In this document: positions 1-41,347 of the stretch, one piece after another
How positions within the stretch are numbered: position 1 is the first letter of the stretch
Layout of the letters: the number at the start of each line of letters is the position of its first letter
Source: Pseudolactococcus reticulitermitis
Lineage (GTDB): Bacteria > Bacillota > Bacilli > Lactobacillales > Streptococcaceae
DNA: 41,347 nucleotides
Assembly (NCBI RefSeq): GCF_002260845.1
Contig: NZ_BEDT01000007.1
Span: 1-41,347 of the forward strand
Reading direction: 5' to 3'
Notes under the pieces: model-generated
The model's input: only the letters and a program-made list of their open reading frames with translations
Told to the model about the DNA's origin: nothing
The model's database searches: none
Program-made: the position numbers and the translations under genes

Positions 1-573
1 ATCGCGATGATGGTAGGTTTCTGCTGCATAGACCGTTGCTACACCGCCTAAGCCTACCAGTAAAAGTAAAATGGCGAATAGACTTTTAGCACCTTGGAAA
101 CGTCTGAAGCCGATGGTTGCAATACTTACTAATAGGAACAGACCAACGAGGATGACTAGCGGTCTTGCCACATCGCCTGTTGTCGGCAAGGCAGTTGTTG
201 CGTTATTGCCTGTTGTGGGTAGCGGCGTAGTCGCTACTGTACCAGCTGCTTTTCGACTGACTTGATACGTTTTAGACTCGCCCGCTTTCAAAGTCCCGAC
301 TTTAAACGTGACTTGTTTCATGTCCTTATCGTGGAAAATCGTAGGTAAATCAGCTTCAAACGTGACATTGGTGCCCGTTTTCCCACTGATGTTTTTAATC
401 GTCAAATCAGCGATTTCAGCACCTGACTTGCTCTCTTTGTTTTCGACGACGGTCAGTTCAAAATGATCTGAACCTCCCGTGTCTGCAGCGTGCGCAATAC
501 TTGGAAAACTCAGGATAAAGATTGTCCCGAGCATCAAGATTAAGGCACTTAATTTTTTAAGTCTTGTTTTCAT
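1..573 (-). CDS. LPXTG-type surface protein, partial at the window edge
   Basis: The reading frame is open from an ATG at 573, preceded by an AGGAGGGG ribosome site, to the window edge: 191 codons with no stop. The product starts with a signal peptide (hydrophobic 9-24, cut probably after AHA, about residue 29). A short extracellular domain resembling Ig-like or CARDB folds follows, then two LPTTG motifs at 118-122 and 129-133, a hydrophobic segment 137-156 and an RR charge pair. That is a typical sortase signal. The protein does not end there: a second hydrophobic segment (165-183) and further residues follow. Either the sorting signal is internal or this is a two-helix membrane protein. The function of the rest is not visible. 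Confidence 0.8.
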   Translation of the reverse strand, partial: MKTRLKKLSALILMLGTIFILSFPSIAHAADTGGSDHFELTVVENKESKSGAEIADLTIKNISGKTGTNVTFEADLPTIFHDKDMKQVTFKVGTLKAGESKTYQVSRKAAGTVATTPLPTTGNNATTALPTTGDVARPLVILVGLFLLVSIATIGFRRFQGAKSLFAILLLLVGLGGVATVYAAETYHHRD

Positions 574-825
574 ATTGTCTCCCCTCCTATTATTAACATT
601 TTCTCATTCAAAAACCGTCCCCTGGCTGCGCATGGTAGCCCATCTCCTCCCAACTATCAAGATATAATTTTCATGGTTTAATGCCAATTTTTCCTTATCC
701 ACATAATCATTTTATCATATTTATCTTAATGTAAAAAGCGATATACTCATTTTATAACAAATAAAACCTGAAAACACTCCACAAACTTAAGTTTTGTGGA
801 CGCATCATGGATTTTTTCAAGGCAC
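574..825. other. Intergenic region between the surface-protein gene and tig
   Basis: AT-rich spacer. The minus-strand half nearest the surface-protein gene holds the GGGAGGAG sequence and the hairpin noted for the leader ORF. The rest (660-790) is very AT-rich and probably carries the promoter, but I could not fix a convincing -35/-10 pair. Confidence 0.4.
604..633 (-). CDS. Possible 9-residue leader ORF before the surface protein
   Basis: ATG at 633 is preceded by GGGAGGAG (644-651) with 10 nt spacing and reads nine codons (MRSQGTVFE) to a TGA at 604-606, 31 nt before the surface-protein start. An imperfect hairpin TGGGCT/AGCCA overlaps the ATG. This may be a translated leader or simply a structured 5' UTR. 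There is no homology support. Confidence 0.25.
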   Translation of the reverse strand: MRSQGTVFE

Positions 826-852
826 AAAAAAACGAGCACACGGCTCGTTTTC
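826..852 (-). terminator. Terminator of tig
   Basis: On the minus strand a stem AACGAGC/GCTCGTT with a five-base loop is followed by a run of seven T. It lies 15 nt after the tig stop. Confidence 0.9.
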
Positions 853-866
853 TATCAGTTTAAGAC

Positions 867-2150
867 TTATTTCACAACCACAGTAGATGTAATCACTTCA
901 ACTGCTTTTTTAGCTGCGATATCGTGTTTCAACATATCAGTTGGCAAAAGTTTTTCAACTTGCGCTTTAGGCATGTTGTAAGTTTCAGCCAATTCAGCAA
1001 CTTCAGTGTCGATTTCATCTTGTGTTGTTTCGAAGTTTTCAGCAGCTGCAATAGCTTCGATGACCAAGTTTGTGCGAACACGTTTGTCAGCGTCACCTTC
1101 AAATTGTGCGTGAAGCTGTTCTTCAGATGTACCAGTTAATTGGTAGTACATGTCAGGCGCGATACCTTGTTGTTGCATGTTACCAAGAAATTCATTCATG
1201 GCACGGTGAACTTCATCGTGAACCATTTCGCTTGGCAATTCAACGATTTCAGCGTTAGCAACAGCAAGCTCGATTGCAGCAGTTTCAACAGCGTCAGTGT
1301 ATTGCGTTTCTTTTTCTTCAGTTAATTGTGCTTGGTATTTTGCTTTGAGTTCAGCCAAAGTTTCAACTTCTTCGTCGATGTCTTTTGCTAATTCATCGTC
1401 CAATTCGGGCACTTCTTTTGCTTTCACTTCATGGATTGTTGTTGTGAAAACAGCTTCTTTACCCGCTAAATCTTCAGCTTGGTAATCTTCTGGGAAAGTA
1501 ACCGTTACTTCAACCGTTTCGCCAGCCTTATGACCGACTAATTGTTCTTCATAACCTGGGATGAATGACCCTGAACCCAATTCAAGGCTGTGGTTTTGTG
1601 CAGTCCCGCCATCAAAAGCAACGCCGTCAACTTTACCTTCGAAATCAATGACAACAGTGTCGCCGTTTTCAGCAGCCTCTTCTTTGATGACTAATTCAGC
1701 AAGATTTTTTTGAGCTGCTTCGATTTTCGCGTCAACATCAGCATCTGTCACGTCTTTGTCAACATCAACTGAGACTTCAAGGTTTTTATAGTCGCCAAGT
1801 TTGACTTCAGGTTTCACGACAACCTCAGCTGTGATTTCCCAGTCTTCGCCTTTGTTCATTGATTTGATGTCAATTTTTGGTTGCGCAACTGGATCGATAC
1901 CACTTTCAGCAACTGCTGCTTCATAGCTTTCAGGCAAAACAGCGTTCAAAGCCTCTTCGTAAAGTGCTTCTTCACCATACATTTTATTGAAAACAGTACG
2001 TGAGACTTTACCTTTACGGAAACCAGGTACGTTAAGGTTCTTTTTAACTTTGTTAAACGCTGTATCAAGACCTTTGGCAATCATGTCTTGACCGATTGTG
2101 AACGTCAACGTCCCGTTATTTACACCCGTTTTTTCAAAACTTGCAGTCAT
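867..2150 (-). CDS. tig: Trigger factor, ribosome-bound chaperone
   Basis: At 427 residues this is full length for trigger factor, which binds ribosomal protein L23 at the exit tunnel and shields nascent chains. The ribosome-docking signature GFRKGK is at 43-48. A FKBP-type prolyl isomerase domain lies at about 160-245 ([10 protein letters not shown] ... [11 protein letters not shown]), followed by the helical C-terminal arms. The start is fixed by TTAGGAGAAATACAA before ATG. The gene is monocistronic, with its own promoter and terminator. Codon use is that of a highly expressed gene. Confidence 0.97.
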
Positions 2151-2195
2151 TTGTATTTCTCCTAAATTTATAATCTATTTTATTTCAACTTGTTC

Positions 2196-2224
2196 ATTTT
2201 AGCATAATCAGGCTTAAAAATCAA
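2196..2224 (-). promoter_or_regulatory. Promoter of tig
   Basis: On the minus strand, -35 TTGATT (2219-2224) and -10 TAAAAT (2196-2201) are 17 nt apart. The -10 is preceded by TGC, giving an extended -10. Confidence 0.75.
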
Positions 2225-2273
2225 GAATCATCCCCGTCATTTCGCTATTTTTAGACGGTTTTAGTGCTTTTCT

Positions 2274-2462
2274 TTATTTTCCGTTCAATTTAGCGAAAAA
2301 GTCTTGCCAAACACTAGGTTTAAAGATGTCAGCTGGATTTTTACCGCCTAGACCACCATAGCCTAACATGAGCCCTAGCACAATGGCCAAAATGACTAAA
2401 ATCACAACCAATAAAATCAAGGAAATTCGGAACCCTAAGAATTTGACAGTTCGCTTAAACAT
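2274..2462 (-). CDS. epuA: EpuA-like small membrane protein
   Basis: A 62-residue protein with one membrane helix (about 10-36) and a short outward tail containing a GYGGLGG stretch and a Trp. This is the pattern of the EpuA family (often misnamed 'RNA polymerase subunit beta'), which follows murA in streptococci. I chose ATG at 2462 because AAGGAG sits 7 nt before it. Longer readings have no ribosome site. It overlaps the end of murA by 8 nt, so translation is probably coupled. Its exact role is unknown. Confidence 0.75.
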
Positions 2463-3738
2463 AGGCAGTCTCCTTGTCGTTAATCCGTTTAATATCTGCA
2501 CCTAGACTGGCTAACTTGTCATGGAATTTGTAGTAGCCACGATCTAAATGCTTCAAATTACCAACGGTCGTCGTGCCCTCAGCCACCATGCCTAGCAAAA
2601 TGAGCGCCGCGCTCGCACGTAAGTCTGTCGAGCGCACCTCAGCACCCGACAGGTTGCCCCCACCTTGAATCAAGGCTGTATTTCTCGAAATATCAACAAA
2701 AAGTCCCATCCGACGCATTTCTTCCAGATGTTGGAAACGATTTTCAAAAACCGTTTCGATCATCATCGACTCGCCTTCAGCAATGGCTTGAGCCACTGTC
2801 ATTTGGGCTTGCATATCCGTTGGGAAACCCGGATGTGGCAGGGTCTTAACCGTCACTGGTTTCAATCTTTCAGGACCGATAACCCGAATCCCATCTTCTT
2901 CTTGGATAATGTCCACGCCCATTTCTGAGAGTTTTGACAGCAGGGGGCGGTTGTGTTCACGGACAGCATCTAAAATCAAAACATTCCCTTGAGTAATGGC
3001 GGCAGCGACCATGAAAGTCCCTGCTTCGATCCGATCCTGTACGACATTATGGTGGGCACCGTGCATCTTTTCAACCCCTTTGATGATGATGGTATCTGTC
3101 CCTGCACCTTTAACATTAGCGCCCATTTTATTGAGCAGATTGGCAAGGTCAACGATTTCAGGTTCACGCGCAGCGTTTTCCAAAATCATGGTGCCTTTGG
3201 CGAGAGTCGCTGCCATCATGATATTTTGGGTCGCACCGACTGATGGAAAGTCCATATAAAAATGCGCGCCATGGAGGTCATCCGCTTTCGCTTCGATAAA
3301 GCCACCGTTTTGCGTAATGTCTGCACCCATGGCTTGCAAACCACGGATATGCAAATCAATCGGACGTGACCCAATCGTACAACCGCCAGGCATGGACACA
3401 CGGGCATGACCGTTCCGAGCAAGAATCGGCCCCAGCACAACGATAGAGGCGCGCATTTGGCTGACGTATTCATATGGTGCTTCTATCGCAATCTCTGTCG
3501 CAGCCTGGGTCATGACGCGTTTCTCAGCTTCATCGAAAACCAGCGGGATATTGAGATGTTTCACCACGGCATTCATCGTGTAGACGTCGCTAAGAATCGG
3601 CACGTTATTGAGTACCGTTTCGCCCTCGGAAGGGAGAATTGCCGCCGCTAAAAGGGGTAAGACCGCATTTTTAGCGCCTTCAATTTCAACGTCACCTATT
3701 AATCGGGTGTGACCACCCTTTACTATTATTTTATCCAT
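2455..3738 (-). CDS. murA: UDP-N-acetylglucosamine 1-carboxyvinyltransferase
   Basis: MurA carries out the first committed step of peptidoglycan synthesis, transferring enolpyruvate from PEP to UDP-GlcNAc. The 427 residues match the family length. Visible signatures are AKNAVLPLL (K23, N24), the active-site loop [13 protein letters not shown] with C120 (the fosfomycin-reactive Cys), and [11 protein letters not shown] near the C-terminal domain hinge. Firmicutes often have two MurA paralogues, and from this sequence alone I cannot say which this is. It is cotranscribed with epuA. Upstream is an extended -10 TGATATAAT. The ribosome site (AAAGTGAACTG) is weak. Confidence 0.95.
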
Positions 3739-3820
3739 CAGTTCACTTTCACATTTTATCTTATTACAAAATTATATCATATTTCTTTTTTTCGTGTTGC
3801 AAACACGGACAAAGTCAAAT

Positions 3821-3842
3821 AACGTTAGGCTAAGCTAACGTT
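3821..3842. terminator. Perfect 8-bp hairpin after the IMPase gene
   Basis: AACGTTAG and CTAACGTT flank a six-base loop just downstream of the minus-strand IMPase gene and upstream of murA. No clear T run follows on the minus strand, so termination would be weak. It may instead be an operator. Confidence 0.4.
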
Positions 3843-3853
3843 ATCATTTGTGT

Positions 3854-4621
3854 TTATTTGAGATAGGCACTGAGTGCTGCCAGTTGATTGCTCGGGACGG
3901 ACATCATCATCTGACGCCCCTCAAAATCTAGCGGCCGACCATCAAGTTGCTGCGTGACATAGCCAAAAGGGGCAATCAAAACCGCACCCGCCGCATAATC
4001 CCATGGCGATAGGTTACTGAAATATCCCCATATCTTGCCCTCTAGGATATTCACATACTCGATACCAGCGCTACCAATCGCCCGCACTCCCAAGCTTTCA
4101 TGGCTCAAGTCCAACAAGCCACCCGCATTCGTCCGATACATATAGGTATTCACGCCGATGAGACTTTGGCGCAAAGGCTTGGGCGTCAAGCTAATCTGCT
4201 TGTCATTCTTATAAGACCTTATGCCGTTCCCCCAGTAAAGATTGTCGTTCATGACATCTAGGATAACGCCGATTTTACCGATGCCGTTTTCATAGTAAGC
4301 CAGCATGACCGCAAAATGATCTCTTTGCACGATGAAATTCGTCGTCCCATCAATCGGATCCAGCACCCAGACATTGCCGTCTTGAATAGCGTGTCTCACG
4401 TCATTTTCTTCCGCTAAAAGATGATCCCCGGGAAATGTCGTCTGGATTTGTGCCAAGATTTGATCTTGGACGTCTCGGTCGAGATTAGTCACCAAATCAT
4501 CGAAATGCGATTTCTCAGAAATTTCAAGGTCATCTGACAGATGTTGTCTGATAAACCCACCCGCTTGTCTAACGACATTTTTGGCAAACTCAAGCTTGAT
4601 ATTTAACAAATTGGCGCTCAC
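3854..4621 (-). CDS. Inositol monophosphatase family protein
   Basis: A 255-residue Mg-dependent phosphatase of the IMPase/SuhB superfamily. The metal-binding set is present: E71, then DPIDGTTN with D88 and D91, and the second motif WDYAAGAVL near residue 207. The substrate in Firmicutes is uncertain; a sugar or inositol phosphate, or a nucleotide such as pAp, is possible. The start is a GTG at 4621 placed after a strong GGAGGTGACC. It overlaps the end of the UPF0223 gene, so it is the third gene of the spx operon. Confidence 0.88.
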
Positions 4622-4874
4622 TTTTGGTCACCTCCTGAAGGGCACGGTAGCTTGAATAGCCTGAGGCTTTTTCAAACTCACGATCCAGTTGCTTTTCTGC
4701 CATTTTAGATGGCACGACTTGTTTAAATTGGCGATAGGCTGCTAAAAATGCCTCACGTGACACTTTTGTTTCGTAAAAAGCCTCGACTTGATTAAAAAAG
4801 GAAATGACCGCAGCCATTTCCTCTCCTGTCCAGGTCAAATCCAAGGGATATTGATAACTGTTATTGGCTGACAT
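4590..4874 (-). CDS. UPF0223 family protein
   Basis: A 94-residue helical protein with the UPF0223 (YktA-like) hallmarks [12 protein letters not shown] at the N-terminus, then [25 protein letters not shown]. The function of the family is unknown. AGGAG, placed inside the end of spx, precedes the ATG at 8 nt, and the spx stop is only 3 nt away. The 3' end overlaps the IMPase start by 32 nt. The trio spx, UPF0223, IMPase is therefore tightly coupled. Confidence 0.85.
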
Positions 4875-4877
4875 CTA

Positions 4878-5273
4878 TTAGGCTCCTGAACTCATGACAT
4901 CTCTTAATTCGGCTTGACGATATGAACGCGGCAAAAAAGCACGGATTTCATCTTCATTAAAGCCAATTTGCATCCGCTTATCATCCATAATAATGGGTCT
5001 GCGTAAGAGACTAGGGTGCTCTGAAATAAGGACGAGTAGCTGATTGATCGTCAAATCATCGACATCGACATTTAGTTTTTGAAAGACTTTACTCCGAGTC
5101 GAGATGATATCCTCTGTCCCATTTTCAGTTTTAGATAAAATAGCTTTCAGATCATCAGCTGTCATCGGTTGCGTCAATATATTGTGTTCCTCATAAGCCA
5201 CCCCGTAACTATCAAGCCAGGCGCGTGCCTTACGACAAGACGTACAACTAGGTGACAAATACAAATTAATCAT
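4878..5273 (-). CDS. spx: Spx/ArsC-family transcriptional regulator
   Basis: A 131-residue thioredoxin-fold regulator that binds the RNA polymerase alpha C-terminal domain and redirects transcription under disulfide stress. The redox switch CTSC (C10, C13) is present, as are the RRPIIMDD segment and the acidic C-terminal half typical of Spx rather than arsenate reductase. Lactococci carry several Spx paralogues, and I cannot assign which one. The ATG at 5273 has no good Shine-Dalgarno. A short leader ORF with a strong site ends just upstream and may deliver ribosomes to it. Confidence 0.9.
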   Translation of the reverse strand: MINLYLSPSCTSCRKARAWLDSYGVAYEEHNILTQPMTADDLKAILSKTENGTEDIISTRSKVFQKLNVDVDDLTINQLLVLISEHPSLLRRPIIMDDKRMQIGFNEDEIRAFLPRSYRQAELRDVMSSGA

Positions 5274-5280
5274 AATTATC

Positions 5281-5301
5281 TCAATTCATTAATCTACTCA
5301 T
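5281..5301 (-). CDS. Six-residue leader ORF before spx
   Basis: ATG at 5301 is preceded by GGAGG (5307-5311) at 5 nt. It encodes MSRLMN and stops with TGA 7 nt before the spx ATG, in another frame. Because spx lacks its own ribosome site, reinitiation from this ORF is a likely route for its translation. This is seen in sequence; the function is inference. Confidence 0.45.
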   Translation of the reverse strand: MSRLMN

Positions 5302-5344
5302 TCAAGCCTCCAATCGAAACGCAAGATTTGATGCGTGAATGAGT
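5296..5344 (-). promoter_or_regulatory. Structured 5' leader of spx
   Basis: On the minus strand a 9-bp perfect outer stem (ACTCATTCA, 5336-5344, with TGAATGAGT, 5296-5304) encloses a 4-bp inner hairpin CGCA/TGCG (5320-5335) and an exposed GGAGG. The outer stem covers the ATG of the leader ORF. It could gate translation, for example by temperature or an effector. Confidence 0.45.
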
Positions 5345-5372
5345 TTATCACTAATATTATAAGTTACTAGTC

Positions 5373-5406
5373 TCTACATTATACCAAAATTTTGATATAA
5401 TGTAGA
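5373..5406. promoter_or_regulatory. Palindromic divergent promoter between spx and the Tad2-like gene
   Basis: Arms TCTACATTATA (5373-5383) and TATAATGTAGA (5396-5406) are perfect inverted repeats, and the centre CAAAATTTTG is itself a palindrome. Each arm contains a TATAAT -10 for one strand and a TCTACA -35-like hexamer for the other, both at 17 nt spacing. The two promoters overlap completely and face opposite ways. Confidence 0.7.
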
Positions 5407-5407
5407 C

Positions 5408-5647
5408 ATGAATTTTGAACAAATCTTACCATTTCTCAAAAACGGCGGCAAAGCTGTTCGCACACAAGGCTGGGGTGACGCCGAAAACTTCGTCAAACTC
5501 TACGATACGCTCCAATTAGCAGATGGTCAAAAACTAGAGGTCACACCCTATTTTTTGATTCATGTCTCAGGCGAGGGCGAAGGTTACTCTATGTGGAGTC
5601 CCACTCCGTGTGATGTCCTAGCCAATGACTGGCAAGTTGTCGACTAA
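5408..5647 (+). CDS. DUF2829 / Tad2-like small protein
   Basis: A 79-residue protein with the outline of DUF2829: MNFEQ.L..LKNGGKAVRTQGW at the start and a WSPTPCDVLANDWQVV ending, matching the usual W..T..D.LA.DW. The family includes phage Tad2, which sequesters the cyclic nucleotide signal of Thoeris defence, and was also filed as the MW1434-type toxin family. Here the gene is chromosomal and divergent from spx, with no phage genes around it. There is no Shine-Dalgarno. The -10 TATAAT ends 6 nt before ATG, so the mRNA is probably leaderless. Nucleotide binding is inferred from the family only. Confidence 0.75.
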   Translation: MNFEQILPFLKNGGKAVRTQGWGDAENFVKLYDTLQLADGQKLEVTPYFLIHVSGEGEGYSMWSPTPCDVLANDWQVVD

Positions 5648-5664
5648 GCTTTTTCTGTCAACGC

Positions 5665-5733
5665 AAAAAACACCTCCAAAGACAGGCTTACAGGTATTGA
5701 TGCTGCTGGTCTGCTACTCATGAGGCGTTTTTT
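5665..5733 (+). terminator. Long-loop terminator after the Tad2-like gene
   Basis: AAAAAACACCTC (5665-5676) pairs with GAGGCGTTTTTT (5722-5733) with a single mismatch, and the second arm ends in a T run. The loop is unusually long (45 nt) and could fold further. Confidence 0.6.
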
Positions 5734-5763
5734 CATATCTAGTTTCAAACGAGGTAAAATCCG

Positions 5764-6486
5764 ATGACCCAATCTACACCCCGAAAAATTCTTGTGACTG
5801 GCTGCGCTTCTGGTATTGGCCTGGCTCAGACCATGCTTTTTTTAGATAAGGGCGACCAAGTCTATGGTGTTGATAAACAAAGGCCACGGGCATTCAATCA
5901 GCCTAACTTTTTCTTTTATCAGGCTGATTTGGCTGGCGACTTGACTGATTTGCTCGCACAACTCCCGCAAACTTTTGATGTGATTTGTCATACTGCTGGT
6001 ATTTTGGACGACTACAAGCCTTTGCTTGAAACATCTGATGCGGACTTTACACAAATCTGGGCAACTAATCTCACGCCTGTCATCACATTCACACGCCATT
6101 TTCTGCCAGAAATGATTGCGCAAAAATCGGGTATTATCATTACCATGTGTTCAATTGCCAGCTTTGTCGCTGGCGGTGGCGGCGCTGCCTATACAACGAG
6201 CAAACACGCCTTGGCTGGTTTTACCAAGCAACTAGCGCTCGATTATGCACGGACTGGTGTGCAAATTTTCGGCATTGCACCCGGCGCAGTGAAAACCGGC
6301 ATGACCCGACAAGATTTTGAAGCCGATAATGGTCAGATGGCCGATTGGGTGGCTGGCGAAACACCGATTGGGCGTTGGGCTGAGCCTTCTGAAATCGCTG
6401 AGCTCACTGCTTTTCTAGCTTCTGGTAAGGCGAGTTACATGCACGGCGAAATCGTTAAGATTGATGGTGGTTGGACGCTGAAATAG
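5764..6486 (+). CDS. SDR-family oxidoreductase (FabG-like)
   Basis: A 240-residue classical short-chain dehydrogenase. The nucleotide-binding motif TGCASGIG lies at about 13-20, the catalytic Ser in MCSIAS and Y-T-T-S-K at about 160, and the C-terminal GEIVKIDGGWTLK is typical of FabG-like enzymes. The protein is close to 3-oxoacyl-ACP reductases, but the fatty-acid cluster is absent, so the substrate is open. GAGG lies 9 nt before the ATG. The gene stands alone between two terminators. Confidence 0.85.
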   Translation: MTQSTPRKILVTGCASGIGLAQTMLFLDKGDQVYGVDKQRPRAFNQPNFFFYQADLAGDLTDLLAQLPQTFDVICHTAGILDDYKPLLETSDADFTQIWATNLTPVITFTRHFLPEMIAQKSGIIITMCSIASFVAGGGGAAYTTSKHALAGFTKQLALDYARTGVQIFGIAPGAVKTGMTRQDFEADNGQMADWVAGETPIGRWAEPSEIAELTAFLASGKASYMHGEIVKIDGGWTLK

Positions 6487-6489
6487 ACT

Positions 6490-6536
6490 AAAAACGCACA
6501 TTAAACCTGGTCTTGCAGGCTTAACGTGCGTTTTTC
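6490..6536. terminator. Bidirectional terminator between the SDR gene and folP
   Basis: AAAACGCAC/GTGCGTTTTT flanks an inner TTAA/TTAA stem. The last folP codons and stop form part of the stem. It has T runs on both strands and serves the two convergent genes. Confidence 0.85.
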
Positions 6537-7948
6537 AAAAGCTCAACAAAACTCGTCATTTGACGGGCTGATTTGACATCGTGAACCCGTAAGACTTTAG
6601 CACCTAGACGGTACATCTCTGTCGCTGCAACCAGCGATAAATCAGCTCTCTCGTCTTTTGGCAATTCAAATAAAAATTTAGCCCAGCCTTTATTAGAAAC
6701 GGCTGTCATAATCGGTCGATTAAAACTCTTTAAATCGCCAACTGCCCGCATCATGGCTAAATCTTGATAAACATCCGAATTTTTCGAGTAGCCAACGCCC
6801 GGATCTAGCGCGATACGTTCCCGCTGAATCCCCGCTGCTTCTAAGCTTGCCAAATTCTCTGTAAACCAAGCCATCATGTCTACCGCTATATCTGCCGAAA
6901 GCTCATGATCCCTCGGGTTAAACATGGTGAGTAACCCGGCAGTCGTTGTTGCCATGAGCGACAGTTTCCTTGGATCATCTGTAAAACCGTTGACGTCATT
7001 GATGATATCAGCACCAGCCTCTATCGCAGCGACCATGACTTCATACTTATAAGTATCGACAGCCACCACAGCATAAGGGTGCGCTTTTTTAATGCCTTGA
7101 ATAACTGGTACAATCCGCTCAATCTCAGCTTCTGGTGTGAGCGGGACAAAGCCGGGTCGGGTCGTCTGACCCCCAACCTCAATCACATCTGCCCCATCAG
7201 CCAACTGTTGCACAGCCTGTGCCAATGAAATGGCAACGCCCCCAACATGCTCGCCATTATAAAAAGACTCAGGACTGACATTCAAAACACCATAAATGAT
7301 ACCGACCTCTTGCGTCAAGTCATGACCATTGGCTTGCCAAATGATGTCCTGACCCTGTAACTTAGCAAGCAAACGTTTGGTGGCACGCCCTCGGTGGTGA
7401 TAATTTAACTGCTCAGCAGTCGTCAACTCGGCAATTGTTTTGCCCGTTTCAGTTAGGAAAATCGTGTCTAGCCCCTTACCAAACTGCCCACGATTTTCTG
7501 GTGAAATCGCTACGCCACCGTGTCCTTCGACGGTCAAAATGTCTTGGTCGGGCGTTATCAGAACGAAAATCGCTGCCAGATAGGCTGAGCGGTCATCATC
7601 TGCACCATACAAATCTTGAACATACTGATTTTCTGCCACTACCGTTGCCAACCCTAAAGCCTTAAATTCCCGAGCAGTCGTCAAGCCAAAGCGCTCTGGA
7701 AAAGCGCGCAAAAACATGCCTGAGTCATCGGCTAAGACATACTCTGTCGGAAGAAAATCGTGGATAAATTGGGCTTTGATGCGCGCATTTAAGGCTTGAT
7801 CATCTGTCGTTTCTGGCGGAAATGCTTGCTCTGGCATCAACTCACGATAATTGACCAACTCAATACCGTAGAGCTTAAAAAACTTCGCAACATCAACTGT
7901 TTTAGCTGAGTTATTTGACGCAAACACAATCCGACGCGGTAAGGTCAT
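6521..7948 (-). CDS. folP: RdgB/HAM1-like NTPase fused to dihydropteroate synthase
   Basis: A 475-residue two-domain protein. Residues 1-195 resemble RdgB/HAM1 (inosine/xanthosine triphosphate pyrophosphatase): ASNNSAKTVDV, LADDSG with the catalytic Asp, FGKGLDTIF and HHRGRA. Residues 210-475 are dihydropteroate synthase, joining pABA to the pterin: LNVSPESF, EVGGQTTRPG, NDVNG, DPGVGYSK, SNKGW (substrate-binding Lys kept) and RVHDV. In L. lactis the HAM1 gene ylgG and folP are, from memory, separate neighbours. The frame is continuous across the junction. The start overlaps the folE stop (ATGA). Last gene of the operon. Confidence 0.9.
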   Translation of the reverse strand: MTLPRRIVFASNNSAKTVDVAKFFKLYGIELVNYRELMPEQAFPPETTDDQALNARIKAQFIHDFLPTEYVLADDSGMFLRAFPERFGLTTAREFKALGLATVVAENQYVQDLYGADDDRSAYLAAIFVLITPDQDILTVEGHGGVAISPENRGQFGKGLDTIFLTETGKTIAELTTAEQLNYHHRGRATKRLLAKLQGQDIIWQANGHDLTQEVGIIYGVLNVSPESFYNGEHVGGVAISLAQAVQQLADGADVIEVGGQTTRPGFVPLTPEAEIERIVPVIQGIKKAHPYAVVAVDTYKYEVMVAAIEAGADIINDVNGFTDDPRKLSLMATTTAGLLTMFNPRDHELSADIAVDMMAWFTENLASLEAAGIQRERIALDPGVGYSKNSDVYQDLAMMRAVGDLKSFNRPIMTAVSNKGWAKFLFELPKDERADLSLVAATEMYRLGAKVLRVHDVKSARQMTSFVELLKNAR

Positions 7949-8520
7949 TTGCCACTCACTTTCATCATAAATTCTTGGCGCAAAAAGGCATCTGTTTTCA
8001 GCTGTCCTTTATATAGACTAGTCGTCGTAAAAGTCCCTGGGCGATTGATGCCACGCATTTCCATGCACATATGGCGAGACTGGATGTGAACAGCCACACC
8101 TTTAGGATGCACAATGCGTTCCATTTCTGAACAAATCAAAGCGGTCAGATTTTCCTGCACACTCGGTCGACGCGCCGCCCAATCCACTAATCTCGGAATT
8201 TTACTCAAGCCAATAATCTCGCCATCGGGCACATAGCCAACGCTTACTGTGCCAAAAAACGGCAACAAATGGTGCTCACACATGGCATAAAATGGGATAT
8301 CCGCAACGACAACCATATCCGAATCTTGATCTGTCGGAAAGAGTTTATAATTATCGAACTGCCTCTCACCGGTTGCTGAAAAGATTTCAGCGTAGGCTTT
8401 GGCCACCCGTTTAGGTGTTTCGAGCAAGCCGTCGCGGTTGGGATTATCCCCAATCGCTTGCAACAGATTTTTTGTGCCTGTTTCAAGAGTTTCTTGATAT
8501 TCCTGAGAAAATTTTTTCAT
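7945..8520 (-). CDS. folE: GTP cyclohydrolase I
   Basis: This enzyme opens GTP to dihydroneopterin triphosphate, the entry step of folate synthesis. The 191 residues match the family. Zinc ligands are visible: C81 and H84 in CEHH and C152 in SRHMCM. The catalytic region RPSVQENLT and the STOP-like LETPKRVAKAY are also present. The L. lactis homologue is fused behind folK (folKE). Here the two ORFs are separated by 16 nt, stops and a change of frame. The ribosome site (TTTAGAAAG) is weak, so folE may depend on coupling to folK. Confidence 0.96.
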   Translation of the reverse strand: MKKFSQEYQETLETGTKNLLQAIGDNPNRDGLLETPKRVAKAYAEIFSATGERQFDNYKLFPTDQDSDMVVVADIPFYAMCEHHLLPFFGTVSVGYVPDGEIIGLSKIPRLVDWAARRPSVQENLTALICSEMERIVHPKGVAVHIQSRHMCMEMRGINRPGTFTTTSLYKGQLKTDAFLRQEFMMKVSGK

Positions 8521-8536
8521 GCCATACTTTCTAAAT

Positions 8537-9052
8537 CTAAGCCGTCAAATGCGTATAAGTTATCGTATAGGTTGTGGGTTGCACCCAGTTTTGGTCAGCG
8601 GTCTTATCTAGTAAATCTCGCGTTTCTTTGACAACAGCAACATCAGAAATCTGCTCAGCCACTTCCAGCAAGGGTTGCAAAACAAAGCGACGGTTGGCCA
8701 TTTCAGCGTGGGGAATCGTAAGCTGTTCGCTAACCAGTCGCACATCACCAAACAACAAAATATCCAAGTCAATCGTCCGCGGTCCCCAGTGAATGGTCTT
8801 GATCCGTTTCATATCTTTTTCGATTTGTTGGGTCTGTGTCAATAAAACCTCAGGTTTTAAAGATTCGGGTACTTCCAAGGCTAGGGCGATATTATAAAAA
8901 TCATCCTGAACCACTTCGCCAACCGGCTGTGTTTCATAGATTTTAGAAACACCTAGCACAGGATAGAGCTGCGCTAATTTATCAAAAGCCGTCTGCAAAT
9001 TAGCATGTCTATCCCCAAGATTTGTGCCAATACTCAAATAAACCTTAGGCAT
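8537..9052 (-). CDS. folK: 2-amino-4-hydroxy-6-hydroxymethyldihydropteridine pyrophosphokinase
   Basis: HPPK transfers pyrophosphate from ATP to the pterin alcohol before FolP acts. Motifs are YLSIGTNLGDR at the start, HWGPRTIDLDILLFG and IPHAEMANRRFVLQPL. I take ATG at 9052 as the start because GGAGG lies 6 nt upstream and the family begins at this point. A longer frame to 9097 runs into folB and has no ribosome site. The start overlaps the folB end by 8 nt. The product has 171 residues. Confidence 0.93.
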   Translation of the reverse strand: MPKVYLSIGTNLGDRHANLQTAFDKLAQLYPVLGVSKIYETQPVGEVVQDDFYNIALALEVPESLKPEVLLTQTQQIEKDMKRIKTIHWGPRTIDLDILLFGDVRLVSEQLTIPHAEMANRRFVLQPLLEVAEQISDVAVVKETRDLLDKTADQNWVQPTTYTITYTHLTA

Positions 9053-9407
9053 GACTGCCCTCCACGGTGATGATAATGTCATCAAAGACCCCGGCAATCG
9101 GCACTGAATATTTTTTAACTGAGAGTCGAATTTTTTCGGCCATCGGAAAAGCAGTCAACAAGGCGTCTAATACACCATTGGCCACCGACTCCATGAGGTT
9201 AAAATCATGCTGGGTCACATAGTCTCGGATGACCTCATAAACATCGGCATAGGAAATCGTTGTCGTCAAATCGTCGTCCTTAACCTGATGCTCGATATCA
9301 TAATCGACAGTCACATCAACCGAAATCTGCTGTCCAAGCGTCTTTTCTTCTGCAAAAACGCCATTGTGCGTGTAAAAACGCATATTTGTAATTTGAATTT
9401 GACCCAC
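9045..9407 (-). CDS. folB: Dihydroneopterin aldolase
   Basis: This 120-residue aldolase cleaves dihydroneopterin to the HPPK substrate plus glycolaldehyde. Visible hallmarks are YTHNGVFAEEK (catalytic Glu), TTISYADVYEVI, the FNLMESVAN segment and VKKYSVPI containing the conserved Lys. It starts with GTG at 9407, preceded by AAAGGAG at 5 nt. It is the first gene of the folate operon folB-folK-folE-folP. A GC-rich hairpin sits directly before its ribosome site. Confidence 0.93.
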   Translation of the reverse strand: MGQIQITNMRFYTHNGVFAEEKTLGQQISVDVTVDYDIEHQVKDDDLTTTISYADVYEVIRDYVTQHDFNLMESVANGVLDALLTAFPMAEKIRLSVKKYSVPIAGVFDDIIITVEGSHA

Positions 9408-9420
9408 GACTGCTCCTTTT

Positions 9421-9449
9421 GGGGCAGTAACGATGGTAATCGCTGCCCC
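9421..9449. promoter_or_regulatory. Hairpin directly before the folB ribosome site
   Basis: GGGGCAG/CTGCCCC with an inner CGAT/ATCG stem lies immediately upstream of AAAAGGAG on the minus strand. In the plus direction it is followed by GTTTTTG and could act as a terminator, but no plus-strand gene reads into it. Confidence 0.4.
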
Positions 9450-9518
9450 GTTTTTGTCTCAATTAATACTATTTTATCACATTTTTAGGCTGTTTTCATT
9501 GTCAAGATTTTATGGCAA

Positions 9519-9548
9519 CAAAAAAATCCCAATCAAATTAGGATTTTT
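9519..9548 (-). terminator. Terminator of rpsO
   Basis: On the minus strand the stem AAAATCC/GGATTTT is followed by seven T, directly after the rpsO stop. Confidence 0.88.
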
Positions 9549-9555
9549 CTGATGA

Positions 9556-9825
9556 TTAACGACGAAGACCAAGTGATGAAATCAATTCGCGGTAACGTGG
9601 AATATCTTTTTGGCGCAAGTACGCCAACAAGTTACGACGGTGACCGATTTTTTTCATCAAACCACGGTAAGTTGCGTGGTCTTTTTTATGATTTTGAATG
9701 TGTTCGTTAAGGTGGTTAATTTCCCAAGTCAAAACAGCGATTTGAACTTCAGGTGAACCAGTGTCGCCCTCAGTACGTGCGTATTGCTTGATGATTTCAG
9801 TTTTTTTCTCTTTTGAGATTGCCAT
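9556..9825 (-). CDS. rpsO: 30S ribosomal protein S15
   Basis: Full-length S15 (89 residues), binding the central domain of 16S rRNA early in 30S assembly. The sequence [36 protein letters not shown] is split across the usual S15 helices, and the RRNLLAYLR motif is present. AAGGAG precedes the ATG by 7 nt. It is monocistronic with its own promoter, leader and terminator. Confidence 0.98.
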
Positions 9826-9839
9826 TGTATGTCTCCTTT

Positions 9840-9932
9840 TTATATTGAGCTAGAAACTCAAGTGATGATAATGCTGCTTCCGTGCCAAACGTTTGGCGTT
9901 CGCTAAGCTCAGAAACAGTTGGTACTTTATCT
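9840..9932 (-). promoter_or_regulatory. rpsO 5' leader with palindromes, possible S15 autoregulatory site
   Basis: The roughly 90-nt leader holds a perfect 14-bp palindrome GCCAAACGTTTGGC (9884-9897) and a second short hairpin GAG...CTC near 9848-9860. S15 represses its own mRNA in several bacteria through folded leaders, so a regulatory role is plausible but unproven. Confidence 0.4.
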
Positions 9933-9960
9933 ATTATACAGCTTTTTTCAGCGCTGTCAA
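9933..9960 (-). promoter_or_regulatory. Promoter of rpsO
   Basis: Minus strand: consensus -35 TTGACA (9955-9960), 16 nt spacer, consensus -10 TATAAT (9933-9938). It lies 6 nt beyond the stkP stop. Confidence 0.9.
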
Positions 9961-9965
9961 CTCAC

Positions 9966-11888
9966 TTACTGAGGTTTAGATTGTGTCGTTGTATTTGCCG
10001 GTGTTGAGCTCGAAGATTGCGATGCTTTAGCATCCGCTTCACTTTTAGCTTTCGAATCTTCAGCTGATTTAGACGCTGAAGCACTCGCTTCACTTTCTGA
10101 TTTAGATTTAGATTCTGACTCAGAGGATTCCTTGCTAGCAGTGGCAGAATCAAATTGCAACGCCGTCAAGACAATCTTAGTATCTTTAATTTTGAAGGTA
10201 TCACCTTGCGAAGGGGTTGAACTAATCACATAGCCATCTGCATTTTGATCGGTCGTTTGCGTATATTGAACCGTAATATTATCAGCCGGTACACCCATAT
10301 TTTGAAGTTCAGCTTTGAGCGTTGCCACGGTCTTTGTACTCAAACCATTGGTGATATAAGTTGGCATCACGATTTGGTTACCTTCTGAAACTTGGAAGAC
10401 GATATTATCTGTGCCGTCTAAATCAAACAATTTGCCTTTTTTAGGCGTTTGTTTAATGATTTTGCCCGCATCAATGCTGTCAGATTTGACTAATTCTTTC
10501 TTGATTCGGTTCTCATCGACATTATGTTTAAGGATTAAATCGTCAATCGCTTTATCAATATCCCAACCAACATAGTTGCTCATCTTGATGACATTGCCAC
10601 CTTTTGAGACATAAAGCTTGACGCTAGCCCCCTCTTTTTTAACCGTCTTAGCTTCCGGATTTGTCCGCGTCACTTTACCTTCAGGCAAATCGCTAGGTTC
10701 TTTGATTTCCTCTCCAACTTTGAGTTTGCTATCTTCAAGAACCACTTTGGCTTGGGCAACGGTCATCCCAGTCACATCAGGCACTTTGACTTCCTTAGGT
10801 GTCGTCCAGATAAGCGCTGCAACCGCGATTGCTAAAACAAGCGCCACGACACCGCCAATCATCAAGCCTTTCGGTACACGCTTTTTCTTGCTCGTGCCAA
10901 CAAGCGGTTCAATCCCGTCTGTCGTCCCATGAGCTGCGGTATCCTGTGTCACTGTCGTGATCAATTTATCTGTATTCCCGTTATCTGGAATCAACATTTT
11001 AGGCAAGATTTTAGTCGCATCCGCATCTTCCACAAAAGTCAGTTTGGGATCATGGGCATGGTCCAAACTCAAGGCAAGATTTAAATCACGGCGCATATCC
11101 GTCACATTGGCATAACGATCAGATAATTTTTTAGCCGTTGCCTTAATCACAACATTTTCAAGAGCCTGTGGGACATTTTTATTTTGATTAATAATGCTCG
11201 GCAGATTTTCCTGAAAATGCTTGAGGGCAATGGTGACAGCACTATCGCCATCGAAAGGAATCGCTCCTGTCAACATCTCATAAATGATAATCCCAATCGC
11301 ATACAAATCACTCTGAGGCGTTGCATTGCCGCCACGCGCTTGCTCAGGACTGAGATAATGCACTGACCCAAACATTGAGTTAGTCTGCGTTAGCGACGTT
11401 TCAGACAGTGCCTTAGCAATCCCGAAGTCCGTTACCTTAGCAGTCCCATCTTTTGTAATCAGAATATTTTGCGGTTTCAAATCGCGGTGAATAATCCCAC
11501 TACTATGCGCCAAAGCCATGGCAGCTAAAATTTCATCGCCAATTCGAACGGCTTCTTCGTTAGCAAGCGGTGCATGCTCATTGATGTATTGTTTCAGCGT
11601 CAAGCCATCAATATATTCCATGACAATATATTGCTGATCATCTGCATCACCGACATCAGAAATGCCAACGATATTCGGATGGCTCAACTCTGCCATGGCA
11701 TAGGCTTCACGCTGAAAACGGGCAATCGCCAGACTGTCATTTTCGAAGTTTGACCGTAAAATTTTAATCGCAACCTGACGGTTATCCAGAAAGGTATCTT
11801 CTGCCAAATAAACATTGGCCATCCCACCGCGACCGATTTCTTTAATCACGCGATAACGATCTGCATAGATTTTTCCAATTTGTATCAT
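9966..11888 (-). CDS. stkP: PASTA-domain Ser/Thr protein kinase
   Basis: A membrane kinase that senses peptidoglycan and controls division and cell-wall synthesis. The kinase domain spans about 5-265: [10 protein letters not shown]-loop, VAIKIL lysine, HRDLKPQN near 131-138, DFGIAKA and SPEQARGG. One membrane helix lies at about 341-361. Three PASTA repeats follow (first begins [13 protein letters not shown]). The last 60 or so residues are a Ser/Ala/Lys/Glu-rich tail, probably wall-spanning. The start at 11888 has GGAG upstream and lies one base after the pppL stop; a longer frame has no support. Cotranscribed with its phosphatase. Confidence 0.95.
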
Positions 11889-11889
11889 C

Positions 11890-12636
11890 TTACAGATCTC
11901 CTTTATCAAACTTGACTAAAATAACCGTGATATTATCTAGACCACCATTGTTATTGGCAAGGCTAACTAAAGCCTGCGCTTGACTGGTCACATCTTGATT
12001 ATTATCCACCGTTGCAATAATCGCTTCAGCTGGTACCATATTCGTCAAGCCGTCAGAACTCATGACAATCACATCATCTGCATCAATTTCTAGCGTCACT
12101 GTATCAACATCAATGTCTGTCGGTTGCCCTAAAGAACGCGTAATAATATTCTTATTCGGGTGTTTCTCAGCCTCATCTGCCGTTATTTCACCCGCATCTA
12201 CCAACTCTTGAACGAGCGAATGGTCACGCGTGATGCGGATGAGTTCCCCGTTTTTAATCACTTGTGTCCGAGAATCGCCAACATGGGCACTGATAATTTG
12301 ATGCCTTTGAACCACGACTGCTTCAAGCGTTGTCCCCATGCCTTTGTAATCATCTAATTTCCCCAGATTTGCGATATTTTCATTTTCAGCGCGGATTTGA
12401 GCACGAAGCCATGCTTCAATCTCATCAGGGTGACTGTCTCCTGTAAAATCAGTTGTCGCCCAGGCTTTCCCAAGGTCCTCAACTGCCAATTTACTAGCAA
12501 CATTACCGGCTTTATGCCCGCCCATACCATCTGCCAACAGAAAAATCCGCTCACCCTGTTGATTTTCATAGGTGTCGGCATAGTCCTGATTATTCGCGCG
12601 TTTTTGCCCAACGTCTGACAAAATACTGTACTTCAT
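11890..12636 (-). CDS. pppL: PP2C-type Ser/Thr protein phosphatase
   Basis: This 248-residue enzyme is the partner phosphatase of the downstream PASTA kinase. All PP2C metal motifs are seen: [48 protein letters not shown] and [13 protein letters not shown] precedes the ATG. It ends one base before stkP begins. Its own upstream gene, rsmB, lies 131 nt away, as in streptococci where rsmB-pppL-stkP are neighbours. Confidence 0.96.
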
Positions 12637-12740
12637 CTAAGTCCTCATTTAAGTTATAAAAACAACGGTTCTAGTACTATCGTCTTTACACAATTTCATT
12701 TGAGATTAAGTGCATTTCGACTGACCACATTTTCCAAAAA

Positions 12741-12757
12741 TGGCATTTGTGCCAGTC
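12741..12757 (-). terminator. Weak terminator-like hairpin after rsmB
   Basis: On the minus strand TGGCA/TGCCA with a four-base loop is followed by TTTTT. The stem has only 5 bp, so read-through into pppL is likely. Confidence 0.4.
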
Positions 12758-12767
12758 CAAAAGCACC

Positions 12768-14081
12768 TTATTTTTTGCACAATTTTGCGATAAAGAAACC
12801 ATCTGTATGATAAGCATCCGGCGTAATCATGAGACAGCCATTTTTAACAATATCGGCTTTTTCATGTGTCAGCGGCACTTGCTCAAATTCTGGATGTTTG
12901 GCCAAGAATTTTTCAATGACCTGAAAATTTTCTTCATCGAAAATAGTACATGTACTATACACTATAGTACCACTATTGACAAGGGTTTTGCAAGTATTTT
13001 CGAGGATTTCAAGCTGAACTTTCTGCAAATTTTCAAAATCAGTCGTGTCTTTCCGGTATTTAATATCCGGTTTGCGACGAACTAACCCAAGCCCCGAACA
13101 CGGCGCATCGACTAGAATTTTATCAAAATAATCGGAGCCAAATTTTTCAAAACTTTGACGGGCATCCAGTTTCGTCAAGCTAATTTTATCGGCTTGATGG
13201 AGACGCACGGCGTTTTGTTGGATTAAACGCAGTTTATGATCATACAAGTCCAAGGCCTCAATATGACCTTCCTCAGACAAATATTCCGCAATATGGACAG
13301 TCTTGCCGCCCGGCGCCGCACAGGCATCAAGGATTTTATCTGACGGTTGTGCGTCCAATGCCATCGCGACTAATTGACTCGATTCATCTTGTATCGTAAT
13401 CAAACCATCATTAAAATCAAGTAAATCTGCAAAATGACCCGATTTAGCGACAAGCCCCGTCGGAGAAAGCTCTGATTTTTCAACCTCAAATTCTTTTGAC
13501 AATTTGGCAAATTCAGTCTCGACATCTGTTAGTGTGGTATTCACGCGCAAACTCGACCGACTTGGTTCTTCCAAACTCTTGAAAATTTTAAGCGTCTTCT
13601 CAAAGCCAAATGCCTTGACAAATTTTTGCGTCAAATCTACCGGCATTGAATACTGAATGCCTAATTTTTCAGTTGAATCCGAAATCTCATCAAATGACCG
13701 TAACTCAGCCCGTGTAAAATTGCGGAGCACACCATTGACAAAGCCAGACAAACGCTGATCGCCTTGCTTTTTCGCAAGCTTAACCGCTTCATCGACCGCA
13801 GCCGATGTCGGAATCCGATCCATATAAATAATCTGATAAACCGTCATGGCCAACAGATTTTTGACCCATTTCTTGGTCTTTTTGACGTAAGGCTTAGTGT
13901 ACCAATCCAGCGTGATTTTTTTTGAAATCGTGCCGTAAACAAGCTGTGTCACCAACTTCTTATCCAGTTCAGTCAAATGCTCAGACTTGATTTTCTCATT
14001 CAGCGCGATATTCGCATAAGCATCGTTATTTAGCACATCGTTAATGACAGAAAGCGCCACCCGGCGCGGATTATTACTCAA
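12768..14081 (-). CDS. rsmB: 16S rRNA (cytosine-967-C5) methyltransferase
   Basis: RsmB (Sun) methylates C967 of 16S rRNA. The 437 residues comprise a NusB-like N-terminal domain (1-140) and a SAM-dependent fold: [30 protein letters not shown] with one catalytic Cys, and [11 protein letters not shown] with the other. The start is a TTG at 14081, supported by GGAG 6 nt upstream and by overlap with the fmt stop. Confidence 0.94.
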
Positions 14082-15012
14082 ATTGATCTCCGATATTGAT
14101 AGTTTTTCCTAACCCATTTAGAAAATCTTGGATAGGCATTTTAGGCTTGCCTGCTGGTTGTACCGTCGTCAGGCTAATGGCCCCTCCTTTTGTAGCAATG
14201 ACTAGACTTTTTTTCGTTTTCTCGATCACTTGACCGGGAATGCCATCGACACCATTAGATTCAACCAATGCAACCTCGTGAAGTTTAAAGCGCGTCCCTT
14301 GCCAAATGGTATGCGCCACTGGCCACGGAGACATCCCGCGGACTTGATTAAAAATATCACGCGCAGACAGTTGCCAATCAATCCGTTCTTCTTCTGGTGT
14401 GATATTAGGCGAAAAAGTTACTTGCGTCTCATCTTGTGGTGTTGGCGTGATTTTTCCCGCCAAATAATCCGGCAAGGTCTCCAATAAAAGGTCACGACCG
14501 ACAAGGCTGAGTTTCTCAAACATGGTCCCCACATTATCAGCGTCCGTAATTGGAATGGCACGTTGGGAAATCATATCGCCTGCGTCCATTTTCTTGACCA
14601 TTTCCATGATTGTCACACCAGCCTCAGCATCGCCTTTGATGATGGCATAGTGAACGGGTGCACCACCGCGATATTTCGGCAAGAGACTAGCATGAACATT
14701 GACGGCGTGCTTAACTGACTTGAGCAGGTTTTCTGGTAAAAATTGACCAAAGGCTGCCGTGACAATGATGTCCGCACCTAGTGTCATCAATTCCGCCATT
14801 TCAGCAGAACCTGAAATTTTTTCAGGCTGATAAACCGGTAAGTTATGACGGAGCGCAGCTTCCTTGACCGGTGTCATCTTAATTTCTTTTTTGCGCCCAA
14901 CCGCCCGATCTGGTTGTGTGACAACGGCAAGAACGTCATAACCTTCTTCAATCAAGCCATCTAAAACTGGTACTGAAAAAGCTGGCGTCCCCATAAAAAT
15001 TATTTTTGTCAT
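14074..15012 (-). CDS. fmt: Methionyl-tRNA formyltransferase
   Basis: This enzyme formylates initiator Met-tRNA using 10-formyl-THF, which links it to the folate pathway encoded nearby. The 312 residues match the family. The formyl-THF site is visible as [18 protein letters not shown], and [14 protein letters not shown] opens the protein. The C-terminal tRNA-binding domain begins near residue 205. In streptococci priA lies upstream; here a DUF3781 gene does instead. The ribosome site (GAAAGACAG) is weak. An extended -10 TGCTATAAT lies at 15057-15065. Confidence 0.95.
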
Positions 15013-15056
15013 TAAATCTGTCTTTCTGTGGTTAAATTTAAAAAGTGTCTAACTTT

Positions 15057-15065
15057 ATTATAGCA
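15057..15065 (-). promoter_or_regulatory. Extended -10 promoter of the fmt operon
   Basis: Minus strand TGCTATAAT, about 45 nt before the fmt start. No strong -35 is seen. Confidence 0.55.
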
Positions 15066-15140
15066 CGCTTTGCTTACGGAGACTAATTTCGAGAGGATTT
15101 CTAAGAAAAGGACTGCGATATTGACCACCACTAGATAGGG

Positions 15141-15395
15141 TTATTGAATTTTATTAACCGTAATGACACGATAGGTATTGGCATTTATCGTGACACTGAT
15201 TTTATGCCTAGTATCGGTAACATAATAATTCTTTCCTACCCGGTTTATCTCATTTTCTATATTTTCGACTAGGTCAAATAGCAGTTTTTCAATTTCTTGT
15301 CTTGACATAGATTGGTTTAACTTTTTATTAATCCTATCATAAACCAAATCAGTATAGCAGATTTTTGCCAAAATAGTTTTTCGTATATGACGCAT
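15141..15395 (-). CDS. DUF3781 domain protein
   Basis: An 84-residue basic protein with the DUF3781 pattern: ICYTDLVYDRINKKLN, then an E-rich helix, then GKNYYVTDT and a C-terminal SVTINANTYRVITVNK. The function of the family is unknown. I chose ATG at 15395 because AAGAGG is 9 nt upstream. A GTG three codons earlier overlaps that site. The gene stands alone, replacing the priA gene usually next to fmt. Confidence 0.75.
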   Translation of the reverse strand: MRHIRKTILAKICYTDLVYDRINKKLNQSMSRQEIEKLLFDLVENIENEINRVGKNYYVTDTRHKISVTINANTYRVITVNKIQ

Positions 15396-15465
15396 TTTGC
15401 GCACCTCTTAATAGTTCCCCATACTTACTGCTTACTATAACAGCAAATCCTGATACTTTTCGGCT

Positions 15466-15494
15466 AAAAAAGAGCATCAAATGATGTGCTCTTT
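15466..15494 (-). terminator. Terminator of pflA
   Basis: Minus strand: AAAAGAGCA...GCTCTTTTTT with an inner CATCA/TGATG stem, followed by six T, right after the pflA stop. Confidence 0.9.
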
Positions 15495-15500
15495 TCATTC

Positions 15501-16289
15501 TTATTTATTCACGCGCTCCAAATATTTTTGATAATCTTCTGTATGCAGAAGTGCATTCGCATTGGCAACACGTTCACTACTTGGCGGTTTCACACCCGTC
15601 AAGGGATAATCCCAACCTAGTTCTTTCCACTTAAACTCGCCCATGGTATGGTAAGGCAAGACTTCAAACTTTTGAACATTCGACAACGTCTTGACGTACT
15701 CGCCAAGCGCCTGCAAGTCTTCATCAAAATCCGTTTCGCCCGGCACCAAGACATGGCGAATCCAGACAGGAACTGCTTTATCTGATAAATATCGTGAAAA
15801 AGCGATGATATTGTCATTTTGATGCCCCGTCAAATCACGGTGCCGGATTCCGTTAATTTCCTTAATATCAAGCAAGACTAAATCTGTCACAGCCAGCAGT
15901 TTATCGACTTTGGCTAAAGTGTCAGGTTTGGTCGAAAAAGGTTGCCCACACGTGTCTAGTGTGCAGTGAATCCCTTGGCTTCTCGCTTTAGTAAACAAAG
16001 CCGTTACAAAATCCATCTGTAACATGGCCTCGCCACCAGAGACCGTAATCCCCCCACGACTGCCCCAGAAAGACTTGAATTTCATCGCCTCCGCAAGCAG
16101 GTCATCAACTGTTCGCTCTTTTGCTTTGCTATTGGTCATCGCCCAAGTGTCTGGATTATGGCAAAACTTACAGCGCATCTTACAGCCCTGCATAAAAATG
16201 ACAAAGCGAACGCCCGGCCCATCCACACTCCCAAAACTTTCAGTCGAATGGACAAGCCCTGTCACGTTTCCTACGTTTTCCATTACCAT
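15501..16289 (-). CDS. pflA: Pyruvate formate-lyase activating enzyme
   Basis: A radical-SAM enzyme that installs the glycyl radical on pyruvate formate-lyase for anaerobic mixed-acid metabolism. The iron-sulfur motif CKMRCKFC is preceded by STESFGSVDGPGVRF. ISGGEAMLQ-like GGITVSGGEAM binds SAM. It is about 262 residues. Start codons are crowded: GTG at 16295, ATG at 16289 and ATG at 16283. I favour 16289, five bases after AAAG. The promoter is overlapped by a perfect cre site, so CcpA control is likely. Confidence 0.94.
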   Translation of the reverse strand: MVMENVGNVTGLVHSTESFGSVDGPGVRFVIFMQGCKMRCKFCHNPDTWAMTNSKAKERTVDDLLAEAMKFKSFWGSRGGITVSGGEAMLQMDFVTALFTKARSQGIHCTLDTCGQPFSTKPDTLAKVDKLLAVTDLVLLDIKEINGIRHRDLTGHQNDNIIAFSRYLSDKAVPVWIRHVLVPGETDFDEDLQALGEYVKTLSNVQKFEVLPYHTMGEFKWKELGWDYPLTGVKPPSSERVANANALLHTEDYQKYLERVNK

Positions 16290-16322
16290 CACCACTTTCT
16301 TTACTTAAACGAATATACCTCT

Positions 16323-16351
16323 ATTTTACGTTATTTTGAAAGCGTTGACAA
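16323..16351 (-). promoter_or_regulatory. Promoter of pflA
   Basis: Minus strand -35 TTGTCA (16346-16351), 17 nt spacer, -10 TAAAAT (16323-16328). Confidence 0.75.
16337..16350. promoter_or_regulatory. cre site for CcpA at the pflA promoter
   Basis: TGAAAGCGTTGACA matches the consensus TGWAANCGNTNWCA at every position and overlaps the -35 box, a position expected to give glucose repression. Confidence 0.75.
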
Positions 16352-16409
16352 ATAATAGACCTCCTTTTTGTACCAAACGTTTAAAACAAACTTCAAATAA
16401 AAACGATTA

Positions 16410-16826
16410 TTACCAACCATCTAAAAAAGCAAATACACAGATGATAATTAAAGGCAATGCTAAAATCAGGGCAATGACAACATTTCGTTTCCAATGCGTC
16501 GCATCAGGGATAACCCGTTTAACCTCTGAAATTTTCGCCACACTGTTTTGCCAGAGTTCTTCCCTTGTATACCGATCTTTTCCATTGACCATGACTGTCC
16601 CATCATCTTGGATGTCAAACTCATTACCTAAAAAAGTAATCGTCGGTGACACAGCAAAGGTTCTACGTGTCCCTTTGGCCACGGTTTCATCTCCAGCCAA
16701 AGCATTTTCGTATTGCTGTATAAAATGAGAGGGCAGATAGCGCCGTTCGCCATTATCAAAATCAAGCATGATAAAATTGTTAGGCAACATCGCAGCTTTT
16801 TTAACTTTAGGGGTTTCTTCGCTCAT
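16410..16826 (-). CDS. Unknown membrane-anchored protein
   Basis: A 138-residue protein that I do not recognise. A polar N-terminal domain (1-105) is followed by one strong hydrophobic helix (about 113-135) ending in FLDGW, so the bulk probably faces the cytoplasm as a tail-anchored protein. AGGAG lies 8 nt before the ATG. Upstream are a promoter and a cre-like palindrome, so it may be catabolite-controlled. A stop-free stretch without a start codon overlaps its start by ATGA. Confidence 0.7.
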   Translation of the reverse strand: MSEETPKVKKAAMLPNNFIMLDFDNGERRYLPSHFIQQYENALAGDETVAKGTRRTFAVSPTITFLGNEFDIQDDGTVMVNGKDRYTREELWQNSVAKISEVKRVIPDATHWKRNVVIALILALPLIIICVFAFLDGW

Positions 16827-16929
16827 GGTTTTTCTCCTGAATTTCTAGACCTAGAGAAAAAGTCAGTTACCTCTAAATCTTCGACATTTACAACGTCTAC
16901 TACGGTAGTTTTCCCTCGATAGGTCTCTA

Positions 16930-16943
16930 AGAAAACGTTTTCT
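16930..16943. promoter_or_regulatory. cre-like palindrome upstream of the unknown membrane protein
   Basis: AGAAAACGTTTTCT is a perfect 14-bp palindrome that differs from the cre consensus only at the two outer positions. It lies just downstream of the likely transcription start. Confidence 0.5.
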
Positions 16944-16958
16944 CAAAAACTTACCCTA

Positions 16959-16987
16959 ATCTTAATACAATTCTATTTACTTGTCAA
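16959..16987 (-). promoter_or_regulatory. Promoter of the unknown membrane protein gene
   Basis: Minus strand -35 TTGACA (16982-16987), 17 nt spacer, -10 TAAGAT (16959-16964). Confidence 0.6.
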
Positions 16988-17042
16988 GATTAAAGTAACG
17001 CGCGTCCTTTTTAGTCAAAAAACGACTTTATCACTTATATGG

Positions 17043-17300
17043 CTATCCCAATAATCTCTCAAAAGAGACCTGGAGTATTTCCCGTAACCGCACCACTGTC
17101 TCAATATCCGGCTCGCGCACCCCTTTTTCCCATTGACTCACCGCTTGTTTGCTGACAAAGAGAGCTTGAGCTAACATCGTTTGAGTCATCTGGTGTTCAA
17201 GTCGCGCTTGTTTAATGTTATCCCCTAGCGTGCCACCTTTGATTACCGCCAAATCCCTCTCGTTTAATTGTCGACATATCACTACGCTTTTAGTGGTCAT
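17043..17300 (-). CDS. XRE-family regulator with an N-terminal double-glycine leader
   Basis: An 85-residue protein. Residues 25-84 form a helix-turn-helix of the XRE type (LGDNIKQARLEHQMTQ, then VSKQAVSQWEKGVREP). Residues 1-23 read like a class II bacteriocin leader ending IKGG: relative to the cut, L-12, L-7, I-4, G-2 and G-1 are all in place. AAGGAGG 5 nt before the ATG at 17300 shows that this leader is truly translated with the regulator. It sits after a two-peptide bacteriocin cluster, so it probably regulates that cluster. I know of no standard family with this architecture. Confidence 0.88.
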   Translation of the reverse strand: MTTKSVVICRQLNERDLAVIKGGTLGDNIKQARLEHQMTQTMLAQALFVSKQAVSQWEKGVREPDIETVVRLREILQVSFERLLG

Positions 17301-17340
17301 CGTATCCTCCTTAATCGTTTGTCATATCTTTATTTTACAC

Positions 17341-17368
17341 GAAAAAAACATCTTTTTTCCCAAGATGT
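17341..17368 (-). terminator. Terminator/attenuator before the XRE gene
   Basis: Minus strand ACATCTT/AAGATGT with an eight-base loop is followed by seven T, and ends about 45 nt before the XRE start. Any transcript starting further upstream must pass it. Confidence 0.75.
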
Positions 17369-17385
17369 CATAAACGGTCGAAAAT

Positions 17386-17464
17386 ATGCCACGAATAACC
17401 CAAAAATTGTATCAATGACCTAAAATGCCACGAACGACATGGCACATTTTTCATTTTGTATCAA
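17386..17464. repeat. Imperfect tandem repeats before the XRE gene
   Basis: ATGCCACGAA occurs at 17386-17395 and 17425-17434, and TTGTATCAA at 17407-17415 and 17456-17464, in the same order. The second unit also forms a TGCCA...TGGCA dyad. They lie between two terminators and could be operator sites for the XRE protein. Confidence 0.6.
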
Positions 17465-17491
17465 AAACATTCAAATTTGCCATTTGAATGT
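17464..17491 (-). terminator. Terminator of the bacteriocin operon
   Basis: Minus strand CATTCAAA/TTTGAATG, loop of seven bases, followed by TTTTT. Confidence 0.75.
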
Positions 17492-17601
17492 TTCCTTACT
17501 TTATTCTATCTGAACCCAAAGAGATAACATGATGCGCATAGGCATATAAAAGATCTGTCGCACAATAATCCTACAAGCAGCTCAGTCGAAATTTGCCTTA
17601 A
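17492..17601. other. Spacer after the bacteriocin operon
   Basis: Transcribed trailer between the last ORF of the cluster and its terminator. No gene or motif could be supported here. Confidence 0.4.
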
Positions 17602-17826
17602 TTACGTGAGGATAATCGCAGATATTCGCCACTCAGGTAGTAGTAATTGTTGTTTTTGCTTAGCAATTATCACATAATTGTCCCCAACCTCAACTATATC
17701 ATTTGAACTATAGGGATTATCAGAAATAAAATACTCTCTCCAATTTTGTGCGGTTGAAACTTGTATGACCAGTTTAAATTCTTTTTTCTCTGATAAAAGT
17801 TGCTGAATTTTTTGCATCAACATCAT
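17602..17826 (-). CDS. Small soluble protein of the bacteriocin cluster
   Basis: A 74-residue protein not recognised. It begins with an amphipathic helix (MQKIQQLLSEKKEF) and continues as an alternating, beta-rich pattern ending PEWRISAIIL. No signal or membrane segment is present. I start at ATG 17826, with GGAAAGGG upstream, two bases after the preceding stop. A longer frame overlaps the upstream gene and lacks a ribosome site. It is the last gene of the cluster and may be an accessory or immunity factor; this is inference from position. Confidence 0.6.
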   Translation of the reverse strand: MMLMQKIQQLLSEKKEFKLVIQVSTAQNWREYFISDNPYSSNDIVEVGDNYVIIAKQKQQLLLPEWRISAIILT

Positions 17827-17827
17827 A

Positions 17828-18004
17828 TTAGCTGCCCTTTCCTTGTTCAAAAAACAGTGAAATCCCACAGGCAATACCGATAATAACAGGCAAATGAAGT
17901 GGTTGCTGAAAAGCGATAAGTGTCACGATTTCAACCCCTAACATCAGCGCCGTTAAGATAGCAATCGTTCCCTGAATAAAATTGACTCTATTTCTTCTTA
18001 GCAT
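17828..18004 (-). CDS. Two-helix membrane protein, possible immunity protein
   Basis: A 58-residue protein with a basic N-terminus (MLRRNRVN) and two hydrophobic helices (about 10-33 and 40-55). Small membrane proteins just after bacteriocin structural genes often give self-immunity. The start overlaps the end of the second peptide gene by 17 nt. An alternative ATG four codons earlier (18016) is possible, and neither has a strong ribosome site, which fits translational coupling. Confidence 0.6.
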   Translation of the reverse strand: MLRRNRVNFIQGTIAILTALMLGVEIVTLIAFQQPLHLPVIIGIACGISLFFEQGKGS

Positions 18005-18164
18005 TCGAACACCCATTCACGGTACCCAATACAAAACCAACCACTATAATGCCGCCAATGACAACAAGCGGGGCAACGCCTCCAGTAACTTCCTGCATAT
18101 CACCTTCTGATAAGTCGCGAAAACCTGATAACTGATTTAATTCTAAAATTGTTTGTTTTTTCAT
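17988..18164 (-). CDS. Class IIb bacteriocin peptide B precursor
   Basis: A 58-residue precursor. The leader ends MQEVTGG at residue 29, with F-15, L-12, M-7, V-4, G-2 and G-1 in place. The 29-residue core is very hydrophobic, contains GFVLG (a GxxxG helix-packing motif), one Cys and a KKK tail. Together with the upstream peptide this fits a two-peptide pore-forming bacteriocin. GAGG lies 7 nt before the ATG. No homologue is recognised with certainty. Confidence 0.75.
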   Translation of the reverse strand: MKKQTILELNQLSGFRDLSEGDMQEVTGGVAPLVVIGGIIVVGFVLGTVNGCSNAKKK

Positions 18165-18197
18165 TTGATTGCCTCTTTCTTATTAATTAATTTTATG

Positions 18198-18380
18198 TTA
18201 TTTAAAAACATTGCCGATGAAGCTGCCAAAGGCATAACCAGCGCCATAAGCAATACCTACGGCTTTTATGACATGTCCAACATGGACTAGACCACCCTCA
18301 ATCACCATCATTTCTTTTTCAGTAAGTGTTGAAAATTGATCTAATGCGACAACTTGTTGTAACGAATTTTTTTCTACCAT
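18198..18380 (-). CDS. Class IIb bacteriocin peptide A precursor
   Basis: A 60-residue precursor with a 30-residue leader ending MVIEGG (F-15, L-12, M-7, E-8, I-4, G-2, G-1). The 30-residue core has a His-containing start and two GxxxG motifs (GIAYG and GSFIG) and ends NVFK. That is typical for peptides that pair as transmembrane helices. I chose ATG at 18380, preceded by AAAGGA at 7 nt; a TTG five codons earlier contains that site. First gene of the operon; no exporter is nearby. Confidence 0.8.
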   Translation of the reverse strand: MVEKNSLQQVVALDQFSTLTEKEMMVIEGGLVHVGHVIKAVGIAYGAGYAFGSFIGNVFK

Positions 18381-18401
18381 TTTGTTTCCTTTCAAATGAC
18401 A

Positions 18402-18417
18402 GGAAGGCTAACCTTCC
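18402..18417 (-). promoter_or_regulatory. Hairpin in the bacteriocin operon leader
   Basis: GGAAGG/CCTTCC with a four-base loop lies 20 nt before the first peptide gene, in the 5' UTR. Confidence 0.5.
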
Positions 18418-18461
18418 GCTTCAGCTATTAACAGTTTAGAATTGATCAACGCCATATTTCA

Positions 18462-18490
18462 AGCATATCATGACTCATTGCGTCTGTAAA
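18462..18490 (-). promoter_or_regulatory. Promoter of the bacteriocin operon
   Basis: Minus strand -35 TTTACA (18485-18490), 17 nt spacer, -10 TATGCT (18462-18467) extended by TGA. Confidence 0.6.
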
Positions 18491-18620
18491 TCAACATTCT
18501 GTTGACTTTTGCCTCCCCGTGATAAGTATATTTTATCTACACCGCTGAAACTCCTTATATCACAAGGCATTGCTTGCCTAGATACAACAGAATACTAACG
18601 AGTTAACATTCTGTTGACTT
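18491..18620. repeat. AACAGAAT operator boxes upstream of the bacteriocin promoter
   Basis: Box 1, TCAACATTCTGTTGA (18491-18505), is a 6-bp dyad abutting the -35. Box 2 repeats it nearly exactly (18603-18617, TTAACATTCTGTTGA) and pairs with an inverted CAACAGAAT just before it, forming a 32-bp dyad with inner TAAC/GTTA. The spacing to the promoter suggests an activator site. Confidence 0.6.
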
Positions 18621-18671
18621 CATAATTCAATACACAAAATGGCATCTCACACTTCAATTTAAGCTAAAAAA

Positions 18672-18699
18672 CAAAAAAACCAGTCACTTTCGTGACTAG
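18672..18699 (-). terminator. Terminator of ptsHI
   Basis: Minus strand AGTCAC/GTGACT with a GAAA loop, followed by GG and seven T. Confidence 0.9.
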
Positions 18700-18721
18700 C
18701 TCTGTTTTGATTATTGATGGC

Positions 18722-20449
18722 TTATTTTGTATAATCTTCAACCAAGGCAACAACTTCTTCCATTGTCGCACATTCAGTCAAAGCCTTGTTTGCCAATTCT
18801 TGCATTTTCGCAGTGTCAAGACGTTTCATCAAGCTACGTGTTTGTAGGATTGATGTTGCAGACATTGAGAATTCATCAAGTCCCATACCCACTAAAAGTG
18901 GGACAGCAGTTTGGTCACCGGCCATTTCGCCACACATACCAGCCCATTTACCTTCCGCATGCGCTGCTTTGATCACGTTGTTGATTAAGCGCAAGATTGA
19001 TGGATTGTAAGGTTGGTAAAGGTAAGAAACTTGTTCATTCATCCGGTCAGCCGCCATCGTGTATTGGATGAGGTCGTTTGTACCGATTGAAAAGAAGTCG
19101 ACTTCTTTAGCAAATTGGTCAGCAAGCATTGCTGCTGCTGGGATTTCGATCATGATACCCACTTGGATGTCGTCAGCAACAGCTACGCCTTCAGCGAGCA
19201 AGTTTGCTTTTTCTTCATCAAACACTTTTTTAGCTGCACGGAATTCGGTCACAAGTGCCACCATTGGGAACATGATACGAAGTTTACCATGAACAGATGA
19301 CCGAAGCAAAGCACGTAATTGTGTCCGGAACATGGTATCGCCACCTTCAGATAAACTGATACGCAGCGCACGGTAACCAAGGAAGGGATTCATTTCTTTC
19401 GGAAGATCGAAATAAGGCAATTCCTTATCTCCACCGATGTCCATGGTACGGACAACGACTGGTTTACCATTCATGCCTTCAAGCACTGCTTTATAGGCTT
19501 CATATTGTTCATCTTCAGTTGGGAAGTCTTGTGAATCCATGTAAAGGAACTCAGTCCGGTATAAACCAACTGCTTCCCCACCATTGTCATTCACGCCGAC
19601 AACATCTTTAGGTGTGCCGATGTTAGCAGCCAACTCAAAGTGTTTACCATCTGCAGTGATTGTGTCAGCATCTTTAAGCAAAGCCCATTCTGCTTTTTGA
19701 TCAGCGTAAGCTTTACCAGCAGCGATAAACTCAGCTTGCTCAGTTTCTGTTGGGTCAATGATGACGTCACCTGTGATCCCATTAACAGCCAAAAGTTGAC
19801 CGTCTGTCACCAGTGTTGTGATATTGTTTGTCCCAAGAACGGCAGGAATTTCAAGCGTCCGTGCCATAATAGCTGAGTGACTTGTTCGGCCGCCGATATT
19901 TGTAATAAAGGCTTTAACGAATTTTTTGTCAAGTTGCGCTGTATCAGACGGCGTCAAATCATGTGCAACGACAATCACTTCTTGATCGATTGTTGCAGGA
20001 CTTGGCAATTTCTTACCAAGCAGATTTGCAAGCACACGTTTTGTAACGTCCTTGATGTCAGCAGCACGTTCTTGCATGTATGGATTGTCTTCCATACCTT
20101 CGAAAATCGCAATAAACATATCTGTCACTTCTTTAAGTGCTGTTTCTGCGTTTGTTTTCTTAGCGCGAATCGTTTCTTTAATTTGGCCGATCATTTCTGG
20201 GTCAGCAAGCACCATCAAATGTGCGTCAAAGACTGCTGCCGCTTCGTTTCCTAGGCTTTCTACAGCTTTCTCACGGATAACGTTAAGCTCGCCTGTGCTT
20301 GCTTCAAGAGCAGCATCCAAGCGAGCTTCTTCGTTGTCAGTATTTTCGACAGTAACTGTCTCAAATGACAAATCCGGTTGAACAAGTAGATAAGCTTTGG
20401 CAACTGCAACACCGCTAGACGCGGCAATACCTGTAAGCTTTTCTGCCAT
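18722..20449 (-). CDS. ptsI: PTS enzyme I (phosphoenolpyruvate-protein phosphotransferase)
   Basis: Enzyme I passes phosphate from PEP to HPr and drives all PTS sugar uptake. At 575 residues it is full length. The phosphorylated His lies in [21 protein letters not shown] (about 190), and the PEP-binding TIM barrel shows [24 protein letters not shown] and the C-terminal [10 protein letters not shown]. It starts 2 bp after the ptsH stop, with its ribosome site inside ptsH. Codon use is of the highly expressed type. Confidence 0.98.
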
Positions 20450-20451
20450 GA

Positions 20452-20721
20452 TTATTCTCCAGCCAATCCTTCTTTTGTCATTGTTTCAGTGATCGCAGCG
20501 ATTGCGTCGTCAGCGTCAGCACCTTCAGCAGAAATTGTAACGTCAGCACCTTGACCAACACCAAGTGACATAACGCCCATGATTGATTTAAGGTTTACTG
20601 ATTTACCTTTATATTCAAGGTTGATGTCAGAAGTGAATTTTGAAGCTGCTTGAACAAGCAAAGTTGCAGGACGTGCGTGGATACCTGTTTCAGCTACGAT
20701 GTGAAAATCTTTAGATGCCAT
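20452..20721 (-). CDS. ptsH: HPr phosphocarrier protein
   Basis: HPr carries phosphate from enzyme I to the sugar EIIs and, when phosphorylated on Ser46, acts with CcpA at cre sites such as those found upstream of pflA and the formate channel. H15 lies in ETGIHARPA and S46 in [10 protein letters not shown]. 89 residues. AAGGAG precedes the ATG. First gene of ptsHI. Confidence 0.98.
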
Positions 20722-20790
20722 GATTGCATTCTCCTTAGTTTTTTCGATATTTTTTTGACTTTATTTATGTTTTAAAGCCATCACAAGAAT

Positions 20791-20819
20791 AGTTTATCAC
20801 AAAATGAAAAGGTTTGCAA
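20791..20819 (-). promoter_or_regulatory. Promoter of ptsHI
   Basis: Minus strand -35 TTGCAA (20814-20819), 17 nt spacer, -10 TAAACT (20791-20796) extended by TGA. The remaining 20820-20975 is AT-rich spacer with no gene. Confidence 0.7.
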
Positions 20820-20976
20820 TAAAAATGCAACAATTTTTTATCACGTGTGCTATACCAGTTGATGATGACAACGCTACTATTACCAGTTTTATTTACTCTA
20901 TTTATGAAAAAATCTTACACTTCTTATCTCTTAGATATGATACACGAAATCTGTTATAGAACAAAAACTTTTCATT

Positions 20977-20996
20977 AAAAAAGAGGCTTTCACCTC
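20977..20996 (-). terminator. Weak terminator of the first DAHP synthase gene
   Basis: Minus strand GAGG/CCTC with a six-base loop and six T, 16 nt after the stop. The stem is short. Confidence 0.5.
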
Positions 20997-21011
20997 AATT
21001 ATTATGATAAA

Positions 21012-22040
21012 TTAATTCAAAGTCTCATAGATTTCAGTCACTAACGCTTCTGTTTTATCCCAACCGAGACAGGGATCTGTGATGGATTGTCCAAAGACTT
21101 CTGGCGCATTTTGGCGACCATCTTCTAGGTAAGATTCAATCATAAACCCACGTACTGTCCGCTTGATTTGTTCATTCCAATCACGATTAATCAAGGTTTG
21201 ACGCACGATACGAATTTGCTCCAAGAACTGTTTCCCCGAATTATCATGGTTTGTATCAACCATGATAAAAGGATTTTTAAGCCCCAATTTATCATAGGTA
21301 GCGATGGCTTTAAGCAAATTATCGTAATAGTAATTGGGTTCGTTTTCGCCGTGTTCATTGGTCGCACCACGTAAAATCACATGAGCTAGAGGATTACCAT
21401 CTGTATCAACTTCCGCATTGCCAAACAAGAAATTTTGCTTATTTTGTGCCGCATGGATGGCATTGAACATCACACTCAAGTTACCAGATGTTGGATTTTT
21501 CATGCCCGTTGGCGCATCAATACCTGAGGCGACAAAACGGTGCTCTTGATCCTCAACTGACCGCGCCCCAATCGCATGGTAGCTGACCAAATCGTCAACC
21601 ATCCGCAGATTAGACGGGTAGAGCATCTCGTCAGCAGTCGTCAGACCAGTCTGCGTGATGACTTTATAATGTAACTCACGAACAGCCTGAATGCCATTGA
21701 TGAGATCAGGTAATTTTGACGTATCTGGCTGATGCATCAACCCCTTATAGCCATCACCATTGGTCCGTGGCTTCGCGGTATAAACACGCATGACCATGAA
21801 GACCTTGTCCTTAACTTTTTCTTGCAATTTTGCCAAGCGATGCGCATATTCCAAGACTGCCGCTTCATTGTCAGATGAACAGGGACCAATGACAAGCAAG
21901 ATCCGATCATCTTCGCCTTTGATAATGCGCTCTAATTCCGCATCACGCGCTTGTTTTTTGGTCAAAATATCGCCCTCTAGTTTGGCGTGTGATTTAACTG
22001 ATGCGATATCAATCGTCGCACCCTTTTGATGAATTCCCAT
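21012..22040 (-). CDS. DAHP synthase, class I (copy 1)
   Basis: 3-deoxy-7-phosphoheptulonate synthase condenses PEP and erythrose 4-phosphate, the first step to aromatic amino acids. 342 residues. Motifs are LLVIGPCSSDNEAA (metal Cys), MRVYTAKPRTNGDGYKGL, GARSVEDQEHR and DTNHDNSGK. It is a close paralogue of the gene just upstream. Neighbouring DAHP synthases beside secA are also known in streptococci and probably differ in feedback inhibition, though I cannot tell which ligand each senses. AGAGGGAG precedes the ATG. Confidence 0.93.
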   Translation of the reverse strand: MGIHQKGATIDIASVKSHAKLEGDILTKKQARDAELERIIKGEDDRILLVIGPCSSDNEAAVLEYAHRLAKLQEKVKDKVFMVMRVYTAKPRTNGDGYKGLMHQPDTSKLPDLINGIQAVRELHYKVITQTGLTTADEMLYPSNLRMVDDLVSYHAIGARSVEDQEHRFVASGIDAPTGMKNPTSGNLSVMFNAIHAAQNKQNFLFGNAEVDTDGNPLAHVILRGATNEHGENEPNYYYDNLLKAIATYDKLGLKNPFIMVDTNHDNSGKQFLEQIRIVRQTLINRDWNEQIKRTVRGFMIESYLEDGRQNAPEVFGQSITDPCLGWDKTEALVTEIYETLN

Positions 22041-22088
22041 TTTTAATCTCCCTCTGGTTAATAAAAAATTCTGACAAAGTCATTTAAA

Positions 22089-22146
22089 GAAAAACTGAAG
22101 CAAGCTCCAGTCTCTGCCTTAATTAACACCATTTTAAGTGTTAATT
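22089..22146 (-). terminator. Double hairpin with terminator between the DAHP synthase genes
   Basis: On the minus strand a 9-bp hairpin AATTAACAC/GTGTTAATT (22121-22146) is followed by ACTGGAGC/GCTTCAGT and TTTTTC (22089-22111). The second is terminator-like and would limit expression of copy 1 from the upstream promoter. Confidence 0.6.
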
Positions 22147-22149
22147 GCT

Positions 22150-23175
22150 TTAAAGTTGTTCATAAATCTCGTTAATTAAGTTTTCTGTTTTATCCCAGCC
22201 AAGGCATGGGTCAGTAATTGATTTTCCGAAAACGATTGGTTCGTCCTGACGACCATCTTCCAGATAAGACTCAATCATGAAACCACGGACATATTTTTTA
22301 ATCAGTGGATTCCATTGCCGATTAATCAAAGTTTGGCGGACAATTCGAATTTGTTCCAAATACCGTTTACCTGAATTATCATGGTTGGTATCAATCATGA
22401 TAAATGGATTTTCCAGACCCATTTTTTCATAGGTCGCAATCGCATCTAACAAATCATCTGTGTAGAAGTTAGGAATATTTTTCCCATATTCATTCAAGGC
22501 ACCACGTAAAATCGCATGCGCCAAAGGATTGCCCTCAGTTTCAACTTCCGCTCGATTAAAGAGGAAGTTTTGTGGTGCCTGTGCAGCATAAATCCCATTA
22601 AACATGATATTCAGATTTCCCGATGTTGGATTTTTCAAACCAACTGGTACGTCAATCCCAGAGGCGACAAAACGGTGCTGTTGATTTTCAACAGAACGCG
22701 CCCCAACTGCGATATAGCTGACCAAATCATCAACAATTCTCAGGTTTTCTGGATAAAGCATTTCATCGGCTGTCGTTAAACCAGTCTCAGTAATGACTTT
22801 ATAATGCAATTCACGCACAGCCTTAATCCCATTTAAAAGATTAGGTTGTGCTGTTGCATCTGGCTGATGAATCAAGCCTTTATAGCCATCGCCATTGGTC
22901 CGTGGTTTTGCCGTATAAACACGCATGACCATGAAGATTTTATCTTTGACCGTTTCTTGCAATTTAGCCAAACGACGGGCGTATTCAAGTGCCGCTGCTT
23001 CATTATCAGACGAGCAAGGGCCAATCACTAACAAAACACGCTCATCTTCACCTTTGATAATGGCTTCCAACTCACGATCACGGGCTTCTTTCAAAGCTTT
23101 AGTTGCCTCTGAAAGTTTGCCTAATTCTTTGATTTCTGCTATCTCTAGCTTTTTAGAAATTTCTTTAAATGTCAT
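22150..23175 (-). CDS. DAHP synthase, class I (copy 2)
   Basis: 341 residues, same reaction and motifs as its neighbour: LLVIGPCSSDNEAA, MRVYTAKPRTNGDGYKGL, GARSVENQQHR and DTNHDNSGK. The N-terminal 30 residues (FKEISKKLEIAEIKELGKLSEATKALK split over the first helices) differ most from copy 1. That region often carries the allosteric site, so the two copies may respond to different aromatic amino acids (inference). The ribosome site (TTGAAAG) is weak. It lies 114 nt after secA. Confidence 0.92.
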   Translation of the reverse strand: MTFKEISKKLEIAEIKELGKLSEATKALKEARDRELEAIIKGEDERVLLVIGPCSSDNEAAALEYARRLAKLQETVKDKIFMVMRVYTAKPRTNGDGYKGLIHQPDATAQPNLLNGIKAVRELHYKVITETGLTTADEMLYPENLRIVDDLVSYIAVGARSVENQQHRFVASGIDVPVGLKNPTSGNLNIMFNGIYAAQAPQNFLFNRAEVETEGNPLAHAILRGALNEYGKNIPNFYTDDLLDAIATYEKMGLENPFIMIDTNHDNSGKRYLEQIRIVRQTLINRQWNPLIKKYVRGFMIESYLEDGRQDEPIVFGKSITDPCLGWDKTENLINEIYEQL

Positions 23176-23289
23176 TTATTTACTTTCAATCTTTAGCTGA
23201 GTAATCCGTCTTAGACTGCCTACTCTCAAGGAATCGTTTCGAAAACACCAAGGTACTTTCAAAAAACTTGCAACTAGCTTGTCATGTCA

Positions 23290-25881
23290 TTAAGCGATTT
23301 TCGCGCGGCCATGACAATTTTTAAATTTCTTGCCTGAACCACATGGACATGGATCGTTACGTTTCACATTTGAAAAGTCGATCCCTGATGTTTCAGCGTT
23401 TGTCGCTGTTTCTGCTGAGCTAACATCTGTCAGATTTTCTAGCGAAGCCGTTGTCACGACTTTTGGTCCATTATCTTGTTGAATCGTTGTTTGCGGATGA
23501 ATTTGTGCTTTCATCATCAAACGCGTCACTTCAAACTCGATGGCACCAACCATGTTATTAAACATATTAAAGGCTTCTTGTTGATATTCAACGAGTGGAT
23601 TATTTTGCGCATAACCACGCAAGCCAACACTTTGACGCATTTGGTCTAATTGGTCAATGTGATCTGACCAGTTCGTATCAACTGTCCTGAGGATAACCGC
23701 TTGTTGGAAACTTAGTTGACGCTCAGGATCAGCTAACTTGGTCATTTGATCAGCATAGATTGCCTTGATTTTATCAATAATCAACTCTTTAACGGCAGAT
23801 AAACTCAAGCCATCAAGATCAGTTGCTGTGATTGACTCATCTGGCAAGAAACTACTTTCTACTTGGACGATTAAGTCTTGTGTCCCTGTTTCATCTAGCT
23901 TACCTAAAGGCGCTTGTCCCGCAATGATGCGTTCAATCGTCCGTTCAAACATACCAAAAAGTTCTGGTGTCAAATCTTCTTTGGCCGTAATCACTTCATA
24001 ACGCTGGTGATAAATTACTTCACGTTGTTCGCGAATGACATCATCGTATTGCAAAACTTGTTTCCGAGAATCGTAGTTATTCCCCTCAACGCGTTTTTGC
24101 GACGCTTCAATCTGATTGGTAATCATGCGCGATTTAATCACCGCATCTTCACCCTCAATTTTAAAGCGCTCAAGCACGGCAGCCACACGTTCGCTACCAA
24201 AACGACGCATCAAATCATCTTCAAGAGACAGATAAAATTGTGACACACCTGGGTCGCCTTGACGACCAGAACGCCCACGCAACTGATTATCAATCCGACG
24301 AGATTCGTGACGTTCCGTCCCGATGACAGCCAAACCACGATATTCTGCTTCTGGATGATCGACAACACCAGCACCTAACTTAATATCGGTACCACGTCCC
24401 GCCATATTGGTCGCAATGGTTACTGCACCCTTTTGACCGGCATTCATAATAATTTGAGCTTCCTTGAAGTGATTCTTAGCATTCAAAACTTCGTGGGGAA
24501 TACCAGATTGAACCAGCTTTTGAGAAATGATCTCCGATGTTTCCACCCCAACTGTCCCGATCAAAATTGGTTGCCCTTTGTCATGACGATCTTTGACATC
24601 ACGCACAACAGCCGCAAATTTTGATTCAATCGTTGGATAAAGCAAATCTGAATGATCCTCACGAATGACTGGCATATTGGTCGGAATCGGGATGATTTGC
24701 ATATTATAAATTTCACGGAATTCTTCCGCTTCTGTTTTCGCAGTTCCTGACATCCCTGCCAATTTTTTATACATCCGGAAATAGTTTTGATACGTAATCG
24801 ACGCCATGGTCTTAGATTCATCTTGGATTGGCACGCCTTCTTTGGCTTCAATCGCTTGATGGAGACCATCAGAGAAACGACGACCCTCCATGGCACGACC
24901 TGTAAATTGATCGACAATTAAAACTTCTTGATTTTCATCGACCATGTAATCAAAATCAAGCGACATGATATAGTTGGCACGCAAAGAATTATCGACAAAG
25001 TGCGTCAAGGCAGCATTTTCAAGATCATAGAGATTATCAATGGCAAAGAATTTCTCTGCTTTATCAATCCCTTCCTCTGTCAAACTAATTGTTTTTGATT
25101 GGACATCGATTTTATAATCATCGCCTTCTTCATAGTCTTCTCGCCCAGTCAAAGATTTGACGAATTGATCGGCACGATAGTAAAGGGCGCTTGAACTTTC
25201 TGCCTGACCTGAAATAATCAGTGGTGTCCGCGCTTCATCAATCAAAATCGAGTCCACTTCATCGACCAACGCAAAGCTCAACGGACGTTGCGACATTTCT
25301 TCGAATGTCGTCACCATGTTATCACGCAAATAGTCAAAACCTAACTCAGAGTTGGTCGAATAAGTAATATCGCAAGTATAGGCTTCACGTTTTTCAATCG
25401 CTGATTTTGTCGCCGAGTTAATCCCAACAGTTAAGCCAAGCCAGTTATAAAGTTCTCCCATTTCAGTCGCATCACGCGCTGACAGATATTCATTGACCGT
25501 GACAACATGGACACCCTCACCAGCTAAAGCGTTCAAATAAACTGGCATGGTTGCTGTTAAGGTTTTACCCTCACCAGTCCGCATTTCAGGGACATCCCCA
25601 TTATGCAAGACAATCCCACCCATAATTTGGACATGATATGGAAAAAGACCTAGAATCCGTTTCGCGCCTTCACGGGCAACCGCAAATGCCTCATAAAGCA
25701 AGTCATCTAACGTTTCACCATTTTGATAACGTTGTTTAAATTCAGGTGTTTTGGCTTGAAGTTCAACATCAGACATGGCTGCATAAGCCGCCTCGTAGCT
25801 TTCAACTTTTTCAGCCATTTTATGTAATTTTTTTAATTGTTTTTTATCATTTTCAATTATTTTTTGAATAATGTTAGTCAT
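23290..25881 (-). CDS. secA: Preprotein translocase ATPase SecA
   Basis: SecA pushes preproteins through SecYEG with ATP. 863 residues is full length. Walker [15 protein letters not shown] (about 100), [24 protein letters not shown] and [10 protein letters not shown] of the DEAD motor are present. The C-terminal zinc motif [14 protein letters not shown], which binds lipid and SecB-like partners, is intact. AGGAG lies 6 nt before the ATG. It is the export route for the CHAP protein encoded next to it and for the LPXTG protein at the window start. Confidence 0.98.
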
Positions 25882-25933
25882 TTCATCTCCTAAAGGGTCT
25901 TAGTCATTGTCTTAAAACAATGTACTCTTACCA

Positions 25934-25962
25934 ATTCTACCATTTTATACCTTAAATTTCAA
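25934..25962 (-). promoter_or_regulatory. Promoter of secA
   Basis: Minus strand -35 TTGAAA (25957-25962), 17 nt spacer, -10 TAGAAT (25934-25939). Confidence 0.65.
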
Positions 25963-25965
25963 TTA

Positions 25966-25993
25966 CAAAAAATCGCCCCTCAAGGCGATTTTG
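25966..25993 (-). terminator. Terminator of pcsB
   Basis: Minus strand AAAATCGCC/GGCGATTTT, six-base loop, followed by TTT. Confidence 0.9.
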
Positions 25994-26004
25994 AATTTCA
26001 AATA

Positions 26005-27165
26005 TCAATTTGGATAAATGTAAGTCACAGCACCTGGACTAAACCAGCCACGGAAATTATCAACATATCTATTGCCAAGGTAATTTGATTCCATCACTTG
26101 AATTTGAGCACCATTAACTTCTATAACAACTGCAACGTGACCATAGCCACCTTGCCAGACAGCAATTGCCCCAACCTGCGGCGTAGAACCCGTACGGAAG
26201 CCAGCAGCAGCAGCTGATGCTGCCCATTGACCACCATTACCCCAGTTATTGCCTGCCCAAGGTGCAAGTTGTTTCGCTCCCCAAGTACATTCCCCTACTG
26301 GGTAAGTATTATTACCAGGCGGTGGTGTAGGTTTTGGAGGAGTTGGAATCGGTACATTTCCACCACCGTTGCCATCAGGGTTAGGAGCAGGAGTAACACC
26401 ATTGTCAGCCTGTTCGGTTGCTTTAGCGTTATCTTGCGCGACTTGATCATTGTAGGCTTTTTCACGTGCTGCAGCTTCATCTGCAGCAGCTTGCGCTGCT
26501 GCTTTCTGCTCAAGAAGTGACGCTTTGTCCCCTTCAGCTGTTGCACGTTCTGCGGCTAAGTTTAATTGCGCAACTTTCAGCTGTGCTTGTTGTGTTTCAA
26601 GCGCCTTAGACTGATCCGCAATTTGATTCCGCAACTTGTAGGTTTCATCTGCTTTGGCCTGATTTGACTTCATCGTCTTATCTAGCTCTGTTTTAGCAGC
26701 TTCTTGCTGTTTCATCATGTCGTTATTGGCCTTGACAACCGTTCTCATCGCTGAGACGCGTGTCACGACATCAGACAAAGACTTAGAATTAATCACAGCA
26801 TCCACATAAGAGGTCGCTGTGCCATCTGTTTGTGCTGAACGTGCTTGCGCTTTAAGCGCTTCATTACGTTCTTTAATTTCTTTATTTAATTCGCCAATTT
26901 TAACTCCTAGTTTTTCAGTCTCCTTCAACAAAGTAGCAGTTTCTTTTTCAAGGGTACTTTGTTTTGAGCTCAAGCTATCCACTTGTGTTTGAATACTAGA
27001 AACTTCTTTTTGAGCCGTTGCTTCAGCGGTTTTCGTCGAAGCAATCTTGGCATCCTGACTCGCAATTTTGTCGTCCGTTTCATCGGCCACAGCAACAGCT
27101 ACTGTAGAGGCAGATGTTAAAACAACTGTCGATAATAAAAGCGCTGATATCATTTTTTTCTTCAT
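26005..27165 (-). CDS. pcsB: Secreted CHAP-domain peptidoglycan hydrolase, PcsB/Usp45 type
   Basis: The main secreted protein of this group (Usp45 in L. lactis, PcsB in streptococci), which splits septal peptidoglycan under FtsEX control. 386 residues: signal peptide (1-27, VAVA cut), a long coiled coil (30-230), an Ala-rich and Pro/Gly-rich linker, and a C-terminal CHAP domain with catalytic Cys in GECTWGAKQ (about 293) and His in GYGHVAVV (about 343). I start at MKKKMISALLL (27165). GGAGG lies upstream at long spacing. A WalR-type box precedes the promoter. Confidence 0.93.
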   Translation of the reverse strand: MKKKMISALLLSTVVLTSASTVAVAVADETDDKIASQDAKIASTKTAEATAQKEVSSIQTQVDSLSSKQSTLEKETATLLKETEKLGVKIGELNKEIKERNEALKAQARSAQTDGTATSYVDAVINSKSLSDVVTRVSAMRTVVKANNDMMKQQEAAKTELDKTMKSNQAKADETYKLRNQIADQSKALETQQAQLKVAQLNLAAERATAEGDKASLLEQKAAAQAAADEAAAREKAYNDQVAQDNAKATEQADNGVTPAPNPDGNGGGNVPIPTPPKPTPPPGNNTYPVGECTWGAKQLAPWAGNNWGNGGQWAASAAAAGFRTGSTPQVGAIAVWQGGYGHVAVVIEVNGAQIQVMESNYLGNRYVDNFRGWFSPGAVTYIYPN

Positions 27166-27213
27166 ATCGTTTTCTTTTTCCTCCAAAGACAATGCATTTT
27201 CGGTTCAATTTTA

Positions 27214-27219
27214 ATTATA
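27214..27219 (-). promoter_or_regulatory. -10 box of pcsB
   Basis: Consensus TATAAT on the minus strand. The -35 region is poor and is covered by the WalR-type box, which fits an activated promoter. Confidence 0.6.
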
Positions 27220-27240
27220 CGCTTTCAAAGCACGTTTAAT

Positions 27241-27257
27241 GTTACAATCATATTACA
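27241..27257 (-). promoter_or_regulatory. WalR/VicR-type binding box upstream of pcsB
   Basis: On the minus strand TGTAAT-ATGAT-TGTAAC matches TGTWAH-N5-TGTWAH exactly and lies just upstream of the pcsB -10. PcsB is a known WalRK target in streptococci. Confidence 0.7.
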
Positions 27258-27786
27258 GTTTAGTTTTCATTTGTAACGCTTTCTTTGCTTTTGTTATCCC
27301 ATAAAATTTTTCCAGGGGAGATTGTAGCACAATCGCAAAGAAGATATTGAGACACAAACTAGGTGCCATTTCATAGATAATATAATCTACAAAATTAAAG
27401 TTTGAAATTTGAAAGCCTAAAATCATGACACCTGATAAAAATTCAAAAGCTGTCACGATAATAATCACAGTAAAAATTCGCGTCAAGCGATTGGCAAAAA
27501 CTGTTTGTCTAATATTATACAAAAAAAGTGCAATCAGCGGAAATAATAAGCTTGCGATGCCATAAATACCAATATAGTAGCTATCATAGAGCAACCCAAT
27601 GACAAATGCAACGATAACCACATAATGATAGCTATGCTGCAAAATACTATAAGTCAAAAAAATCAGCAGGAGACAAGACGTCACGGTCGTCACATTCGTA
27701 CTCAGCAAACGCGTCAACTGACCATCCAGCAACATCACAAATAGTAAGATAATAGGCGTAAAAAACTGAAAAGAGAACCGACTCAT
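27253..27786 (-). CDS. mreD: Rod shape-determining protein MreD
   Basis: A 177-residue integral membrane protein with about five hydrophobic helices. It starts in the usual MreD way (short basic N-terminus, then FFTPIILLFVMLLDGQL). It works with MreC to localise peripheral peptidoglycan synthesis. Its start immediately follows the mreC stop, with GAGG inside mreC. Its stop overlaps the regulatory box of pcsB. Confidence 0.88.
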   Translation of the reverse strand: MSRFSFQFFTPIILLFVMLLDGQLTRLLSTNVTTVTSCLLLIFLTYSILQHSYHYVVIVAFVIGLLYDSYYIGIYGIASLLFPLIALFLYNIRQTVFANRLTRIFTVIIIVTAFEFLSGVMILGFQISNFNFVDYIIYEMAPSLCLNIFFAIVLQSPLEKFYGITKAKKALQMKTKL

Positions 27787-28647
27787 TTACTTCGCCTCAC
27801 TTAAACTACGCTTGATGGCAAAAACAAAGCGGATATTATCAAATTGACTGGCGGGCTTGACATAGACTTCCCGATCCATCCCTTTTTGATTTTTTTTCTC
27901 ACCGATAATGCTACCCACCAACAAATCAGCGGGTGAATTCCCGCCAAGGCCAGACGTCACAACCTGATCCCCCTTGGCGAACTGACTATCTGCAGAAATC
28001 TGTGTGATGATAAAGGCATTTTGCTGCGCATCATAACCTGTAATCAAGCCATAAACTGGGGTTTCTGCCGAACCCAGTCTAACTGGAATTTTATTTTCCA
28101 ATACTTTATCTGATGTCAATAAAGCAACTTTAGACGTCGTCGTATTGACCTGCGTAATCCGGCCAACAACACCACCATTACTCATGATAATCATATCGTC
28201 TTTAAGCCCATCAGCTGAACCTTTGTCAATGGTCATCGTATCCCCCCAAGCATTGGGATTGCGGACAACAACATTTGATGCAACCTTCTCATAGCTTGTC
28301 AAGGTATTTTGCAAATCAAGCGCTGCTTTTAAGGCTTTATTTTCAGCTTTTAAGCTATCTAGTTCTGCTGCATTATCTGTCAAAGTCGTTACTTTTTTAC
28401 TTAATTTGGCATTTTGTTGATAAGTTGATAGCAAGTTGCTAACTTCTGCTGCCTTATTTTCAAAAAAATTAAAAGGTGCCGCAATAATCCCATCTAAACC
28501 GCCGACCGTATCATTGACCACCATTGTCATTTCTGACGGCTTTTGATTATCCTTAAAATGGCGTGTCGAAATGATAATCGAAATACAAGCCGTTATCATC
28601 ATGATGAGGGCGATAATAATGATTTTACTAATATTTATTTTTTTCAA
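27787..28647 (-). CDS. mreC: Rod shape-determining protein MreC
   Basis: A membrane-anchored scaffold for peripheral cell-wall synthesis. One N-terminal helix (about 9-29) is followed by a coiled coil (60-110) and two beta domains (VRNPNAWGDTMTIDKGS, SNGGVVGRI, GLGGNSPADLLVGSI). The start is uncertain: TTG at 28647 (KKINISK) has GGAG at 12 nt; GTG at 28656 and TTG at 28665 are alternatives. It has about 286 residues and forms an operon with mreD. Confidence 0.88.
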   Translation of the reverse strand: MKKINISKIIIIALIMMITACISIIISTRHFKDNQKPSEMTMVVNDTVGGLDGIIAAPFNFFENKAAEVSNLLSTYQQNAKLSKKVTTLTDNAAELDSLKAENKALKAALDLQNTLTSYEKVASNVVVRNPNAWGDTMTIDKGSADGLKDDMIIMSNGGVVGRITQVNTTTSKVALLTSDKVLENKIPVRLGSAETPVYGLITGYDAQQNAFIITQISADSQFAKGDQVVTSGLGGNSPADLLVGSIIGEKKNQKGMDREVYVKPASQFDNIRFVFAIKRSLSEAK

Positions 28648-28711
28648 GGGTGTCACTATCTCCAAGTCTGGTTAAACGCAAAACTTATCATTTGAAAGTT
28701 GCGCTTTGCTG

Positions 28712-28739
28712 AGTATACGCAATTAAGCAAATAAAGCAA
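28712..28739 (-). promoter_or_regulatory. Promoter of mreCD
   Basis: Minus strand -35 TTGCTT (28734-28739), 16 nt spacer, -10 TATACT (28712-28717). Confidence 0.55.
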
Positions 28740-28790
28740 ACATTTTCTTTACTTAAATGAGTATATCTTTTATTTTCTACTGTTTTATTT

Positions 28791-28819
28791 TATCAAATTT
28801 TATCGAAATTTGATAGAAT
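28791..28819 (+). promoter_or_regulatory. Palindromic operator with extended -10 before the NUDIX gene
   Basis: TATCAAATTT and AAATTTGATA form a perfect 10-bp inverted repeat with a five-base loop (28791-28815). The -10 TAGAAT (28814-28819), extended by TGA, overlaps its right arm. Confidence 0.55.
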
Positions 28820-28847
28820 AGACTTAAGAAAATTAACGGAGAAAAAT

Positions 28848-29297
28848 ATGATTCCAACTTTTGGCAAAAAAATGGACTGCAAAGACTATCAAGCACGTTA
28901 CGGTGTCTATGGCATCGTGGCGCGCAAGGACAACACCGAAATTTGTCTCGTTCAAGCACCCAACGGTGCTTATTTCCTACCGGGTGGCGAAATTGAATCA
29001 GGTGAAGATCATAAAAAAGCACTCATTCGTGAATTGCATGAGGAATTAGGGGCAAAAGCTAAACTTGGCAAATTCCTTGGGCAGGCAGACGAGTATTTCT
29101 ATTCCTCTCATCGCGATACCTACTATTATAACCCAGCCTATATTTATGAAACGGTTGGCTATGAGGTGCTAGGTGCGCCTTTAGAAGACTGCAATCACAT
29201 TGACTGGTTCCCAGTTGAGACAGCCATCAAAAAATTAAAACGCGGTAGTCATAAGTGGGGCGTTACCGCTTGGCAAGACTATCTGAAGACCTTATAA
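28848..29297 (+). CDS. NUDIX hydrolase
   Basis: A 149-residue NUDIX enzyme that cleaves a nucleoside diphosphate linked to some moiety. The 23-residue NUDIX box runs from G47 to A69, with E53, R61-E62-L63, E65-E66 and G68 in place. The substrate is not evident; MutT-like house-cleaning or a signalling nucleotide are options. CGGAG lies 6 nt before the ATG. It is a single gene between a palindromic promoter and a terminator. Confidence 0.9.
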   Translation: MIPTFGKKMDCKDYQARYGVYGIVARKDNTEICLVQAPNGAYFLPGGEIESGEDHKKALIRELHEELGAKAKLGKFLGQADEYFYSSHRDTYYYNPAYIYETVGYEVLGAPLEDCNHIDWFPVETAIKKLKRGSHKWGVTAWQDYLKTL

Positions 29298-29329
29298 AAA
29301 AGCCTGTCCGACGACAGGTTTTATTTTTT
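29296..29329. terminator. Bidirectional terminator, NUDIX / formate channel
   Basis: CCTGTC/GACAGG with a four-base loop has T runs on both strands and serves the two convergent genes. Confidence 0.9.
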
Positions 29330-29338
29330 GTTTCAATT

Positions 29339-30070
29339 TCAGTGTTTTCGATACGCTAAACTATAACATAAAGCGATCAATACCGCGCCACCTACGACAT
29401 TGCCCAGATAAACGGGGATAAAGTTGTTCAGGAAATCCCACCATGTGGCCTGACCGACAAAAATCGTAAAAGGGATTAAAAAGCTATTGGCGACGCTATG
29501 CTGGAAACCGATGACGACAAAAGTCATCACTGGGAACCAGATGGCGAGAATCTTACCCGAGAAATCCTTTGCACCGTAACTCAGCCAAACGGCTAGACCA
29601 ACGAACCAGTTACAGCCAATGCCTGAAAAAAAGGCGGTTAGAAAGTCAGCATTTAGCTTACCTTCAGCAACATGGAGCGCTTCTTTTAGCGCATCACCAG
29701 TCGTCAAGGTACCCGCTAGGACACCAAAAGCATAGGCGACAAAAATCGCACCCACAACATTAGCCAAAGTGATGACGACCCAGTTCGCCAGCAATTCAGA
29801 TAAGGTCACCCGTTTTTTGAAATAGCCAGTTGCGACAGCCATCATGTTCCCTGTAATCAATTCTCCACCGGCAAGCAGGATAACAATCAGCCCAACTGGG
29901 AAAACTGCTGCACCGACAAAACCACCACCAACACGCAAGTAGGCCAGATAACCTAGGGAAATCATGGCACCCCCGATAAACCCTAAAATGAGTTTGGTGA
30001 GGAGTGGCTTATTGACCTTGACAACCGCAGTCGCTGCTGTTTGCTCAAGGATTTCTTCTGGAGTGTACAT
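29339..30070 (-). CDS. Formate/nitrite transporter family channel
   Basis: A 243-residue pentameric FNT channel with six hydrophobic helices. The pore His is in GFQHSVANSF (H191), and AGGELITGNMMAVATG forms the conserved early pore loop. As pyruvate formate-lyase activity is served by the pflA gene in the window, formate export is the likely role; nitrite is an alternative. The promoter, 90 nt upstream, carries a cre site in the same position as in pflA. The ribosome site (AAAAAGG) is rather far from the ATG. Confidence 0.9.
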   Translation of the reverse strand: MYTPEEILEQTAATAVVKVNKPLLTKLILGFIGGAMISLGYLAYLRVGGGFVGAAVFPVGLIVILLAGGELITGNMMAVATGYFKKRVTLSELLANWVVITLANVVGAIFVAYAFGVLAGTLTTGDALKEALHVAEGKLNADFLTAFFSGIGCNWFVGLAVWLSYGAKDFSGKILAIWFPVMTFVVIGFQHSVANSFLIPFTIFVGQATWWDFLNNFIPVYLGNVVGGAVLIALCYSLAYRKH

Positions 30071-30157
30071 CAATTAAACTTAACCTTTTTCTAAATTAGC
30101 GTTATTATTAGCGTTGCTCTCAACTTATTTGTGAGTTTTTTACAACCGTTAAGCTCA

Positions 30158-30186
30158 ATTTTACCTTAATTTGGAAACGATTTCAA
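30158..30186 (-). promoter_or_regulatory. Promoter of the formate channel gene
   Basis: Minus strand -35 TTGAAA (30181-30186), 17 nt spacer, -10 TAAAAT (30158-30163). Confidence 0.7.
30172..30185. promoter_or_regulatory. cre site for CcpA at the formate channel promoter
   Basis: TGGAAACGATTTCA differs from the cre consensus at one position and overlaps the -35 and spacer. Confidence 0.65.
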
Positions 30187-30187
30187 G

Positions 30188-30865
30188 CTATTTTGTGATA
30201 ATTTTCACACCGTTGTCTGAACGACCGACAATGACCGTTTTAACCATATCATTGAACAGACCATGTTCGACCACACCGACCGTTTCATCGAGCAATTTAG
30301 CAAGGCGAGCCGGCTCTTCTATTTTCTCTAAATATAAATCAATGATATGATTGCCCATATCTGTTACTAAGCGTTCGCCCGCATCATTCAGACGGAAACT
30401 CGGATTAAACCCTAATTTGTCAAATAAGCGGAATAATTGCTCGCAACCAAATTTGACGACTTCGACTGGTAACGGAAAAGCCCCTAAATGCTCGACCATT
30501 TTTGAGTCGTCCGCAATCCAAATATAGTCCTTGCTATAAGTTGCGACGATTTTTTCCATCAGCAGGGCTGCGCCGCCACCTTTGATACCATTTAAATCCA
30601 AATCCACTTCGTCTGCCCCATCAACCGTCAGGTCAATCGCAGCCACTTCATCAATATCTTTCAGTGGAATACCTAGTTCACGCGCTTGGGCTTGCGTGAC
30701 ACTCGATGTCGTCACACCAACAATCTGAAGATTTTCTTCTGCAACTCGGCGCCCCAGTTCCGCCACAAAAAACGCTGCTGTCGAACCTGTGCCTAGACCA
30801 ACAACCATGCCGTCCTTAACAAATTTCGCCGCCTCAATACCAACCAGTTTTTTTAGATTATTCAT
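30188..30865 (-). CDS. rpiA: Ribose-5-phosphate isomerase A
   Basis: RpiA interconverts ribose 5-phosphate and ribulose 5-phosphate in the pentose phosphate pathway. 225 residues. [12 protein letters not shown] is the phosphate loop, TVDGADEVD and [11 protein letters not shown] hold the active-site Asp and Lys. The ATG at 30865 matches the family start but has no Shine-Dalgarno. TGGTATAAT ends exactly 6 nt before it, so transcription probably begins at the start codon and the mRNA is leaderless. Confidence 0.96.
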
Positions 30866-30871
30866 ACAGTC

Positions 30872-30880
30872 ATTATACCA
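30872..30880 (-). promoter_or_regulatory. Extended -10 promoter of rpiA, leaderless
   Basis: Minus strand TGGTATAAT, six bases from the ATG. Confidence 0.7.
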
Positions 30881-30978
30881 CAGAATAGCAAGCGTTTTCT
30901 CTCTTTTTTCACAGTTTTATGTTAATCTACGCCATTAATTCCTAGCATTTACTTTTTTATCATTTTGTAGTAAACTAT

Positions 30979-30999
30979 ATCTAGTATCTAAAACTAGAT
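30979..30999. promoter_or_regulatory. Inverted repeat upstream of the DUF1836 gene
   Basis: ATCTAG and CTAGAT flank nine bases just after a TAAACT -10-like box (30971-30976), about 35 nt before the ATG. Confidence 0.45.
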
Positions 31000-31033
31000 G
31001 TTGTCGAAATAAACGTTAGAAAGAATATATCAT

Positions 31034-31600
31034 ATGTCTGAATCATTAATCGACTGGGGAAAAGAAATCGAGTCTGCTACCCTACCCCGTTGGGATGACT
31101 TACCCGATATCGAGCTGTATATGGATCAAGTCATCAGCTTGGTCGGTAAATATATCGCCCCCGTCTTGCCTAAACAAGAGCAGGCCTTACTTACCAAATC
31201 CATGGTCAATAACTATGTCAAGTTGGAACTCATCCCTGCGCCTGTCAAGAAAAAATATTCCCGTGTCCATCTGGCTTTCCTCATCGCTATTACCTTGCTC
31301 AAGCAAGTCCTGACCATTCCTGAAATCAAAACAGGCATCGTCTACCAAGGCCGCGTGAGTGGGACGCATGAGGCTTATAACATCTTTTGTCACGCGCTAG
31401 AAGAAGCTTTAAATGTTGTTGGCAAACAGGTGCAAGGCGTCGAAACTTCTGGCTTATTTTCAAAACAAATTTCACCAGAATATTTCATCGTCACTGCAGC
31501 CACTGCCTCACTTGCCGCAAAATTACTCGCCCAAAAAAATATTGAACTTGCTGAAGGTTTAAGCATTATGGAAAATAAGGAGATTTCAAATGTCGTCTGA
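31034..31600 (+). CDS. DUF1836 family protein
   Basis: A 188-residue protein with the DUF1836 core at 20-130: LPDIELYMDQVI, then LLTKSMVNNYVKLELIPAPVK and YSRVHLAFLIAITLLKQVL (split motif of a MerR-like helix-turn-helix). It is therefore a likely DNA-binding protein of unknown target. It overlaps degV by 11 nt, an arrangement often seen in Lactobacillales, so the pair may be functionally linked. The ribosome site is AGAAAG. Confidence 0.85.
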   Translation: MSESLIDWGKEIESATLPRWDDLPDIELYMDQVISLVGKYIAPVLPKQEQALLTKSMVNNYVKLELIPAPVKKKYSRVHLAFLIAITLLKQVLTIPEIKTGIVYQGRVSGTHEAYNIFCHALEEALNVVGKQVQGVETSGLFSKQISPEYFIVTAATASLAAKLLAQKNIELAEGLSIMENKEISNVV

Positions 31601-32447
31601 AAAAATCGCAATTCTTGTTGACTCTGGGTGTGACGTGCCTGAAACACTCGCACAAGCAGATAATCTCTATGTCATTCCGCTCAAAATCATCTATCAAGAT
31701 GCTGAATACACCGACAAACTAGATATTACCGCGGAAGAAATCTACGATCGCCTCCCAACCGAAATCCCTAAAACTTCTTTACCAGAAGGTGCTTATATCC
31801 AAACCGTCTTTGAACAAATCGTCGCCGATGGTTACGAAAAAGTTTTAGCGATTACCATTTCCAGTGGCTTGTCTGGGACTTTTAACTCAATCAGATTAGT
31901 CGCAGAAAATTTCCCGATGCTTGACACCTTTATGTTCGATACCAAAAATATTGGGATTGGTGCAGGCGCCCATGCCATTCGTGCTGCTGAATTGATTGAC
32001 TCAGGTTCAAGTTTTGACGCGATTACGAAAATCCTCGCCAATGGTGTTAAAAATAGTAAAATTTTCTTCAGCGTTGCAACGCTTGAGTACCTCCAAAAAG
32101 GGGGGCGTATTGGGCTTGTCAGCTCCATTGTCGGCAATATGCTTAATCTCAACCCAATTATTTCTTGTAATGACGATGGCATTTACTACACCGTTGCCAA
32201 ATCACGCGGTCGCAAAAAAAGCCTTGAAAAATCAGTCAAGTTAGTCAAAGACTTTGTTGGCAATCATCAAAAAGTTCGCTTGTTTGTTGCCCACGGCAAT
32301 GCGGCCAAAGAAGCCTTGATTTTGGTTGATGCCTTAAAAGCAGCGATTCCTCAAGCCATTGACGTTTTGTATGGTCAAATTTCTCCCGCCCTTGTTGTGC
32401 ATACCGGACCGGGGTTGATTGGGATTGGCGCGCATATTTTGGATTAA
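31590..32447 (+). CDS. DegV family fatty-acid-binding protein
   Basis: 285 residues. DegV proteins bind long-chain fatty acids, and relatives such as FakB hand exogenous fatty acids to the kinase FakA. Visible hallmarks are ILVDSGCDVP at the start, ITISSGLSGTFNS in the ligand-binding loop, LEYLQKGGRIG and a C-terminal HTGPGLIGIGAH. AAGGAG lies within the end of the DUF1836 gene. Whether it works as a FakB here is not shown; no fakA is in the window. Confidence 0.92.
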   Translation: MSSEKIAILVDSGCDVPETLAQADNLYVIPLKIIYQDAEYTDKLDITAEEIYDRLPTEIPKTSLPEGAYIQTVFEQIVADGYEKVLAITISSGLSGTFNSIRLVAENFPMLDTFMFDTKNIGIGAGAHAIRAAELIDSGSSFDAITKILANGVKNSKIFFSVATLEYLQKGGRIGLVSSIVGNMLNLNPIISCNDDGIYYTVAKSRGRKKSLEKSVKLVKDFVGNHQKVRLFVAHGNAAKEALILVDALKAAIPQAIDVLYGQISPALVVHTGPGLIGIGAHILD

Positions 32448-32448
32448 T

Positions 32449-32470
32449 AAAAAAGCCCGCGGGCTTTTTT
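32449..32470. terminator. Terminator of DUF1836-degV
   Basis: Perfect 22-bp palindrome AAAAAAGCCCG/CGGGCTTTTTT directly after the degV stop. Confidence 0.88.
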
Positions 32471-32499
32471 ATTTGCTTTCCAGCCCCAACACAACACAA

Positions 32500-32528
32500 T
32501 TGCTGTTTTCCTGATTTTGCGTTAAAAT
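32500..32528 (+). promoter_or_regulatory. Promoter of the NTF2-like gene, leaderless
   Basis: -35 TTGCTG, 17 nt spacer, -10 TAAAAT (32523-32528), exactly 6 nt before the ATG. Confidence 0.65.
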
Positions 32529-32534
32529 AAGACT

Positions 32535-32930
32535 ATGACTAGCCAACACTATGCACTATTTGCGCAATACACACAGAGCTGGGAAAATCAAAACTTGCCC
32601 CAGTTTTTAGCTTGCCTAACCGATGATGTCGGCATTACGGAATGCTACGGTGCGACTTATGTCGGCAAAAACGAAGCACAAAAATGGTTTCAGCATTGGA
32701 CAGCGCCTGCTGAAAATCAGGTGGTGAAATGGGACGTTCTCGCTAAATTTGAAGATAGCGCTAAAAACACCGCCTTTTTCAACTGGCGTTTTCACTATAT
32801 TTATCAAGGCAAAGCAAGTATTTTTGAAGGCATCTCACAAGTCACTTTTTCAGAAACAGGAAAAATTGTCGAATTAAAAGAATACGAGATGACTTTTGAT
32901 AAAACCAGACCTTATTTGACAGCAAACTAG
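32535..32930 (+). CDS. NTF2-like / SnoaL-like family protein
   Basis: A 131-residue protein with the alpha+beta cone pattern of the NTF2-like superfamily: [25 protein letters not shown] split over the first helices, [14 protein letters not shown] and a final strand [20 protein letters not shown]. These folds serve as small enzymes or ligand binders, and no catalytic set is evident. No Shine-Dalgarno is present. The -10 box 6 nt upstream suggests a leaderless mRNA. It may run on into mnmE, 13 nt downstream. Confidence 0.75.
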
Positions 32931-32943
32931 AAACAGGAACAAG

Positions 32944-34311
32944 ATGATTACAAAAGAATTTGATACAATCGCAGCCATCTCAACACCACTTGGCGAGGGC
33001 GCTATCGGCATCGTCCGTCTCTCAGGTAGCGACGCCATTGTCATTGCAGACAAAGTTTTTACAGGCAAATCTCTGGCCAACTGTGACAGCCATACACTCA
33101 ACTACGGGCATATCACTGAAAACACGCGCATCCTCGACGAAGTCATGGTCGGCGTCATGAAAGCGCCCAAAACTTTCACCCGCGAAGACGTTGTCGAGAT
33201 TAACACCCACGGCGGCATTGCTGTCATGAACGAAATTCTCCAACTTTTGCTCCGCAATGGTGCTAGAATGGCAGAACCGGGGGAATTTACCAAGCGTGCT
33301 TTTTTAAATGGTCGCATGGACTTGTCACAAGCTGAGGCTGTCATGGATATTATCCGTGCTAAAACAGACCAAGCCATGACTATCGCTGTTAAACAGCTCG
33401 ACGGTAGCCTGTCAAACCTCATCAACAAAACGCGGCAAGAAATTCTCGAAACACTAGCCCAAGTTGAAGTCAATATCGACTATCCAGAATATGATGATGT
33501 CGAAGAAATGACGACCAGACTATTGCGAGAAAAAACGGCAGCCTTTCAAACCTTACTTGAAAACTTACTGAAAACAGCTAAACGCGGTAAAATTCTCCGT
33601 GAAGGTCTGTCAACGGCTATCATCGGTCGACCAAACGTTGGCAAATCGAGCTTACTCAACCATCTCTTGCGTGAAGAAAAGGCCATCGTCACAGACATTG
33701 CCGGCACCACACGAGATGTCATTGAAGAATATGTCAATATCAACGGTGTCCCTTTGAAACTTGTCGATACGGCTGGTATTCGCGATACCGATGACGTGGT
33801 CGAACGTATTGGCGTTGAACGCTCACACAAGGCACTAGAAGAAGCTGACCTTGTCTTGCTCGTCTTAAATGCCAACGAACCATTGACTGAGCAAGACCGT
33901 CAGTTATTAGCGCTTAGCGAGGACAGTAACCGCATTGTCTTGCTTAATAAAACAGATTTACCTGAAAACATTGACACAGCAGACCTGCCTAACGATGTCA
34001 TCAAAATTTCCGTTCTTCAAGACACTAACATTGACAAAATCGAAGCTAAGATTAACGCGCTTTTCTTTGAAAATGCAGGCATTGTTGAGCAAGATGCAAC
34101 TTACTTATCAAATTCTCGTCACATTGCTTTAATTGAACAAGCGCTTGAGGCTTTGACTGCGGTCAATGATGGCCTTGATGCAGGCATGCCTGTTGATTTG
34201 GTGCAAGTCGATATGACACGGACTTGGGAAATCCTTGGGGAAATTACTGGGGATGCTGCCCCTGATGAATTAATCACACAACTCTTTAGCCAGTTCTGTT
34301 TAGGAAAATAA
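32944..34311 (+). CDS. mnmE: tRNA modification GTPase MnmE
   Basis: With MnmG it installs carboxymethylaminomethyl groups on wobble uridines, using methylene-THF. 455 residues: N-terminal folate-binding domain, helical domain, and an inserted GTPase with GRPNVGKSS (about 227), [16 protein letters not shown] and NKTD. The C-terminal FCLGK carries the catalytic Cys. CAGGAAC lies a few bases before the ATG. Confidence 0.97.
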
Positions 34312-34335
34312 AAAATGCCAACGACGGCGTTTTTA
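34311..34335. terminator. Bidirectional terminator, mnmE / SDR
   Basis: AAAAATGCC/GGCGTTTTT with a six-base loop lies between convergent genes. Confidence 0.85.
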
Positions 34336-34336
34336 T

Positions 34337-35164
34337 TTATTTCTTTTTCGCAGCATGATTTAAAACGGTCACAAATACTTTTTTAAAGACACGCGGACAA
34401 CTTCTAGCTAGCCAAACCATCGCACGGTCACTCAAAGCATGGAAATAACGTCGTTTAGGATGCCTGTCAGTTGCTGCCTTGTAGAAGACTTTTGCCAAGT
34501 CTTCAGAACTGGCGCTAACTGCGCTTTCATTTGCCATCAGCAAGGCTGAGACTTTATCTACTGATGTTGTATAAACAGAATCCGGCTTCAAATTTTCTCT
34601 AGCATGTCCCAAGGCAATCTCGCTCCAAGCAGACTGCGTGCCACCAGGTTGCACGACGATCGAGCGCACGCCAAATGGGGCAATTTCGATGTCCAGCGAA
34701 TCACTCCAATGTTGCAGAGCCGCTTTTGTCGCGTGGTAATAAGCGCCCAAAGGCATGTAAACATCGCCACCAATCGATGAAATATTAATAATTCGGCCAG
34801 ATTTCTGCGCGCGCATAATCGGTAGCACGAGCTGCGTCAAGTCGGCTGCCCCAAAGAAATTCGTTTCAAACTGCCTTCTAGCATGCTCAAGCGGAATATC
34901 TTCGACTGGGCCATACTCGCCATAGCCCGCATTGTTAATCAGGACATCAATTCGCTTCTCTTTTCGAAAAATTGCTTCAATAAAGGCTTGGTTAGCCGCG
35001 TGGTCTGTCACATCTAATTTAAGGGCGTGAATATGCTCAGCAGTTGGTATTTTTTCAACACGCCGCGCACCGCCATAGACAATCCACCCCTGTTTCGCAA
35101 ATAGCTCAGCAGCAGCAAATCCCATCCCATTACTAGCGCCCGTAATGGCGACTACTTTTGTCAT
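34337..35164 (-). CDS. SDR-family oxidoreductase
   Basis: A 275-residue classical short-chain dehydrogenase: TGASNGMGFAAAE cofactor loop (8-19), NNAGYGEYGPVED, INISSIGG and YYHATKAAL with the Tyr-Lys pair near 150. It is closest to the group that includes steroid- and retinol-like SDRs; the substrate is unknown. GAGGAGAG precedes the ATG. It follows recG by 36 nt on the same strand and may be cotranscribed. Confidence 0.87.
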   Translation of the reverse strand: MTKVVAITGASNGMGFAAAELFAKQGWIVYGGARRVEKIPTAEHIHALKLDVTDHAANQAFIEAIFRKEKRIDVLINNAGYGEYGPVEDIPLEHARRQFETNFFGAADLTQLVLPIMRAQKSGRIINISSIGGDVYMPLGAYYHATKAALQHWSDSLDIEIAPFGVRSIVVQPGGTQSAWSEIALGHARENLKPDSVYTTSVDKVSALLMANESAVSASSEDLAKVFYKAATDRHPKRRYFHALSDRAMVWLARSCPRVFKKVFVTVLNHAAKKK

Positions 35165-35200
35165 CTTTTCTCTCCTCTATTTAGCTATTAGCCTTATCCA

Positions 35201-37219
35201 TTAATCAAAACCGGCAACATCAGCCAAATCTGACAACATCACTTGATAATCAGGCTTTTCAGACCAGTGGGCGTCTTTAAAGATAGCCACCGCCTCTTGT
35301 CTGGCGACTTCTAAAATAGGATAATCATTGACAATATCAGCAACTGAAAATTCAGGCAAACCTGATTGGCGTGTCCCAAAAATCTCGCCACTCCCTCGCA
35401 GTTTCAAATCTTCTTCTGCCAAGACAAAACCATTTTGCGTTTCTGTCATGATTTGCATCCGACGTTTTCCCGTTTCAGACTTGGGATTGGCGACCAAAAT
35501 CGTGTAAGATTTTTTCTCGCCACGTCCGACACGCCCACGTAGCTGGTGGAGTTGAGATAGACCAAAGCGGTCTGCATCAATCATCACCATAATCGTCGCA
35601 TTGGGCACATTGACCCCAACTTCGATGACCGTTGTCGAGACTAAAACATCATATTTCTTTGCCTTAAAATCTGTCATAATCTGATCTTTTTCAGCATTTT
35701 TCATCTTGCCATGGAGCAGGGCGACCTTTGCTGTCAAGCCAAAAAACGCCTGTAATTCTGCAAACAGCTCCGTCGCATTTTTTAAATCTAGCGCTTCACT
35801 TTCTTCAATCAAGGGCGAAATAAAATAAACCTGAGCACCTTTCCCCACCTCATCTGCAATCCACGGCAAAATTTGTGGCGTTAATTGCTCATGCTTGACC
35901 CAGCGCGTCGTAATCGGCTTTCGTCCTGCGGGCAACTCGTCGATAATCGACACATCCATATCTCCAAAGGCTGTAATCGCAAGCGTCCGAGGAATCGGCG
36001 TTGCCGTCATCATCAGGACATCGGGATTTTGCCCTTTTTCCCGAAAGACCTTCCGCTGGTTGACCCCGAAACGATGCTGTTCATCCGTAATCACAAGCCC
36101 CAGATTCTGGTAGCCTACCGCCTCCTGTATCAGCGCATGCGTCCCCGTAATCATCTGAATGCGACCATTTTCAAGACCCGTCAGCACCTCGCGCCGTTCC
36201 GCAGCCTTCATCCCACTCGTCAGCAATCCCACCGTCAGCTCAGGAAAGAGCGCCTGCAGGCTTTCATAGTGCTGGTGCGCCAGAATCTCCGTCGGCACCA
36301 TCATCGCCGCCTGAAAGCCCGCTGTCACCGCTGCATACATGGCAAGGCTCGCCACCGCCGTCTTTCCGCTCCCCACATCGCCCTGCAAGAGCCGATTCAT
36401 ATGATAAGGACTCGCCATATCTGCCAAAATCTCACGCAAGGACTGGTCTTGCGCCTTTGTCAAATGGTAGGGCAGTTGTCCGGTTTTGTCTGCTATTTGA
36501 GCAGCGTTGTACGTGATAACCAGTCCTTGTGTCAGCGACTTCTCTTTGTAACGCAGCGCCTGTAATTTCATTTGGAAATAGAACAATTCCTCAAACTTCA
36601 TGCGACGTAAGGCTTGCTGATGCGCGATTTCATCAATCGGAAAGTGCATATCATGAACCGCCGTTTTACGATCAACCAAACGATACTTTTGCAGCAACTC
36701 AGTCGGTAAATTCTCAGCAATCAACTCCCCAACGCCTGTTTCAAAAACAGACTGCAGTAGATTAACCAGCGCCGATTGTTTGACCCCCTGCATAACATGA
36801 TAGACCGGCTGAAAACTATTGTCAACCTGCGCTAAAATCTTCATGCCTGTCACACTCAATTTCTTGGCATCCCATTTGCCATAAATGGCAATCTCAGCAT
36901 CCAGCTCGACCTTATCTTGCAAATAAGGCTGATTAAAAAAGCTGACTGAAATGACAGCTTCATCCTGCTTGATTTTAAAGGTGAGGCGATTACGGCGCGC
37001 GCCATAATAACTGACATTAGCTGGCGTCACCACTCGACCGACAATCGTTGTCTTTTCGCCATCCATCAGTTCAAAAATGGACTTTGACGAAAAATCATCA
37101 TAGCGAAAAGGAAAGTAAAGCAATAAATCTTGCACAGTAAAAATACCCAGCTGATGGTATCGCTCGGCAGACTTCGGCCCCACACCTTTCAGAAATTGTA
37201 TTGAATCCGTTAGTTTCAT
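35201..37219 (-). CDS. recG: ATP-dependent DNA helicase RecG
   Basis: RecG remodels stalled forks and branched DNA. 672 residues: N-terminal wedge/OB domain, then Walker A GDVGSGKTAVA (about 285), DEQHRFG (DEQH box), MTATPIPRTLA and the helicase C motif QLRGRVGRGEKKS. The start ATG has no Shine-Dalgarno. TGATAAAAT ends 6 nt upstream, overlapping the stop of the preceding kinase gene, so a leaderless transcript is likely. Confidence 0.96.
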   Translation of the reverse strand: MKLTDSIQFLKGVGPKSAERYHQLGIFTVQDLLLYFPFRYDDFSSKSIFELMDGEKTTIVGRVVTPANVSYYGARRNRLTFKIKQDEAVISVSFFNQPYLQDKVELDAEIAIYGKWDAKKLSVTGMKILAQVDNSFQPVYHVMQGVKQSALVNLLQSVFETGVGELIAENLPTELLQKYRLVDRKTAVHDMHFPIDEIAHQQALRRMKFEELFYFQMKLQALRYKEKSLTQGLVITYNAAQIADKTGQLPYHLTKAQDQSLREILADMASPYHMNRLLQGDVGSGKTAVASLAMYAAVTAGFQAAMMVPTEILAHQHYESLQALFPELTVGLLTSGMKAAERREVLTGLENGRIQMITGTHALIQEAVGYQNLGLVITDEQHRFGVNQRKVFREKGQNPDVLMMTATPIPRTLAITAFGDMDVSIIDELPAGRKPITTRWVKHEQLTPQILPWIADEVGKGAQVYFISPLIEESEALDLKNATELFAELQAFFGLTAKVALLHGKMKNAEKDQIMTDFKAKKYDVLVSTTVIEVGVNVPNATIMVMIDADRFGLSQLHQLRGRVGRGEKKSYTILVANPKSETGKRRMQIMTETQNGFVLAEEDLKLRGSGEIFGTRQSGLPEFSVADIVNDYPILEVARQEAVAIFKDAHWSEKPDYQVMLSDLADVAGFD

Positions 37220-37225
37220 ATGTCT

Positions 37226-37234
37226 ATTTTATCA
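37226..37234 (-). promoter_or_regulatory. Extended -10 promoter of recG, leaderless
   Basis: Minus strand TGATAAAAT. The TGA is also the stop of the upstream P-loop gene, and the -10 is 6 nt from the recG ATG. Confidence 0.55.
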
Positions 37235-37819
37235 TTTTAGCCTTGGAAATACTTGTAGAACTTGCTGAACTACTGTTTCTGGTGATAAGTGACTATTATC
37301 AATTTTTAACACCTGCACCTCTGGGAAACTTTCGGCAAGTTGGTTTTCTTTAGATTCTAACTGATAATTGACCGCCGATTGCTCTAAATCTTGCATCGAA
37401 AAAGCCAAATCTCTTTTAGAAGGTTTCGCTGCTAAGCGTTCTGGATGCGTGTTTCGTACGCGGCGCTCACTCATCTCTGCCACCAATTCGACAAAATAAA
37501 CCGACTCGCTAGCATTCAGAAAAATAGCTGCAATCTCTGAAAGAAAAGCTAAATCTTCGTCTGACGCAAAATCAATCATAACCGTGAAAATCAAATGGTT
37601 AACTGGATTAGTTGTTAAATTATTAACAAAAGATTGAAATAAACTTTTCCGCAGTTCATCTGACAACTGAAAAGTTGTCGGTGTATAGCCTAGAAAATTA
37701 GCAAATAAATCAATCGTTTGATGATTATACAACAACTTACCATCTATCTGTTTTTCGAGTTCACGACCAACCGTCATTTTCCCCACCGCCTGAGCGCCGA
37801 TTAGGACAACTAAACTCAT
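37232..37819 (-). CDS. P-loop kinase-like ATPase
   Basis: A 195-residue single-domain protein with Walker A GAQAVGKMT (8-16) and the shape of small-molecule or nucleoside kinases (AAA_33-like): a helical lid with ERRVRNTHPERLAAKPSKRD split by Arg residues. No substrate can be read from the sequence. AAAGGAG precedes the ATG. It is followed directly by the recG promoter. Confidence 0.75.
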   Translation of the reverse strand: MSLVVLIGAQAVGKMTVGRELEKQIDGKLLYNHQTIDLFANFLGYTPTTFQLSDELRKSLFQSFVNNLTTNPVNHLIFTVMIDFASDEDLAFLSEIAAIFLNASESVYFVELVAEMSERRVRNTHPERLAAKPSKRDLAFSMQDLEQSAVNYQLESKENQLAESFPEVQVLKIDNSHLSPETVVQQVLQVFPRLK

Positions 37820-37932
37820 AATAACTTTCTCCTTTCTGCGTTTTCACTTCGTGAAATCTTGAAACTTGACCTACGCTAACGCTCGGCCCAAGCGGGATCA
37901 TTCGCGAACTTTTGTCCGATCAAAGGCTTTAA
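37820..37932. other. Intergenic region with a possible coding remnant
   Basis: The minus strand holds a hairpin TTTCAC/GTGAAA before the kinase ribosome site. Further upstream is a 19-codon frame ending GQKFANDPAWAER (37876-37935) that looks protein-like but has only a TTG start and no ribosome site. Confidence 0.4.
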
Positions 37933-37960
37933 CAAAAAAGCGAGAAATTCGATTTCTCAC
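37933..37960 (-). terminator. Terminator of the UPF0342 gene
   Basis: Minus strand GAGAAAT/ATTTCTC with a three-base loop, then GC and six T. Confidence 0.85.
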
Positions 37961-37971
37961 TTGAGCGACGC

Positions 37972-38298
37972 TTATTGACCGTATAATTCTTGAAGTGGTT
38001 TAAAGACGATATCTTGTAAATCACTCGTAATCGTTTGTAAAACTTGTTCCTTAGCCAGTAAGTCTGACATAATCGGATTAGCTTGCAGTTCAGCAAAAAG
38101 CGCCTGTGCTTCATTTTGTTGTTCTGGCTCTAAAATTTGCCCCATTTGCATTTTCGTTTGGATGTCGATAAATTTCGCATACAGAGCGCTTGCTGCTTCA
38201 TCAGCTTTAACTGCGGCAAGTGCTGTCACAACTGCTTGGTATTCAGGTAAAGCACGAAATTCACGTTCGAGTTGGTTCATGGTATCATAAATATTCAT
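37972..38298 (-). CDS. UPF0342 / YheA-YlbF-type protein
   Basis: A 108-residue all-helical protein with the UPF0342 hallmarks: NIYDTMNQLEREFRALPEY, VKADEAASALYAKF and a C-terminal IVFKPLQELYGQ. Relatives YlbF and YmcA in Bacillus form a complex that influences RNase Y; whether this YheA-like member does so is unknown. AAGGAG lies 6 nt before the ATG. Confidence 0.85.
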   Translation of the reverse strand: MNIYDTMNQLEREFRALPEYQAVVTALAAVKADEAASALYAKFIDIQTKMQMGQILEPEQQNEAQALFAELQANPIMSDLLAKEQVLQTITSDLQDIVFKPLQELYGQ

Positions 38299-38329
38299 TG
38301 AAGTCTCCTTTTTCTTATCTCCATTATAT

Positions 38330-38358
38330 CAAAAAAGCGGCCATCTCTGCACGCTTTC
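38330..38358 (-). terminator. Terminator of the PhnA-like gene
   Basis: Minus strand AAAGCG/CGCTTT with a twelve-base loop, ending in TTTTTT. Confidence 0.65.
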
Positions 38359-38363
38359 AAGTT

Positions 38364-38711
38364 TTAACCTTTCTTAACGACTGAGCCTTTCAAGCCAATC
38401 GCCCCAAAACCGTCAATTTTAGCATCGATGAAATGACCATTTTTACCATTTTCATTGATTCTGATATTCTTCGCTTTCGTCCCTTTTTTAATGGGTTTAG
38501 GCATCCCTTTAACTGGCAAATCTTGAACGATAATCACATCATCGCCGTCTGCTAATTCAGTTCCGACTGAATCTAGAACAACAAACTTGTCACTTGCGTT
38601 ATCAATATCAGCTTGTGTAAAGTCATTGCCACATTCTGAACAACCAAAAGTTGTATCAGATAATTCATAAGTAAATTCACTGCCACAATGCGGGCATTTA
38701 GGTAATGTCAT
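38364..38711 (-). CDS. PhnA/YjdM family zinc-ribbon protein
   Basis: 115 residues. An N-terminal zinc ribbon (CPHCGSEFTYE, CSECGND) leads into the YjdM/PhnA beta domain (VLDSVGTELADGDDVIIVQDL, KGTKAKNIR). Despite the family name, no phosphonate genes are near and a role in phosphonate use is not supported. TAAGGAAG precedes the ATG. Single gene. Confidence 0.9.
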   Translation of the reverse strand: MTLPKCPHCGSEFTYELSDTTFGCSECGNDFTQADIDNASDKFVVLDSVGTELADGDDVIIVQDLPVKGMPKPIKKGTKAKNIRINENGKNGHFIDAKIDGFGAIGLKGSVVKKG

Positions 38712-38742
38712 TTTTCTTCCTTAATCTATATTTCTCTTGGTA

Positions 38743-38776
38743 CAAAAAAACGGGGAATTTACATTCCTCGTTTTCC
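38743..38776 (-). terminator. Terminator of gap
   Basis: Minus strand AAAACGAGGAAT/ATTCCCCGTTTT with a four-base loop and seven T. It lies 135 nt after the gap stop. Confidence 0.9.
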
Positions 38777-38910
38777 CAATAACTAAATAGTCTCATTTAG
38801 AATTTGCTCGGCAAGAGCTAGAAAATAGATAAAATCTCTCCGAAAGCCAAAGCTTTCTCCTAGACTTTCCTAATTTCTACGCCCCAAACGCCTCGCACAT
38901 TACCATGCTA
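38777..38910 (-). ncRNA. Structured 3' UTR or small RNA after gap
   Basis: Between the gap stop and its terminator the minus strand can form three hairpins in a row: GAAAGC/GCTTTC, GCTC/GAGC and CTAAAT/ATTTAG. No ORF is seen. It could be a stable 3' UTR-derived RNA. This is a structural guess without family match. Confidence 0.35.
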
Positions 38911-39924
38911 TTATTTAGCGATTGATGCAAAGTATTCAAGTGTACGAACAAGTTGTGAAGTGTAAGACATTTCGTTGTCGTACCATGATACAGTTTTAAC
39001 CAATTGTGTACCGTCAGCAGCTTCAGTCACTTCTGTTTGAGTTGCGTCAAACAATGAACCGAATGAGATACCAACGATATCAGATGAAACGATTTCATCT
39101 GTGTTGTAACCGAATGATTCAGTTGCAGCAGCTTTCATTGCAGCATTGATTTCTTCAGCAGTTACTTTTTTGTCAAGAACAGTTACAAGTTCAGTCAATG
39201 AACCAGTTGGAACTGGAACACGTTGTGCATGACCTTTAAGTTTACCGTTCAATTCAGGGATAACAAGACCGATAGCTTTAGCAGCACCAGTAGAGTTAGG
39301 CACGATGTTTTCTGAAGCAGTACGTGCGCGACGGAGGTCACCACCACGGTGAGGACCATCAAGCGTCATTTGGTCACCAGTGAAACCGTGAACAGTTGTC
39401 ATTGTACCAACTTTAAGACCAAAGTTTTTGTTCAAAGCATCAGCCATAGGTGCAAGACAGTTAGTTGTACATGAACCAGCAGAAATTACTGTTTCAGTAC
39501 CGTCAAGTACGTCATGGTTAGTGTTGAAAACAACTGTTTTAACATCAGAGCCACCAGGTGCAGTGATCACAACTTTTTTAGCACCATTAGCATGTAAATG
39601 TTTTTCAGCAGCTTCTTTAGTTGCAAAGAAACCAGTTGCTTCAAGAACGATTTCTACACCATCAGCAGCCCAATCGATGTTTGCAGGATCAGATTCTTGA
39701 GAAACTTTGATGAATTTACCGTTTACGTCAAAACCGTTTTCTTCAACTTCAACAGTTCCGTCGAAACGGCCTTGAGTTGTATCGTATTTCAACAAGTGTG
39801 CAAGCATAGCAGGGTTTGTCAAATCATTGATACGTGCAACTTCAACACCCTCAACATTTTCGATACGACGAAGTGCAAGACGACCAATACGGCCGAAACC
39901 GTTAATACCAACTTTAACTACCAT
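38911..39924 (-). CDS. gap: Glyceraldehyde-3-phosphate dehydrogenase
   Basis: The NAD-linked glycolytic enzyme, 337 residues. [10 protein letters not shown] forms the nucleotide fold, [12 protein letters not shown] holds catalytic C152, and [14 protein letters not shown] and SWYDNEMSY complete the family signature. The biased codon use and AAGGAGG ribosome site indicate very high expression. The promoter is strong, and the leader carries two hairpins. Confidence 0.98.
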
Positions 39925-39964
39925 TTTGTAGAAATCCTCCTTATGGAATTCAGTAATTTTTTAT

Positions 39965-40009
39965 GAGGTGTCAAACACCTCTAACAACTGAAAGTTAAAC
40001 ATTTAACTT
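39965..40009 (-). promoter_or_regulatory. gap leader with two hairpins
   Basis: AAGTTAAA/TTTAACTT (39992-40009) lies right after the transcription start, and GAGGTGT/ACACCTC (39965-39981) lies midway to the ribosome site. They may stabilise the mRNA or act as an operator. Confidence 0.5.
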
Positions 40010-40017
40010 ACATTACA

Positions 40018-40046
40018 ATCATACCTTTTTTATCGCATTTATGCAA
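40018..40046 (-). promoter_or_regulatory. Promoter of gap
   Basis: Minus strand -35 TTGCAT (40041-40046), 17 nt spacer, -10 TATGAT (40018-40023). Confidence 0.8.
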
Positions 40047-40091
40047 GAAGAAACACTATTTTTAACGGTTAATTGTTTTATAACAGATTTC

Positions 40092-40117
40092 AAAAAAAGC
40101 GCATATCAAGCGCTTTT
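40092..40117 (-). terminator. Terminator of the DUF536 gene
   Basis: Minus strand AAAAGCGC/GCGCTTTT, seven-base loop, followed by TTT. Confidence 0.9.
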
Positions 40118-40143
40118 AACATATTTATTTCATCTGTATTAGA

Positions 40144-40596
40144 TTACTTTCCGAACAATTTTGCAAAAAAACCTTTTGATTTTTCTTGTTCTAACTCAAT
40201 TAAAGTTTGTTCACGTTCGGTTAAAGCTTTCGCCGTCAATTGTTGCTGCTGATCCAACTGTTTATCTTTCTCAGCAATCTGTAAATCCTTCATTGCAATC
40301 TGCTCTGATAACCTTGTAATTTCAGTATTTTTATCCTCAATTAACTGTGAAATAATCTTGTCAAAATCAATATTAATCGCATTTTTATCTGACAACTTTT
40401 CTGTGGTACTCTCGTCTTCTAAAATGACTTTACCATAATGGGTTTCTAATTGCTTAATCCCTGCTTCATTAACAACCGTAACGCCCCGATCATTCTTTGC
40501 TAAAAATTCTTCCTCAAGCTTTTTAATACGGTTATTCATCGCCTGACGCGTCACCCCAAATGCTTCAGACAATTCCGTTACAGTCATATTTTTCAT
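40144..40596 (-). CDS. DUF536-type helix-turn-helix protein
   Basis: A 150-residue protein. The N-terminus is a helix-turn-helix (TVTELSEAFGVTRQAMNNRI), the middle is a long Gln/Glu-rich coiled coil (about 70-135), and it ends GFFAKLFGK, typical of DUF536 proteins found beside rep genes on lactococcal plasmids. Here it is chromosomal, between gap and tRNA genes. I start at 40596, where GGAG lies 7 nt upstream. A longer frame to 40728 has no ribosome site and crosses the promoter. Confidence 0.82.
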   Translation of the reverse strand: MKNMTVTELSEAFGVTRQAMNNRIKKLEEEFLAKNDRGVTVVNEAGIKQLETHYGKVILEDESTTEKLSDKNAINIDFDKIISQLIEDKNTEITRLSEQIAMKDLQIAEKDKQLDQQQQLTAKALTEREQTLIELEQEKSKGFFAKLFGK

Positions 40597-40629
40597 GTTA
40601 TTTCTCCATTGATTTTCTAGCTTTATTTC

Positions 40630-40638
40630 ATTATAACA
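40630..40638 (-). promoter_or_regulatory. Extended -10 promoter of the DUF536 gene
   Basis: Minus strand TGTTATAAT, 34 nt before the ATG. Confidence 0.65.
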
Positions 40639-40696
40639 AAAAATGCCCATAAAATCTGACTTCTCTCTTATAAGTAGAGATAACTCAACGCAAATC

Positions 40697-40736
40697 AAGA
40701 AAAAAAAACCATTGAAAATAATTTTCAATGGTTTTA
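40697..40736 (-). terminator. Terminator of the tRNA cluster
   Basis: Minus strand: a 15-bp arm AAAACCATTGAAAAT pairs with ATTTTCAATGGTTTT and is followed by TTTTT. Confidence 0.92.
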
Positions 40737-40749
40737 ATCGAATCTGCTA

Positions 40750-40833
40750 TACCGGCGGCCGGGGTCGAACCGGCACGTCCGTGAAGACACTGGATTTTGA
40801 GTCCAGCGCGTCTGCCAATTCCGCCACGCCGGC
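40750..40833 (-). tRNA. tRNA-Leu (CAA)
   Basis: 84 nt with a long variable arm. Anticodon loop CTCAAAA, acceptor GCCGGCG/CGCCGGT, discriminator A. CCA is not encoded. Confidence 0.95.
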
Positions 40834-40861
40834 AAATTCTATTATGGAAAGCTCCAATAAA

Positions 40862-40933
40862 CTGGGGTAGCTGGATTCGAACCAACGCATGAGGGAGTCA
40901 AAGTCCCTTGCCTTACCGCTTGGCTATACCCCA
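40862..40933 (-). tRNA. tRNA-Gln (TTG)
   Basis: 72 nt. Anticodon loop CTTTGAC, acceptor TGGGGTA/TACCCCA, discriminator G. Confidence 0.95.
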
Positions 40934-40948
40934 ATAATACTAATGAAA

Positions 40949-41022
40949 GGCGGTCGACGGGAATCGAACCCGCGAGTGTCAGCGCCACAAGCTGATGTGT
41001 TAACCACTTCACCACGACCGCC
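40949..41022 (-). tRNA. tRNA-His (GTG)
   Basis: 74 nt including the extra 5' G paired with C73. Anticodon loop TTGTGGC. Confidence 0.95.
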
Positions 41023-41032
41023 ATATTTCAAA

Positions 41033-41103
41033 CACGGGCAGCAGGAATTGAACCCACACCAAAGGTTTTGGAGACCTTTGTTCTACCTTTAAACTATGCC
41101 CGT
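41033..41103 (-). tRNA. tRNA-Trp (CCA)
   Basis: 71 nt. Anticodon loop CTCCAAA, acceptor ACGGGCA/TGCCCGT, discriminator G. Confidence 0.95.
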
Positions 41104-41113
41104 AAAGGTAATA

Positions 41114-41194
41114 TGGAAGGGGAGGGATTCGAACCCCCGAACCCGAAGGAGCGGATTTACAGTCCGCCGCGTTTAGCCACTTCGCTACCCTTCC
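41114..41194 (-). tRNA. tRNA-Tyr (GTA)
   Basis: 81 nt with a long variable arm. Anticodon loop CTGTAAA, acceptor GGAAGGG/CCCTTCC, discriminator A. Confidence 0.95.
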
Positions 41195-41228
41195 AAATTA
41201 TTTAATTTTCATTAGATCAAAGACCTAA

Positions 41229-41301
41229 TGGGAGTTGAGGGGTTCGAACCCCCGACCCTCTGCTTGTAAGGCAGATGCTCTCCCAGCTGAGCTAAACTCC
41301 C
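41229..41301 (-). tRNA. tRNA-Val (TAC)
   Basis: 73 nt. Anticodon loop CTTACAA, acceptor GGGAGTT/AACTCCC, discriminator A. First of the six tRNAs in the direction of transcription within the window. Confidence 0.95.
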
Positions 41302-41347
41302 AAGGGATAGGAGTTCAGCCCAACTGCCCTGTTTCTACGGTTGCGAT

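Follow-up and report, generated by a model that had tools for sequence, protein, structure and literature searches.

Why should a small DNA-binding protein begin with a double-glycine leader of the kind found on class II bacteriocins? One gene in the 41,347-nucleotide stretch of Pseudolactococcus reticulitermitis DNA analysed here (contig NZ_BEDT01000007.1; the window) raises this question, and we refer to its product and the relatives of that product as GG-XRE.

17043..17300, minus strand: GG-XRE regulator, 85 aa, leader at residues 1-23 and XRE domain at residues 24-85
17232..17300, minus strand: codons of the double-glycine leader (residues 1-23), placed from the sequence

The first-pass annotation had described a leader followed at once by a helix-turn-helix, and the reading frame bears this out: the leader, MTTKSVVICRQLNERDLAVIKGG, carries L-12, L-7, I-4, G-2 and G-1, and a complete XRE domain begins directly past the GG, with Pfam HTH_3 matching residues 29-82 at 56.4 bits against a cut-off of 23. 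Position -15 is Cys, a weak match to the PCAT substrate pattern, and no Pfam or NCBIfam leader model matches the window protein at E values up to 1. The gene starts with ATG at 17300, preceded by AAGGAGG at a 5-nt spacer; the next in-frame ATG, GTG or TTG sits 14 codons past the GG, within the XRE domain, so the leader is part of the protein, as had been claimed. Start codons lie 5-7 codons past the GG in the relatives L272, L310 and L286, where an internal start may be possible. AF2 models of seven relatives place a confident HTH with five predicted helices at residues 25-84, and a disordered or flexible leader (residues 1-21, pLDDT <50) with a short helix at 14-18. That short helix would suit a structural element for dimerisation whose likeness to PCAT leaders arose by convergence, but such an element fits poorly with the predicted disorder, leaves the GG at -2/-1 and the C39 peptidase neighbourhood described below unexplained, and seems to us very improbable.

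Relatives were sought by profile searches of 335 family genomes, 395 genomes from the order, 19 of genus g58 and 141 of family f9, together with one contig scan (best 80 of 475 matches) and plasmid searches, so that the census gives at least the following members, among the matches listed. Within Pseudolactococcus, intact leader-bearing genes occur in 3 of 12 genomes, namely that of the window, P. laudensis (G005, 81%) and G001 (two copies, 47% and 44%); the copy in G002 is broken. Further members are found in L067, G022 (L248), G586 (L272, with an identical protein in G661), G672, G513, G663, G662, G733, G675, G655 and G465, and on plasmids of Latilactobacillus curvatus (AP018701.1) and Leuconostoc mesenteroides (NZ_CP088903.1). 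The module also forms the end of a 506-aa SunS-like glycosyltransferase in the window genome (G000) and in G005.

L035 7273-8793: glycosyltransferase-GG-XRE fusion, 506 aa, GG motif and XRE at the C-terminus
L034 7526-9043: glycosyltransferase-GG-XRE fusion, 506 aa, GG motif and XRE at the C-terminus

In these fusions the leader lies at residue ~424-443 of 506, other glycosyltransferase relatives align only to residue 428, and a 50-aa GG peptide is encoded upstream of the L035 fusion gene. The L. cremoris GG-XRE gene (L067 9005-9319) and the L035 fusion both sit in what we take to be an arg-rnpA-yidC-jag neighbourhood. A divergent XRE gene of ~240 aa adjoins the GG-XRE gene in L283, L284, L280, L281 and L286, and at L310 5556-5828 an XRE gene directly past an HlyD-type gene has a degenerate leader that has lost the GG. 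Our aligned set comprises 19 proteins from several genera, two of them the C-terminal glycosyltransferase modules; G665 and G666 were recognised later and stand outside it. The first-pass annotation had called a DNA-binding protein with an export leader a non-standard architecture; NCBIfam shows no family for it (judged with the window protein and ten relatives), and with 19 such proteins aligned it is not unique. The accessible portions of the open-access literature, including PMC4517551, PMC10059821, PMC6363468 and PMC10986499, describe no XRE regulator with a GG leader, which is weak evidence.

Positions -12, -7 and -4 are V, I, L, M, F, Y or W in all 19 proteins, -15 is strongly hydrophobic in 17 (the exceptions being Cys in the window and Lys in L272), and GG stands at -2/-1 in 18, with AG in L290; these counts arise partly by construction, because -4 and -7 (though not -12 and -15) anchored the alignment and the profiles that found later members included the leader. 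The columns proposed for checking in Lactobacillales relatives are kept in these proteins. According to the available sections of two studies, the residues at -15, -12, -7 and -4 direct secretion via ComAB/BlpAB (PMC7018657), and those at -7 and -12 make up a docking knot (PMC6959990). L248 exceeds the curated cut-offs for ComC (22.1 over 20.4), bacteriocin_sig (22 over 15.7) and HTH_3; bacteriocin_sig matched none of nine other members at E values up to 0.01. Between the window and P. laudensis leaders, 10 non-synonymous and 8 synonymous codon changes among 23 codons leave the residues at -12, -7, -4, -2 and -1 identical, with Cys versus Phe at -15. On this sequence evidence, the leader is a conserved PCAT-type module.

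Chance pairing of such a motif with an XRE core appears rare. It occurred just upstream of the core in 13 of 101 distinct XRE-like ORFs, selected by rule from the fetched loci of Streptococcaceae and other Lactobacillales; all 13 are GG-XRE members and none of the 88 others has it, a split that is partly definitional as the leader defines membership, and the core rule misses some cores, including those of members in L280 and L281. Among 124 HTH contexts in the loci from the order search and the contig scan, the two with the motif are both GG-XRE members. Many apparent GG matches before XRE domains in controls proved to be AAGGAGG ribosome sites read in frame, an artefact that does not apply to the window because no start codon lies closely past its GG, and in the plasmid matches H1 and H22 the apparent leader overlap lay upstream of the annotated start.

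If the leader is a docking module, its partner might be encoded nearby. Within 6 kb of GG-XRE we find C39 in 9 of 19 loci, HlyD in 7 and a GG-peptide ORF in 14, as against 0, 0 and 2 around 78 ordinary XRE loci, mostly from Clostridia. Within 1.5 kb the figures are 4, 3 and 13 of 19, compared with 3, 0 and 0 in 129 other loci from the family, order and later profile searches, where the three C39 controls themselves hold GG-XRE (the L286 neighbour gene and two members recognised later). Ten of the 19 loci, the window among them, have no C39 within 6 kb, and at L067, L272 and L034 the rule used picked up none of the three kinds of gene (C39, HlyD, GG peptide). The arrangement is often close: in P. 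laudensis and G001 the GG-XRE gene lies directly upstream of a ComA-like exporter gene (819 bits in P. laudensis), the two being same-strand neighbours in L031 and L032, and HlyD, kinase and LytTR regulator genes lie further on; G022 and the Leuconostoc plasmid have the GG-XRE gene downstream of an HlyD-type gene, and in L248 exporter, accessory and GG-XRE genes are consecutive.

The clearest cases come from three species of one genus (G662, G665 and G666), in which the GG-XRE gene is followed by an intact C39 protein of 146-159 aa that keeps the catalytic Cys, His and Asp and has no transporter part (Pfam C39, 117.7 bits in L286). Crude pN/pS values for the three pairs are about 0.31, 0.33 and 0.26 for C39 and about 0.14, 0.12 and 0.11 for GG-XRE. 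We regard these pairs as the strongest hint of a joint peptidase-regulator function, and together with the C39 genes near 9 of 19 relatives they uphold, at the level of gene neighbourhood, the suggested link to an exporter peptidase.

Many of the exporters are damaged. Of nine C39 neighbours, five are interrupted or truncated exporters (L031 has one stop, L032 keeps 569 of 714 residues, L285 aligns over 64 residues, and the gene spans three frames in L290 and two in L310), three are intact over nearly full length (L248, L289 and G465, the last in L287/L313), and one is the stand-alone protein of L286. The regulator ORF stays open beside all five damaged exporters, and L031, L032, L290 and L310 retain an open frame for the N-terminal C39 part; G002 has neither exporter nor regulator intact, and nowhere in Pseudolactococcus does an intact exporter lie directly beside an intact GG-XRE gene. 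In several loci the regulators therefore outlive the transport function, so either another exporter serves them or the loci are decaying.

Decay is the core of one alternative raised in the first-pass annotation, an accidental join of a bacteriocin leader to an XRE gene, carried without function in decaying clusters. The broken exporters, the broken G002 copy and the window's lack of an exporter alongside all suit it. It is disfavoured by leader columns kept in 19 proteins from several genera and by the low pN/pS of the stand-alone pairs. In a short, low-resolution HTH tree, moreover, GG-XREs split into five clades when placed with 70 controls, which leaves room for more than one origin of the join; we judge this alternative improbable. 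A second alternative, that the leader lets GG-XRE occupy the peptidase as a decoy or plug, throttling or timing export with DNA binding secondary, draws on the strength of the leader and the place beside the exporter gene. We think it similarly doubtful, given that every member scanned has an HTH domain, candidate sites accompany the gene in Pseudolactococcus, and the regulator is intact beside some broken exporters.

The window locus itself has bacteriocin genes. The two bacteriocin peptides placed next door by the first-pass annotation are there, both with GG leaders, and further genes accompany them:

18198..18380, minus strand: GG bacteriocin peptide A (lactobin A/cerein 7B family; TIGR03949 32.4 bits, cut-off 21.5; TIGR01847 18.1, cut-off 15.7)
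17988..18164, minus strand: GG bacteriocin peptide B (TIGR03949 25.5 bits, cut-off 21.5)
17828..18016, minus strand: hydrophobic 62-aa protein, a putative immunity protein (59% to a 56-aa L207 protein; no Pfam family)
17602..17826, minus strand: 74-aa protein of unassigned family beside the bacteriocin genes (counterparts in L207, 70%, and L033, 43%)
16410..16826, minus strand: 138-aa protein with a counterpart, 80% identical, in the P. laudensis exporter cluster

The neighbour scan ruled out an exporter next door: no C39 or exporter gene, and no adjacent dedicated peptidase gene, lies within 6 kb of the window GG-XRE. Relative to the P. laudensis locus, the window lacks the exporter, accessory, pheromone-like, kinase and regulator genes; the 138-aa gene, whose P. 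laudensis counterpart is downstream of an HlyD-type gene, remains. Another such gene set is present in the window genome at G000:C3; its exporter shares 77% identity with the P. laudensis one and could serve the window GG-XRE. The second bacteriocin-export cluster of this genome, L206 2738-10663, comprises an exporter, an HlyD gene, a kinase, a response regulator and GG peptides, and lacks GG-XRE. Elsewhere in the window, the adjacent genes at 21012-22040 and 22150-23175 are 74% identical to each other and presumably DAHP-synthase-like, and the DUF3781 protein at 15141-15404 (70.4 bits) adjoins a gene that we take to be radical-SAM activating-enzyme-like.

What GG-XRE might regulate, and what regulates it, can be approached through three upstream features:

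17362..17437, minus strand: four direct repeats, 19-21 bp apart, ahead of the GG-XRE gene and probably boxes for a LytTR response regulator
18462..18490, minus strand: promoter-like site of the bacteriocin genes, TTTACA-17 nt-TATGCT with TG before the second hexamer (consensus scan)
18485..18505, minus strand: promoter element AACANANNGTTGNNTTACA with palindrome TCAACAGAATGTTGA (18491-18505), candidate GG-XRE site

A LytTR box matrix trained solely on loci without GG-XRE (L206 and L207) finds one strong four-box array each in the window, L031, L032, L033 and L036, with scores of 54.8, 49.8, 26.0, 28.0 and 54.6 against next-best scores of 4.9, 12.9, 3.2, 4.4 and 8.5 in the same order. In all five the array lies ahead of the GG-XRE gene or what remains of it; the L206 and L207 arrays stand in front of bacteriocin genes, GG-peptide genes, exporter genes and a few others. 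For comparison, the LytTR regulators PlnC and PlnD bind tandem repeats of 9 bp spaced by 12 bp, as described in the accessible part of PMC2714321. The repeats at 17386-17464, offered by the first-pass annotation as a target of the regulator, were rejected as an XRE operator on the ground that the same LytTR-like boxes occur in loci without GG-XRE, and they are probably not its own site.

Of the other proposed target, 18491-18620, the part that stands as the more likely candidate site is the palindrome at 18491-18505, which abuts the -35 box. In the window's 2.17-Mb genome an exact match to AACANANNGTTGNNTTACA occurs at this place only, and the five exact matches across three genomes all lie at GG-XRE loci, the pattern having been derived from those five promoters in three related genomes. 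Allowing one mismatch adds 12 further places, one of them upstream of a G001 GG-XRE gene; a reversed control pattern gave 0, 1 and 2 matches. In the window alone the longer element, at up to two mismatches, has one match against 0.55 expected, within chance, and its weight lies in the whole-genome search and not in the window count. Shorter patterns were set aside: CAACANNNTGTTG alone is unspecific (5 matches in G000 and 11 each in G001 and G005) and at one mismatch its count in the window does not exceed that in shuffles, and the palindrome AAAGTTGNNCAACTTT recurs with at most one mismatch solely at two G001 loci of ten scanned. No palindrome shared upstream of GG-peptide and GG-XRE genes was found in ten other loci. 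L033 has a comparable bacteriocin promoter-like site (TTTACA-17-TAATAT, TG before the second hexamer), and the consensus scan called none in L032. P. laudensis retains the element (L031 8943-8961), with no intact bacteriocin gene called beside it. In the bacteriocin promoters of GG-XRE loci the palindrome abuts the -35 box in place of response-regulator boxes; its centre lies near -42 by our estimate, and activation is suggested because this is a usual activator position.

Taken together, the conserved tag and the exporter or peptidase neighbours suggest that toxin production may be coupled to the cell's export machine. We lean somewhat, and not strongly, towards the view that GG-XRE is a family of small XRE regulators with a PCAT-type double-glycine leader as input domain. 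With the same modest preference we see it as a relay regulator that takes its activity state from a C39 peptidase, which would dock it and probably cut it; the broken neighbouring exporters slightly reduce our confidence here. They also lower the probability of a broader proposition, in which these are one-component transcription factors switched by an exporter-type peptidase, the leader being re-used as a protease-docking sensor, toxin genes following exporter state and some lineages using a stand-alone C39 protease/regulator switch with no exporter, and which we place a little short of an even chance. Mechanistically, a C39 peptidase would dock the leader and cut past the GG, so that the state of GG-XRE would report whether a peptidase or exporter is present and free. 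In Pseudolactococcus a response regulator would turn on the GG-XRE(-exporter) genes, GG-XRE would act on the bacteriocin promoters through the palindrome that borders their -35 box, and processing would set its activity, whereby the exporter would license bacteriocin synthesis. Two signs are conceivable: the cut form may activate, or cutting or export may remove a repressor. In the glycosyltransferase fusions the cut would release the XRE domain from the enzyme, which is why we favour release over export. Simple cytosolic release by a full exporter is disfavoured because, in PCAT1, cleavage is strictly coupled to translocation, as stated in the available text of PMC6959990. A folded HTH might hinder such transport-coupled cleavage.

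The export version of this logic deserves separate weight. Here GG-XRE would repress the bacteriocin genes until an exporter with free capacity cuts and secretes it, with FlgM as the model. The leader is complete, GG-XRE and exporter genes adjoin in L031 and L032 and stand in a row with the accessory gene in L248, and several repressors figure among the nearest solved HTHs (ImmR at the top, P22 C2 and CylR2 lower), all of which would suit removal by export. Against it weigh the three stand-alone C39 pairs with no exporter part, the five broken exporters, the fusion leaders of L034 and L035, ill-suited to export at ~424-443 of 506, and a palindrome at the estimated activator position, and we consider it unlikely. 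We therefore keep, as the preferred reading, a leader that works as an input docked and probably cut by a C39 peptidase.

That producers avoid making bacteriocin they cannot export is usually ascribed to shared quorum control. If our preferred reading is true, there would be direct feedback from the export machine to transcription, with the exporter peptidase binding the regulator itself or using it as a substrate. GG-XRE would be a compact and testable protease switch; leader-plus-HTH ORFs would be flagged as regulators and not as bacteriocins, and the gene could be used as a marker for bacteriocin loci.

Known systems share parts of this design. Like PCAT substrates (class II bacteriocins and the ComC/BlpC pheromones), GG-XRE has hydrophobic residues at -15, -12, -7 and -4 and a GG; unlike them, its cargo is a DNA-binding domain and not a secreted peptide, and in two members the leader is mid-protein, which argues against cargo export for those two (L034 and L035). 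ImmR/ImmA of ICEBs1 likewise combines a small XRE regulator with a dedicated peptidase gene, and the ImmR DNA-binding domain (7t8i) is the best solved-structure match of our family profile (E 2.2e-15). ImmA inactivates ImmR via cleavage (accessible text of PMC8960796), but it is a metallopeptidase cutting at F95-M96, whereas the candidate for GG-XRE is a bacteriocin-export-type C39 cysteine peptidase with a predicted site at the end of the N-terminal leader; the adjacent gene in L280, L281 and L286 encodes C39 and not an ImmA-type enzyme. HetC of Nostoc offers a PCAT in differentiation, for which its peptidase activity is required, and differs in that, according to the authors in the part of the paper available, no double-glycine-leader protein gene lies near hetC (PMC10986499). 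CylR2-type minimal XRE regulators of bacteriocin operons share the bare XRE domain of ~66 aa, and CylR2 chains (named cytolysin repressor 2 or cytolysin regulator 2) match the GG-XRE profile. To our knowledge CylR2 has no leader. FlgM, an anti-sigma factor of the flagellar system unrelated to GG-XRE, would share with it the logic of a regulator level that tracks exporter state.
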